DNA of 64,000 bases from positions 11,542,734 to 11,606,733 of the forward strand of contig JASSKH010000003.1 of the NCBI GenBank assembly GCA_031763025.1, given 5' to 3'. The translations under genes and the position numbers were made by a program. The DNA comes from Macrocystis pyrifera (taxonomy: Eukaryota; Sar; Phaeophyceae; Laminariales; Laminariaceae). Positions within the stretch are counted from its first letter, which is position 1, and each line of letters begins with the position of its first letter. The notes beneath the pieces are model-generated. The model searched no databases and had not been told where the DNA came from. It was given only the letters and a program-made list of their open reading frames with translations. Positions 1 to 64,000 of the stretch are shown here, in pieces.

Positions 1-1
1 C

Positions 2-472
2 ACTTCATGTCGGTAGACCAAGGCCCTCAAAAAGGCACAATGCGAGAGCGTTGAGACGACCATCCGCACACAACACCCCCTCTTTGCGGGGGCCGTACAG
101 CGGACGACCAGTGAGCAACTGACCCGCCGGGTGATGTTTGGGACGATGGCTGGTGGGGAGAACCCGGGATCAGGCCGACCAGAAAACGACTGGGCCCAAT
201 GTCTAGCAGACGATTTGAGGGGTTTTCAAGCCACCGAGGGGTACACTGAAAGCTCCCCTTTGACGTCCGGACCAGAGACAGTGTTATGGCCGAGGCGGCT
301 AAGAAGAGTCGCAAGTGGTATCGGAGGATCGTCGAAGCGGCGGACTGTTTTATGGCGAGGTGGCGCAGGGGGCAGGCGGAAAGGAGTTGGCTACGCCACG
401 CAGCTGACAACGCCAAGAGCGGCGACAAGGGGAGCGGGGGGGGGCAGCCGTAGTGATATAGCCTTCGACTAA
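2..472 (+). pseudogene. C-terminal fragment of a LINE-type (non-LTR) polyprotein, frameshifted
   Basis: An open frame enters from the left edge and carries a stretch of the form VMFGTMAGGEN-x-G-x-GRPE followed by a tryptophan and an acidic DDL segment, which I associate with the extreme C-terminus of LINE-type reverse-transcriptase polyproteins in stramenopiles. Near 285-295 the conserved reading (KWYRR..EAADCFMARW..) moves to another frame and stops near 453, so the copy is broken. Two relatives support the call: a minus-strand copy at 44555-44997 with the same MFGT(I/M)AGG and GILEAAEQFMGRW segments, and a nucleotide-level copy at 29133-29310. The catalytic domain would lie left of the window. 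The family assignment is from memory and was not searched. Confidence 0.55.
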
Positions 473-900
473 TGCAGAAACGACTTGGTAGTTGGTAAGG
501 TATTGGTTCGACTAATGAGTGGAACGTGTGCTACGATATATAGCCCTTGAATGCTAGCAGTTTTTGTTTGTTTCTTGTTGATTCGTTCACTGAGGGGGGC
601 GCGACAGCGGCAGTACTGACAGTTGACACCACTATTGACGAGAGTAAGAAGGAAATGGCAGAGGGTGTGGCAAGGTCCCCGGATCGGCTTTGCAACAGAG
701 ACAGGAACCCATGCTACTATCACCGCCTTGAGGACGCTTTCTCTTTCTTCCATCTTGCTTTTTGCCTTCTTTCGTTCTTTGTTTCCTTTCTTTCCCCGCC
801 GTATTTTTGCCGGCATACCCCTCTTCTTCGTGTTGCTTCGTCCTTGCGGCAGTCGTCTGTTCCTCTTCAGCACGTATGCTTTTCTTGTTGCAGCCTTTCT
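473..900 (+). repeat. 3-prime flank of the LINE-type fragment, shared with 29270-29712
   Basis: Downstream of the broken ORF the sequence stays alignable with 29270-29712: a TTTTTGTTTGTTTCTTG stretch, a CAGTACT..TTGACACC block, GACGAGAGTA(A/G)GAAGGA, and a long CT-rich run. The shared 3-prime non-coding sequence indicates one repeat family rather than two unrelated fragments. Confidence 0.65.
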
Positions 901-956
901 GATCATCTTGCGTAGTTTGCGCTATTTACCGTTTCATGTACTACAAAAATAAAAGC

Positions 957-1480
957 TTCCATATATCTACAACTCCAACAGCCCGGGGACGAAAACGGAC
1001 ATCCCCCGGGTCGATAGCGGCCGGCAAGGTGTTGAAACCTTATCCCCACTGCCCACCTGGCTAATTGATGATTAGACTGGGGCTCATCAAGGAGCCAGCG
1101 CGCGCCGAGAGTTTCCCTTCTGGACAAAGCCGAGGTTCCGCAGCGCATGAAGACGATAAGACCCATACCTGGACCAGAAATCCGTCCATACATACACCAC
1201 TCCAACAGCCCGTGGACGAAAACGGACATCGCCCAGGTTGATACCGCCGCGCAAGGTGTGGAAATCCGAATCTCACTGGCTGATTTCAAGTCGGCTGGGA
1301 GTCATGGTCCACGTCCCACGTCCCGCCGCACCCGGGGATGGTGAGGCCCCATCTCCGGATCAGAAATCCTTGCATACATGTACAACTCCAGCGACAAAAA
1401 CGGATACCTCCCAGGTCGATACAGCCCCGCGCGATGGTCCTTACATTTCCGTTCTGAGTGTGGCACATCACACAAAACTA
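957..1480. repeat. Three diverged tandem repeats of about 185-230 bp
   Basis: The block ACTCCA(A/G)C..GACGAAAACGGA followed by a GGTCGATA or GGTTGATA segment recurs near 970, 1200 and 1385. Each recurrence is preceded by a copy of CC(A/G)GA(C/T)CAGAAATCC or its decayed form. The unit appears non-coding, because neither strand keeps a frame across copies. Confidence 0.6.
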
Positions 1481-2454
1481 CGAGTACTACCACACCAGGT
1501 GCTCACGTCTTACTACGCACTGGTCCAGCCATAGAACAGATTTTCATTCGATCGGAACTTTTGCACTCATTTGACCCTTGTTTTGCTCCAAAATTGGCAC
1601 CGCGGTTCTTGAGCCCGCAGCGCGTTTGGATGTCTTCGAAGTTTTGGAATCCGAGATACTTACGTCGAGGAATGTCATGTCGAATAAATCCCGTCATGTA
1701 CGGGGATATCTCCATACTACGGTCTATACAACACCGAAAAATCTGTGCAGCCGGCGACGCTGATTCTCGGTATGACCATTCCTTGAGGCATGGCGAAACG
1801 ATCGATATCCGCCCCATCGCCTAGTTCATTTTCTATCAAGGAATACAAAGTGCGCATGATCCGCGATACAAAGTGAAGATATTACGATGATCGATCCAAA
1901 ATACTGATTTCTCGTCTCAATTTATCGGTTTGTCGTCTGTTATTTTTACACGTGACTCGCATCGCTCTCGTCTACCAGTACACGCTCTCTGGGGATCCAC
2001 TTTTTTCGACCCTTTTTTCCCTTACCAGGTACCTGGTATGTTTTAGCCAAAATGTCGACCGAGGCTTTCTTGACTCGGTGATAAATTTCGCGTCACTGAA
2101 AAAACAAAAATGGAGCCCCAAGTAATCGTTTTATTTTACTCTGAGAAAGTTCCACACGAAATTTCAGATCGAAAATCCCGAACCTAAGTTGGGAAAACGC
2201 CGGCAAGTACCGCCTGGTGATCACAGCCTGACCGGCTCGTGTTGGTAACGCAGGGCTAGCGCCACGGGCGGAGCCGTGGTCGTATCGCTAGTCATTCATA
2301 ATTACCCGTAAGCAGGTCATATCCAGGATTTGGTCGCAACAGGCGAAAGCACGGCGTATTTTGGTCGTGACCCGGCATCGCTGGTGGTGGGAGACAGCCA
2401 CGGCAAAAGGTAATGGAACCCTCTTGTTCCTCGTTCAATATTTTTCCCCGTCAC
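1481..2454. other. No gene recognised
   Basis: Short frames overlap on both strands without a recognisable motif or splice pattern. A palindromic ACCAGGTACCTGGT word lies near 2026-2040. Confidence 0.5.
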
Positions 2455-2595
2455 GGACGCCATTCGACGCGAGTCGACGACAGAAGAAAGGGCCGAAGTC
2501 TTCTCTCTCGCGATAACAAAACAAGGCACGAACCGTACGCAGTGGGGAGGGGGGAAGAGAGCCTGTTGTGTGACCCCGGATCTAAGTTTCGACTA
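2455..2595 (+). repeat. Dispersed repeat also present at 38725-38850
   Basis: Both places carry ATTCGACGCGAGTCGACGA, then GAAGAAAGGGC, TCTCGCGATAA, AAGGCACGAACCG, GAGAGCCTG and TGTGAC..CCGGAT. In this copy a MITE has inserted at the end of the match (2596-2699). Confidence 0.65.
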
Positions 2596-2699
2596 TTACG
2601 GGGGGGCATAGTAAATAGGACCAAATGTTGTTAGTAAAAATAAGGAAACATATAGTTTTTGTCTGTACCGTAGGTCCTATTTACTATGGCCCCCCGTAA
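2596..2699 (-). mobile_element. TA-flanked MITE (family M1)
   Basis: The ends are TTACGGGGGG..CATAGTAAATAGGACC and the inverse GGTCCTATTTACTATG..CCCCCCGTAA, flanked on both sides by TA. The length is about 104 bp with no coding capacity. The TA flanks and short inverted ends fit Tc1/mariner-type non-autonomous elements; the superfamily is inference. Confidence 0.8.
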
Positions 2700-2703
2700 T
2701 ACC

Positions 2704-5700
2704 GGATAGTAGAGCGAGTCGGGCGTTTGGGGTCTGACGCAGAGGGCACGAAGGAGGACCCACCCGATGGAAGGTCCTCCGACAAAAGCGAGGTAGGAAG
2801 AGGACAAACCGGGGGGGGAGGGGGGGCTCTACTGCCTTCACACTTTTCGGTGGCCCTCGGCAAATGGAACAGCACGCTGAAGCTAGCGGCAAAGACGCGA
2901 CATACACACATGCCATGCGTCGCGCAGGACGAAGTTCGCCATTTTGAGGGCGTATACCCAGAGGTCGGCCAATCACCTGTACAATTTGTAGTGGTCTATT
3001 TACATACCAGGTACCATGTTCGGAGGTCGTTTGGGCGTCACTTTTAGCTCGTACTATTAATAACTGTACCTGGTATGTACCAGGTAGTAACGTGTCTCAG
3101 TGCCCGGCGTTCCTTCTCGTAGCGCGAGCTATGTTCCTTCACGTAGCGCGAGTTACGTTGTACTCATGATGCAGTACGATCATGCGGTATTTTGCATTCC
3201 TGCAGCACGTACGTACGTTGTACGAGTTGGGCTGGCCAAGAGCAGCTTTTTAGTTCATGCGTTCATATCTCACGAACGACGACGAAGTAGCCAGAGCTGA
3301 TCATATCCTCTTGATCGGCCAATCAAAGCGGTCATGCACGTCTATGTTGTGTGCTGATTGGGCACGATCGCACAATGCTTTCTTTTTTCGAGTACATACA
3401 TACGAGTACGCGTAAGTACCTGGTGCTCGTATGATTTTTCTGGCTGGCATACCGTTCGTATGTACCCTGGTACCTGGCATGTATCACCTTGAGATCATGC
3501 CGCCCTGCGTCCATCGCGAAGGGGTTTTGGCCCTTGCTCATTCCCTTTCCTCGCATTTTGCCCACCGAGGAGGACGAGGAAGAAGAATGCTTCGCCAACG
3601 CTCGCGTCCCCATGTTCCTCGACCCCAGACCCGACCCCCCTTCTCCTTCTGCTTCTCCTTCTCCTTGATGTTCTTGTAAGACTTGTTTCTTGTGCTGCTG
3701 TTGTTCTTCTTGTTGTTCGTGTTCTGCTTGTTGTTCTGCCTTCGTGTTCCGCAAGGCAAGGCTGTTGTTGCAGTAGTTGTGTTCCTACCGCGCGGCGATG
3801 CCTTTCGCTCCTGTTCCCGGAAACGTCTCAACTGCCGTAGTATATTACAGATCTTCTACCCCCGAACTCTCGCTCGAGCGTCGAAGAAGCAAAGGACATG
3901 GTCAACGACGAACGACGAAAAGCAAGGAAAATTTGAAGCAAATATACAAAAGATATCATCAGAGATGACGATAAAATTTCCACGTCTGTTTTTCGTACTG
4001 GAAATAGAGTTCATAATTTATTTTCCGAGTGAGGGCAGACGAACTGGCGGTTTCGTACACATCAGCCGAAAAGGAACATTGTTGTTGCGGACGAATTATG
4101 CTGCGGACAAACTGTGCGCTGTGCCTGTGCCGGTGGTGGTACAGCAGCGCAGACGGGCACTTAGGCTGGCGCTTCTGGCACAGCATACCGCCCAGCTTGC
4201 ACTCGCAGCCTCGTCTAGTAGTACAGCAGTCGTAGTCGAAAAGTCGTGGCATTGTACGTGTTTGTTTACTGCTGTGCTGTTGTAGTACTCTGTGTTGCTT
4301 CATGAGTATCCACCATCCACCGTACATGAATGAATCAAGACAGATCTAAAAACTGCACGACGGGATGGCAAACCGCCCGCCAGCTCCTCAACAGCAGCAG
4401 CAGCAATCAAAATCTTGCCACACATAAGAAAAAACGATTAGGTCACTCATCTGCTTCATGCGGTCTCTTTGTTGGGCTGTTTCCTACGCGGTTCAGAAAT
4501 TGAGCTTCAGATTTTGACCCCATCCCCTTTTCAGCTGTGAACTTCGCGAATCGAAACAGGCTTTGTGGAAAAATCGGCTTGATTGTGCGTACAGAGATTC
4601 GAGCAAACGCCGAGACGAATTTCTTTTGTTGTAGTCTAGCGCCGCGAACAGACGCGCCAAGTGCGCTGCACTGCGCGTAGGACCCAAGTGCCCGAGCCAA
4701 CGCTGACTTCCTTTGGTCTGGCGGCGAAGAGACGTGCCGAGTGCGCTAGGGTCAACCTGTCTTGGGTATTTTGTGTTTCACAGTGTGACTTGCCTAATGC
4801 TGCTGTAGTCTACGAGGTGAGGGCCGAGTGCGCTTCTCATGGTCTTTAGACCCGAGCCCGCGCCAGCCGGCTGTAGCTTGGCCACGGAGAGACGCGCCGC
4901 CCCGCCGACCGCACGTCGGGCGCGAAGCGACGTCGTTATACAGCTAGCTGTGTCACCATCCAACTCATCGATCGTTCTGCTGCATTGCTGCTGCTTGCTG
5001 TCGTGGATAACATCTTGAATTTAGAGACCATGCCATTTTTCGATTTGAAAATCTGCTGGCCGAAGTCGTCGGATTTTGGGCCAAAATTTGATCATGGAAG
5101 TTGATGAAAGTTTCCACGGAAGTTGCTGGTAGGTTCCATGCATCCTATCCTTTACTTCCATGGAAGTAAAACGGAAGTAAAATCACTCCGTGTGGAATTT
5201 CGATCACGCCCATGGAAATAGTTTTTAGTTCCCATGAAAACCTCCGTCGACGACGGCAAAAGCGGCCGAGCGAGCCGGAGCCCACATTGATGCTGCCAGG
5301 GTTCGAACCAAATTCAACCGGGGGCGCGCAAACAGCAATAGTAGTGCGTACCAGGGCACAGTGCACATATATAGATGGGGGAAATGTTTCGTTGGTGCAC
5401 ATGTTTCGTCAGAGCTTTCGCATATCGCGCCACGAGCCGCGCGGGCTGTGTGGTGCGTCACCGCCGTACATACACAACCGAGAGTTCGACGCCGCACCAC
5501 TTCTCGACGTATATATCAGTCGCACAAACGATAATCGGCCGCTTTGAAGAGGCGACAAAACATACGTTTTGGGGGTATTGCTTGTTCAATTTTTATTGCC
5601 ACAGATCATTCATGCTTGGGGCCATTTTCGCCGCAGGCGTGTTTTGGTTTGTTTGTTTGTTTGTTTGTTTGTTCGTTGTTTTTTTGCTTTTTTTTCACCA

Positions 5701-6258
5701 CGAGGCGAACAAGGAACGGTCTGGGGTTGTGTTCACCACGAGCGAGCTTTCGTTTTATTTATCATTTCTTTGTCCCCACCTCGCCTTCGGCTCTTAGGTG
5801 TGGGGGTCGCACCACGAACCGACCGCCATGTTTTCGCCCTTGGTGCTTTTGACGTATAGCAGGAGCACTGCCGGCAACTACCACCTGGATTCACTTTCCC
5901 CATTTCCCCCCTAATTTCATGCCCTGGTTGGTGTTTTTATTCCATCCATAACTCTCGCTGATGAGCCGAACTGCGCCGTCGGTGCTTCTTTGTTTTAACC
6001 AAATATATACGAATCGTACGTTTTGCCAGCCAAGCTCCTTTCTGCCACCACGCACCTACTACGCCCCCTGCTGCGCATGCGTTCGTTTTTCTGTTCGGGT
6101 CCCCGTCTGTTAGTGACATATATTAAAGGAATACCTCCGTTCGGTCCGTGCCCACCTTCCTGCCCTGAGGTTTGAATCATGGGCGACCCCATAACATGCA
6201 ATTTACAGCTTTCGTCTTTAACGAAATTTACAGTCTCGTTTTCGCTATCTACTCTGTC
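2704..6258. other. No gene recognised; scattered palindromic words
   Basis: I see no convincing exon on either strand. Visible items are a G-run near 2811-2827, the palindrome TACCTGGTATGTACCAGGTA at 3068-3087, two GTAGCGCGAG(C/T)TA words near 3118-3150, and a (TTTG)n run at 5649-5674. The longest frames here are low-complexity and overlap on both strands. Confidence 0.5.
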
Positions 6259-6590
6259 CTCTCCCCCCCCCCCTCTCACCTTTTCTCCCCTCTCTCAACG
6301 TATTCCCCCTCCCCTCCCTCCCCCCCCTCCCTCCCCCCCCCCCTTCCCCCCCTCCCTCCCCCCCCCCCCCCCCCCTCTCTCCCTCCCTCCCTCCCCCTCC
6401 CTCCCTCGTTCCCTCCATCCCCCCCTCCATCCTCCCCTCTCTCGTTCCCCCCCTCCATCCTCCCCTTTCTCCCTCCCTCCCTCCCCCTCCCTCCCTCCTT
6501 CCTTCCCTCCCTCCCTCCCTTCCTCTCTCTCTCCCTCACTCCTTCCTTCCCTCCCTCCTTCCCTCCCGAACCCCCACCCTTCCGTCTCGT
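6259..6590. repeat. CCCT/CCCTCC pyrimidine tract
   Basis: About 330 bases are almost pure C and T in CCCT, CCTCCC and CTCT units. All six frames give proline/serine or glycine/arginine repeats, so these reading frames are not genes. The tract ends about 100 bases before a splice acceptor at 6691 or 6703 and probably lies in an intron. Confidence 0.85.
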
Positions 6591-6691
6591 TCCATTCCGT
6601 TGTATTCCCTTCCCCTCTTGCCATGACACGGATGAATTATCGCGGCATGGACGGGTCAGACTGGTTGAGCTGGGGCTTGACACTCCCGTAG

Positions 6692-8930
6692 CCAACACCG
6701 CAGTCCAGCTCCTCCAGAAGCTAAAGGGAAGGGTTACCAAGGAAGAGAAGGCGTCGGTTCAGATCCTGCTCGATTTCGTCGAGGCGTCCAAGGGATGGCC
6801 GAGGCTCACGGAGGTGCTGGAGAAGGACAATGTACGTAACATGAGGGTCTCGGGAAGGGGTAAACGAAAGATCCACAGCAGTCTCCGAAAATCACGCCCT
6901 CAATAGTTTTCGATATCTAGAATGTAATAAAGTACTACCAGACCAAATACCATCACTGTTCAACAAAAAGTGCACGTTTTGGAAATAACGCAGACATCTC
7001 ACGTTTTTGTTTGGGTTTCCGTGTACAAGGCTCAAAATTCGCACACGTTTCACGGTACTCCCGTGCTAACTAAACCCCATGTCCTGTTCTTACATCGCTC
7101 CCACGTGTAGTCCTCGTGCTGCGCCGCCGCCATCAGGTGCTCATCACGCAGCTCGAGCGGTCTTTCATATTCACCACCGGCTTGCAGCCTTCCTCCCCGA
7201 TCACGAAGGTCATGGCGTGTGTCGTCGCCTGCTTGCACGACAACCCGGACTTCTTGAAGGACTCATCCAGCACAACGGACATGCAAGCACTTGTGGATGA
7301 GTTGGGTGATTATATACACAAACAGTGGGGAAAAAAAAGTTCATGCCCGGTACTGCAGTTGTGCTTGTGAGATTTTTGTATATCTGGATCTCACCACTAA
7401 TGAGGCTGCATGAGTCGCCAACTGTGATAAGTACGGTTCCAGCTTTTAACCACCGCTACCCCTCCCTCCCGACGCCACGCTGCCTGTCGGAAACGTTCGC
7501 TCGCCCGCCCCCGAACACTGCCATCATTGCCCCCAAACACCGCCAACACCAACGTCGCCTCCAACACAACTACAAACACTGCTGTCGACACCACCATCGA
7601 CATCAACACCCGTACCGCTCACATCCCCAGCAACCATTGGCCCGGAGCAGGACCTATCCATGGGGTCGTGGACAACGCGAACAAGATTGAACAGCTGCCA
7701 CTGGGAGATTCTCCGCATGTTCCCGCATCAGCGTTTTATTGTCAGGGTGAGTCCTCGTCCTCCTCCTCCTCTTCCTCCTCGTTCCCCTCCTGTTCCGCCT
7801 CGCTCCCCTATATCGCACACGACCTTCTGGAGGAGACCGCCTTGTCTCGTTTACCACTCAGCATACGATAGTGTCCGCCGATTGAATACAAGCTATTAAT
7901 TAGCCCACACCTGGTATCTTTTGGTAACGAAGTATTATTCTTCGATTCTTTGTATACTACTTGTGCTACAGCAGCGGTCCAAAGCCGTTCAAAGGTGAAC
8001 GGACACCCGTTCACAATTGAACGGATACATATATACATACCTGGTCAAAATATGAACGGGTACCAGCTGTGCGTATCCTAAAAGTTTGGCAATCGACCGC
8101 CGGTATGATACTAATTTTTCCTTTTGAGACTGTTTGCCGTCTGACTCGGTGTGTTGTCCATGGGCGTCCGCAGGTGACCGAAACGGATCTCGTCGTCCCC
8201 ACCGACAACGGCGACCGCTACCAGGTGCCCGCTAGCCACGGTTCGGTTCGGTTCGGTTCGGTTCGGTTCGGTTCGGTTCGGTTCGGTTCGGTTCGGGAAA
8301 AAGCTGGTATATTGTGTGGCGGGGAAGATGGGATGGGTACGGGTGAAGGGAAGCAGGACAAGAGAGAAGTAGATGGGATAAATAAGGGCGAGAGAGAGAC
8401 ATGGGGTTGGAGCAGAACACGGCCTCTTTTTTTGTGTGTTTCAGGTTTTTCTCTTGTCCGAGCGAAGAAAAAAGACTTGACCATGCCAGCGAACTCAAAG
8501 TACAGCAGTAACAGACATCTCGTCCTTTTGACCCTCTGCTTCGTTCGAGTAAAACACGTTTTTTTTCCGGTCATTTATTTATCATCAACTGATTATTTCT
8601 TCCATGTTAGTTGTTTTTGTTTGTGATTTGTTTGTTTTTTATTGTTCCCTTTTGATTCCTTCGGCCGTTCCGTCAATCGAGCGATTGGTAGGTCGGTCGA
8701 TAGGTAAGCAGACCTTTAATTGCAGGTGGCCGTTTCCCCCATCCCCACCATTATTTCTCAATTGCGTTTCGGCTCGGGCACCGGGGGGGGGATTCGGGGG
8801 AATTTGTTCCGTCGCTAATTTCGTTGCAATATTATTCCAGGTAGAGAAGGGGGAAAATTTTATCAACCACCACCAGGCCTTGAACCAGATCGACAAGCTC
8901 AAATTCTGGCAAAGACGCAAGGCAGTTTAA
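6692..8930 (+). CDS. 3-prime exons of an unrecognised multi-exon host gene
   Basis: Five exons fit a single frame: 6692 (or 6704)-6859, 7111-7305, 7631-7746, 8174-8224 and 8841-8930. Each junction has a usable GT donor and AG acceptor, and the phases agree (phase 1 across the first two introns, phase 0 across the last two). The stop is TAA at 8928-8930. The product reads as a helical protein with QLLQKLKGRVTKEEK and FVEASKGWPRLTEVLEKD in the first exon, LERSFIFTTGL and ACVVACLHDNPDFL in the second, CHWEILRMFPHQRF in the third, and an ending rich in K, R and Q. I do not recognise the family. Upstream exons would lie left of the pyrimidine tract and were not found. An earlier donor at 6832 is possible but breaks the phase. 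Confidence 0.65.
8238..8297. repeat. (CGGTT)n microsatellite
   Basis: About twelve perfect pentanucleotide units lie just inside the intron that follows exon 8174-8224. Confidence 0.95.
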
Positions 8931-8995
8931 ACCCAGGCGTTTCGTGGGAAACCCCGAACTCAAGAATGATGTGAGCCTCGCACGTATGATTTTTA

Positions 8996-9098
8996 TACGG
9001 GGGACCATAGTAAATAGGACCAAATATTGTCATTAAAAATTGGTAGATACATGGGTTTTTGTATGTACCGTAGGTCCTATTTACTATGGTCCTCCGTA
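8996..9098 (-). mobile_element. MITE family M1
   Basis: The ends are TACGGGGGACCATAGTAAAT and ATTTACTATGGTCCTCCGTA. The element sits next to a second, oppositely oriented copy only a few bases away. Confidence 0.8.
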
Positions 9099-9104
9099 TT
9101 AGTA

Positions 9105-9208
9105 TTATGGGGGTCCATAGTTAATAGGACCTATGATATGCATAAAACCTTTATATTTACCTATTTTTACTACCAATATTTAGTCCAATTTACTATGGTC
9201 CCCCGTAA
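9105..9208 (+). mobile_element. MITE family M1, GTTAATAGG subtype
   Basis: It runs from TTATGGGGGTCCATAGTTAA to TTTACTATGGTCCCCCGTAA with TA on both sides (9103-9104 and 9209-9210). The left arm carries the GTTAATAGG variant seen at 36699 and in the inner copies at 18159 and 20109. Confidence 0.82.
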
Positions 9209-9210
9209 TA

Positions 9211-10303
9211 GCTGCTTTTTTCACTGTGGTTGTTGTTGTCGCCGTTGTGGGTGCTGGTGGACTGCGCCGTCAACAACAACGAATCTAACCGAAGCGCGGC
9301 TTGCAGTTCGTGCACGCATGGGGTTTCTTCCACCCGCCCAAACAAACGTGGAGCAACTATACCCGTACCCAGCTACGCCACACACCAGCAAGGTTAATTG
9401 CACTATTACTACAGTTCTTGCTTCGCGCGACTTTTTTTGTCTCCTACGTACGTACGTACAGTATTGTCTATTCGCGTGAAACACGCAATTAAAATTGTAT
9501 TTTTGACGTTCAGTGTGTTTTGTGGGGCAGTCTCAAGGCCAACTTTGAACGCAAACTTTGTACCCACTACGTGAGTCTAATAAATAGCGGGCGCAACAGA
9601 TGAAGCTGTGTACCCCAAGCTCTCAATCTACGCAGCGATGCGACAAAACACATGTGAACATTTCCATCCACCTACCGCCCGACTGACTCACCCATCCATC
9701 CATCTCCCATGTATCGACCGACCAAACAACCCACCTCCCTTTTATCGACCGACCCCCCCCCCCCCTCCACGCAACTTCTATTTTCCCGCTGTGTCATATT
9801 TCCTGCCTGCCCTGCGTTGCTTGCCTCGCAACCCTCTCCCCCGCCCCCACCAACCCCGACTACAGGCGCCAATGTGTGTCCATGTGGACGTGTGTGAAGG
9901 GTTTTGCCTTTGCCTACTCCGACTGTATTGATGTGTCACACACCCGAGTCGAGGACGGTTACCTCTTCCTCCCCCCCGTCCCCCGCAACACACGCACACG
10001 AATACGCTTCCCTTTCGCGTCCTTCCCAATATCCCGCCATGCATTATTTTCCTTTCCCCCCACTCCCTTCTGCCGGGGCTGTTCTTGGCCTCGAAAATGC
10101 TCACGCACAATGGCCGGCCGCGTCTATATTTATACACGCGTGAACGTGCGAACGTTTCGGGCACGCACGAGTTGCAGGTGTTCACCTTCGGCTGCGCAGA
10201 CCCCCCCTTATGTAGCCGCTTGAAAAAATACACAAAAAGAGCAAACGAGGGGCCAGAAAAGAGAACCTCGCTACCACGACCCCTTATTGCTATAAGGCCA
10301 ACC
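9211..10303. other. No gene recognised
   Basis: The sequence is mixed, with C-rich stretches near 9750-9850. Long frames exist on both strands at 9778-10464 but show repetitive proline, arginine and glycine content and no motif. Confidence 0.45.
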
Positions 10304-10425
10304 TCACCACTCGATGGTGATCTTGCTCCTGGCGGCCTCGATGATGACGAGCGCGTGGGCGACGTAACCCCACGGCATGCCATCTTTGGGCGAGGTGTCA
10401 GCAGTGATGTTGTGGTTTCGCAATA
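10304..10425 (-). CDS. Possible terminal exon of an unrecognised gene
   Basis: Read on the minus strand, a pyrimidine-rich stretch ending in AAAG is followed by 40 codons with natural composition, including TADTSPKDGMPWGYVAHA and VIIEAARSKITIEW, then TGA at 10306-10304. The start (10425) is chosen at the AG just after the C-rich tract. I do not recognise the protein. No upstream exon was found to the right, where there is a MITE, so this may be an orphan fragment. Confidence 0.4.
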
Positions 10426-10430
10426 CTTTA

Positions 10431-10461
10431 CGCGGGGGTGGGGGGGGGGGGGGGGGGGGGG
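10431..10461. repeat. Poly(G) run
   Basis: A nearly uninterrupted G tract abuts the minus-strand candidate exon. On that strand it would serve as the pyrimidine tract of the acceptor. Confidence 0.9.
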
Positions 10462-10560
10462 CATTCGGGAAGATTCATGCCATATATGAACGGTTGGGTT
10501 TCCCCATTTTTTTTAATGAGGGTCCTCACCAACTTGGGGAGCTTTGCACACATACATACA

Positions 10561-10681
10561 TTATTATTATGCTTGCCTTCCGACAATATAGCGTAGATGC
10601 CGTTCCTGCATAAACCAAACACACATACATACATACATACATACATACATACATACATACATACATACATACATACATACA
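10561..10681. repeat. Conserved 48-bp word plus (CATA)n microsatellite
   Basis: 10561-10608 carries ATTATTATGCTTGCCTTCCG followed by a block ending GATGCCGTTCC. It recurs in reverse complement at 30073-30122. Here it is followed by a CATA repeat at about 10619-10681; at the other site it abuts a long (AAT)n array. Confidence 0.8.
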
Positions 10682-10722
10682 CCCAGCAACCCGGTCTCCA
10701 GACGAAATGAAAAAAATGATTA

Positions 10723-10838
10723 TTACGGGGGACCATGGTAAATACGTAGGACCTATGGTAGACACAAAAACCTACCCGGTACATATTTACCTATTCTTAC
10801 CAACAGTATTTGGTCCTATTTACTATGGTCCCCCGTAG
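10723..10838 (+). mobile_element. MITE family M1
   Basis: Ends are TTACGGGGGACCATGGTAAA and TTTACTATGGTCCCCCGTAG, with TA flanks at 10721-10722 and 10839-10840. It carries an extra CGTA insertion in the left arm. Confidence 0.8.
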
Positions 10839-10883
10839 TAGTAACCCGATGAAGCATTATTACGTGTGTCACGGGGGAATGCC

Positions 10884-10981
10884 AACCTTTTTAGGACTGC
10901 AGTCCCGTTTTGGGGGATAAAGTACTCATATGTTGAGTGATTTGCCCCCCAAAACAGGACTGCACGGTCCTAAAAAGGGTT
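10884..10981. mobile_element. Short hairpin element with 34-bp inverted arms
   Basis: The left arm, AACCTTTTTAGGACTGCAGT and onward to GTTTTGGGGG, matches the reverse complement of 10945-10981 with few mismatches around a loop of about 28 bases. There is no coding capacity. Only one copy is seen here, so mobility is inferred from structure. Confidence 0.6.
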
Positions 10982-11459
10982 GAGGCTCTTTTCGAAGAAT
11001 TCGGCTGAAACCATTTTTGGACTGGGGTTCGCGTGGTCTTGATTCCTACGTAAAATAAGACCTTAATTTACTGGTACCTTCTCACGTACCAGCACCTGGA
11101 AAGAGTTACACCCCAAACCGAGGATAGTTTGTTTAGAAATAGCGTTTTGGCCACGTTTGTTTTTGTCAATCATTCTGGGGTTGGGTAAAACTTTTTTCTG
11201 GAAAGTTACGTGCTTGGGACTAAAGACAAAAAACAAAAACTTTGGTTCCAACCCAAGTCTTCGCAGAACACCTTATTATCGTAAAAATACCGTACTCCAA
11301 CGGTACTCCAACGGTACTCCAACGATATAATTCCTCGGTCGAGAAGCCCGGTCGGTCAGAAGTGTCTCGGTCCAATATGTGCTGTCATGCTCCTATCCTA
11401 GTACGCGTCGGAAAAGTCTGTTCCCATGACGCTAACAACATACAGTGTAAAACGGTGGT

Positions 11460-12138
11460 CCTTCTGTAGTGCCGGTCGCCCGCTACTATGTGTTGTGCCG
11501 GAATCTCGATGATATAGCGCGGAGAGACTTGACCAAACAACACACTCCATCTCGATTTGCCAGAATCGACAACTCACGCGATCCAGATCTCCAACCCCAG
11601 TCTGATATACTAGATATATGTGATGGTACTGCTTTGAATGGTGCAGAAAGGCCGGTCGCCACCTGGCAACCCGAGCCCTGTGACTGACTTACCGCCTTCG
11701 GGCCGCATCTCCACCCGGACGCGCCGACGAACAGCCGCTGCCATTGGCACTCCGCCGCCTGCTGTTGTTGATGGCTTCGGGTCCGGCGGGGCTCCTGGAC
11801 CATTCGCCCGGCGTGCTATCACCCCGCCGCGAGTCCCACCGCCGCGAATGCCCCCGGCCGTCGTTTTGGCCCCTGCTCCTGCCACCTCCCGACAGTACCC
11901 ATTCCGTCCGACCGCCAGCGCGCCGAGCTTGTGGGAACTGCTCTTTCACGGGTCCCGCTGCCGATGGACGTGCCGTCCGTCACAACGACCGACTTGGATA
12001 CCCTCGGCGCAGCTGCCGAATTACACTTCGGTGATTCTGCGGCACGCTGATCATATGCCGACTGGGCTCGGGAGTAACAGAATTGAGCCCGCGTGCAACG
12101 CAGCCATGCTCTACATAGTTCTTGATCGGCCGTAAGCT
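11460..12138 (+). pseudogene. Degenerate 5-prime part of Ty3/gypsy remnant
   Basis: A proline-rich open frame (about 11638-12135) precedes the integrase-like frames with no identifiable gag knuckle, protease or reverse transcriptase. Near 11625-11660 it shares a GATGGTACTGCTTTGAATG stretch with the LTR-like repeat at 14956, so the junction may be a 5-prime LTR remnant. The assignment rests on its neighbours. Confidence 0.35.
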
Positions 12139-12616
12139 TTGCCCGCCGACTTTTGGTCACGTTTTCCTTCTCGCCAGCGCCCTTCCTTTTTGGCAGTTCA
12201 GGAGCTTGCTGGCAAAAGACGACTGCACACCACCGACGATGGTATCGTACTGCTCGCCCGACAGCCGTCTCCGCCCCTTGTGCCTGGCATGCAACGGTCG
12301 CACGGCCTGTTTATTGAACGACGAGCCTATTCGCATGCAAGTGCCGCTGCTCATACGCCCCTGGGTCATGCGAGGTTGCCATTCCACAGCTTCCTGCCAT
12401 GTGGGCACCGAGCGCACCCTGCGTATGCTCGAACGTTTCTACTGGTGGATCGGTGAGCGCCTGCCCCCGGTGGTGGCTACGCAGCTGATTGAAGCGTCAA
12501 GCACGGAAAACCTCACGGCAGACATTCCGGTGCCCCATCTTCACGATGCCCTAGCCAGAAGGGCCCAGTATCGCCGTCAGCGTCGATTTCTCCAGTCCTC
12601 TTCCGGTCGCGCCTCG
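12139..12616 (+). pseudogene. Integrase N-terminal zinc-binding region, Ty3/gypsy remnant
   Basis: Two overlapping frames together give a reading typical of the segment ahead of retroviral-type integrase. A DDGIVLLAR strand is seen in one frame. In the other, CHSTASCHVGTERTLRMLER and FYWWIG form the first half of an H-H-C-C zinc finger. The C-x2-C half does not follow in frame, and the next segment is shifted. The copy is clearly dead. It continues into the integrase core remnant. Confidence 0.6.
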
Positions 12617-13510
12617 AGGTAACACCTACATCTTGCTCTTCACTGATCGTTCCAACCGCCGAACCGACATGCTCACAGTCACGGCCTCTGAGTCAGCCGT
12701 GACGGCACGGCTAACATTCTCATCAATCGGGATATTTCCCTCTGGAGATGCCAGTGCAACATAATCTCGGACGGCCTCCGGTTTTGCTCAAAGCTTTCGC
12801 ACGCCGTTTATCAGCTTCTCGGGCTTCGGAAAATTGCCACCGGCTTCTACCATCCAAACGGCAACGATGTGGTGGAACGTGTAAACCACACGATGGCCCA
12901 GATGCTGGCGGTAGTTTTCAACGATCTCCGAAACAACTGGGATGAACAGGTCCCTCACGTCGAATTTGCGCACAGGAGTTGCGTCATCGCCGCCACAGGT
13001 TGGCTTCCCAATGAGGTCCAAATAGGTCGGCTGCCACGCGTCTCTCTCACAATTTTCGAGCGCGCTGGGGTCGCCGGTCACCAGAGCTTGGCCGGCGATC
13101 ACCTCGCCTGCTGCGACTTGGCGACGGACCGCCAGCAGCACGCGTACGATATCGTCCGCGAACACCACGCCCTCACCGTTGCTCGCGTGAACCGCCGCAA
13201 AATCACCCTCTCCGACGCACTGCTCCCGATCCCCAAAACCACCGTTGGTGGCTGGGCATGGGCGTACGACACGGCTGCCACCAACCGTCAGGGCGAAAAG
13301 ACTGACACGGACGCCAAGGTCCTCAAGGCCAAACTCTCACCCAACTGGACGGGCCCCTACAAAGTCCTCGCAGTTGGCTCCTGCTCCTCCGTGGACACCC
13401 AGGACGGGTCCTCTCTCGGTGCTAACCTCCTATATTGGGATCTGCCTTCTTCCGATATGCCCGGCGCTGATGCTCACCGGCATGTGTCGGTCAAAAAGCT
13501 GCAAAGTCCT
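12617..13510 (+). pseudogene. Integrase core and C-terminus, Ty3/gypsy remnant
   Basis: An FTDRSNRRTDMLTVTA segment near 12630-12690 looks like the first beta strands of the DDE core. From 12869 a long frame gives VERVNHTMAQML, where the E is the expected last residue of D,D-35-E, then VPHVEFAHRS and the conserved P-N-E motif. A linker follows, then PNWTGPYKVLAVG, the usual GPY/F-type C-terminal fold. The core between about 12690 and 12869 is scattered over frames. This is established Ty3/gypsy architecture in a decayed copy. Confidence 0.7.
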
Positions 13511-14250
13511 GTGCCAACCCCCTCGGCCGTGGCGACATGCCGAAGTACCTGCCAGCAGGGGGGTTACGCAACATACGCTCAACAACTTCTCCAAACAATC
13601 CACCCCGTACCACATCACCCAAGACGACGTTTCGACTCCTCTTCAATGAGTCAAAGTGGAGAAGGGTAGCGGACACCAATCAGTTGGGGGTCGAGGTCGG
13701 ATCATGGCGGTGATGTACGAGACGCATTGGACGGGACTCTCTCGAACGTCCTGGGAACGGGAAAAGGATTTTCAGCTCTCTCGCCACGACAATTTGCGCC
13801 ACTGGGCCGGCACCCCAAACCAGCACCGCCAAGCAACCGCCTGTACCGCCGAATGTGAATTGGCGCGGCACAACGGGAGTTTTCTCGAAGCAACGGCGAA
13901 CGTTTCCTGGCTCCCGGTTACGGCTGCGTACCGTACGCCGATTGGCTTCACCGATACAGCACCAGTGTGTCTCCCAACGGGGTTCACTTTCGATACAAGG
14001 GCGACGACGGTTAGTGGTGACTGCGGAAAATCAGCGCGACTGCAATGACGGATATTTGGTTCGATTTTGGGGTGACTCGGGACCTATCAAGTTGCTTCTT
14101 TCTCCGGCGCGCCACACGACTTCAACGGGAACTGTACGAACGGGAACTGTACGCGGTTCTTGGTGTGTACAAATACGCTTGGCTGGCGCGTATGCACGAG
14201 GGGGTCCAGCGAAACGTAGATGAATCTCGAGTCGCGGGCGTGGAGAGCTA
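13511..14250 (+). pseudogene. Chromodomain-like and Tudor-like tail of the Ty3/gypsy remnant
   Basis: At 13656-14048 the frame contains YETHWTGLSRTSWEREKDF and a following LRHWAG segment, which resembles the second half of a chromodomain: aromatic residues, WE-x-E, then a helix ending in W. Further on, FRYKGDDG in one frame and YLVRFWGDSGPIKL in another resemble a small Tudor-like barrel. Stops at about 14013 and 14019 and a frame change separate them. Chromodomain tails are established for chromoviruses; the Tudor-like reading is inference. Confidence 0.55.
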
Positions 14251-14499
14251 ATTTATCTCCGTTGCACTCGATTTTTTTTTTTTCCGCTTTCCTGGGTTTC
14301 GACGGATTTTCTTATACTTTTCCGTCGACGCTTTCCGAGCTTTTGGTTCGGAGTTTTTTTTCTTGTCGGTAGGCTTTTGGCGTTTCCTGATTTTTTCTGG
14401 GTCGGGTTGGGGATGGTGGTTCTTGCGTATTCCGTCCTGCCGACCCCCCCCCGCTCAATGCCGGGACATGCTTGGGTATTCGGGCCAATCATTCGTGGC

Positions 14500-15250
14500 A
14501 CAGGACACGTTTGGTGAGTTTATTGTCCGGGTTTACGTGGTTTTACGGCGAGTGCCGTGTTATTCTTCTTCTTCGTCCTGCCGATCTCTCCCCCCCCTCG
14601 GGAGCCGGGGACGATCTAGGTAAAACGGACTACTCATACTGGGGGACATGACTACATTACTTTTGATTCCAACCTTCGCGTTTCCGTCGACACATTCTCG
14701 CCCCACACCCCCCTTACGGGTGGTATGGCAGTGGCTGTCATTAACGTATTACCCTCGCCCCTTATGGGTAGGCATTCCTTTCTTTCCTTACATCGGCGTT
14801 CCTCTATCAGCTTCGTAGCCTTTTGCCGTTCAGAGGTGTGGGGGTGAGTTCTGAGGAGCCGCATATTCGACTCATGTCCTAGTTTGTGGAATCGAGGTTT
14901 CCATGAATTTGTCACATTTTCTGCACATACTGCTCATCAGAGTGGGTTATTGTGTGATGGTACTGCCTTGAATGATGCACAAAGGCCGGTAGTTACCTTG
15001 GTAGAATGTATTGCGATCGTATTTGTAGTACTTGGGAGGCGCGTCTTAGATGGGAAACCAGGGGTTTCCCGCAAAGACGAGGCATCCCGTCAGTCTTCTA
15101 TCGTGCTAAAACAAGGGGCTAAAGCTGCTCTTCTTCTATCTCTAAGCAATCAGCACGCGTCGGCAACATCGAGTACCTGCTCACTAGGCAAAACTGGCAA
15201 GGGATACTCTGTATCCCGTCCTGACCCCTTAAGATCTAACCAAGCCATTT
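14500..15250 (+). repeat. LTR-like repeat downstream of the Ty3/gypsy remnant
   Basis: This stretch aligns over about 700 bases with the minus strand of 33090-32404. Shared blocks include TGCCGTGTTATT..CGTCCTGCCGATC, GTTCAGA(G/A)GTGTGGG, GGAATCG(A/G)(G/A)GTTTCCAT, TGGTACTGC(C/T)TTGAATG and AGGCAAA. Partial copies lie at 33345-33091 and 47724-46663 (minus). Its position right after a gypsy pol tail suggests the 3-prime LTR. Exact LTR ends were not found. Confidence 0.55.
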
Positions 15251-15696
15251 CAGCCCTCGACAACAACTTTAGTGTGTTCTTTATTTTCATATGTATCCCA
15301 AGCATGTCTGCATGTATACACGCACCAGGCATGCATGTTTTACTTTTGTTTTTACTTATACTTTCATCATGTCGGATCGGATCATTCAAACTCCTGCCCT
15401 GCCCTGCCCTCCTCGAAGCATGGGTGCCGGTCACGCGGAGCCCTTGACCGTACACCTGGTAATTATTATTACAACAATGCGATGAAGATCATGTAACCGC
15501 TGCACAGGCTGCGAGAGGGCGTCGCCGATGAGTTAACTTGGAGTGGGGGGGCGACCGACCGGGCTCTACATGGATTGAAGAGCTAGGCTTCGTGTATACT
15601 AGGTTTCCGTTAAAAATCGGTGTCCCTTATTTTTCTTCTTTCTTGGAGTGTTTCGTGAGATATAAACATCGAAGCTCAATTCATGCTGGACATTTA

Positions 15697-15802
15697 TTAC
15701 GGGGGATCATGGTAAATAGGGCCAAATAATGCTAGTAAAATTAGGGAAATATATAGGTTTTTTGTGTGTACTGCAGGTCCTATTTACTATGGTCCCCCGT
15801 AA
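15697..15802 (-). mobile_element. MITE family M1, target of a later insertion at its edge
   Basis: Ends are TTACGGGGGATCATGGTAAA and TTTACTATGGTCCCCCGTAA, with TA flanks. The transposon at 15808 has inserted directly beside it, and its 8-bp target duplication overlaps the last bases of this MITE. The MITE is therefore the older insertion. Confidence 0.82.
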
Positions 15803-15807
15803 TAGTT
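15800..15807. repeat. 8-bp target-site duplication, left
   Basis: TAATAGTT lies immediately before the terminal inverted repeat and recurs exactly at 17588-17595 immediately after the right end. Confidence 0.85.
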
Positions 15808-15834
15808 CACACCTCGGATAACGCAACACTCGGA

Positions 15835-16064
15835 TAACACTTATCTACGTTATGGGGCCTAACACAGAAACGTGGTAACGTACTAACATAGTGTTAGCAC
15901 TAGAGGAGCGATCACGGTAACGCGGTAACACAGTGTTAACTGGAAACCCACGAACGAGCACGAGCCTTAACGTTATGTTGCTGCTCGGTCTCGTCCAGCT
16001 ATGGTAAAGTAACATTATGTTATGCCGTGATCGGTCCTTGAACTAACACCGTAACTCAGTGTTA
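15835..16064 (+). repeat. Palindrome array A, 42-bp pitch
   Basis: Thirteen-base palindromes or near matches start at 15884, 15926, 15968, 16010 and 16052, exactly 42 bases apart, with a degenerate one near 15842. Most carry an extra TAAC half-site 8 bases upstream, giving TAAC-N4-TAAC-N5-GTTA. The intervening bases are not conserved. Confidence 0.85.
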
Positions 16065-16236
16065 GGCTTTGACCAAACACGTACGTATAACGTTACCATG
16101 TTCGCCAGCACTACTAACACATAACATTGTGTTACAGATAACACACTAACGTAACATAACGCAATGGCCAGCACTACTAACACTACGTTATCTGGACCCT
16201 CCATCCGATTGCCTTAGGGTCGGATAACGTAACACT

Positions 16237-16560
16237 TAACGTACGTTAGATACGTTACAGTCTTAGCCGGCCCATACGTAACATTATGTTAGGATGTTAG
16301 CCTAAACGCGGAAGTCTCGGTAACATTGTGTTACGGTGTTACCGTCAGTAAAGATCTGATGGTAACATTCCGTTACCGTGTTACCATAACAAACAATCCG
16401 GGTCTAACCATATGTTACTGAGTTACCGTTGGGGCCGAAGTCGTTCTAACGTGATGTTACTACGTTACCCTTTGGATCTTCCCGAGATCTAACATGTGTT
16501 ACCTGTGTTAGTGGTGAAGCGGGCGTGTGGGAGTAACATAGCGTAGCCGTGTTATCCAAT
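16237..16560 (-). repeat. Palindrome array B, 42-bp pitch, opposite polarity
   Basis: Sites start at 16237, 16279, 16321, 16363, 16405, 16447, 16490 and 16533, spaced 42-43 bases. The extra half-site is now downstream (TAAC-N5-GTTA-N(4-5)-GTTA), so this array is array A in inverse orientation. The zone 16088-16190 between them has irregular spacing. Confidence 0.85.
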
Positions 16561-16733
16561 TTCGCCGACATCCTAGTAGGGGATACCTACAAAAATATCC
16601 CCGGGGGAGGATAGCATGGCATCCCCGGTAAAAAAAAAACGCCTCCATATTTTAAAACCCCAAAACAGGGGATATTTAGGAGGGATCCCAGCGAAAAAAA
16701 ACGCCTCATTTGTGTTTGTGGAAACCCCGCCAG
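16561..16733. repeat. Motif-free central segment with a degenerate direct repeat
   Basis: TAAC/GTTA words are absent. The segment has two diverged copies of GGGGATA..(G/A)GGAGG(A/G)AT..AAAAAAAACGCCTC, starting near 16579 and 16672. Confidence 0.6.
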
Positions 16734-17560
16734 TATGTTATGCATGTATAACACTTTTCGTTATCCATCTATAACGTAATCTGCACACTCGCACGTACGA
16801 GTTAACACGGCATTAACATATTGTTGACTTTAGACTGGGGGTGTACGTTATGTACTAACTTGTGTCACTAAATACATCGCATACGAGTTAACAACATTAA
16901 CATAATGCTTTTAATAGTGTTTTATCGATCATACACGTTATCCGTTTGACGTATGTTATGTTGTTATGGTAGCAAGACTTCCGTAATACCCTCACATAAC
17001 GTCACTCGAAACGGACTGCTGCTGCGGCTGATACGGTAACATAATGTTAACGTTGTATTGACCATATACGTCATCCCTCTAACGTGTGTTACTATAGCCC
17101 CTAGGAATTTCACTAACACACTAACGTAGTGTTATGTACGCGTTTATTTGGCCGTGTACGTTATCCGTCGAAAGGGTGTTACGGTAGCACGAAGAATCCC
17201 GCTGACACACTAACGTAACGTTACTCGCTACGGGCTGATGCCACTAACACGGTAACAGAACGTTAACGTTTAATTGACCATGTACGTTATCCCTTCAACG
17301 TGTGTTACGATAGCCACCAGGAATTCCGCCAACACGCTAACATAGTGTTACTCGCTATGGGCTGCATACCCTAACACCGTAACACATATACTGCGGTCAG
17401 TACGAGATCAAGGAAACACTCTAACACATTGTTACGCGATCGCCCGCCAATATCAAAACACACTAACACTATGTTATCACAAAATCCAGAAAGTAGTTAA
17501 CGTAGCAACGTCATGTTACGTTTTTTTTTTTTTCGCTGACGCCCAACATTAACATAAAAC
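16734..17560. repeat. Palindrome array C with longer nested units
   Basis: A longer unit starting TGACCATGTACGTTATCC and containing AACGTGTGTTAC(G/T)ATAGC recurs near 16925, 17059, 17149 and 17275. In-phase TAAC-N5-GTTA sites occur at 17211 and 17253, then at 17338, 17380, 17422, 17464 and 17506, again 42 bases apart. Confidence 0.8.
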
Positions 17561-17587
17561 GTTAAGTGTTACGATATCCCAGGTGTG

Positions 17588-17595
17588 TAATAGTT
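17588..17595. repeat. 8-bp target-site duplication, right
   Basis: TAATAGTT, identical to 15800-15807. Confidence 0.85.
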
Positions 17596-17805
17596 GCAGA
17601 ATGGCAAAAAAAAACACGAAAACGAAAAGAAAGGAGCTAGGACAGCAAAAAAAAATGCAGTAGTAGATGGAGCTCTAGCCGGAAGCAGGTACAGAAAGGA
17701 CTTACACGTACACCTCGTGTACAGTAGGGCTCTTTTTGTGTCCGTAGTTTTCATCTTTCGTAGGGCTTCATTCGTGATCAACGTTGAAGCTCATCATGCA
17801 TGCTA

Positions 17806-17910
17806 TTACGGGGGACCATAGTAAATAGGACCTACGGCACACACAAAAACCTATATATTTACCATTTTTTGCTAATAATATTTGGTTCTATTTACTATGG
17901 TCCCCCGTGG
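17806..17910 (+). mobile_element. MITE family M1
   Basis: Ends TTACGGGGGACCATAGTAAA and TTTACTATGGTCCCCCGTGG, with TA at 17804-17805 and 17911-17912. Confidence 0.8.
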
Positions 17911-18100
17911 TACACATTCTCGGATGGCGAGAAATAACATTGATCATGCTGCTCCATTATCACAGGAGTGTTTGTTGGAACATACGATATAGAAAATATA
18001 TACTACTGTTGTAGCAGTATCACAATTGTCAGCGTATTTTAATTGTGTTGGCGTTATACGGAAGTATGGGGAAAATGTCAAAGACACGGAGGCCATTTTT

Positions 18101-18314
18101 TTACGGGGGACCATAATAAATAGGACCTACGATAACACCAAAACCTATATATATATTATTACAGGGGTACATAGTTAACAGGACCTACGGTATACATAAA
18201 AACCTATATATTTACCTATTTTTACTAACAAAATTTGGTCCCGTTAACTATGGACCCCCGTAATACCTATTATTAGTAACATTATTTAGTCCTATTTACT
18301 ATGGTCCCCCGTAA
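18101..18314 (+). mobile_element. MITE family M1 interrupted by a second copy
   Basis: The outer ends TTACGGGGGACCATAATAAA and TTTACTATGGTCCCCCGTAA are 214 bases apart because a second member lies at 18159-18263. The outer right arm resumes after it. Confidence 0.8.
18159..18263 (+). mobile_element. Inner MITE (M1, GTTAACAGG subtype) nested in the previous one
   Basis: TTACAGGGGTACATAGTTAA to GTTAACTATGGACCCCCGTAA-type end, flanked by TA (18157-18158 and 18264-18265). The subtype differs from the host copy, so insertion is simpler to explain than tandem duplication. Confidence 0.8.
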
Positions 18315-18369
18315 ATAGTGCCCCGAGGTTGCGCCCCCCCCCCCGCGAAGTTGATCCTTTTACCTGGAC

Positions 18370-18560
18370 AACAACATTTTAACGTTCACAACGGGTTCTG
18401 CCGTGATCCTTGGTGACACTTTCCCTCCGAATAACGGAAAGGCCCCGCCACATTCTGTTTTCAACGGTTGAACGGAATCCTTAAGGCCCCTTTCCCGCCA
18501 AACGAAAAGGCCCGCCACCCGTTTTTACATTTAAACCGATCCTGTGACAACAATTGCTCT
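18370..18560. repeat. Diverged tandem repeat of about 72 bp
   Basis: CTTTCCC(T/G)CC(G/A)AA..CG(G)AAAAGGCCC(C)GCCAC and ATT(T)..AACCG/GAACGGAATCCT blocks recur at about 72-bp steps, two to three copies. Confidence 0.45.
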
Positions 18561-18599
18561 CCGAACGAAGACCAACCACGCTATCTATTCTGTTGATAT

Positions 18600-20060
18600 C
18601 ATGAACAAGTAAACAAGTTTTCAAGCGGGCAACTTTCCTGCTTCTAGAACGGCAAGGTGATGCCTGTGTGTGACCTTAGTATTAATTGAGCAACACGTCA
18701 AATACGTTGGTTGATACACATTTTTAATAATATTTTCGTATTTTGTTTGCGGCAGCGTTTCTCTGCTTGCTTGACTACGAGTCGGAAGGACATGGATGGG
18801 CCATCGTGACACCGCCGTGCGCGCCGATGATCTTTTTGCAGACGAGAGAGCGCTATCATGCACGGGCAGGGGTACGGGATAGGGGACGACGGGAAGGGTA
18901 TATATATTCATTAGTCCTACGTAACACCAGGACACCTAACAAGAAAATAAACAGGTTTCGCTGTTCCAGGTTAGATTTCTTGTTGTTGAGGATGGATGCG
19001 TTGTACACCGCGGCACTCTTAACTATCAGCACAACGACTCCCGAATCCCTTCTTTTCGTGCGAAAGCTCAGCCTGCATTTCTCACTGCGCCGTTTTCCTA
19101 TTTTATATTTTATTTTTTTTGGCCACCAGGCAATGAACGTACCAGGTATACTCGTAGCACTTAAGCACTTGTTCCAAGCATACCACCCACACGTCCACGT
19201 GTAAAAGGGGATCAAGAGTCCAACAGTGACGTCAGACATCGTAAAAGTGTTTGCAATCCGACCTGTGGATGCTTGACGAAACGACAAACAGTAGAAAAAA
19301 ACCCCGTAAACCCCGCTCCGAAAATAATGAATAGACAGGGGTCCTGTATTGTTGCAGTTAGCCCGTCTATTATTATCAGGCTTGCCATCATCCGACAAAG
19401 TGCAGCATGAGGCTTCACCGTTGATACAATCTAAACATTCCTGAGAGAAGAAATACCCGGATACAAAGGAAACCTATGTGCACAAGGTCTATCTGTCTTC
19501 AATGTCTACTTCCCTTTTATGCCCATCTACTAGTATCAATACCACTCACTGCAAAAAAAAAAACAAATCCGACTCCAATTCCAAGCAGTTTGCACCCAAA
19601 ACGCGGTCACACCCACCCGCAGCTCTGGACGTTCACGCTGCTCCTGGGCAGCAGTAGGTAACACCCATACAGTTATACCTGTCTGTAGTATTAATAGTTG
19701 TTGCTGCTGCAGTCGTCGCTTTTTTAACGTCAATTTTTCACTCTGAAAGAAGTCCGACGATTTTTTCCCCCCTGTTTTTCAAAGGTTGTACTTGTAGATG
19801 TGCTCTATAATACTATATACCTACTTGGTAGGAAGCTAAACGAAGGTTGTATAGGAGAGGGGCAGTGTCAGCGTGTGTGTGCTCTGGGCGGTGATTTTTT
19901 TTTTTTTTTTTTTAGATTCTTCTTCTCGAGTGGCACTTGGAAAAAAAAACAAGGCTGTGGTTCTGGTTATTATTCCTTGCTTTTCTTGCCCTTTCAGCCG
20001 TAGATACAGCAGTAGTGGGTAGCACTACATACGGCGTATACGACAACTGTTCTGTGCTGT
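18600..20060. other. No gene recognised
   Basis: Short frames occur on both strands, with T-runs near 19893-19911. No splice-consistent exon was identified. Confidence 0.45.
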
Positions 20061-20067
20061 TGTAGTA

Positions 20068-20218
20068 TTACGGGGGACCTATAGAGTAAACAAGACCAAA
20101 TATTGTTATTACGGGGGTTCATAGTTAATAGGACCTATGGTGTACATGAATATATTTACCTATTTTTACTAACAATATTTGGTCCTATTTACTATGCCCC
20201 CCCGTAATAGTAAAATTA

Positions 20219-20254
<36 letters not shown>

Positions 20255-20294
20255 GTGTGTACCGTCACGTCCTCCTTGCTATGATCCCCCGTAC
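20068..20294 (-). mobile_element. MITE family M1 interrupted by a second copy
   Basis: The left end TTACGGGGGACCTATAGAGT and a decayed right end near 20294 (GATCCCCCGTA) enclose a second member at 20109-20207. The remaining right arm also contains a TA microsatellite at 20226-20252. Confidence 0.7.
20109..20207 (+). mobile_element. Inner MITE (M1, GTTAATAGG subtype)
   Basis: It runs from TTACGGGGGTTCATAGTTAA to CTATGCCCCCCCGTAA and is flanked by TA. It inserted after a TTGT of the host copy. Confidence 0.75.
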
Positions 20295-20641
20295 GTAGTA
20301 GTCGTGTGCGGCAATGGCGGTGCTGTTGGATACTGACAGCATTCCGGACAGCAACGCCGTACGTAACCAGTAGCATGCAGTAGTATACAGCAGCGCAGAG
20401 GTGGGAGAGTCCAGTTCGGCTGTGGCCTGCGTAGTTCCCGAATACTCGTCGGCCTGTGTAGCTCTATCGCGCGCTTGATGTATATAGTGCAGCACTACAC
20501 ACAATAGCATCGGTGACACTTTTATTCTATTCGTCGTACGTACGTGACAGGTACTATAGGCGTGCGTCTTCTGTTTTTTTTCTTGCACATTTAATTGGTG
20601 TGCACACCGTCGCGGCGGAAGCGATCGAGGGCGCCTCTGTA

Positions 20642-20757
20642 TTACGGGAGACCATATTGAAAATAAGACCAAATATTATTACTGCAGTAAAAATATGTTT
20701 ATACATAGGTTTTTGTGTGTACCGTAGGTCCTATTTACTATCCCACCCCCTCCGTAG
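20642..20757 (-). mobile_element. MITE family M1, diverged
   Basis: TTACGGGAGACCATATTGAA on the left and CCTATTTACTATC..CCTCCGTAG on the right, with a few small insertions and TA flanks. Confidence 0.7.
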
Positions 20758-21000
20758 TAGTAGAACGCGGCACTACCGTGTACCAATCTGTCCCATAATA
20801 TAATCACCGGTTTCACAATTATTTTTAAAACAAACTGTTCTTATATTTAGGTACAGAGTGGTACCATTAATAGTTGGCGGCGAGTGTTAAGGGGGGAACG
20901 ACACATGGGCGGAATGGTGCTACAGGGGAGGTACGGCACAGGCAGGCTACGTATATATACCCCTGATTTCACTGCGTATCGCGTTTGGGCCACTCGACCG

Positions 21001-21139
21001 ATGAGTGACCCTGCACCTCGCTACAAAGAGCTTGACGAAAGCATATTTGGTTGACGCAGCGTATCTGAACGATCCCTCGGCGGTACATGCCGTGCAACCT
21101 AAAAAGCATCATCACAAGTTCGAGACTGCGGTGAAATAG
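21001..21139 (+). pseudogene. Short frameshifted coding remnant, family unknown
   Basis: MSDPAPRYKELDESIFG reads in one frame up to a TGA at 21052. One base back, LVDAAYLNDPSAVHAVQPKK and a histidine/lysine tail continue to TAG at 21137-21139. The two halves join naturally at one frameshift, which suggests a real protein end that has decayed. I do not recognise it. Confidence 0.35.
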
Positions 21140-21403
21140 GGTAGTCACCCGGCCGAGGGGCTCCGATGAGCGGCTGAAACAAATGACCTTAATTGAACCC
21201 CCCTAGCGCAGCAGGGACTCGAGGATCCATGGCGAGTAAGGAAGGGTGGTCGAAAAGGAGCGCCTGTTGTTGTAGATCGTCTCGCTCGGTGACCATCTGA
21301 TGGGTTTCATTTTCGAGGAGGCCGTCCCTCTTCGATCTCCGACTGCGGGATCGCCAAGAGGGTAGAAGGAGAGGGAGGGGGAGGGGGTTTCTCTCGTGTC
21401 ATC

Positions 21404-21428
21404 GGAGGGGGGGGGGGGGGGGGGGGAA
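21404..21428. repeat. Poly(G) run
   Basis: A G tract of about 20 bases with no recognisable element next to it. Confidence 0.9.
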
Positions 21429-22147
21429 GCGGGGCGAGTGCCAGATCCACACCCATATCCTGGGGATGGAGCCTGGACGTGGCATAGGAGCCGATAGCCG
21501 AGGGTTAGAAAGGCGTGTAAATAAGAGGAGATCGGAGAAAATAAGGCAACGGGTGGGGTAGGTCGAAGTTAAGCCGCACACAAGTAACGAAAGGAGATAC
21601 ATGCATTTCATATGTGTATATATAGACTTGGTGTAATATCAAGCATTCCTCGTTCAATTTGGTTCCCATGGGAGGTTTGGTTCTTCTTTCTGTCTCTGCC
21701 GTCGACGCCAGTGTTAAGTGTAGGGGCGGTATGGACCTAGGGACCGACTGTTGCTGGCAGGGCTGCCTCTGTGGCTCTGCTCTGCCTCTCACGCAAGGCT
21801 CTAGACGATGCTTGGAAGTTATAGGTTATTGTATTAATTGCCTGCTAGCCTCGCCGAAGCCCTCTGTGAACGAAGGGGCGTGACGTTCATCAGCCAGCCA
21901 GGCAGGTGATAACGCCTGCCACGCATGATGAGGGGACACTTGCTACAAACCATAACGCCGCAAACGAAGAGAGTGGATACCAAAACAGAAGTAGCTGCAT
22001 GCATATTAATGAGTGAAAGCCGTTGACGTGTACGCTGCCCCTTGACGCCTGCCAAACAAAAACGAGATACAAAGAACAGGCCGTGTAGCTGGGACCACAA
22101 CTACAATCCGTTGTACCTCGACAAGGATTACCCTCTGCTTAGATATC

Positions 22148-22300
22148 GAACGATGATTTAGCCCGGTAGCCAGCAGTAGTTTGTAACACCTTCACGTTGG
22201 GCGTCGTGGGCAGGGACACGGGCTCGAATCTCACCTTGAACGTGTTCGTTTGCTGTAGAAACGCTTTTGCGTGCGTCCCTGCTGTAGAAAGCATGTCTAA
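22148..22300 (-). CDS. Possible terminal exon, family unknown
   Basis: On the minus strand an ACCAG acceptor precedes a frame reading RLDMLSTAGTHAKAFLQQ, then FEPVSLPTTPNVKVLQTTAG and a TAA stop. Composition looks protein-like, whereas the overlapping plus-strand frame does not. There is no partner exon nearby and no known domain. Confidence 0.3.
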
Positions 22301-22656
22301 CCTGGTTCCTGGTTCCCCGGGTTTTGAAACCAAGCGGATAGTTCCACGTGCGGCCGTATGCGGTACCGTTACGTCCCAAAGATCCCACCGTTCAGAAGCG
22401 GGGGGGGGGGATAAATGTTATAAGGAATAGCCTGGGCCTGGTCTGGGTGGTAGATCGGTGTTCTAAAGTCTACGAAATAGCTCAGTAGGTATCACCTTCG
22501 CCACCTAACCCGTGAACTAGTTTAGTTACCACGGGCAAGACCATGTATATATATATGCCTATGGTATTACCGTATTAAGTAATGTGATATCATCGCCAAC
22601 AACAACAACAACAGCAACCGCAAGCAACAACAGCCCTGCGGCCCAAGCAGCGCATG

Positions 22657-23121
22657 TGTTACGGTTCAGGACCGTTTCAGGAGTTACGACGGCATGCATT
22701 TTTGTATCGGTAGGGGCCGCGTCATTTACGGCCCCCCCCCAATTTGTGGATGGTTTCCCTTTCGGACCAATCCATCTTGCCTCTTGTGGTCTTTGCTCTC
22801 GACCTGTGGCATAAAGCAATCATTCTACCATCTACAGAACTGGGAGACCTACTCCCTAAGACCGGAAACCCTTCCCGTCCTTCGGGGGTACGTGAAGCGC
22901 ACCTCTCGACTCGGTTGAGTCTTCAACAAACGTGAGATTGGTAGGATTATGGACCTAGTTGGTTGTGCATCGTGCCGGAATGGTGCGGTCCTCTGTTCAA
23001 TCCTATACATACTGTAAACGGTAACCATTCAGGGTAGTGCCTCAGGGATAATCCCTGAATAGGTCGCATCACATAATCCTGACCCTAAATCCCGTGGCTT
23101 GTAGACTCACGAACCGCATCA
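22657..23121 (+). repeat. 5-prime LTR
   Basis: 465 bp, TG..CA termini. It contains a C9 run at about 22732-22740 also present in the right LTR. No confident promoter element was assigned. Confidence 0.9.
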
Positions 23122-23150
23122 TGGTGTCCAATCCGAGAATCGAACTCGGG
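23122..23150 (+). promoter_or_regulatory. Primer-binding site, unusually extended
   Basis: TGGTGTCCAATCCGAGAA directly follows the LTR and is the complement of a tRNA 3-prime end with CCA. The match does not stop at 18 bases. The next bases complete the T-arm stem CCGAG/CTCGG around a TTCGATT loop, so the whole T-arm is copied. Confidence 0.7.
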
Positions 23151-23973
23151 TACCGTTTCGCACGTCTGTTGCCGACACCCCAAGCCCACAGAGTCCCTTC
23201 GGCACAACACGAGATCAGTTTTTTGCGCTAACTGCTACTCCCAAGCTCTCGCCGCCGCTGCACACACACCTACCTCAGTCGCCTCACCCACTGTTCGCCC
23301 CAGTTATCATGACATCGCGTGGGAGGACGAGAGCACCTTGGAGTGGGAGGTTAGACAGGTCGCCGAGGCCACCGCCGTCGAGGGGTTTACCAACGTAGCA
23401 GTGGAAGCAGCAGCAGTAGGTCCCCAACCGCAGGACCCACAGCTGGTCCTGATGCTTCCCACCGAACGGTTTGATCTAGAAAAGGGAGCGTTGGTGGGGG
23501 TCGCTAGAGCGGCGCTGTGGTGGTTGCCGGGGTCCCCAGTATACGTCAAACTGGTGAACCGCAGTAAAGAGACAACAGTGGTAGAGGGTTGCCGTGTGAT
23601 AGCTCGACTGGTAGCCCTCAACGTCCGCGACCCCGCACGATTCGAGTCTTTATTCGATGAGATGCCCTCCACCGCTGACCCGCCCCTCCCCCGGCAAGCC
23701 CCAGACCCGACGTGTGTTTCGAGTGAAGTCAGGACAGAACCAGTCCCCAAGGTACAGGCAACCGACGCCAACCTAGGAACACTGGGATCCCTGCAGAAAC
23801 AACAACTCGTGGACGTGCTGGCAGGTTTCATCGAAGATGGCCTGTTCCCCATCGACCCCAAGCGAGTGCCGGCCTGCATCGATGGTGAGCTTGAGCTTCC
23901 TTTGATCAATGAGCTATGCACCCCTTTTGCGGCCAAACAACGACGTTTCTCCCCCGAAGAACGGCGCGCATGA
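23140..23973 (+). CDS. Pol N-terminal segment (linker before reverse transcriptase)
   Basis: A continuous frame runs from the primer-binding site to TGA at 23973. The last third (ERFDLEKG, PVYVKLVNRSKET, GFIEDGLFPIDP and KQRRFSPEER) matches the region ahead of RT in Ty3/gypsy polyproteins. The first 70 codons have isolated cysteines and histidines but no clear CCHC knuckle, and no protease D(T/S)G motif is seen. The RT begins in another frame and overlaps it at 23916-23973, so a -1 shift near 23965 is needed to continue. No start codon is certain. Confidence 0.65.
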   Translation, partial: SNSGTVSHVCCRHPKPTESLRHNTRSVFCANCYSQALAAAAHTPTSVASPTVRPSYHDIAWEDESTLEWEVRQVAEATAVEGFTNVAVEAAAVGPQPQDPQLVLMLPTERFDLEKGALVGVARAALWWLPGSPVYVKLVNRSKETTVVEGCRVIARLVALNVRDPARFESLFDEMPSTADPPLPRQAPDPTCVSSEVRTEPVPKVQATDANLGTLGSLQKQQLVDVLAGFIEDGLFPIDPKRVPACIDGELELPLINELCTPFAAKQRRFSPEERRA

Positions 23974-25403
23974 TTAGAGCAGAGATCCAGAAGTTGCTTG
24001 ACCGAGGAATCATTCGTCCCTCAGTGTCACCGTGGGCAGCGCAGTGCCTGTGTGTGCGGAAGAAAGACGGAACCCTCCGCTTGTGCATTGATTGGCGGGT
24101 ACTTAACAAGCTCCTGGTTTCCGATAGTGGAGGTCTTGGCGATATGCAGACAATTTTCGACGGGTTGAAAGGCAAACGGTACTTCACTCAGCTGGACCTT
24201 GCTTCCGGTTTTCACCAAATCGCGATTGCAGAAAAAGATCGCTACAAAACCGCGTTCAGAGATGCAGATGGACTGCTGTATGAGTTCACTAGGGCTGGCT
24301 TTGGTTTGACAGTTCTGCCTTCAGCGTTCACACGGAGGGTGAAGTCCGCTTTGGGGTGTTTAGAAGGAGTGTTCAGCTGGCTCGACGACATTCTCATCGC
24401 GAGCGCCACCTGGGACGATCACTTAGCCAAACTCGTTCTAGTCCTCAACCGTCTGTTAGCGGCGGGTCTGTCAGTTAATTTTGCCAAGTGTATTTTCGGC
24501 TCCTCCTCGCAAGAATTCCTTGGCATGATTATCGATAGTACCGGCCTACACCCCGCCCCGACCAAGTTGGAAGCCATTGCACGCATGCCGCGCCCCCAGA
24601 CAGTCGAGGAACTCCGAACGTTCCTTGGTCTGACGGGCTACTTGCGGCAGTTTGTACCCAACTATAGTCTGACCGCCGCCCCCCTCACTAACATCCTACG
24701 CAATAAAGACTTCGCGTCTAAACGCGCACGCAAGAGTACCATCGCGTGGGATTTAGAGGAGGAGCAAGCGTTTCAGTCTTTGCGCTCCACTCTAGCCTCG
24801 CCTACGGTACTCGCATTCCCCGATCTCGACAACACGTTCGAACTACACACCGATGCTAGCACAATAGGTGCGGGAGCAGTTCTTATGCAGACCATCGACG
24901 GTACGCCTCGCGTGATTGCCTTCGCTAGTCACAGATTCTCGCGTACAGATGCCCGTAGAGGCCCCACCGAACGAGAATGCATGGGAGTGCTGTGGGCTGT
25001 GGATCATTTTCGACCCTATTTAGCGGGTAGGCAGTTTACGGTAGTGACCGATTGCTCCGCTATAACCTGGCTGTTTCGAAGTCGCGAGTTGTGCCCCAAA
25101 CTACACAGATGGGCACTAAGACTGACGGAATATGATATGGTGCTGGTATGGCGAGCGGGAGTACAGCACGTCCTACCGGACGCCCTGTCGCGGCTGCCGC
25201 ACTCACAGACTCCTCAAGCCGATGTTGATGACTCCTTTCCCGACGATCTTACGTCGAAAGAACCATCCGAGTTCGTAGGACCCCGGGGACCGAGCCTTGA
25301 TGGAGTTAGGTTAGCGGACGTAGAGGCAGTAGGTGTAGATGGAACAGACGGGGGGGGATTGCCCTTCCTATCCACCGTCAGAACCGTCCACTCATGCTAC
25401 TAA
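23916..25403 (+). CDS. Reverse transcriptase and RNase H of the gypsy element
   Basis: The frame reads MIRAEIQKLLDRGIIRPSVS, RKKDGTLRLCIDWRVLN, YFTQLDLASGFHQI (first catalytic D) and FSWLDDILIAS (YxDD box with W in place of Y, both D retained). RNase H follows with HTDASTIGAGAVLMQ, TERECMGVLWAVDHF and VTDCSAITWLF, so the D-E-D residues are present, ending near HVLPDALSRLP. An acidic tail closes at TAA 25401-25403. RT copies the element RNA and RNase H removes the template. Upstream and downstream coding are in other frames, joined by overlaps. Intact motifs agree with recent origin. Confidence 0.85.
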   Translation: MHPFCGQTTTFLPRRTARMIRAEIQKLLDRGIIRPSVSPWAAQCLCVRKKDGTLRLCIDWRVLNKLLVSDSGGLGDMQTIFDGLKGKRYFTQLDLASGFHQIAIAEKDRYKTAFRDADGLLYEFTRAGFGLTVLPSAFTRRVKSALGCLEGVFSWLDDILIASATWDDHLAKLVLVLNRLLAAGLSVNFAKCIFGSSSQEFLGMIIDSTGLHPAPTKLEAIARMPRPQTVEELRTFLGLTGYLRQFVPNYSLTAAPLTNILRNKDFASKRARKSTIAWDLEEEQAFQSLRSTLASPTVLAFPDLDNTFELHTDASTIGAGAVLMQTIDGTPRVIAFASHRFSRTDARRGPTERECMGVLWAVDHFRPYLAGRQFTVVTDCSAITWLFRSRELCPKLHRWALRLTEYDMVLVWRAGVQHVLPDALSRLPHSQTPQADVDDSFPDDLTSKEPSEFVGPRGPSLDGVRLADVEAVGVDGTDGGGLPFLSTVRTVHSCY

Positions 25404-26559
25404 TGACGCTCGCCTCCTTGCCCTACAAGCCCTGCCCTTTGCCACGTGTGCCGCACTAGAGACAGACCCCGGTACGCTGCGCCGCAGTAGCAGGACGCGT
25501 ACGCCTTCCGTACGGCTACGTCCCCTCAACGACATCCAGCTGCCGCCCATCGAGCAGTTGGTGGATCAGGAGCACGATCACTCCAACACGGCTACACCAA
25601 TCGAGTCGACTCCGTCTTCACCACCGCCCACGACGGCCCCCAAGTGTCGGGTTCACGCTGGCCGTGACGACCTTGGAGAGGTGCTTTCAGCAGGGGGGGA
25701 GGTACCGCGTTCGTCAGAAACCCGCCACATCACGGAAGCATCGGCCATCCACCGGGCGGCTCAAGTACTCACTAATCCCGAATCCTTGGCGCGAAGGCAA
25801 CGAGCCGATTCCCATCTGGGCCAGGTTCGTGAGAGTTTGTGTGGTAGTAATGGCGCAGGCGCGGGTGGAGTTGACACTACCGGGTACGGTTTAGATGACG
25901 ACGATGTAATCCGGTACGCCGACGAAAGGGGTAGGAAACTGCCAGCCATCCCTGAAGCCATGGTAGCGGACGTACTCGCTTTGGTACACACGCTGCACGG
26001 ACACGCAGGAGTAGGAGCTACTTTAGCTCTGGTACGCGATCACTTTCACTGGCCCTCGGTCACCCGCGACACGAGACAATACGTGTTATCGTGCGGGTGT
26101 CGAAGACGCAAGAGACCGAACAGCAGACGTCTCGCGATGTTGCCCGGACGCCCGCTAGAGCCTTGGGATGAACTGCAGATCGACATCTTAAAGTTGGACA
26201 CGCCTTCTCTTTCCGGCAATAAATATGTCCTACTGGTAGTGGACCGAGCCTCCAAGTTTCCATTCGGTTTTCCTCTAGCAACCAAGCAGGCAGTAGGCGT
26301 GGCACGGATCCTTACCGAGCTATGTTTAACCTTCGGCGTACCTCGGGTGATTCGGTGTGACGGTGGCAAAGAGTTTGGAGCGGAAGTAGTGACACACTTG
26401 TGCCGTTGGCTACATGCAGAAATAGTGTTCGGACCGGCCGACCATCCACGGGGTCAAGGGGCCGTCGAGAGGTTAGGAGGTTGGCTTCAAGAGCTGTTGG
26501 CAGAGCTATGTAGATCATGGCCCGAGAGATGGGACGAGTACGTGTCCCCAGCAATCTGA
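25339..26559 (+). CDS. Integrase of the gypsy element, ending at an in-frame stop
   Basis: After a proline-rich linker the frame shows an H-H finger (HTLHGHAGVGATLALVRDHF) whose cysteine pair reads CGC rather than C-x2-C. The DDE core has D in LQIDILKLD, D in VIRCDGGKEFG and E in GAVERLGG, so the catalytic triad is intact. TGA at 26557-26559 cuts the frame in the middle of the conserved segment after the catalytic E. The same frame stays open beyond it for 276 codons. It overlaps the RT frame by 65 bases in a different phase, compatible with a frameshift or with separate decay. Confidence 0.82.
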   Translation: MEQTGGDCPSYPPSEPSTHATNDARLLALQALPFATCAALETDPGTLRRSSRTRTPSVRLRPLNDIQLPPIEQLVDQEHDHSNTATPIESTPSSPPPTTAPKCRVHAGRDDLGEVLSAGGEVPRSSETRHITEASAIHRAAQVLTNPESLARRQRADSHLGQVRESLCGSNGAGAGGVDTTGYGLDDDDVIRYADERGRKLPAIPEAMVADVLALVHTLHGHAGVGATLALVRDHFHWPSVTRDTRQYVLSCGCRRRKRPNSRRLAMLPGRPLEPWDELQIDILKLDTPSLSGNKYVLLVVDRASKFPFGFPLATKQAVGVARILTELCLTFGVPRVIRCDGGKEFGAEVVTHLCRWLHAEIVFGPADHPRGQGAVERLGGWLQELLAELCRSWPERWDEYVSPAI

Positions 26560-27387
26560 ATCAAACGCACTTTGCCAGACGTTTCCCTGCCCTCTCACAT
26601 GACCCCTTTCGAGCTGCTTTTCGGTCGCAAACCCCGCACGTCGTTAGACTCCCTGGTGCCCCTATCAGAAGAGACAGGACAAAGCGGTGGTCTTGACAAC
26701 TTCGTGGAGCGCCGCAAGCAGAACCTCCGAGAAGTCCGCATTGCGCTCGAGAAACGTCACAATCAGAGGGTAACCGCACGGGCCCACGCCAACGCTACTA
26801 TTGCGAGACCCTCCGCCGGAGTCCTGGTCGAGAAGGGAAGCCTCGTGTTGGTGCGCGAGTCCGAGAGCAGCAGACATCGCGACAACCGAGGGAGGAAGCT
26901 CCAGCACGACCACTACACAGGCCCTTGGAGAGTCACAGAAGTAGTGCGGGCAGGCATAAGCGTACAAGTAACGATGCGAGGTAGAAAACAGCGCACCCGA
27001 ACTGTGTCCGTGGCAGATGTCAAGCCATTCCACGTCCGACCCCTAACTCTGAGACACTCCCTAGCCGACGAGTTCGCACAGTATGCTTGGGGCCCCGATT
27101 TCAAGATGCCGTCGCATGGTATAGACTCTGCGACGTTCGACTCCATCGTAAGCTGCCGTGGGAGTATTTCCCCCTCGGGCACGGCTAGGTGGGAATACAA
27201 AGGAAAGTCGAGGGAGGGAGTAGAGTCGGGCTGGTTGACTGAAAGTGAGATGCTAAAAAGCTTCACCCCTCTGCAGTTGGATGGCTTTATTGCACTCTGG
27301 CATTTGTACAACCAACAGTCTACTAGCGACACAGCCCCCCTGTCTCAGTCAAACCTCGTGCGCCCCTCTCTCGACGTGAAGCCTTGA
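26560..27387 (+). CDS. Integrase C-terminal part, continuation after the stop
   Basis: In the same frame as the preceding integrase, LPSHMTPFELLFGRKPRTSL is the conserved segment after the catalytic core. A basic helix (ERRKQNLREVRIALEKRHNQR) follows, then a barrel with HDHYTGPWRVTEVV, the GPW form of the usual GPY/F motif. Beyond that there is an element-specific stretch, then TGA at 27385-27387. A single nonsense codon therefore separates otherwise good halves. Confidence 0.78.
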   Translation: MKRTLPDVSLPSHMTPFELLFGRKPRTSLDSLVPLSEETGQSGGLDNFVERRKQNLREVRIALEKRHNQRVTARAHANATIARPSAGVLVEKGSLVLVRESESSRHRDNRGRKLQHDHYTGPWRVTEVVRAGISVQVTMRGRKQRTRTVSVADVKPFHVRPLTLRHSLADEFAQYAWGPDFKMPSHGIDSATFDSIVSCRGSISPSGTARWEYKGKSREGVESGWLTESEMLKSFTPLQLDGFIALWHLYNQQSTSDTAPLSQSNLVRPSLDVKP

Positions 27388-27389
27388 CC

Positions 27390-27548
27390 CGATTCCCAAT
27401 AGGTTTCACTATCTGGAAGGATTTTGGTGGCGGCCTCCGACTACAGGGCCAGGTGTACGATTACAGAGACCGATACTGGCGAGTACGCTACAGCGACCAG
27501 AACTGGGAAGAGCTGACTCGCCGCGAGATGGAGCAGTTGAAGAGCTGA
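27390..27548 (+). CDS. Small Tudor-like C-terminal domain, one frame off
   Basis: Immediately after the integrase frame another frame reads FTIWKDFGGGLRLQGQVYDY and then RYWRVRYSDQNWEELTRREM, stopping at TGA 27546-27548. The pattern of short strands with VYD and WRVRYSD-x-(D/N)WEEL resembles small Tudor-type barrels fused to plant and algal chromatin proteins and some retroelements. That suggests a targeting module. It needs a shift from the upstream frame, and the role is inference. Confidence 0.5.
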   Translation, partial: RFPIGFTIWKDFGGGLRLQGQVYDYRDRYWRVRYSDQNWEELTRREMEQLKS

Positions 27549-28516
27549 AGCGGTTCCGAGCATCAAGCCAGTATACCGCTCTCTCCCCTTACCGTGCGTC
27601 GTTCCCTCTCGGCCTCGTTGTGCCACTCTCTCGTTTCGACGCCGTGCGTTTCCCTCTCCCCAGCGTTCTACCCGTCCGCCGCTCGCTCGCTCCGAAGCCG
27701 TGTACATGTTCTGCTCTCTCGCTCCGACGCCTTGATCGTAACACCCAGAGAGCAGAACTTGGAAGGAGCCGCCTAGCCACCATAGGGAGCCGATGCAAAT
27801 TTGGAGCGATACTGAGCGTTTGCCGAGGAGACGAAGAACTTCTGCTTTTTACCCTTCGTGGTTTCGTGTTTTTGTATGAAAGGGTTGGGATCGTCTAGCG
27901 AGGGATCCGGGGGTTTATACGCGAGGGGTGTGGGATGTATGTTATGACGACGAGAGTGTTTTTTTTTTGTGATGGGTTTGCTTGGAGGCGTATCTCTGCT
28001 TCTGTGCCAATGATAGGCGTTTGTGTGAGTAATTTTAGTGGTTCGGTAACAGCCAGTCGTTCTGGCGTGAATCAGTTAGGTACTTTTGTGTGGGGGTTTA
28101 CTCTTCTGTGGCTCGTAGTAGGCAGATCGGTGTCTATGATTCGACCTCCACGAGTATTTGCATTCGATTTGGGGGGACCCAAATCGCACGGGTTTTTTTA
28201 CTGTTGACCTGTTCGGAGCACGCATACCTGGCGATTTGAGCCTAGCTAGGCGTGAGTGTACTGCGCCTATTTATAGTGGAAAAGGTGTAGTAGGGAGACT
28301 ATTAACCACGGAATATTAGTCAGGCGGCCAAACTCGCAGTGAAAACGCAGGGGTGAGGGTTTTTTATCGGGGATTTCCCTCTGATGGCCCTTGCGTTTTC
28401 GGTTTGTTTTCGCCTATCCCCGAGGCTATTATTTTTGTGTAGAGCCTTGCGGTTCCTCGCCCTTGGTTATGGTCATAGATTGCTATAGCATATTGCTCCT
28501 TTATTCGCATTATGCT
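27549..28516. other. Non-coding stretch inside the gypsy element
   Basis: Nearly 1 kb between the last domain and the purine tract holds no recognised coding segment. Short frames at 27594-28207 show no motif. Confidence 0.6.
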
Positions 28517-28524
28517 AGGGGGGA
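28517..28524 (+). promoter_or_regulatory. Polypurine tract
   Basis: AGGGGGGA directly precedes the right LTR, the expected position for the plus-strand primer of an LTR retrotransposon. Confidence 0.8.
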
Positions 28525-28989
28525 TGTTACGGTTCAGGACCGTTTCAGGAGTTACGACGGCATGCATTTTTGTATCGGTAGGGGCCGCGTCATTTACGGC
28601 CCCCCCCCAATTTGTGGATGGTTTCCCTTTCGGACCAATCCATCTTGCCTCTTGTGGTCTTTGCTCTCGACCTGTGGCATAAAGCAATCATTCTACCATC
28701 TACAGAACTGGGAGACCTACTCCCTAAGACCGGAAACCCTTCCCGTCCTTCGGGGGTACGTGAAGCGCACCTCTCGACTCGGTTGAGTCTTCAACAAACG
28801 TGAGATTGGTAGGATTATGGACCTAGTTGGTTGTGCATCGTGCCGGAATGGTGCGGTCCTCTGTTCAATCCTATACATACTGTAAACGGTAACCATTCAG
28901 GGTAGTGCCTCAGGGATAATCCCTGAATAGGTCGCATCACATAATCCTGACCCTAAATCCCGTGGCTTGTAGACTCACGAACCGCATCA
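28525..28989 (+). repeat. 3-prime LTR
   Basis: 465 bp, the same length as the left LTR and the same sequence at every place compared. Followed by CATG. Confidence 0.9.
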
Positions 28990-29132
28990 CATGATATGGA
29001 TATTCGAGGGGAGCTTGCCATGTACTCGAGAAAATGGTTGAGGGTCACGGTGCACGAGGCGAAATTTGAGTCATTGGATTCTAGTTGTGTGTGGATGGTA
29101 TGATTGGAATAAGCGCTGCACATCGGTACCTG

Positions 29133-29720
29133 GGGTCGTCGAAGCGGCGGACTGTTTCATGGTGAGATAGTTCAGGGACGAGGCGGAGAAGAGCTGGCTA
29201 CGCCACGCAGCTGAGGACACCAAGAGCGGTTCCAAGGGGAGCGGGGGGGGGGGGGGCAGCCGTACTGACACAACTGTCGACAAACAAACGCAGAAACGAA
29301 ATGATCGATCGGGTAGCAAGGTATCGGTTCGACTAGCCCTAGAATTCTATTAATAAGAGCTTTTTGTTTGTTTCTTGCTGTTGAGTTGTTCATTGGGGGG
29401 GCGGTATGACATCGGCAGTACTCAAACTTGACACCGCTGTTGACGAGAGTAGGAAGGAGACGGCAAAGAGTGGCTAGGTTCCCGAATCGGTTATCTAGCA
29501 GAGATGGGCACCCATGTACTACTATCACCGTCTGGAGTACGATTTTCTTTTTTTTTTTTTTCCTCCTCTCCTTCTTGCTTTTTGCCTTGTCTCTCTCCCT
29601 TTGTTTCCTTTTCCCCTCCCCGCCGTCATTATGCCGCTATCTTCCTCCCCTTCGTATTGCTTCTTCGTCTGTGCAGCTGTTATCTGTTTTGTTGAGCGCG
29701 TATGATTTTCTTCTAGTAAG
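29133..29720 (+). repeat. 5-prime-truncated second copy of the LINE-type element of 1-900
   Basis: It begins abruptly at GTCGTCGAAGCGGCGGACTG and follows 332-895 through the coding tail (EAADCFMV..SWLRHAAEDTKSG) and the 3-prime flank. A 5-prime truncation is the usual outcome of LINE insertion. The coding part contains a stop at about 29171, so it is inactive. Confidence 0.7.
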
Positions 29721-30072
29721 GGGACGCTAGTCCCCTCAGGAATGCGTCGTCAAGTACCCGCTCGTAGCGTTTCGGCAACATGTACGCACGACTTGGAAGT
29801 AGAGCAAGGGGTTTGCAGCTAAAATCCGTATTTCGAACTTTCAGAATATTTCAAGCAAATATAAACTGGCCCTCCAGGCCGCTATTAATAGGGGAAGGGA
29901 GGAAGAAGCCGGAGGAATGCGGCCAATGACCTGGAGATGGAACGTTGATGACGAAAAGGATACGTTATACCCGTAGCTAAAATGAAATGATGTAGGGAAT
30001 AAATTGGGAAACGACTGGCAGAGAAGTGTATGAGGGATACTACTGATTTACGGAAGGATATTTGGTTTATAT
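29721..30072. other. No gene recognised
   Basis: Purine-rich sequence without motif. Confidence 0.5.
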
Positions 30073-30402
<330 letters not shown>

Positions 30403-30403
<1 letters not shown>

Positions 30404-31617
30404 TACAAGAACCCATTTTAGCCCTTTTTCGCCCACTTTTTTAGGCCCATCAGAAACTTACCACCTGTCATGGGGACGTAGTTTTATTGCCCGCAGCATC
30501 TTCGACGACGTCTCGAAAAGAGATATATTATATGCCTGGAGAACGTAAGTCTTTTAGTGAAGGCCACTTCTTCATCGGTGATGCAGCCATTGTACTATGC
30601 TCCCGCGCGTGAAATAAATAATTCTAGTTAGCGCTTTTGGGAGTGTTTCGTGCTACTCGCTCGCAAATTCGAGCACACGAAAACACTCCATGAGTCGTTT
30701 TCGACTGCCTACGACTGACCGCACTGTCTGGGCGCACTCGACGCCCTCGCACACCCCATCAGGAGCATCCCTCGATTTTGCGAGCTGTAGTTTCCGGCGA
30801 GGGGTTGTAGCTTTCCGCAAGTGAAGCGCAAAAACGTTCAGTTGGGGGTTGTATTTTATCTCGTTTTGTAAACCCCAAATTTCGACTAATTTCGACTCAT
30901 TTCGATCACTGCAGTACGTACCTCCAAGTCGATCGAGGTGTTGGCCTCTGTTGAAACCTGCGGGAGAGCGATCCCGAGAGAATCACAAGCTACACTGTGA
31001 TGAAGTTCTTTCGAGGCGCGCTCGTTCTGCACGAACCAGACCGAAGTTCTAAACGCACAGCGTGGTAAAACAGCGATATTTTTTCCATGTTCCGATACAA
31101 CATCTAGAGATTGGAGAAAAACCGGAAACCCGGGGACTAGGAGACGCTACGAGTAATAGAGAACAAGCGACCTTGCTGCTGATCTCCTTGCGTCATTTGT
31201 ATGTGCTTCATTTCAGTTTTTTTTTTTTGTTGTTCTTATTTCCTGTCGTCTTGCTTGTGTTGTTGTGTTCCTCGTACCCGGTACTATGAAATTTCATTGA
31301 ATTTGGGATTTTTTTTGGTTGGGATTTTTTCTGTTTCTCAATCTGTGACCACACAATTAATGTCTCTCTAGCACAAGGAATCAGGACGGTACTGAACTGG
31401 GCGTACCGATGAAGCTGGGTAGAAAGAACGAGAACGAAGGCGACACACGCATTGTCAGATGATAAACGGGATAATAATAATAAGAAGAAGAACTAACGTT
31501 ACCCCTTGCCCTAGACCCCAACGCAAAATCAGACCCAATCAACCATTGGTTAGCAATAGTCCCTTTTGGTTTCGTACACACGTGGCATTGCATTGCTCAC
31601 TGCTGTGTACGCGGCAA
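30403..31617. other. No gene recognised
   Basis: Short frames only. T-run near 31218-31228. Confidence 0.45.
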
Positions 31618-31765
31618 CGTAGTATCTCTGTGTGTGGCGTAGTTTTGTGACCGCAGAACTTGTATCTCTTCTATAGGATTGAAGAATCGGCACGGACACT
31701 GTTTGTGCTGGATGTCGACGGGCAGAAACACAGAGTGTGCGCTAACATTTTCTCGAATAATAAGC
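31618..31765 (-). repeat. Conserved 130-bp block, also in the 1.25-kb duplication
   Basis: On the minus strand it matches 43985-44075 and 45802-45900 (GTCGACATCCAGCA..AGTGTCCGTGC..GATTCTTCA, then ATAC(A/G)A(G/A)(T/C)TCTG(C/T)GGTCACAAA). A frame reading VFLPVDIQHKQCPCRFFNP crosses it, but no protein family is evident. Confidence 0.6.
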
Positions 31766-31997
31766 GGTGAGCTTGTACTGCTGTGCATGTCACAAGCTCT
31801 CACCGCCACCGTTTACTTATTGCCACCAGATCCGTCTTCAAATCGTCATGGAGCCACTACAAATAGAACAGTTTAGTGCAGTCCATCAATCAATAGAGTA
31901 CGCTATGTTGTTCCTACGTACGAAGCTTACTTTGTTGGTTCAAAACCCCTCCTACTGCTTGTAATAATACACCACATACAACAGTAAGTAGTAGGCC

Positions 31998-32337
31998 GGC
32001 GTCCCCGGTGGCTTGGTAGGTGGTCCGCGAGCCTACCAAGATCAATTTCGTGAGTTCGAGTCTCACCGAGTGCATGCTCATAGGGACTTTTTCTTGCATA
32101 AAATTGGTTAGCAGAAAGCGCGAGAGCGTGAGTTAGCTGTACATTCGATGAAAATCGACGAGCAGTGGGAATGCTGAACCCTATGCGCGATAAAAACTAA
32201 AGGCACGTACCGGGGGGGAGAAGGGACGACACCTGTGACCACGGCTTGTCCAGAAGATCGTCGAGGGTAAAACCTCCTAGGAGTGGGCTGGAAAGTAAAA
32301 GTGATGATGAAAAAAAAAAGAAAAAAAAAAGAAAAAA
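31998..32337 (+). mobile_element. tRNA-headed SINE, full copy with target duplication
   Basis: The first 75 bases are tRNA-like: GGCGTCCCCGGTGGCTTGGT contains an A-box-like TGGCTTGGTAGG, and GTGAGTTCGAGTCTCAC forms a T-arm with a B box. A 180-bp tRNA-unrelated body and an A-rich tail (about 32310-32337) follow. GTAGTAGGCC at 31988-31997 and GTAGCAGGCC at 32338-32347 form a 10-bp target duplication with one mismatch. Acceptor pairing is only partial, so it is not a functional tRNA gene. It would be copied by a LINE in trans. Confidence 0.85.
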
Positions 32338-32403
32338 GTAGCAGGCCCTTAGAGCCAAGAGCACCCAAGATAAGAACATTCTTGTTAAGTTCAAGCGTCG
32401 GGG

Positions 32404-33090
32404 CACTTTGTTTGTATCCCCATTGTTAGGTTTGCCTATTGAGCAGGTACTCGTTGGTACTCACGTGTGTTGAGTGCTTAGAGACGGAAGAAAATCAGCA
32501 GCTTAATTTCTTTCGAGTACGGTGAGAGACTGAGAGTAAAGGCTCGTGCCTCGCGGGGAAAACCCTCGGTTTTCCACGTAGGATACGCCTCCCAAGTACT
32601 ACAAATACGATCCTAATACTTGTCCCCGGTTAATTGCGGGCCTTTCGACCGCATTCAAAGCAGTACCACATAGCAACGAGCCCTCGCTGATGAGCCGCAT
32701 ATATACGCAAAATTGTGAGAAATTGATGGAAACTCCGATTCCATGAGCTATTATAGAACACGAGTCGAAGATGCGGCTCCCCAAAACCCACTCCCACACT
32801 TCTGAACGACAAGGTTACGACGCCGACAGGGTACGCCGAAAAAAAAAAGAAAGAAAGAAAGGAAGGCCTAGCCCTGAGGGACAGGAATAAATCGTCACGA
32901 AAGCCATCGCCACACTACCCGCAAGGGTAGTCTTGTGCCCCAGTATGCTTATAGTCAGTTTTTTCCAGATCACCCCCCGGCCCTCAAAAGCGGGGGGGGA
33001 TCGGCAGGACTAGAAAGAAAAATAACACGGAATACGCCATGAACCACCCAGACCCAGACCGAAACTCCGGAAACGTATCCTCGACGACAA
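32404..33090 (-). repeat. LTR-like repeat, minus copy
   Basis: Reverse-complement match to 14500-15240, including GTTCAGAAGTGTGGGAGTGG, the GGAATCGGAGTTTCCATC block and the closing AATAGGCAAACC. No coding content. Confidence 0.6.
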
Positions 33091-33345
33091 GGTCGGGACG
33101 GTTTGCCTATTCAGCAGGTGCTCGTTGGTACTCATGTGTCTTGAATGCTTAGAGAGATGGAAGAAGAGCAGTTTTTTTTTCCTTTCGAGCACAACGAGAG
33201 ACTGAGAGCAAGGTTTGTGCCTGGCCGGGAAAACCCCTGGATTTCCATCTAATATATACGCCTCCCAAAAGTACGACAAATACGATCCCAATACCTGAAC
33301 CAAGGTGACTACCGGCCTTTCGGCTTTATTCAAAGCCAACATAAG
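33091..33345 (-). repeat. Second partial LTR-like repeat, head to tail with the previous
   Basis: It carries only the last 250 bases of the family (from TTGAATAAAGCCGAAAGGCC to CGTCCCGACC) directly before the start of the copy at 33090. This gives a tandem arrangement of the kind that unequal LTR recombination can leave. Confidence 0.55.
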
Positions 33346-33933
33346 ATTCTGAAGTTAAGAGCGGCCAAAATGGCTTGTCCCACCTATAATGTCCCACCTA
33401 TAATACTAAAAGCAACACATTTCCCACTATATATAATAAGAGCAACGTGTAGTTAAGAGCGCGTGTTTCCGCTTGGTACGGTGTGCTCGGGGTAACCACT
33501 TCTGTAGTACCATCATTTAATTCTTATGTTTGCCGTCAAAATATATGTGCAGCACCATCATTTAATTAGTGTGTACGCCATCAAAGCTACGTGCAGCATG
33601 AGCTTCAACTTCCGTCGTTCATCGGCATTCAAATTCCCAGAAAGACGAATAAAAGCAAGGGAACAAAAAAACGGTAGTACTAGGCAGCGTGTTTGTCTTC
33701 GCGGGAGGCGGGGGCAATTTTTTTTTTTTTTAGCTGCTTGCTGTTGTAGAAAGCAAAAGTCCGGCGACGTACGAAGACCTATTGAGCAAGCCTGCAAAAG
33801 CAATGTAAACCCGGGTACAACATATGCGCCGGGGTGTCTTATGTGATACTATAGCACGCTGGCTTCTCGAACAATGTCGCCCTTCCTTGCTCGAGAAACA
33901 ACCTCGCCCCAACATTCAACGGCTGAGCTGTTA

Positions 33934-34038
33934 TTGTGGGGGGGCATAGTTAATAAGACCTATGGTATACATAAAGACCTATATATTTCAATGTTTTTAC
34001 GACCAATGTTTGGTCCTATTTACTATGGTCCCCCGTAA
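33934..34038 (+). mobile_element. MITE family M1, GTTAATAAG subtype
   Basis: TTGTGGGGGGGCATAGTTAA on the left and TTTACTATGGTCCCCCGTAA on the right. Confidence 0.75.
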
Positions 34039-34531
34039 TGAGAAGAACGAACACGTTTTCCTCCGTTGTGATTTCGACGTTCCCTGGAAGTATTTATCAT
34101 ACCTAGTATGTTATAAATATATATATATATGTATATCGTGGCCACATTGCGTCCTTCTTTTGCGAAAAAAAATAGTTACAACCCGTCCCCAACCCAAAAC
34201 AATTGTATTGCATACCATGCACCTGGTGTTGAACATCATTATAATAACCTGGTGTTGAAAATAGTTATAGTTATTTCACTTATTTATATCGTCTACCTAC
34301 GTGTAACAGCAGTATCTGATTCACTTTAATTCAAGCAAACAATTGAATTGATTAATTTCACCGACACATACCCATACTTCGTGCAACACTGCGCAGCATT
34401 TTAAACGGTTAACAAACGTATTGGGTGGTTCCAAAAGTATCGTCGATGATTTAATAACCTGGCTGGTGTTTGCGCTCGAACTTCAAGAGTATAATAAACT
34501 CTTCAGGAAATAATGGTCGCCCAAACGTATA

Positions 34532-34882
34532 GGGGGGGGGGGGGGGGGGGGGGGGTGTAGAATGAGACATGCCCCACCAAAGATTGCCCGGATTGTCAAA
34601 CCTTTGCCGGAAGAGCTGGAAGCGGCGGGGGGGGGGGGGGGGTGTACTCATTATCGTTCATGGCCGTAGTCGTATGACAGGGAGGTGGGGGGAGGGGGGG
34701 GGGGGTGTACTCATTATCATGAATGGCCGCAGTCGTATGACTGGGAGGTCGGGGGGGGGGGGGGGGTACTCATTATCATGCATGGCCGTAGTCGTATGAC
34801 CATAGACCCTCGCATCCCTACAATGCCGGGACGGAGCGCGTCGGGTTTTTACCGACTAGGCAGTGGGAGGTTGGGGGGGGGG
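34532..34882 (-). repeat. Chain of four short 3-prime modules, each ending in poly(C)
   Basis: On the minus strand, fragments 34872-34767, 34750-34706 and 34686-34643 each end in CATG(A)..ATAATGAGTAC followed by a C run (34766-34751, 34705-34687 and 34642-34627). A fourth fragment, 34626-34556, ends in CATTCTACA followed by a 24-base C run. The fragments get no upstream sequence of their own: they are 5-prime-truncated ends of the repeat at 34883-35391. Confidence 0.75.
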
Positions 34883-35391
34883 TGTACTCGATAGGAGAGA
34901 TGTACTCGATCTCATGCATGGCCGTAGTCGTATGACCATAGACCCTCGCATCCCTACAATGCCGGGACGGAGCATGTCGGATTTTCACCGACCAGGCAGA
35001 CATTGCTTGCACCAAGCGCGAAGCGCCGTGAGGTGTCCGGCGAGTCGCATGAAGGGTGAGCTGCATCCTACTAAGAACCGGTTGTGAGGCGGACTTGCAT
35101 ATGGATGACAGCTTCAATGAGCTAGTTTAATTTCCGGTGTGGCCACTTCCAGAGACAGCAATGGGAGTACTATGTAACTGCCTCTTGGGTGCCTTACCTT
35201 GAACACTACGTGATACGATCAATTCCCTCGTGCAGAGTAAAGGTTCTTTGCCTCGCACAAATGATCTAACTAGACGACCAGCTGTGGGCGACCGCCAAAA
35301 AAAAAAAAAAAAAAAAACGGTACCCTGGATGTCTAGCTCACGTAGTGAGCGGCATGTTTTACAGTGTCGTTGCCAACCGACGCCAGGAGGT
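34883..35391 (-). mobile_element. Partner repeat P (about 510 bp), near full length, poly(C) end
   Basis: On the minus strand it starts near TTGGCGTCGGTTGGCAACGA, passes a T18 run and a block CTCATTGAAGCTGTCATCCA, and ends in TGCTCCGTCCCGGCATTGTA, GGGATGCGAGGGTCTATGG and TCGAGTACA before a C10 run. There is no open frame of consequence. Copies lie at 51025, 52668, 53212, 55079 and 59083. The last 75 bases resemble the LINE 3-prime end, so it behaves like a SINE-type or deletion partner. No tRNA, 5S or 7SL head was recognised. Confidence 0.75.
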
Positions 35392-35408
35392 GGGGGGGGG
35401 GGGGGGGG

Positions 35409-35603
35409 CGGGCGTACTCATTTGTTGGTTGCCTTAGTCATTTGACCATTGACCACGCATCCCTTTCGAGACAGAGCACCGTTCCTACTTCTAACAGAGA
35501 CATCTCCAACATTTGGGGCGCTCATTACGTTGTTTCCATGCAATACGTGGATTGTTTTTGCTAATCTTATATCTTATCCCCTTCCTGTTTGGCCGTCTGT
35601 GGC
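35409..35603 (-). pseudogene. LINE-C 3-prime fragment, 195 bp, poly(C) end
   Basis: On the minus strand it starts inside the LINE C-terminal coding region (GGCCAAACAGGAAGGGGATA) and ends AACCAACAAATGAGTACG followed by a C-rich run at 35408-35392. It is a 5-prime truncation of the element at 62040-63950, with indels that break the frame. Confidence 0.8.
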
Positions 35604-35614
35604 GGGGGGGGGGG

Positions 35615-35724
35615 TGTACTCATTATCGTGCATGACCGTAGTCGTATGACCATTGACCCTCTCATCCCTACAATGCCGGGACGGAGCACGTCGGGTTCTC
35701 ACCGACCAGACAGACATTGCTGAC
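35615..35724 (-). repeat. Partner repeat P, 3-prime fragment, poly(C) end
   Basis: Minus strand: GCAATGTCTGTCTGGTCGGT through GAGTACA, then a C11 run at 35614-35604. Directly abuts the LINE-C fragments on both sides. Confidence 0.8.
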
Positions 35725-35742
35725 GGGGGGGGGGGGGGGGGG

Positions 35743-36569
35743 TACTCATTTGTTGCTTGCCTTAGTCATTTGACCATTGACCACGCATCCCTTTCGAGAC
35801 GGAGCACCGTTCCTACATCTAATGGAGACACCTCCAACAATTGGGCGCTCATTACGTTGTTTCCATAAATTACATAGAAACTTTTTGCTAATACTATCCC
35901 CTTCCTGTTTGGCCTCCTGTGGCCACCATCTATCTCCTAGGATAGCGATCGTTTTCTCGCTGCTATTCATTGCATCAAATTCCTCCATGCCACATTCATC
36001 TATTCCCTCATCTCCTCTTCTAACACATCTCGTTCCTCCTTGTATATTTCACATTCTCCTACTATGTGAGTTCTAGTCTCTATTGCTTTGCCACACGGGC
36101 ACATCTGTGCATCTGCTTCCTCCTCCTCCCGGCTACTGGTGTACCTCTTTCTTCTTTCTGGCAGGTTCAGGTCCCCCACACGAAAGCGCAGTTTCAGCGT
36201 TTTCGCGAAGTCCATTGGGCCATGCAAATACGTTTTCATTCCTATTCCTTCCCTCAATCCCCCGTATATCTCTAAGTGTTTTTCTGATTCCACCTTGTTT
36301 CTTGGCGCTAGCCTCTCCCTTCTTTCTATCCTTTCTTCTACTTCTGCCTTGTACGTCCCAAACTTCCCGGCGGACATCATCTCTTCTTGGTTTCCCCCTA
36401 TATCCTTCCATACTTTCTCAACTATGCCATCCCACCTTATTCCAGCTCGCCCTTTTGTTACTTTCTCCCCATACAGCTCTATCAACTATGGCTGGCAACC
36501 TCTTTCTTGGCATGTTTCTTACTTTTTATTTGCCAGTTCAACTTTCTCATGTCTCTATTTGTCTTGAGT
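35743..36569 (-). pseudogene. LINE-C, 5-prime-truncated copy (C-terminal 270 codons)
   Basis: On the minus strand the sequence begins within the thumb/linker region (CTCAAGACAAATAGAGACAT) right after a C-rich stretch (36594-36570). It encodes KGRAGIRWDGIVEKVWKDIG, the C-P-C-G..H..C knuckle and the final GQMTKASNK, as in 62040-63950. A stop after LEEEMRE (36000) and a shift split the frame into 36000-36485 and 35746-35988. The 3-prime end is AACAAATGAGTA followed by a C18 run. Dead by truncation and frame damage. Confidence 0.85.
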
Positions 36570-36698
36570 GGGGGGTGGCGGGGGGGATGGGGGAGGCGCA
36601 CGACCCAATTTTTCAATCCCCGAGCCCAACTCCGCACGCGCGCTCCGGGCAAAAACACAGGCGACATGCCCCGGCGACAGCCTATCGCAGCGCAAGTA

Positions 36699-36803
36699 TT
36701 ACGGGGGTACATAGTTAATAGGACCTATGGTATACATAAAAACCTATATATTTACCTACTTTTACTAACAAAATTTGGTCCTGTTAACTATGGACCCCCG
36801 TAA
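36699..36803 (+). mobile_element. MITE family M1, GTTAATAGG subtype
   Basis: TTACGGGGGTACATAGTTAA to TTAACTATGGACCCCCGTAA, TA flanks at 36697-36698 and 36804-36805. Confidence 0.82.
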
Positions 36804-36809
36804 TAGTAG

Positions 36810-38724
36810 TTTACTCTCATCAGCAATCAATGCTCTCTTTTTTTACCACACCATTTAATATCTCCGCCCTTCTTTTCTCTCTCCAGGGGTTACACAGCAG
36901 GCTATTCTCCCCCCTCCTCCCCATTACGGTTCGTGGCTTGCATTTTTATCTCTAGAAGACTTCGTTCGGCCCTTTCTTCCCTCGTCGACTCGCATCGAAT
37001 TGCGCCATTGATCAATAATGGATTCGTTTTTTTTTTTTTTTTTTTTTTTTTTGCGGGTGTTTTAGTTCCGCTAGTATTTTATCCGCCCGCCCCCTGCTCT
37101 CTCTACTAAACACGGCCACCCCCCCCCAAAAAAAAAAAAACTAATTTTCCTTAGCTCAGCTGCTGGTAGTACCGCTCTTCTCTCCCTACCGGGATTTCCA
37201 AAACCCATGGTGGATCCCGATATATTCCCTCGCGAATGTCATTCATGGAGGCATTGTTCGGCAGTGAGCGTTCCTCCCTCCGGCGAATTGCATTGCCAGT
37301 CATCCCGGCCTACCGCCAGCTTGGCCCCACCCCCCCCATCCTCGCCGAAAGTAAAGGATCTTCTGGAACTAGCCATGCTCTCCGCCCCCCTTCGCCCGCC
37401 GCTCACTCCGGTCTTGTCCGACTGTCGCTGCGCCGTTTCTCAGGCCATGGCGTCATAGGTCGCTTGTCCACTCTTCCTCGTCCCCCCCCCAACCCCCTCC
37501 CACCTCTTCCGGCGCCCCGGAAGAAGGTCACCACCGACCAGCGTTCACTCTGGCACCCCCTTGCCCTCCCCCTTCCCCCCCCACCCACCTCTTCCCGTCG
37601 CTCCAGAAGAAGGTCGCCAACGAACGGAGTTCACTCTGGCATCCTCCCCCCCCCCCCCCCCCCCGTGCTGAACATCGTCCCTCCTTTTACACGACCTGAC
37701 CCCTATACCCTGTGTCCATTTCTTCTCCTCGCTGTTGCCTTCCAGCCAGGTGCCCCTCCCCCCCTCCCACCCCTCCGCTCCCCCCCCCCCCGCCCCCTCA
37801 CCCCGCTGCAAGAACGCTTCATCCCCATTTCACACTAATAAATCGTGTCATTTTCTCTCAAATACCCTAAACACGTAGAGGGTGCTTAAAGAAAATACAT
37901 AAACACAGCGGTTCTGCCTCACTGTGTACACGTCTAGCAACCGCATTTTTCGCCTTTCAAGTGGCAGCGAGTATAGGAGTACGTTGTGGGGCGCGCCGCA
38001 CATCTTGGATCACTTCTCCGAATTCCTGATGTGCATGGGTTAGCTCTATAACCCCTTCCTGATGTTCTTTGCATCTGCAAACGTTTAAGTAAAACAAACT
38101 CCTGGCACATGGGACCCCTGAGGATGATAAGCCAGTTACGTTTTGTTTGATATATTTTGCCTTCCGACTTATTCGCCATGTGCCGCACTAGAATAACTAT
38201 GTACGTGTATACTGATGCACATGCGTACTCACGCCACTCGTGTCACTGCGTATATACTGTACTACGAGCGCGAGGGGTATTGCCGAAAACAGAAGCAATC
38301 TTGCCCTGCAAGCCGATTTATGACATGTCACATGTCACATAGTCGCGGTCGGAGTGGTACGCTACAAGAAGTAAGGTACTGCTGTAAGAAGGGTGTGTAT
38401 GATGTCGACATAAGAAACGCCCACCCCGCCTGATGTTTACCGTAGGTGGTGCAAGTATATGATCCAGTTCAGGTCAAGTGCTCGGGTTTGTGAAGTGATG
38501 TTGTGTTTCTGTGTGCTGTTGTCGTTGAAAAAAGCAAGCAGGATGCAAACAATTGATATTAACATATTATAGTTGATTGATCGTGTTGGATTATGCTATG
38601 GATATGAATATACACATAGGGTACAGGGTGACTTCAAATACCACTCTGTCTGGTGATATTTTCTTTGTTTTAAAAAAGTAAAAAAGGAATCAACTGCTGA
38701 GAGCGCGTAGCGTGTGGGTAGACG
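36810..38724. other. No gene recognised; T-run and proline-coding tandem repeat
   Basis: A T run lies at 37029-37052. At about 37490-37650 two diverged copies of ACCTCTTCC..C(A/G)GAAGAAGGTC followed by GTTCACTCTGGCA are spaced about 95 bases apart in a C-rich stretch. The 200-codon proline-rich frame over it is probably a product of that repeat. Confidence 0.45.
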
Positions 38725-38850
38725 CAATTCGACGCGAGTCGACGAGGGAAGAAAGGGCTGAATTTTTCTCGCGATAAACGTGAAGGCACGAACCGCAGTT
38801 GGGAGAGCCTGCTGCTATGTGACACCGGATGTTGAGTTACGACTATTAAT
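38725..38850 (+). repeat. Second copy of the dispersed repeat of 2455-2595
   Basis: CAATTCGACGCGAGTCGACG through GACACCGGATGTTGAG, without the MITE present in the other copy. Confidence 0.65.
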
Positions 38851-39655
38851 AGGATGGAGGGATGGAGAGAGGAAAGAAGGGCGAGGACAATACATGGGGA
38901 AAAGAAAAAAGAAAATAGAAAGAGTAGCTGCGGCAGCAACGGTGCGGATACGTAGGCAAGAACATCATTCGCATGAGGTCTGTGTGATACGGCAGCTCGG
39001 TGCGGGATACAGGAATGCCGGTGCTGTGGGTTGTTAGTACACGCCCCTTCTTGGTTGCTGTTTCCTATATGGATCTTCGTGCTGTACTTTACACAACACG
39101 CGTATGGTACACCAAACCCCATAACATTAGCCCACCCTGAGTAGGCGCATAGCTGCCGTCGATGCCGAGCGTGAGATGTCCGCAGGTGCGGGGCGCAGGG
39201 GTGTATCGATGCTGGGCAAGTGTGGTGCGTCTGATTTATGAGCTTGAGAACAACGGCATCTACAGAGATTTTGGGTACAATCTTGCTACCTGGTACTACT
39301 TTAGATCTTGTCTTCCAAAATACGCAGGGTCTTCATTCTAACGGATAGTGGTATCCGTATGCAGAATGTAACACGTGCTATCTGATTGGACCTGAGTCGT
39401 AGTGCGTGCTAGACAAACCTGCATTGAAGTCGTGACACGTACTGGCGGGGCATTTTCGTGGGAAGTCGAAGTGGCACACCCTATACTTGTACACGGTATA
39501 GCCGGTCATGCTAGAGAGCATGAACCCCCCCCCCCCCCCCCCCCCCGACCCTTTCCACTCTCTTAGCTTGACCCTTCGAGCTCGCCCAGCAACTAATACG
39601 AGGACATATATGTTCGTGCGTCCTGATACCGATCATGCACTACTATATATTAATA
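38851..39655. other. No gene recognised; poly(C) at 39524-39546
   Basis: Nothing coding stands out. The C run follows GAGAGCATGAA. Confidence 0.5.
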
Positions 39656-39740
39656 TGTTCGTTTATAAAGGATAGACTACTGAGTGAGCTACTCAGTCAG
39701 CATCGTCAGTGGTCTACCTTTTATAAACGAACGAACATAC
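39656..39740. repeat. 85-bp hairpin-forming inverted repeat
   Basis: TGTTCGTTTATAAAGGATAG at the left pairs with the inverse of CTACCTTTTATAAACGAACG at the right. The inner ACTGAGTGAGCTACTCAGT is also palindromic. Confidence 0.7.
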
Positions 39741-39811
39741 TACTGCTGTAGATCAACCTCTTTGTCTTCAGTGGATTACCGCCGATGGTGGCCCCATCAA
39801 AATAGCAAGCT

Positions 39812-39904
39812 GCTACTACTACTACTACTATACTACTACTACTACTACTACTACCACTACTACTACCACCATTACTACTACTACCACTACTACTTACTAC
39901 TATT
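39812..39904. repeat. (TAC)n microsatellite, imperfect
   Basis: TACTAC units with CCA and ATT interruptions. Confidence 0.9.
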
Positions 39905-40700
39905 GATACACGCTGACTAGGGTATTATTATTGCTGTCGCGTATCTCCATGATGGCTCGAGGGTCAAATACAGTAGCAGCACAACAAGCAGTGAGTGGGT
40001 GGACAGACAGACGGAGGAGCTCAAGACAGACTTGAACATCTCCCTATTCCCGACACCACGTGTGCGGCCTGCCAGAAGCAGTAGATAGAGCTTACCACCG
40101 ATTCGGGATTTTGTCTGATTGGCTTATCGTACTAATAGTTAGGGTCAGGGTTACGGTTACTCTCGAACAACAGATAATAAATGGTAAGCAACTCGTAGCA
40201 ACCGTCTTCAGAAGCGTCTCACCAACCGGGTCTCACGAATAAATATTCTAGAGACAAATCCTCAACAACCAACCGACCAACCATATCGTACTCCTCCAGC
40301 AACATTTGCAATGATTCGCGATTCCAGTGCTGCTGAGAAGTAGTGCCATGATATGATAGGCGCATGTGACGTTATTACTAAGTCTTGGTACTCGTTATGC
40401 ACGATGAGATAATTGCCATTTAATTGCCATTACTGCTGCTTGCCTCGTTTGCCTCGTACTTCGCATATGATACGACTATTCTGCACAGCCAGCAGCATAC
40501 AACCCCCAGTCAAACTGCACCCGGTCTGCACAGCCGCACTACAAAGCGTGGCACGAAGTATAAATAAGCAGTTAGCGTGCTGTGCTATACCACCAGTACA
40601 CACCTTGATTCTGCTGCTCGCTGTACCTGGAACCCGATACCTGGTGAACATACGTACAGACGTGCTCATATGACATGTCATCACGTGCCATTGCTACGTA
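39905..40700. other. No gene recognised
   Basis: Short frames only on both strands. Confidence 0.5.
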
Positions 40701-40705
40701 TACCG

Positions 40706-41007
40706 GCGTCCCCGGTGGCTTGGTAGGTGGTCCGCGAGCCTATCAAGATCAATTTCGTGAGTTCGAGTCTCACCGAGTGCATGCTCACAGGGACTTTTTC
40801 TTGCATAAAATTGATTAGCGGAAAGCGCGAGAGCGTGAGTTAGCTGTACATTCGATGAAAATCGACGAGCAGTGGGAATGCTGAACCCTATGCGCGATAA
40901 ATACTAAAGGCACGTACCGGGGGGGGGGGAGAGAAGGGACGACACCTGTGACCACGGCTTGTCCAGAAGATCGTCGAGGGTAAAACCTCCTACGAGTGGG
41001 CTGGAAA
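40706..41007 (+). mobile_element. tRNA-headed SINE, interrupted near its A-rich tail
   Basis: Aligns base for base with 31999-32295 apart from small changes, up to GTGGGCTGGAAA. There the foldback element begins. An A run at 41502-41527 beyond that element is the likely rest of the tail. Confidence 0.85.
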
Positions 41008-41500
41008 GACCAACTATTATGGGAAATTATTTCTGAGCTCTCAGAACTGGGGTTTTAGGCCGAATATACGCGTTTTACTTGGCGGGAAAGCCAGAAACAC
41101 CGATAGACTCCTCAAAATGCTCCCCGTAGTTTTTTGCGAGCTTTCAGGAACAATTTCCCGTTTCTCCAGAGTCCTAATTTGAATTTTGGAGTTGCCAATC
41201 ACTTTTCTCTGGAGGGTCAGAAATAAGGCTGTTGGTCAGAACTGGGGCCAGAAATAGTGGATCTTCGAGGATTTTTGATGAAAAATCACGATGTCCTCAG
41301 AACTGGAAATATGGACGAACAGTCCTACGACGACTCTGGAGAAACGGAAAAGTGCTCGAGAAAGCTCTCGGAAAACTAAGGGGGGCATCCTGAGGAGTCT
41401 ACCGGTGTTTTTGACAGTCCCGTTGAGTAAATCGCGGTTTTTTTTCGGCAAAAAAAGCCAGTTCTGAGACCCCTTCAAAAATTTCCCATAATAGTTGGTC
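41008..41500. mobile_element. Foldback element with about 165-bp imperfect inverted repeats
   Basis: The first bases GACCAACTATTATGGGAAAT are repeated exactly inverted at the right end. Beyond that the arms stay alignable inward (CTCAGAACTGG, AACACCG(A/G)TAGACTCCTCA, CCGTTTCTCCAGAGTC), leaving a centre of about 160 bases. There is no coding frame. It sits inside a SINE, so it is younger than that SINE. No clear target duplication was found, and the superfamily is unknown. Confidence 0.82.
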
Positions 41501-42035
41501 TAAAAAAAAAAAAAAAAAAAAAAAAAATCAAGACGATCGGTGAAATATGTTGGGAGCACCGGACACGCGAAGAGGCGCGGAATCTTCCATGCATTTTTTT
41601 CTTGGGAGTCGGTAAAACATGTCTCACGTACGTACGATGTTGCAGCCAGCTGTTTTGGGTTTTCTCCCAAAAAAAGTCACTTTTTTTATCTGGTCCATTT
41701 TGTCCCACTGTGATTTTTCGTTGCATCCTCGCGGCTGGCCGCCGCGGCCGTGCATGAGAAGTGGGCCCGCAGCCGCAGCGCAGCGCAAACAAACGAAGAA
41801 CCTCCCCGAGGGGGGGAGAAAAGTGACAAAATACCGTGCCCAATTCATTGCTGTGCATAAACAGGCACGTCGCAGCCGGGTCCAACCCAACAACACAGCA
41901 AAGCACCAGCAGCAGCACCAGCGGCAACAGCAACAGCTGCTGCGCCTGCAATCTCATCACAGACGCACCCCGTTGGTTGTGGTTGTGTGTGGTGTCGCTT
42001 GTTGTGGTGCGTGCTGTCGAAGCAGCCGGCTGGCG

Positions 42036-42602
42036 ATGGGCCGCTCTTCGTACAACTCGATGGGGCGCATGCCGCTGCGCGTCGGCGGCGGCGGCAGCAT
42101 CAGCGGAGACGGTGGAGGAAGGGACGGACAGGTGCCAAGCGAAAGGCGGACCAGCACCAGCATTGGTAGCAGAGGCTACAGCATGGTTGGTGTACGAGTG
42201 GCAGGAACCGTTATGTTTGCTCTTGTTCTAACTGGGCTTGTGGGGATTTTCAGCTCGGTCGAGAACACCAGGATGCCTGCTGGACCTACTGCTGCTGCTG
42301 GTTCGATGCCAGCGCCAGACGAGACGAAGGCGACGGTGGGCAACGATGAGTCGGGTACGAACAGGTTTTGCGTTGTGATTACCTCGCAGTCGTGGTCCCG
42401 CGGTAGTGCGGTAGCAATGTGCAATGCCTACGTGCATTTATTACCCTATGGTATGTCAGTATGTGTTTGTTGTGTGTTATCTCATTTTTCTATGTACCCA
42501 GGTACGCACAGCATCAGTATGGCTGTATCACGATCTCGTCTATACGCACAACAACAGCAAGGGAGTACGTACGTAGTACCGGTACAGAGTACCGCACAAT
42601 GA
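42036..42602 (+). CDS. Putative type II membrane protein, N-terminal exon
   Basis: From ATG at 42036 the frame encodes a short basic, serine/glycine-rich cytosolic segment. A hydrophobic helix of about 22 residues follows (GVRVAGTVMFALVLTGLVGI), then a proline/alanine/threonine-rich stem and RFCVVITSQSWSRGSAVAMC. That is the layout of a Golgi-resident type II enzyme. A GT donor after CCCTATG (42451) and an AG acceptor at 42501 give an optional 51-base intron; either way the frame stays open to TGA at 42600-42602. No catalytic domain is visible, so the gene is partial, or the rest has been lost or displaced. Upstream codons from 41619 are glutamine-rich and probably untranslated. Confidence 0.4.
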   Translation: MGRSSYNSMGRMPLRVGGGGSISGDGGGRDGQVPSERRTSTSIGSRGYSMVGVRVAGTVMFALVLTGLVGIFSSVENTRMPAGPTAAAGSMPAPDETKATVGNDESGTNRFCVVITSQSWSRGSAVAMCNAYVHLLPYGMSVCVCCVLSHFSMYPGTHSISMAVSRSRLYAQQQQGSTYVVPVQSTAQ

Positions 42603-43162
42603 GAGCAAGCAGTACATCCTACATGGTGATAGTTCGAGGTCCCACTCTAGTGCGGTCATCGTCGTCTGGCAATAAGGCACTCAAGTGTGGTATATATTAC
42701 GTGATCCCTTCCGCTCAACTTGGTTTGTTGTGTTCGCCGCACTCGAGTCGCACTCCATTATTACTTTTGAAGTCTCAGAAAATGAACCCTATTAATTAAT
42801 ATAGATAGGTGGACAAGTAGAGTTGACGGTAAAAAGTGACGGCGTACGGCACTGAGTGATTGATAAACGAAAACAAGTGGGCGCCCGAGTTACCTGGTGC
42901 CTGGTATGAGACTATTCCTACAGCAATAATAGTACTGCTGGTCTACTTGTTATTGTTGTTGTTCTCACAAAATCGTGAGTGCGTGGCCACAGAACAGGCT
43001 CCAGAAAAACTGGAGCACAATAATAAAATACTTCTGTTCTTGTACTGACTGCTCGTCGAACTCAACTGACCAGCCTCGCTCGCGGTAAATGTTAAATGTA
43101 TGCGGAAATTCGAATTCGGAAATTTCGATTTTTTGAAATTTGGAAATACAGCAGTAGTAGTA
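42603..43162. other. No gene recognised
   Basis: No motif. AGTGCGGT words resembling the palindromic element at 46243 occur near 42640. Confidence 0.45.
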
Positions 43163-43557
43163 GTAGCGTGTAGGAACAAAAAACAGTCAACTGGAACGGA
43201 ACGAGGCTGTTCGTGGTCATTCGTTCCGTGCCTGTGTAAAAAAACGTGTTTGGGTCCATGCAGAATCCTGGGCCTCGCCAGCCGAATCAGTACGAACGGT
43301 ATCTTTTGCACATGCCAGAGCACATTGGTGTCCACATCCATCTTCGGTGGTGTCCATCTACATCAAATAAGATCCTATATGTTCCCATTCGGTCGGGCCG
43401 TTCGGTCCTCCCAAACAAGAAAAAGGGGTGCAACACTTCTTCTTCCTCTTCCTAGATATACAGTTTTTCTCGGGCTGCACTGAATATATTCGTTTCCCAC
43501 AACCAATCAGCATCAATTCATGCAGCAAATAATATTCCATCCGGTTCGTTCCCATGC

Positions 43558-43588
<31 letters not shown>

Positions 43589-44419
43589 TTATTCATCACT
43601 TTTACTTTCCAGCCCACTCGTAGGAGGTATTACCCTCGACGATCTTCTGGACAAGCCGTGGTCACAGGTGTCGTCTCTTCTCCCCCCCCGGTACGTGCCT
43701 TTTATTTTTGTCGCGCATAGGGTTCGGCATTCCCACTGCTCGTCGATTTTCATCGAATGTAGCCAACTCACGCTTTCGCGCTTTCCGCTTATCAATTTTT
43801 TATGCAAGAAAAAGTCCCTATGAGCATGTGCACTCGGTGGGACTTGAACCCACGAAATTGATCTTGATAGGCACGCGGACCACCTACCAAGCCACCGGGG
43901 ATGCTCTCTGGGGGGGGGTTAAGACACACCCTTAATACAATCAATCGTTGTGTGTTTGTTCTTCACATTAAACCGTTCTTCTACTCGTCGACATCCAGCA
44001 AGCCCAGTGTCCGTGCTGATTCTTCACCCTAGAAAGATACGAGCTCTGTGGTCACAAACTACGACACAGAGATAACACACCGTAATGCATTAATAGCCTA
44101 CGCAATACCATGTCTTCGCACTAGGTGCGGCCGACACAACATACATACATACGCCAGCAACCAAAATACACCATAAAGAAAGAGAAGCAACGAAAAAACC
44201 AAACCGAAAAAGAACAAGAAAAAGAAAAAGAAAAGGAGAAGAATCCCAAATAAATAATTAAAATGGGAAGCCAAAGCTCAGACACATCACATACATACTT
44301 ACCCCGAGCATGAGCCAAAAGGGACGTGCAAGGGGAAATATACGAGAAGGAAAAAGGGGACTATGCATCCCGGTGAACACTTACCTAAGTAAAAAGAGCA
44401 ATAGTGAGTGGGCCAAAAT
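43163..44419 (+). repeat. 1.25-kb direct duplication, copy 1
   Basis: Runs from GTGTAGGAACAAAAAACAGT to GAGTGGGCCAAAATA and matches 44993-46225 closely throughout, with small indels in A-rich tracts. It contains a frame at 43246-43455 (FGSMQNPGPRQPNQYERYLL, then HMPEHIGVHIHLRWCPST) that is preserved in both copies, a minus-strand SINE and the 43985 block. The unit may itself be mobile or a segmental duplication. Confidence 0.85.
43562..43904 (-). mobile_element. tRNA-headed SINE inside duplication copy 1
   Basis: Minus strand: GCATCCCCGGTGGCTTGGTA head, GTGGGTTCAAGTCCCAC T-arm, body, and a tail appearing as T24 at the left end. The T-arm base changes are compensatory, so the stem is kept. 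Confidence 0.85.
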
Positions 44420-44554
44420 ACGCTCGTCACCCACCCACTATGTAGTACTTCTTTCATAAGGATAAGAAGGGAAAAAAATCAAAATGCATACCGAACGGCC
44501 GCAGCAGTTGGCGGTACGAGTAGCAAAGAAAAGTCCAACCTATTAGTCGGCCTG

Positions 44555-44997
44555 GTACCTTGCTACCCTATCTGCGGTCTCTCTGCTACTCTCTTCTACC
44601 GCGGTTTCCCTTCTACTTCTCCTGTTCCCCCCCCTGCCCCCATACACTTGTACGGTGTTCCTTCTACCCCTCCTGCTGTTACCCCTCCCCCCATTCCCTC
44701 TAACACTACCTGCAGCGGATGCACGGCGCTGTCTACTCAGCTTTGCCTCAGCCTCGTGCCACCTGCCCATGAACTGTTCAGCTGCTTCGAGGATTCCCCG
44801 GTACCACTTTCCCGTCTGTTTTGCTGCAGTGGGCCACAGTGCGGTCCCAACTCCAAAGACTAAGGGGGAGTCTTCCGTTGATCCCTCGGTGGCTTTGAAC
44901 ACTCTAAGGTCCTCAGCAATGGCCCTAGGCCAAGTCTTGGGCTGCCCGCCTGGTTTCGGGCTCCCCCCACCAGCGATCGTCCCGAACATTAGTAGTG
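44555..44997 (-). pseudogene. LINE-type C-terminal fragment between the two duplication copies
   Basis: On the minus strand the frame reads MFGTIAGGGSPKPGGQPKTW, EDLRVFKATEGSTEDSPL and WYRGILEAAEQFMGRWHEAE, then an arginine/glycine-rich tail. It corresponds in order to the broken fragment at 2-472 but is uninterrupted over about 150 codons. It starts exactly where duplication copy 2 begins, so the conserved part is cut there. Confidence 0.6.
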
Positions 44998-46225
44998 TGT
45001 AGGAACAAAAAACAGTCAACTGGAACGGAACGAGGCTGTTCGTGGTCATTCGTTCCGTGCCTGTGTAAAAAAAACGTGTTTGGGTCCATGCAGAATCCTG
45101 GGCCTCGCCAGCCGAATCAGTACAAACGGTATCTTTTGCACATGCCAGAGCACATTGGTGTCCACATCCATGTTCGGTGGTGTCCATCTACATCAAATAA
45201 GATCCTATATGTTCCCATTCGGTCGGGCCGTTCGGTCCTCCCAAACAAGAAAAAGGGGTGCAACACTTCTTCTTCCTCTTCCTAGATATACAGTTTTTCT
45301 CGGGCTGCACTGAATCTATTCGTTTCCCACAACCAATCAGCATCAATTCATGCAGCAAATAATATTCCATCCGGTTCGTTCCCATGCTCTCTTTTTTTTT
45401 TTTTTTTTTTTTTTTTATTATTCATCACTTTTACTTTCCACCCACTCGTAGGAGGTATTACCCTCGACGATCTTCTGGACAAGCCGTGGTCACAGGTGTC
45501 GTCCCTTCTCCCCCCCGGTACGTGCCTTTTATTTTTGTCGCGCATAGGGTTCAGCATTCCCACTGCTCGTCGATTTTCATCGAATGTAGCCAACTCACGC
45601 TTTCGCGCTTTCCGCTTATCAATTTTTTATGCAAGAAAAAGTCCCTATGAGCATGTGCACTCGGTGGGACTTAAACCCACGAAATTGATCTTGATAGGCA
45701 TGCGGACCACCTACCAAGCCACCGGGGATGCTCTCTGGGGGGGGGATTAAGACACACCCTTAATACAATCAATCGTTGTGTGTTTGTTCTTCACATTAAA
45801 CCGTTCTTCTACTCGTCGACATCCAGCAAGCCCAGTGTCCGTGCTGATTCTTCACCCTAGAAAGATACGAGCTCTGTGGTCACAAACTACGACACAGAGA
45901 TAACACACCGTAATGCATTATTAATAGCCTACGCAATACCATGCCTTCGCACTAGGTGCGGCCGACACAACATACATACATACGCCAGCAACCAAAATAC
46001 ACCATAAAGAAAGAGAAGCAACGAAGAAACCAAACCGAAAAAGAAAAGGAGAAGAATCCCAAATAAATAAATAAAATGGGAAGCCAAAGCTCAGACACAT
46101 ACCCCGAGCATGAGCCAAAATGGACGTGCAAGGGGGAAGAAACGGAAAGGAAAAAGGGAAAAGGGAATATGCATCCCGGGGAACACTTAACTAAGTAAAA
46201 AGAGAAAGAATGAGTGGGCCAAAAA
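44993..46225 (+). repeat. 1.23-kb direct duplication, copy 2
   Basis: Same order of blocks as 43163-44419, lacking about 20 bases of an AAGAAAAAG stretch near 46045 and some bases near 46100. Confidence 0.85.
45392..45731 (-). mobile_element. tRNA-headed SINE inside duplication copy 2
   Basis: As 43562-43904. It was duplicated with its surroundings rather than inserted separately, because both flanks are shared. Confidence 0.85.
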
Positions 46226-46242
46226 ATGTAGACAGGAGTCGT

Positions 46243-46405
46243 GGTCCCACTATTAATACGAAGTGCGGTCCGGTGCGGCCCGAGTTCAATGAGATCAAAA
46301 TCGCTTGTGACGACTTCGTCCCGCTTTCAAGTGCGGTGACCGCACTATACCGCACTATAGTGACCCGTTCCCTCTGTAGTGCGGTCCCCGCACTATAGCG
46401 GGACC
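46243..46405. mobile_element. Palindrome-rich 163-bp element with GGTCCC ends
   Basis: GGTCCCACTATTA at the left matches the inverse of TATAGCGGGACC at the right. Inside, AGTGCGGTGACCGCACT and CCGCACTATAGTG form further inverted repeats. A related AATGTGCGGACACCGCACTT block is at 57430. Confidence 0.5.
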
Positions 46406-46445
46406 GTCATGCCTACATCTCACTACGTACAGCAGCACCTTTGTA

Positions 46446-46548
46446 TTACGGAGGGCCATAGTAAACAGGACCAAATTTTGTTGGTAAAAATAGGGAAATA
46501 TATAGGTTTGCGTGCACCGCAGGTGTTATTTACTATGGTCCTCCGTAA
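46446..46548 (-). mobile_element. MITE family M1
   Basis: TTACGGAGGGCCATAGTAAA to TTTACTATGGTCCTCCGTAA, TA flanks. Confidence 0.8.
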
Positions 46549-46662
46549 TAGTAGCCCTCGGTACAGGACAGCAGCACACATCAACAAGGCAGCAGTTCTC
46601 AGCTGGTAGTTTATCCACCGTACGAGTAGTACCAACACGCACGACGCCAAGCGCGGTAAAGG

Positions 46663-47724
46663 GGTGTTAAGATCAAGGTCGGGACACTTTGTATCCCTGG
46701 ACAGGTTTTGCCTACTAAGTCGGTACTCGTTGGTGCTCACGTGCGTGTTGTTTGCTTAGAGATATAAGAAGAGCAGCTATATTCCTTTCGTGCACGCGGA
46801 GACTAAGGGTGTGTCTAAACAGAATCGAAAAGCTCAGTCGAAAATCGAGTTCATTTCGATTTCGATAAAAATTTGCCGAGGTGTCCGAACAGAATCGAAA
46901 AGTGAAAATAGAAGTCCAGGCGGAAAGCAACGGAGAGCACAACCTAGTAGGCCGTTCGCATCTGTGCACACATGCCGGCAATCTAGCACTCGGCAACACA
47001 GATCCACCACACAAGCAGGCAAACGCGACGGCAATTCGATTCCGGGAGGTCGTTGGGCCTCCCATGGAGGTGGTGGCGCGTCCAACGTTGACGCCCCGAG
47101 ATCAAACTTGAAATTATACTGAGAACGAACTTCCGACCTCGTTCTCGAGGGTATCATCCTGAATTTTCCTCAAACTATGTTCGCTCTGACTCGAACGCCG
47201 GGAAACAAAGGCCCGAGAACGTCGGGGCTGGTGTTGGGGTTCGCCTGCTGGCTGTTTACGGGGGGTCTGCGCGGCTATGTTGCCGTGCTAGCTGTGGGTT
47301 GGATGCTGTGTACGGCGGTCCTGATGTGATATTTTGACGTGGCTGCGCTGACCAGTAGGACGTGCTGAATTGTTGCTGTTCGTGCTTTCGATTTCCTTTT
47401 CGATTTCCAGCCGTCAACTTTTTGATTTTGGCATCGGGTTGTAAATCGTTCATTTTTTCGGAACCTAAAAAACGAAGGGGAACATGTTTTGACCAGGGAC
47501 CAATCGGCGCCTTGCTTATTATCAATTCGATTTTCGATTTTCGATTTCGATTCTGTTTGGACACACCCTAAGAGCCGAGCTCGTGCCTCGCTGAGAAAAC
47601 CCCTGTTTTTTTTTTTTTTACGAAACGCCTCCCAAGTACTACAACTACGATCCCAATACTTGAAACCCCTGGCAGGTAATTACCGGGCTTTCAGCCTCAT
47701 TCAAGGCAGTATCATAGCAGGGGG
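46663..47724 (-). repeat. LTR-like repeat split by a Harbinger-like insertion
   Basis: The two halves, 46663-46806 and 47569-47724, together follow 32404-32680 and 14956-15240. The right half has CTCCCAAGTACTACAACTAC and TGAATGAGGC on the minus strand; the left half has TGCTTAGAGATA and TTTTGCCTACTAAG on the plus strand. Confidence 0.65.
46807..47568. mobile_element. PIF/Harbinger-like non-autonomous element, 762 bp
   Basis: The left end GGGTGTGTCTAAACAGAATC is repeated inverted at the right with one mismatch (T/C). TAA stands on both sides (46804-46806 and 47569-47571). A 3-bp TAA/TTA duplication and GGG-starting ends are established marks of PIF/Harbinger. A second internal GAGGTGTCCGAACAGAATCG lies near 46878. 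No transposase domain is seen. Confidence 0.8.
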
Positions 47725-47736
47725 GGGGTCCCGGCC

Positions 47737-47958
47737 TGTTCGTCAGCCCCAAGCACAGGCAGGTAGTCAAGACACCCAGACAATCGATGAGTTGATGATT
47801 CAGGTCGTTTATTATTATCTCCCAGCAGTGGTAGGGACAGCAGAAGTGACATTGTGCGTCATCCCATAACACCCAGATGTCAAGAATCACATAATGCACA
47901 ATATGCCAATATCCCGAACCGGCACGTAACTGTCAAGCTAAAGAGGCACAACGAACAC
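47737..47958 (-). repeat. 3-prime LTR of the gag-only element
   Basis: 222 bp, TGTTCGTCAGCC at the left edge and GGCACAACGAACA at the right edge. Confidence 0.85.
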
Positions 47959-48614
47959 CCTCCCTGACTCTTTACGTAACATTTACGGACCGAGACAACA
48001 ACACACAATTCCATGACCTAAACCACCCACAAACAAAAAAATCGAAAAGAAAGAGGAAACCCACCCCTGTGAGCAAAAACCTCTCACTCTCCCCACAGAG
48101 AAATATTGCAATTGTAGACGATATTACAATATATCCACGCCAAAAAAATACTAAAAACTAAGGTGAAAAGTACAATGCCAGAGATCGCGGAGAACCCCGT
48201 TCCCCCGGACAAAAGTCTCCTTTTGCCCCCTACTCCCGTCATAAATTCTCAGATCGTAACGGTAATGCGAGATAGCATACGTCCTTTTTCACTTGTAAAA
48301 TTAGAATTTATCTGGCGCTACAGTTACCCGAAAAATAATAGTCGCTACCCAGTAGCTCCTAATAATCGAATAAAGAAACAATAAAATGCCGCTACTGCTG
48401 TCGACACGAACAGCTTAAGCCCTCCCAGCTACGAAAACTATTCGATCGTTCGCAGACAATATTTTATGTTCCACTTTTCTCCGATGCGAACAAGTATTCG
48501 CAAAATGATACTGTTGGCAGAACAACCAATCAACCATGAATATGCTCACCCTCCTTTATTTTGCAGGCAGTAGTCTACTACCAAAAATAAAAGATACCCG
48601 CAAAATTCAATATG

Positions 48615-49480
48615 ATCAGTAGCCACCGCCAATACCAGCAATACACCTCACCTCCCTTTGGTGTATCAGCGTACCCTTATTTCTCCGTACCGCTACCAGT
48701 ATGCATTTCATTTCTACCAGGCCCCATCTGGTCCTGTCTACACCAGAAAAACACTACAAGTTTTTCGGATTTACAACGACTGTTTGATTTGAACATGAAA
48801 ATACGTTTCGAAGCTACCAGGCGAAAAAGGCTACGTATACCGCCCAGAACGAATCCCAGATGATCCATCGTCTACTATCTACGGTTTCTCCACCCTTGCA
48901 ATATAATCAGTAGCCACCGCCAATACCAGCAATACACCTCACCTCTCTTTGGTGTATCAGCGTACCCTTATTTCTCCATACCGCTACCAGTATGCATTTC
49001 ATTTCTACCAGGCCCCATCTGGTCCTGTCTACACCAGAAAAACACTACAAGTTTTTCGGATTTACAAAGACTGTTTGATTTGAACATGAGAATACATTTC
49101 GAAGCTACCAGGCGAAAAAGGCTACGTATACCACCCAGAACGAATCCCAGATGATACATCGTCTACTATCTACGGTTTCTCCACCCTTGCAATATAATCA
49201 GTAGCCACCGCCAATACCAGCAATACACCTCACCTCTCTTTGGTGTATCAGCGTACCCTTATTTCTCCATACCGCTACGAGTATGCATTTCATTTCTACC
49301 AGGCCCCATCTGGTCCTGTCTACACCAGAAAAACACTACAAGTTTTTCGGATTTACAAAGACTGTTTGATTTGAACATGAGAATACATTTCGAAGCTACC
49401 AGGCGAAAAGGCTACGTATACCACCCAGAACGAAGAATCCCAGATGATACATCGTCTACTATCTACGGTTTCTCCACCCT
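48615..49480. repeat. 291-bp tandem triplication inside the gag-only element
   Basis: ATCAGTAGCCACCGCCAATA starts at 48615, 48906 and 49197, and each copy ends CTACGGTTTCTCCACCC. Copies 2 and 3 are closer to each other (TCTCTTTGG, CATACCGCTAC) than to copy 1. This points to two rounds of duplication. Confidence 0.92.
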
Positions 49481-49732
49481 GGCCGCAAATAAATAGACCT
49501 CACGTTCGACCAAAAAATAATAATTTCGATCGACAGGTGTATCCATCGTAAAATTAAATTCACCATTCATTCCTACGAAATCACACCATGATGACCAGAC
49601 CTGCCCCCTCCGCCCCGCGATGTTGCCGGACCTTGCATGAAGCTCCGGCTGACGAAATACCCAGATCTGCTCGCTTGTTGCCACCCGGACGAAACCCCAT
49701 CGTTATTTGGTACTGCTGCAGACAGTCCACGA

Positions 49733-50527
49733 TTACCCCACGCCCGTTTCCTGCCACCGCTTTTTAACAGCAGCAGAATGCACGCAGCTATTATGCCGCG
49801 CGACTTTGCCCCACCTAACACCCCCCGGTAGGGTTGCACACGGCTGGCGGCCGTGCGGCTTCTCGCGGGATTCGCATGCAGACATGTACCCTCGCTGAGC
49901 GATAACCCCATATCTGCTGCCTCCACAACCTCTGAAGTGGAGTGCGTACGGCAAATAAATGTCGTACGACTTGAAGTCCCCCGCTCGCAACACACGGCGG
50001 AGGTGCCTACGGTTGTCCGCCGTAGGGCTTTTAGCTGCAGTGCCCCTAAAACGCCGTCGTCTCCACATCATCATCTCCGGGATCCCCCACAATCGCAAAC
50101 ACGGCCTCCGCCGGCGATCCATCCATGTCCGCCGGCGATGCGCACTTGCTGCTCTCGTGTCCTCTCCCACCACACCTTTCGCAGAGCTTTGCAGTGCAAC
50201 TGTTGCTGTAGTGGCCCGCAGCCTTGCACCGGAAACACCTCCCCTTCGCTTTCCCGGCTCCACCGTGCCATCGTCGGAGCGATCCAACGATGGCGACACA
50301 GCATCCCTCCCTGCTGTATCTACGGCAGGTAGCCCCTGCTCCCTGCCGGACTTCCGCTGTGCCTTACTCTCTCGACTCGTTCTCAATAGAGTCGCCATCA
50401 TCTCAGGCAGCTCAGTATGAGATGATTTTTGACGCTCCTCCGCGTCTGCGGCTGCTTGTTGTAGAACTTGGAGAGCAAGGCCCTGCTCCGAGACTACGGC
50501 TCTAAGATCATCAAGTTCATCCCCCAT
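49733..50527 (-). pseudogene. Gag-like protein with two CCHC zinc knuckles, frameshifted
   Basis: From ATG at 50527 the minus strand reads MGDELDDLRAVVSEQGLALQ, a predicted coiled coil, followed by a charged linker to KRRGGV. At that point another frame continues with CFRCKAAGHYSNSC and CERCGGRGHESSKC, two perfect CX2CX4HX4C knuckles at about 50236-50150, the nucleic-acid-binding end of Gag. A one-base shift near 50240 separates the two parts. Beyond the knuckles the sequence is acidic, then loses frame. Gag would package the element RNA if supplied intact. Confidence 0.7.
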
Positions 50528-50562
50528 GATGAGGCTGCGTCGGTACCAACGACTCTCTAGAG

Positions 50563-50783
50563 TGTTCGTCAGCCCCAAGCACAGGCAGGTAGTCAAGACA
50601 CCCAGACAATCGATGAGTTGATGATTCAGGTCGTTTATTATTATCTCCCAGCAGTGGTAGGGACAGCAGAAGTGACATTGTGCGTCATCCCATAACACCC
50701 AGATGTCAAGAATCACATAATGCACAATATACCAATATCCCGAACCGGCACGTAACTGTCAAGCTAAAGAGGCACAACGAACA
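50563..50783 (-). repeat. 5-prime LTR of the gag-only element
   Basis: 221 bp. On the minus strand it is followed by CTCTAGAGAGTCGTTGGTAC, in which TTGGTACCGACGC may be the primer-binding site. Confidence 0.85.
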
Positions 50784-51024
50784 CGGCCACCTGTGCACCT
50801 ACCATGTCTAGTCATAAGCCCCCCTCCTATTAATAAATGTTTCCCCGTCTATCCCACTTTAGTCTCACACCTCACCAAACCGGTTTTTTGCGGGGTTCCA
50901 CTTTAGTGTGATTCTGGTCGCGTGGCGACCCACCGCAACCAAGTGGGACGACTTTACATGAAAATGCGAGTCCCTGAGACACCTGACACACAGTACCCCC
51001 CCCCCCCCCCTCCTGGGGGGGGGG

Positions 51025-51529
51025 TGTACTCGATGGGAGAGATGTGCTCGATCTCATGCTCGGCTGTAGTCGTATGACCATGGACCCTCGCGTTCCCGAC
51101 AATGCCGGGACGGAGCATGTCGGGTTTTCACCGACCAGGCAGACATCGCGTGCACCAAGCGCGAAGCGCCTGATCGCATGAAGGGTGAGCTGCATCCTGC
51201 TAAGAACCGCTCGTGAGGCGGAGTTGCATATGGATGACTGCCTCAATGAGATAATTTAATTTCCGGTGTAGGCACTTCCAGAGACAGCAATGGGAGTACT
51301 ATGTAACTGCCTCTTGGGTGCCTTACCATAAACACTACGTGATACGATCATTCCCACTTGTACAGAGTAGAGGTTCTTTCCCTCGCACGAATGATCTAAC
51401 TCGACTACCAGCTGTGACCGACCGCAAAAAAAAAAAAAAAAAAACGTACCCTGATTGTCTAGCTCAAGTAGTGAGCGGCATTTTACAGTGTCCTTGCCAA
51501 CCGACGCCAACCCAACCTACAGTATATAT
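51025..51529 (-). mobile_element. Partner repeat P, full copy, poly(C) end
   Basis: Same order of blocks as 34883-35391. On the minus strand it ends in TCGAGTACA followed by a C10 run (51024-51015). Beyond that, an opposite G run corresponds to plus-strand C at 50996-51010. Confidence 0.8.
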
Positions 51530-51552
51530 AATAGGGGGGAGGGAGGGGGGCG

Positions 51553-51690
51553 TACTAATTGTTGGTTGCCTTAGTCATTTGGCCATCGACCACGCATCCC
51601 ATTCGAGACGGAGCACCCTTCCTATTCCTATAATAGAGACACCTCCAACATTTGGGCGCTCATTTCGTTGTTTCCAAAACATATACACGG
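51553..51690 (-). pseudogene. LINE-C 3-prime fragment, 138 bp
   Basis: Minus strand: AACGAAATGAGCGCCCAAAT through AACCAACAATTAGTACG, then a C-rich run (51551-51534) and directly partner repeat P. This is the same LINE-then-P order as at 35409-35391. Confidence 0.75.
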
Positions 51691-52667
51691 TATATATTTT
51701 TTTGCGCGTTTTTTATTTGTCTCTAGCTCACTCGCGTGCTTCCGTCCTCTTTGGTAGCGTGGTTGGTGATTCAAGTTTGCCGTGTTGCTTCAGGTTGAGC
51801 AAACCGGCCCAAAACGCAACTAGCACTTCTAAGTTTGGACACAACTGCTGTTGTTGCTCTGACAGATTTCATGGTACAGCAGTAATATCTGCAGTTGGAA
51901 GACACACGCACCGACCGTCACGCTTATGAAACGAACACCACCGCTTACTACTCCGTACCACTACTCTGTACCCGTACCGCCTCAATATCGCTCCTGGATG
52001 GGCTCGCACGGTAGCGGTCGTATTTACTGCAGGTCAACGCAAGTTGTTGTACCGTACAGCGCTAAGCATTCCCTAGCACGATAATATCGAAACACGATCA
52101 AGACAGATTGATGTACCCTAATCAACCCAGCTGACACCACTGCCTCTTCGACGTACAACGCAGCCCGGTTCTGCTGAACGGCGTAAGACGGTGCCGCCCC
52201 TCCACCCACATCCCCACGCCCGCCATCCTTGTCTTCCCCCTCCCCTCTTCCTACGACTTCCCGCCGGTCATCGTCCTCTTTTTCTCCTTCCTCCTCCTCC
52301 TCCTCGTACTCTTGCTCTCCCCCCCCATCCCCATCCTCTTCCTCCTCCTCCTCCTCCTCGTATTCTTGCCCCTCCCCCCTCCTCCTCATCCTCTATGTCT
52401 TCGTCATCTTCGTTGTCCTACTCCTCCTCCTCTTCCTCGTCCGATGCGCCAAGGTCGGTGAGAATGTCGCCCGCGTGTGATATCGGTTTCCCCTCCCTAT
52501 CCCCCGACGTGATCTTTTTGAGCGGTCGGATCGTCACTCTCGGGCTCTCCCCTCTTAAGGCACTTTCGCTGTTTAACCCTCCTTGGACTTCAGCAGAGGG
52601 GAAGAACTACGATTAAAAAAGAAAAGTGACGGCACAGCGACGGCCACTGCGTGATGGGGCGGGGAGG
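51691..52667. other. No gene recognised; CTC/GAG-rich tract
   Basis: At 52279-52440 the plus strand is CTCCTC-rich, giving glutamate-rich frames on the minus strand. A 140-codon frame at 52191-52616 is mostly produced by that tract. Confidence 0.45.
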
Positions 52668-53200
52668 TGTACTCATTATCGTGCATAGCCGTAGTTATAC
52701 TCATTATCATGCATGGCCGTAGTCGTATGACCATAGACCCTCGCATCCCTACAATGCCGGGACGGAGCGCGTCGGGTTTTCACCGACCAGGCAGACATTG
52801 CTTGCACCAAGCGCGAAGCGCCGTGAGGTCTTGGGCGAGTCGCATGAAGGGTGAGCTGCATCCTACTAAAAACCACTTTAGAGGCGGATTTTCTTGCAAA
52901 TGGATGACGGCATCAATGAACTGATTTGATTTCCGGTGTGGCCACTTCCAGAGACAGTAATGGGTTTACTATGTAACTGCCTCGTGGGTGCTTCACCATA
53001 TACACACTACGTGATACGATCATCCCCCTTGTGCGGAGGGAAGGTTCTCCCCCGCACAAAAATGATCTAACTTGACCGCCAGCCGTGGTAACCGCCAAAA
53101 AAAACAAAACGGTATCCTGGCTCACGTAGTGAGAGGCATGTTTTACAGCGTCGTCGCCAACCGACGCCAACCCAACCTATGTATACCAGGTACGTATTAG
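52668..53200 (-). mobile_element. Partner repeat P, with duplicated 3-prime end
   Basis: The 3-prime end occurs twice in a row on the minus strand (CATGATAATGAGTATAACTA then CACGATAATGAGTACACC) without an intervening C run. Confidence 0.78.
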
Positions 53201-53211
53201 GGGGGAGGGGT

Positions 53212-53745
53212 GTACTCGATAGGAGAGATGTACTCGATCTCATGCATGGCCGTAGTCGTATGACCATAGACCCTCGCATCCTTACAATGCCGGGACGGAG
53301 CGCGTCGGGTTTTCACCGACCAGGCAGACATTGCTTGCACCAAGCGCGAAGCGCCGTGAGGTGTCCGGCGAGTCGCATGAAGGGTGAGCTGCATCCTACT
53401 AAGAATCGATTGTGAGGCGGACTTGCATATGGATGACAGCTTCAATGAGTTAGTTTAATTTCCGGTGTGGCCACTTCCAGAGACAGCAATGGGAGTACTA
53501 TGTAACTGCCTCTTGGGTGCCTTACCTTGAACACTACGTGATACGATCAATTCCCTTGTGCAGAGTAAAGGTTCTTTACTTCGCACAAATGATCTAACTA
53601 GACGACCAGCTGTGGGCGACCGCCAAAAAAAAAAGAAAAAAGAAAAAGGGTACCCTGGATGTCTAGCTCACGTAGTGAGCGGCATGTTTTACAGTGTCGT
53701 TGCCAACCGACGCCAACCCAACCCATATAAAATATATATAATAGG
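53212..53745 (-). mobile_element. Partner repeat P, tandem neighbour of the previous copy
   Basis: On the minus strand it runs from about ATTATATATATTTTATATGG to TCGAGTACA and is joined to the next copy through CCCCTCCCCCC (53211-53201). Confidence 0.8.
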
Positions 53746-54091
53746 TGTGTGGGGGGGGTGGTTACAGATTGGTATTCGAGTACAATGCAAGGAGTTGCAC
53801 GGCACGGGCGCGGCATTATCCCTCCCGTTCTGTCGGGCGCTCACGCACGCTGCTACTCGTAGGCGGTTGTTAATACCAAAATTGCCGTTGATTTCTGGTC
53901 GATATCTCCTGGTTCCCCGAAAAGGGATTAGTCGACTGGAGCCTGCTCCCCTCCGTGGCTTCTTTTCTCGGCTGTGCTCACTTTGCGCTTGACCAGGAAA
54001 GCTACGTGTAGCCACAGCATCCTTTGCCCTCACGCCGAGCGCGACGGCGTGTTCCTCCCACGCGCGGCAGGCCATGCAGTGCTCCCTTATA

Positions 54092-54180
54092 CCCAACGGC
54101 CATCCTTGGAGAAAAGGCACTTGAGGGGGCACCATACCCAACGGTCATCCTCGCAGAATAGGCACTTGAGGGGCACATTG
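54092..54180. repeat. 44-bp tandem duplication
   Basis: ATACCCAACGG(C/T)CATCCT followed by GGCACTTGAGGGG occurs twice in succession. Confidence 0.85.
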
Positions 54181-54675
54181 ATTGGTGCTTGCGAATGATT
54201 GCTGCTGCCTTTCGGCGCTGCTGTCACCCTGAGCGCGACCGAAGCGCGCTTGGTTCGTCCACCTTCGAAGCCAGCACAAGCGCTAGCTGCATGGTATTGC
54301 AGTGCCTGGAAGGCCGTGCGTACCAGCGGCCGAGAATGCGGGGAATGACGTCCCGACATCCCCTTGTTACGGTTTTAAATAGAGTTTTGCATGTAACATT
54401 TTAATATAGGATGTAGTATGCCCTCGTTGCCCCTACCTGGCTAAACGTAGGATATGCAGTAGTATATGTGTATATGTCGTTTGTATACAGCCATTTGTAT
54501 GACATCGTACCCCCCACCTGGTTGGTGTACTCGTAGGATTTGGTGTAGAACATTCACATTTGTATACAGGATTTAGTATGTAACATGTCGTATACCTGGT
54601 TCAAGATTTATGATAGTGTGGCCGGGTACCCCCCTATCTGCCAAATGCCCCCAAAATGAAAAACCCGACCCCCTC

Positions 54676-54722
54676 CCCCCCTATATTTCGTTGGCTAAAG
54701 TTAAACTTGGTACAGTAGTGCG

Positions 54723-54761
<39 letters not shown>

Positions 54762-54800
54762 TATGTTTCGTTGGCTAATATTTAACTTGGTATTACATTG
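54676..54800. repeat. Direct repeat with poly(C) between
   Basis: CCCCCTAT(A/G)TTTCGTTGGC followed by TTAACTTGGTA-like sequence occurs at 54676 and 54757, and a C run at 54723-54761 separates the copies. The C run again stands right before the start of a unit. Confidence 0.75.
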
Positions 54801-55078
54801 TGGTGTCGGATTTTGTTTTTTTCGTGTACGTACCCATGACAAGAACCTTCTTTGTTTTTTGTTCAAGCATGAATCCTCGTTAATTCCTTAATTTTCTTTC
54901 TAGCGGCCGGTGTGTTAACCGCTTTCGAATTTCTCATTTCCACGGATCCCGGATATCTCAGGCCTCAGACCGGGTTTCTTGCGGCGGCTCTTTCCTTTGT
55001 GAGAGATCTGGTAGTCCTGGGTAGTGTACAGCTTAGACCGTATTACGGTACATATCGGGGGTGGGGGGGTTGGGGGGT

Positions 55079-55596
55079 GTACTCATTATCATGCACGGCC
55101 GTAGTCGTATGACCATAGACCCTCGCATCCCTACAATGCCGGGACGGAGCGCGTCGGGTTTTCACCGACCAGGCAGACATTGCTTGCACCAAGCGCGAAG
55201 CGCCGTGAGGTCTTGGGCGAGTCGCATGAAGGGCGAGCTGCATCCTACTAAGAACCGCTTTTGAGGCGGATTTTCTTGCAAATGGATGACAGCATCAATG
55301 AACTGATTTAATTTCTGGTGTGGCCACTTCCAGAGACAGCAATGGGTTTACTATGTAACTGCCTCGTGGGTGCCTTACCATATACACACTACGTGATACG
55401 ATCATTCCCCTTGTGCGGAGGGAAGGTTCTCTCCGCACAAAAATGATCTAACTTGACCGCCAGCCGTGGTAACCGCCAAAAAAACAAACAAACAAACAAA
55501 ACGGTACCCTGGCTGTCTAGCTCACGCAGTGAGAGGCGTGTTTTACAGCGTCGTCGCCAACCGACGCCAACCCAACCTATGTATATACCGGTACAT
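55079..55596 (-). mobile_element. Partner repeat P, full copy
   Basis: Blocks as in 34883-35391. Minus-strand 3-prime end CATGATAATGAGTACA, then a C-rich run at 55078-55057. Confidence 0.8.
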
Positions 55597-55599
55597 CGG

Positions 55600-57674
55600 G
55601 GGGGAGGGGGTGGTAAAAAAATCACAACAGAACCATCTGGTGGTGTGGTCTGAAACAGCTGGTCTGAAAGAACATGAAGGGTATTTCCAAACGAAAATAT
55701 ACTGGTAAAATCTCACCATCAGAGTATGGCGAGGGCTTATAGCTTTGGTGTCACTTGCTGCATGCAGCGCTTCCACCAAAAAGGCTACAAACGGTAAGTT
55801 TTGCTTTTTTCACGTGTCCATCGACCGGTGTGCTCAGTGCAGAGACGAACGCAGCAAGTAGTACATACCAGCCAGGTATCGACCGGTGTGCTTCCAGTCA
55901 GGAATTGCCAGTACGGCGGCCTCCATGAAAAGGGTCCATGTCTGTGTTGCCGCTTTATTGCGAATACCACTTTCACTTTTTTATGGTTTATTTCCGCCGC
56001 AGCTGCACATTCATCAGTTGAGTGACAACCCGATGATGGTAATGAATAATGAATCATGATATCAGACAGCCGTGGTGCCGCGATATCAGAGTGCGACATC
56101 CTTTAGCAAATATCCCCTGTGTATAATTATAGTGAGGTGAAAATCGCCTCGTCACGAGTCGCAACCTCGTCCTATGTACGATGCATAAGGTATGGTATTG
56201 GTACACCCTTTCCGTGCGGTAGCACAGGCTTGCGCTGGTATATATCATAGGCGCCATTCGTGGCTAGATGTTGTTTTTTTTGTAATGGCGTGGCTCAGCG
56301 TGAAAAAAAAATACCAACTGATTGCAGGGGTCGTTCTGAAACGCCCAAAACCGTCGTAAAAATAAAGGTGCGAAAAAAAAACGCTTCGGATTGCCTTGAA
56401 ACAACAAATTCGCCGCATTCCCGACTTTGCTCCTCAATGTACCTCTCGCCAATCGACTCGGCTTGGCCGAGTCAGTGGAGAGCGAGTGGTTAAACTGCCT
56501 TTGGTTGGTGCTTAGAAAGTGCAGCAGATGATCGATGTTGAAAATAGCCGCGTGCGGGCAACAAATACAGAAGAAGAGAGGAAGAAGCCATGGTGAGATA
56601 TGCACAACCACAAATAATCATCCTTGACCAACTCGGCTCTGCGACTATGTAGAGAGTATCCTGCGCGTCGTTGATGATCTACCTACAGCAACGTTGACGT
56701 TCCATGATGTTTGCTCGCGGAAGCTTGGCTACTCCAACGTCCCGATAGTTAACCAAATATCCTCTTCCCGTGATATTGCTTGTACGTCTTAATATGTACG
56801 TGATGCACCCCATAACTTGAACGTGATCGTACCGCATTACTCGGTCACTACATGATTACACCGCAGTGTTCACACGTATCATGTGTACTACTGTAATGTA
56901 TGATATGCACATATATTACTCGTATCAACATTATATCATATGTACTGAAATAAGGCAATCAGCAGTGAGATCGAAGATTCGGAAGACTATGATTTCGTCG
57001 AAACTCATCGTCTTTGCAAGCTGTGTGTGATGCTTCGATCGCGTGTACTACGACGTACCAATACGCGTTTTGTGTAAGCTCTTGAAATACAGTATACACA
57101 TTGAATGTCCCGCATTAAGCGGAACGAAGCCTGACTGCAGTGAAACCCTGGTAGTAGCGTTAAATATATGTTAAGAAATTTACAAAATATATACGACCAC
57201 AATCAAGCAGTAGGTAGACTGATCGCATACCGCTGACTGCGATGCTTCTGCTCATCCATCAGTACTCCATGCTACTGAGCACTGAGTAGATAAGGGCTGC
57301 TGTACTGCAATCGTACTGAAACATTATCACGACAAATAGGCTCTGCTGTTGCCTACCAGATACCAGGTATTTCGTAACACTCTCCCTGGATGGAAGCGCG
57401 GCTGTCGCACTATTGTGGGGCCGGTCCTTCAATGTGCGGACACCGCACTTTGAGGGGGAGCGTCCCCCCTCCATGTCACTACGTACGACGTACTACACCA
57501 CCTCCAGGACTCGCCCTAAAGGCGGATCGGCCTGGCAAATTGCTTTCTTGCAGGTCGATGGTCTGTAATTGTTCGAGGTTGCGGCCTTTCGACCGCCCGG
57601 GTTCTGTTGGAAAAACTCCACAAAAAAACACGATGCGAAGCCGCGCCACCGCACCTACCGACCTCGAGCCCCGT
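55600..57674. other. No gene recognised
   Basis: Short frames on both strands without motif. Confidence 0.45.
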
Positions 57675-57840
57675 TTAGGTCTGGGTCGGGTTGTAGTCTG
57701 GGCCCACCCGCAAGATATGAAGCTTGAAATTGATCAACAACGACCTGCAGAAGTTTGTTTCGCCGGGACGTCTGGCATTTAGGGCGTGCAGCACTTCCGT
57801 GCAGGACAGCACGTAGGACAGCGAGCGGTGGTAGTACCGG
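57675..57840 (-). CDS. Possible exon, family unknown
   Basis: The minus strand carries CRYYHRSLSYVLSCTEVLHA, LNARRPGETNF and LLINFKLHILRVGPDYN ending in TAA at 57677-57675. Composition looks protein-like and balanced, but overlapping plus-strand frames are also open. No splice partner or domain was identified. Confidence 0.25.
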
Positions 57841-58147
57841 CACAACGACGGTATACACAACAGTCCTCGGCTGGTTGCAGCTGCAGCCCCACCGCGTGAC
57901 GAGCAGCACAAGTGCGCGCGGTGTCATGGGACCTCTGTGCCTTGTTGAAGACGCCGTGTCCAAGCCCGACTCCGGACGGGCACAAATGTCGCGGGGGGTG
58001 TGGTGACCGGTTTGACATGTTATATGTGGTGAAAAATGAACAGGAAAATGATGAAAACACTCCACCGCATATGTCCAACATGCTTTACCGCCATGGCGAC
58101 TGGCTGCCGACGACGTCTCGGCATCTATCACATGTGCATACCTCCCA

Positions 58148-58660
<513 letters not shown>

Positions 58661-59082
58661 CTCTGCACCGGCATGTCCGGCGCCTTCTTCTCACGTCACA
58701 GGTTGGCATACTGTAATACAACTTGTCTGCTCCTGCTGCTCCTGCTACTGCTATCGCCACTGCTACTGCTTCTCGTACTACTACTACCTTGAACTACTAC
58801 AGACACTGGCTGCGCTGATGTCGTCGGTTCGAAACGACGGTTTAATGTGAAGACAACACACGGGGTTCAGTGTGAAAACAACACACGGTATATTGTAAAG
58901 AAAGCACCCTATACTATGTACAGGCAACACACAACACGCGCTTTTATATTAAGATACCTCAAAACTTAAAATACTTAAGACCGACGTATTTCTTATCACA
59001 CGTTTGCTAGTCTAAATTCTACGACGTAAACTCTTCAACATTTCAAGCACGACCAAACAATCCCCCACCATACATTTTATAT
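58661..59082. other. No gene recognised
   Basis: AT-rich with ACACACGG words. Confidence 0.5.
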
Positions 59083-59573
59083 AGATTGTGTTGGCGTCCG
59101 TTGGCAACGACACTGTAAAACATGCCGCTCACTACTTGAGCTAGACAACCAGGGTACCGTTTTTTTTTTTTTTGGCGGTCGGTCTCAGCTGGTGATATGG
59201 TTATAGATCATATGTGCGGGGTGGAGAACCTTTAATCCGCCCAAGGGGAATGATCGTATCACGTAGTGTTCAAGGTAAGGCACCCAAGAGGTAGTTACAT
59301 AGTACTCCAATTGCTGTGTCTGGAAGTGGCCACAACGGGAATTAAATTAACTCATTGAAGGTGTCATCCATGTGCAAGTCCGCCTCACAAGCGGTTGTTA
59401 GTAGGATGCAGCTCATCCTTCACGCAACTCGCCGGACACGTCACAGCGCTTCACGCTTGGTGCAAGCAATGTCTGCCTGGTCGGTACAAACCCGACATGC
59501 TCCGTCCCGGCATTGTAGGGATGCTGAAGGCCCATAGTCATACGACTTCGGCCGTTTATGACATCGAGTACAC
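59083..59573 (+). mobile_element. Partner repeat P, plus-strand copy, poly(C) end
   Basis: From TTGGCGTCCGTTGGCAACGA to GACATCGAGTACA, then a C-rich run to 59635. This is the only near full-length copy here in this orientation; the 3-prime C run is now on the plus strand, as expected if it belongs to the element. Confidence 0.8.
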
Positions 59574-59652
59574 CCCGCGCTCCGCGCCCCCCCCCCCCCC
59601 CCCATCCCCCGCCCCTCCCCCCCCCCCCCCTGCCCCGCCTCCTTGAATCACC

Positions 59653-61041
59653 TGCGCAGCATCGAAAGCTACTGCTCGTGCCAACAAGCACGGCGTGGGA
59701 ATGATGATGGCGGAGAAGGAGCGCGAGGATAAGCGAAGCGGTGCCGTAGGCGCCGGCGCGGGAGTTGCCACGAGCAAGCCGAACGTGTTTTTTCATCATG
59801 ATCGACGACATGGGCTGGAACGACATAGGGTACCAGAGCAACGACTTGACTGGCGTGACCCCCAACATGGACAAGCTGGCTGCCGGCGGGGTGAAGGTGG
59901 AAAAACGACGAGCCCTTAAATGAGTCCTTGCAACAAAACGCGACTTGGAAATTTTTGCTATTAATAGTACTTGAGAAATTGGGAGTCCCCCCCCCCCCCT
60001 TTTCCCAGAAGTGCACTCGCGTTTTTTTGTTTGGGGGGGGGGGGGGGGGTACTTGAAATCAGTGCGGGACACTTTTTGAAGTAGCAAAGCAAAACAGGTT
60101 AGGAAACTCTGACTCCAATTTTTGTTTTTGACGGAACAGAAAATAAGAAACGTATTCATGTAGGTACTGAAAATGGTGTGAGTGTGGGGCACACCCTTAC
60201 GTTCAGCGTGCTGTGTCACGGCTGCTCTCGCGCGCGGCACGCGGCGCACACAGCGGAGTTGTTTGCATTGGTGGCGGCAGGGCTGGGGAGGGAGGGGGGG
60301 AGGGGCAGGCCAGGATAGAAGACCTTTCCATGGATTCCCCCCCATGCTTTTGAGCTTGCGGTGGATTGGTACGTTTTATGTCGATTCAATACCCTCGGGA
60401 CCTGATCACGGACACAAATCGACCGTCCTTGAAGCCGCGACATGCTGCAACGGGGGACGGGGGGAGGGGGGATGAGGGGGGTGGACAGGGGTGGTCCCCA
60501 GCTCCAAGCCGCAAAACCTCCTGTTCCGGAAAACTCTTGTGACGACACATTACTTGTACTTAAAGGCACGTCGTTTTTGCATCAAGCTGATTATAAAAAA
60601 GGATTAAATTAACCCCTTGAGAACTGCGCACATGTTTTCGGAGCACACGTTACTTGGAATCAGTGTGGGGTGATTGTTGTATACAGTATAATGGTAAAAG
60701 GGTGTCTCCAATGTCCTGGAAAACAGACGTTGTGACTCCGCCGCCACGCCGTCTGCCCCCCCTCCCCCCCTCCCCTCCTCTCCCCCCCTCCCCCGCTCCC
60801 TCCCGCCCCCCCCCCCCCGGGCCTCGTATCTTTCTTTTTTTTCGCTCTGTGCCTGCCATGCGACGCTTTTTCTTGGGGGGTATCATTTGGTTCACCCCAA
60901 CAGTTGACGGAGTACTACAGCATGAACATCTGCACGCCCGCCCGAGCGAGTCTCATGACCGGACGCTACCCCATCCGGTACGGGCTGCAGTACAACGTCA
61001 TCCAGCCAGCAGCGCCGTGGGGTCTCCCGCTCACGGAAAAG
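59653..61041 (+). CDS. Type I sulfatase (arylsulfatase family), first two visible exons
   Basis: Exon 59653-59896 encodes a variable N-terminal stretch, then SKPNVFF and, one base out of step, IMIDDMGWNDIGYQ and TPNMDKLAAGG. This is the metal-binding DD segment at the start of the alkaline-phosphatase-like fold. Exon 60904-61041, bounded by CAACAG and GTACAG, encodes LTEYYSMNICTPARASLMTG and GRYPIRYG. The C of C-T-P-A-R is the residue oxidised to formylglycine, so the enzyme would hydrolyse sulfate esters. A T6 run at about 59788-59793 causes the frame slip, either a base-calling error or a real disabling mutation. The intron between exons is about 1 kb. Further exons are not in the window; a LINE/SINE complex follows. 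Confidence 0.72.
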
Positions 61042-61465
61042 GTACAGTACCCGGTATGAAAAAGTTACATTGTGCAACACCTGGTACCCGGTATGTAAAA
61101 GGGACCAGGTATCAAGTACCTGGTACACGCAGTACCTGATACACGCAAAAAGCGTCTGTAAGTGTGCACCCTTGTTTCTCGTGATGCGAAACAATTTTTC
61201 CAGTTTTCGATTTAGTATAGTTATGATTTTTGCTAGTGCTGCAAAAACAATAGTTCAACTCTGGGTTTCGTATAAGATTGTGCGCGTCACGATATTGGGG
61301 GGGAGGGTTGTGCACGCGCCAAATGCCTCTTGACTCCTTCCGACCCATGAGATTGTCAGCCGTGCAATCAAAGCGTTCCATTGTCGACGCTTGACGTTGT
61401 GCACGCGCGCGACAGAGATGACGTGCATCAACCACCTTTCTTTCATTTTTTCCTTTCGCACCCCG

Positions 61466-61605
61466 CGCTTGGTGCGAGCAATGTCTGCCTGGTCGGAAAA
61501 AAAACCCGACATGCTCCGTCCCGGCATTGTAGGGATGCGAGGGTCTATGGTCATACAACTACGGCCATGCATGAGATCGAGTGCATTTCTCCCATTGAGT
61601 ACACC
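61466..61605 (+). repeat. Partner repeat P, 3-prime fragment
   Basis: CGCGCTTGGTGCGAGCAATG through CCCATTGAGTACA, followed by a C-rich run. Confidence 0.8.
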
Positions 61606-62029
<424 letters not shown>

Positions 62030-62039
62030 ACCTAGGAGG

Positions 62040-63950
62040 TAGAGAGAAGGAGAAGTAGTAGATTTATTAAAGAAAGGAGATAAGGCTGACCCGGGGAACT
62101 ATAGAGGGAGAACGCTACTAAGCACAGTAGGCAAAACATTTAGTAAGATTTTGAACGATAGAATGGGAACGATGATGGAGAAGGAAGACAAAATAAGCGA
62201 AGGACAAGCAGGGTTTAGGCCAAACCGTAGCTGCGTAGACCATGTGTACACCTTAGGTAAGATTATTCAAGGTAGGAAAGACGCGGGACTAACAACGTAC
62301 TGTTTCTTTCTAGATGTGCAGAAAGCCTACGACACAGTATGGAGAAATGGATTGTGGAAAAAACTGTGGCAAATAGGGATCAGAGGAAAGATGTGGAGAA
62401 TGATGAAAAATATGACGGAATGTGCGAGAAGTGCTGTGATGCTGGACGGGGAAATATCGAAGTATGTTGATATTGTACAAGGTGTTGCACAGGGATGCAC
62501 GTTGTCACCTAACTTATTCAAGATATATATTAACGACCTGATAGTAGCAGTCGAGGGAGCAAGGCAGGGAGTCACGGTAGGGGAAGATACGGTGTCGGGA
62601 TTGATGTTTGCGGATGACTTCGTGGGGATATCAGAAACACCCGAAGGATTGCAGAAACAAATAGAGAAGGCGCTAGAATACACCATGAAATGGAGGGTGA
62701 CGGCGAACGTCAAGAAATGCGCAGTAGTTGTTTGCAACGAAGATAAGAAAAACCCGGTAAATTTCAGTTGGAAGTGGAGAGAAGATGAATTGCCGATCGT
62801 AGACCAGTATACATACCTTGGCGTAGAGATCTCAAAAGACTGCTCTTGGGATACACATATAGCAAAAGTAATAGGAAAGGGTAAGGCACAAGTAGGCAAG
62901 ATGGATGCGATCCTAACAGACCCGAACCTTGACTCTAGGATTAAGAGATGTATCTTGATGAATGTGATAGTACCAAAGCTAGAATATGCAGGAGAAGTAT
63001 GGGAAGGGAACGCGAAACTCGTAAAACAATTGGAAACAGTACAAATGACAGCAGCTAAAAAAATCCTAAGATGCTCAAGTACGACTAGTAATACAGTATT
63101 AAGAGCAGAACTGGGAATGCGCCCACTCAAGACAAATAGAGACATGAGAAAGTTGAACTGGCAGTATAAAGTAAGGAACATGCCAAAAAAGAGGTTGCCA
63201 GCCATAGTTGATAGAGCTGTATGGGAGAAAGTATCAAAAGGACGAGCTGGAATAAGGTGGGATGGCGTAGTTGAGAAAGTATGGAAGGATCTAGGGGGAA
63301 ACCAAGTAGAGATGATGTCCGCCGGGAAGTTTGGGAGGTACAAGGCAGAAGTAGAAGAAAGGATAGAAAGAAGGGAAAGGCTAGCGCTAAGAAACAAGGT
63401 GGAATCGGAAAAACACTTAGAGATATACGGGGGATTGAGGGAAGGAATAGGAATGAAAACGTATTTGCATGGCCCAATGGACTTCGCGAAAACGCTGAAA
63501 CTGCGCTTTCGTGTAGGGGACCTGGACCTGCCAGAAAGAAGAAAGAGGTACACCAGTAGCCGGGAAGAGGAGGAAGCAGACGCACAGATGTGCCCGTGTG
63601 GCAAAGCAATAGAGAGTAGAACTCACATAGTAGGAGAATGTGCAATATACAAGGAGGAACGGGATGTGTTAGAAGAGGAGATGAGGAAAATAGACGAATG
63701 TGACATGGAGGAGTTTGATGCAATGAATAGCAGCGAGAAAACGATCGCTATCCTAGGAGATAGATGGTGGCCACAGGAGGCCAAACAGGAAGGGGATAAT
63801 ATTAGCAAAAAGTTTCTATGTAATTTATGGAAACAACGTAATGAGCGCCCAGTTGTTGGAGGTGTCTCTATTAGGAGTAGGAACGGTGCTCCGTCTCGAA
63901 AGGGATGCGTGGTCAATGGTCAAATGACTAAGGCAAGCAACAAATGAGTA
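62040..63950 (+). mobile_element. LINE-C: 5-prime-truncated non-LTR retrotransposon with poly(C) end
   Basis: Homology starts abruptly in the RT fingers (EVVDLLKKGDKADPGNYRG) and runs to the stop at 63945-63947, then GTAC(G) and a C run at 63953-63984. No endonuclease domain is present, so the 5-prime part is missing. The same 3-prime end recurs at 35743, 35409 and 51553 on the minus strand. A nested match with partner repeat P covers roughly the last 75 bases. Confidence 0.85.
62043..63947 (+). CDS. LINE-C reverse transcriptase, open to its stop
   Basis: The frame is uninterrupted for about 635 codons. RT landmarks in order are DPGNYRGRTLLSTVGK, EGQAGFRPNRSCVDHV, CFFLDVQKAYDTVW (first catalytic D), VAQGCTLSPNLFKIYINDLI and GLMFADDFVGIS (FADD active site), then YTYLGVEISKD in the thumb. 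The C-terminus has CPCGKAIESRTHIVGEC, the C-x-C-x8-H-x4-C knuckle typical of LINE ORF2 proteins. The enzyme copies element RNA at a nicked target. Lack of stops suggests recent activity of the parent, but truncation leaves no start codon or endonuclease. Confidence 0.88.
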   Translation, partial: REGEVVDLLKKGDKADPGNYRGRTLLSTVGKTFSKILNDRMGTMMEKEDKISEGQAGFRPNRSCVDHVYTLGKIIQGRKDAGLTTYCFFLDVQKAYDTVWRNGLWKKLWQIGIRGKMWRMMKNMTECARSAVMLDGEISKYVDIVQGVAQGCTLSPNLFKIYINDLIVAVEGARQGVTVGEDTVSGLMFADDFVGISETPEGLQKQIEKALEYTMKWRVTANVKKCAVVVCNEDKKNPVNFSWKWREDELPIVDQYTYLGVEISKDCSWDTHIAKVIGKGKAQVGKMDAILTDPNLDSRIKRCILMNVIVPKLEYAGEVWEGNAKLVKQLETVQMTAAKKILRCSSTTSNTVLRAELGMRPLKTNRDMRKLNWQYKVRNMPKKRLPAIVDRAVWEKVSKGRAGIRWDGVVEKVWKDLGGNQVEMMSAGKFGRYKAEVEERIERRERLALRNKVESEKHLEIYGGLREGIGMKTYLHGPMDFAKTLKLRFRVGDLDLPERRKRYTSSREEEEADAQMCPCGKAIESRTHIVGECAIYKEERDVLEEEMRKIDECDMEEFDAMNSSEKTIAILGDRWWPQEAKQEGDNISKKFLCNLWKQRNERPVVGGVSIRSRNGAPSRKGCVVNGQMTKASNK

Positions 63951-63952
63951 CG

Positions 63953-63987
<35 letters not shown>

Positions 63988-64000
63988 AATGAGTATCCCC
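63953..64000 (+). repeat. Poly(C) 3-prime run of LINE-C and start of another module
   Basis: C run 63953-63984, then TCCAATGAGTATCCCC, which resembles another very short module ending (AATGAGTA(T/C)CCCC) at the window edge. Confidence 0.75.

What the first reader, a model, noticed from the sequence alone, without database searches (positions are those of the whole stretch)
15808..17587. Transposon filled with TAAC-N5-GTTA palindromes on a strict 42-bp pitch
Palindromes start at 15884, 15926, 15968, 16010, 16052; 16237, 16279, 16321, 16363, 16405, 16447, 16490; 17211, 17253; and 17338, 17380, 17422, 17464, 17506. Within each series the step is 42 bases (43 once), close to four DNA helical turns, while the bases between sites are not conserved. 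The element has 22-bp imperfect inverted ends and an 8-bp TAATAGTT duplication. About 19 in-phase protein-binding palindromes on one face of the helix suggest a cooperative nucleoprotein filament, such as a transpososome scaffold or a captured silencing or replication array. I know of no named element with this layout.
Basis: partly seen in the sequence, partly recalled or inferred. Interest (0 to 1): 0.93.

Follow-up and report, generated by a model that had tools for sequence, protein, structure and literature searches.

The report
Kelp transposon packed with phased binding-sites
A jumping gene relic found many times in the giant kelp genome seems to carry no gene but is filled with short sites, probably docking sites for a protein, set four turns of the DNA helix apart, and some kelp genes for a jumping enzyme have similar site arrays beside them, which hints at how that enzyme assembles on DNA.

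Summary
Window 15808-17587 is a 1780-bp DNA transposon with 22-bp imperfect inverted ends, an 8-bp duplication and no open frame of 80 aa or more. Its TAAC/GTTA half-sites recur at 42 bp far beyond chance (37 lag-42 pairs; shuffle mean 0.31). The genome fits the giant kelp assembly. The family is large: 1572 end matches against 6 in a reversed-pattern control. The 1913-bp consensus of 27 copies has 17 modules TAAC-N4-TAAC-N5-GTTA (three half-sites, 21 bp), many on a 42-bp pitch with poorly conserved spacers. The ends carry the same half-site. A copy inserted in another repeat gives an empty site.

Best reading: a non-autonomous element moved by a hAT-type transposase that docks on the half-sites. 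Support: 8-bp duplications; 42-bp arrays behind two of the five longest-frame hAT hits, with three half-sites in many units; one such array ends in a tip like ours; a second high-copy kelp element with a CAGGG tip carries 40-41-bp arrays. Against: no transposase gene was found between these ends; the CACAC tip departs from the usual hAT tip; half-sites are no better kept than other bases in most copies compared; binding is untested. New variant of a known kind.

The parts
15800..15807 (.). left copy of the 8-bp target duplication TAATAGTT
15808..15829 (+). left terminal inverted repeat CACACCTCGGATAACGCAACAC; carries a TAAC half-site at its base 12
15876..16064 (+). left array, modules in + orientation (TAAC-8-TAAC-9-GTTA) at 15876, 15918, 16044, with degenerate units between
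16086..16087 (.). internal deletion in the window copy: 137 bp of the family consensus (positions 280-416) missing here
16220..16242 (+). internal copy of the terminal repeat (TCGGATAACGTAACACTTAACGT)
   Evidence: (I8)
16237..16510 (-). inner left array, modules in reverse orientation at 16279, 16321, 16363, 16405, 16447 (TAAC-9-GTTA-8-GTTA) and at 16237, 16490 (spacings 8 and 9 swapped)
16555..16736 (.). central stretch without any TAAC or GTTA
16997..17518 (+). right array, modules in + orientation, partly built of about 126-bp higher-order repeats (3 x 42)
17566..17587 (-). right terminal inverted repeat (read inwards CACACCTGGGATATCGTAACAC)
17588..17595 (.). right copy of the 8-bp target duplication TAATAGTT

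Best explanation
The element is a non-autonomous cut-and-paste DNA transposon of a family with probably several hundred copies in the giant kelp genome, moved in trans by a hAT-type transposase. SHOWN: it is repeated and has moved (8-bp duplications, an empty site), the window copy has no open frame of 80 aa or more, and it is filled with three-half-site modules, many on a 42-bp pitch; the half-site also lies in the terminal repeats. INFERRED: the half-site is the docking site of the DNA-binding domain of the transposase; the 42-bp pitch (four turns at 10.5 bp) lets successive transposase oligomers sit on the same side of the helix, so that many weak sites together capture the enzyme and bring the ends together; the sites were kept in the source elements, while inserted copies decay neutrally.
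For: Mobility: 1572 end matches (up to 2 mismatches) against 6 control matches; 8-bp duplication with at most one mismatch for 24 of 30 BLAST loci, the window copy among them, and 16 of 20 end-paired loci; 37 flank rows give target T|VAANNTTB|A (a few rows are one site copied); empty site for L028. No open frame of 80 aa or more. Array. Same half-site in ends and array. Constraint: among paralogous repeats inside the consensus, half-site positions differ at 0.133 (n=181) against 0.258 (n=360), p=0.0008 (three overlapping alignments, not independent). hAT link: of the 5 hAT-domain hits with the longest frames among the 150 listed, 2 (L078, L079) have 42-bp arrays within 1.8 kb behind the domain; three half-sites per unit in 5 of about 7 units of L078 and in 3 of about 10 of L079; their C-terminal tails are related (26 of 49 aa). 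The L079 array ends in CACACCCTAGACAACTA, ours begins CACACCTCGGATAACGT: same tip, half-site from base 12 in both; the variant CACACCCTGGACAACTA makes up 10 of 14 matches to that end. A second high-copy element with a CAGGG tip carries 40-41-bp arrays. hAT precedent: Hermes BED domains bind a 4-bp motif, AAG(T/C), present 17 and 14 times in its ends (PMC10368747, passages and section 8).
Against: No copy with these ends and a transposase gene was found. The search was partial: open frames were listed for L031, L032 and L071-L073 only, no family scan was run on interiors, and the inserts that I read look by eye like nested retroelements (L031 EN-RT frame; repeated blocks shared by L032, L033, L036; RNase H and recombinase-like frames in L072). 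None of the 100 listed end positions (of 1572) lies within 7 kb of a listed hAT hit (compared by eye). The CACAC tip departs from the usual hAT tip (C/T)A(A/G)NG (recalled). Three of five hAT loci (L076, L077, L080) lack a 42-bp array. In L079 repeats also seen in the window lie between the hAT stop codon and the array (by eye), and no second end within one mismatch was found there, so that linkage is unproven; L078 has no CACACC near its array. Among 27 copies half-sites are no better kept than the rest (0.0281 against 0.0294); of 22 loci compared with the consensus, 9 show fewer changes in half-sites (4 at p<0.05) and 13 show more (none at p<0.05). Binding was not tested.
Confidence: 0.6

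Rival explanations
1. The array binds a host protein (for instance a MYB-type factor, whose recalled core is close to TAAC), giving the element transcriptional, silencing or anchoring properties; the transposase uses only the ends.
For: TAAC resembles a MYB core (recalled, no call). The array runs almost to the centre of a 1.9-kb element, well beyond the roughly 220 bp of each end that Hermes needs (PMC10368747, passage).
Against: The same half-site lies inside the terminal repeats; arrays of like pitch but other motifs lie behind hAT genes and in a second transposon, which points to the mobility apparatus, not to one host factor.
Confidence: 0.17
2. The 42-bp pitch is only the footprint of tandem duplication (an old minisatellite of 42-bp and 126-bp units) with no function for the spacing; half-sites persist by chance or by gene conversion.
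For: About 126-bp higher-order repeats in the right half; 40-42-bp tandem repeats with conserved spacers in the GACCC element and behind the hAT genes. Most copies compared show no extra conservation of half-sites.
Against: Spacers have lost nearly all similarity while the modules persist (modules were selected for their core bases, so partly circular; a few spacer columns keep a weak preference, such as G in 12 of 17); half-sites diverge at half the rate of other positions between paralogous units; three different motifs share nearly the same pitch.
Confidence: 0.15
3. The element belongs to another superfamily with 8-bp duplications (P-like, MULE or an undescribed group), which has evolved the same kind of array independently.
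For: Tip CACACC not canonical for hAT (recalled). Galileo, a P-superfamily element, has repeats in its ends said to hold secondary transposase sites (PMC3573991, passages). MULE domains occur in the genome (94 matches).
Against: No listed MULE hit lies within 14 kb of the 100 listed ends (by eye); KDZ gave none, though the control was silent too; P-like families were not searched. The tip of the L079 array matches ours.
Confidence: 0.18

Closest known systems
Hermes (hAT superfamily) with BED-domain subterminal repeats
   Same: 8-bp target; short 4-bp half-sites repeated many times in the ends, some as palindromes, one inside a terminal repeat (PMC10368747, passages and section 8)
   Different: Hermes has 17 and 14 sites, crowded towards the tips and differently arranged at the two ends, two pairs palindromic; here 69 TAAC and 54 GTTA in the consensus and 17 three-site modules, many on a 42-bp pitch, almost to the centre; no transposase known for these ends
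Galileo (P-element superfamily, Drosophila)
   Same: tandem repeats in its ends proposed to hold secondary transposase sites (PMC3573991, passages)
   Different: 7-bp duplication, repeats of about 210 bp, no helical-turn pitch in the passages read
En/Spm with TNPA sites; Ac/Ds with AAACGG repeats (recalled; one search found no usable paper)
   Same: subterminal motif arrays in both orientations bound by an element protein
   Different: limited to a few hundred bp at each end; no fixed four-turn pitch; other duplications or tips (all recalled)
MITEs of the hAT group
   Same: non-coding, inverted ends, 8-bp duplications, high copy number
   Different: at 1.9 kb longer than usual (recalled limit); the interior is a structured array

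Membership tests
non-autonomous TIR DNA transposon | inverted ends at both sides | tested here: met
   both ends within 5 mismatches of 22 in 30 of 30 best BLAST loci and in 20 of 20 paired loci (chosen as pairs)
non-autonomous TIR DNA transposon | target duplication of fixed length | tested here: met
   8 bp with at most one mismatch in 24 of 30 and 16 of 20; empty site for L028
non-autonomous TIR DNA transposon | no transposase gene of its own | tested here: met
   no open frame of 80 aa or more in the window copy; other copies only partly examined
hAT superfamily | 8-bp target duplication | tested here: met
hAT superfamily | terminal tip of type (C/T)A(A/G)NG (recalled) | tested here: not met
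   tip is CACAC; the tip of the array behind the hAT gene of L079 is CACAC too
hAT superfamily | transposase with hAT dimerisation domain inside an element with the same ends | tested here: inconclusive
   150 hAT-domain matches listed, 150 of 317 candidates scored; none within 7 kb of the 100 listed of 1572 ends
hAT superfamily | subterminal repeats bound by the transposase | tested here: inconclusive
   repeats present and shared with the ends; binding not testable with these tools
KDZ transposons | KDZ transposase domain in the genome | tested here: inconclusive
   no match, but the control rang nowhere
MITE | short length (usually under about 0.6 kb, recalled) | tested here: not met
   consensus 1913 bp

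The most novel reading that the evidence does not exclude
Kelp hAT-type transposons share a conserved geometry rather than a conserved sequence: three DNA half-sites per 42-bp unit, repeated along the element, with different motifs in different families (TAAC, CAACT; a GACCC family at 40-41 bp). This would mean that a transposase oligomer with several DNA-binding domains assembles as a regular, helically phased nucleoprotein array along the element, a transpososome type that I did not meet in the papers found here.
Probability: 0.35. Interest if true: 0.8.

Novelty: new variant of a known kind. Interest (0 to 1): 0.62.

Why it matters
Why hAT transposases form large oligomers and carry more DNA-binding domains than the tips need is, to my knowledge, an open question. 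A family with dozens of half-sites set to a four-turn ruler, three per unit, gives a natural measuring stick for the spacing and stoichiometry of such an oligomer, and makes phase dependence directly testable. It also describes a high-copy repeat of the giant kelp genome.

Tried and rejected
The consensus was discarded: loci are not turned to the match strand, so orientations were mixed; redone. The reading that longer copies (up to 5.8 kb) are autonomous was dropped, since the inserts read look like nested retroelements (by eye; the output was cut). KDZ and MULE as source families gave no link. The exact end pattern was not found in viral contigs. Selection on half-sites among young copies is not seen. 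A motif-enrichment scan led to simple repeats in L074 and then to the GACCC element. A Pfam scan of the two hAT tails found nothing (they lie outside the domain). Paper searches for arrays, subterminal motifs and brown-algal MITEs listed no paper that I recognised as describing this element or layout; listings only, apart from PMC10368747 (passages, section 8) and PMC3573991 (passages). Not done: P-like families; a genome-wide count of the module (not completed); a search for the other end of the L079 element with a wider pattern (not completed). An earlier count said 9 of 14 for the recurring end variant; the answer shows 10.

Full report
WHERE IT IS. The window is G000:C211:11542734-11606733 of a 537,376,219-base genome in 223 contigs. 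Size and sequence number (35 scaffolds plus 188 contigs, 537 Mb) are those of the giant kelp, Macrocystis pyrifera, reference genome (PMC10498591, passages read). The name is inferred from these numbers; the tool gives none.

THE OBSERVATION. The element spans 15808-17587, with TAATAGTT on both sides. Its ends read CACACCTCGGATAACGCAACAC and, inwards from the right, CACACCTGGGATATCGTAACAC. It holds 56 TAAC and 48 GTTA; the rest of the window holds 122 and 123. TAAC-N5-GTTA occurs 18 times in 64 kb, always inside the element; chance gives 0.98. Same-orientation pairs at a lag of 42 number 37; 1000 dinucleotide shuffles gave mean 0.31 and maximum 4. No open frame of 80 aa or more lies in it.

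FINER ANATOMY. I built a 1913-bp consensus from 27 oriented copies. It has 69 TAAC and 54 GTTA, 47 lag-42 pairs and a periodogram peak at 41.95 bp. The repeating thing is not the palindrome alone but a 21-bp module of three half-sites, TAAC-N4-TAAC-N5-GTTA; 17 occur, with the majority sequence TAACAC-NN-TAACATWATGTTA. In register, the 21 bp on either side show little information, apart from a few columns with a weak preference (such as G in 12 of 17). Modules run in one orientation at consensus 69-405, are reversed at 609-777, and run in the first orientation again at 1444-1828. Successive modules are 42 bp apart within blocks, with gaps of 83-126 bp or more between blocks. The middle of the element has no half-site over about 180 bp. 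The window copy lacks 137 bp of the consensus. A TIR-like stretch recurs inside, at window 16220-16242.

MOBILITY. A BLAST of the window copy scored 40 of 1523 candidate places; 38 places besides itself cover at least about 1.37 kb of it in one piece at 90-95%. The end pattern with up to 2 mismatches occurs 772 + 800 times, against 3 + 3 for the reversed pattern. Of 30 loci, the window copy among them, 24 have an 8-bp duplication with at most one mismatch; of the other 6, two (L003, L018) are explained by a one-base shift. Of 20 loci fetched as end pairs, 16 have it. Several rows are one insertion copied with its surroundings (GAAGTTTG and AAAGCAAC sites), so these are not all independent events. 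The target is T|VAANNTTB|A over 37 rows that were chosen for a duplication with at most one mismatch. Copy L028 sits inside a small inverted-repeat element that is also in the window; its joined flanks, less one duplication, align across the junction with intact copies, one base short at the junction.

CONSTRAINT. Among 27 copies the half-sites diverge as much as the rest (0.0281 against 0.0294): copies drift after insertion. Of 22 loci compared with the consensus, 9 show fewer changes in half-sites (L071, L074, L062 and L001 at p<0.05) and 13 show more, none of these at p<0.05 (L075/L052 and L073/L066 overlap, L061 and L062 are the two ends of one element, and L001 is the window copy). Between paralogous repeats inside the consensus, half-sites differ at 0.133 and other positions at 0.258 (p=0.0008). 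This suggests that the sites were kept in the source elements while spacers changed; the three alignments overlap, so the p-value is too good, and the evidence for constraint is mixed.

WHO MOVES IT. No transposase gene was found in the copies read, but interiors were examined only in part (open frames listed for L031, L032, L071-L073). The genome holds at least 150 hAT dimerisation-domain matches (150 of 317 candidates scored) and 94 MULE matches; KDZ gave none, with a silent control. I fetched 1.8 kb behind the 5 hAT hits with the longest frames of the 150. Two (L078, L079) carry tandem arrays of 42 bp: 6.9 and 9.7 copies; three (L076, L077, L080) do not. In 5 of about 7 units of L078 three CAACT/AGTTG half-sites fall in each 42 bp (offsets 0, 5, 18), and in 3 of about 10 units of L079 (offsets 0, 17, 29); ours are 0, 8, 17. 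The two proteins' tails are related (26 of 49 aa). As a background, 165 kb made of the window, flanks and other loci, these two included, held 6 arrays of period 39-45 with three or more copies: these two, two in the GACCC element of L074, and two others (L019 flank, 45 bp; L071 flank, 40 bp); the 64-kb window held none. The L079 array ends in CACACCCTAGACAACTA, like our end CACACCTCGGATAACGT: CACACC, then GA at bases 10-11 and a half-site from base 12. Within one mismatch that end occurs 14 times (control 10), but 10 of the 14 are the single variant CACACCCTGGACAACTA. One of these, L081, has an AT-rich flank and, by eye, a worn array of about 42 bp; the computed CAACT/AGTTG sites there are only four. 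Weak points: other repeats lie between the L079 gene and its array, no opposite end was found, and L078 shows no such tip by its array.

A SECOND CASE. Inside L074, a worn copy of our family, sits another element of 776 bp with ends CAGGGCTTTTCGC (a usual hAT tip, recalled), flanked by ATATGTCG and ATATTTAG (8 bp, two mismatches), with blocks of GACCC at 40-41 bp. It too is in high copy: 2377 candidate places, 40 scored, nearly all of these close to full length at 85-90%. A small relative with flanks CTAAAAAC/CTAGAAAC lies in L064 (by eye). Here the spacers are conserved, so it could be a plain tandem repeat.

JUDGEMENT. A mobile DNA transposon with a regularly pitched site array is shown. That a hAT-type transposase moves it and reads the half-sites is the best-supported inference. 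That the four-turn pitch reflects a regular transposase assembly is a further inference. Hermes is the closest mechanism: its BED domains bind AAG(T/C), present 17 and 14 times in its ends, cooperatively at a palindrome (PMC10368747, passages and section 8). The regular pitch, the three-site module and the nearly full-length coverage are what is new.

Noticed in passing
L074:4554-5329: A second high-copy element with a CAGGG tip, an 8-bp duplication (two mismatches) and GACCC arrays of 40-41 bp, nested in a copy of the TAAC family.
   Followed up: partly
L078 and L079 (behind hAT genes on C221 and C206): 42-bp arrays of CAACT/AGTTG half-sites, three in many of the units, behind two related hAT genes.
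   Followed up: partly
window 2588-2704, 8987-9210, 10721-10843, 15695-15806, 17803-17908, 18093-18319, 20101-20212, 33926-34043, 36691-36808, 46438-46553: A family of small inverted-repeat elements of about 110 bp with ends TATTACGGGGG...CCCCCGTAATA; copies lie close to both sides of the element.
   Followed up: no
L031, L035, L042, L046, L047, L048, L050: Seven copies with the same flanks around GAAGTTTG: one insertion carried along by a larger duplicated repeat.
   Followed up: no
L022, L023, L026, L027, L029 (contig C217): Five copies with the same duplication AAAGCAAC on one 1.3-Mb contig, which points to a duplicated unit.
   Followed up: no
window 23916-25403: Reverse transcriptase and RNase H frame of a retrotransposon, recognised by eye from the translation.
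   Followed up: no
window 48608-49480: Three tandem copies of a 291-bp unit.
   Followed up: no
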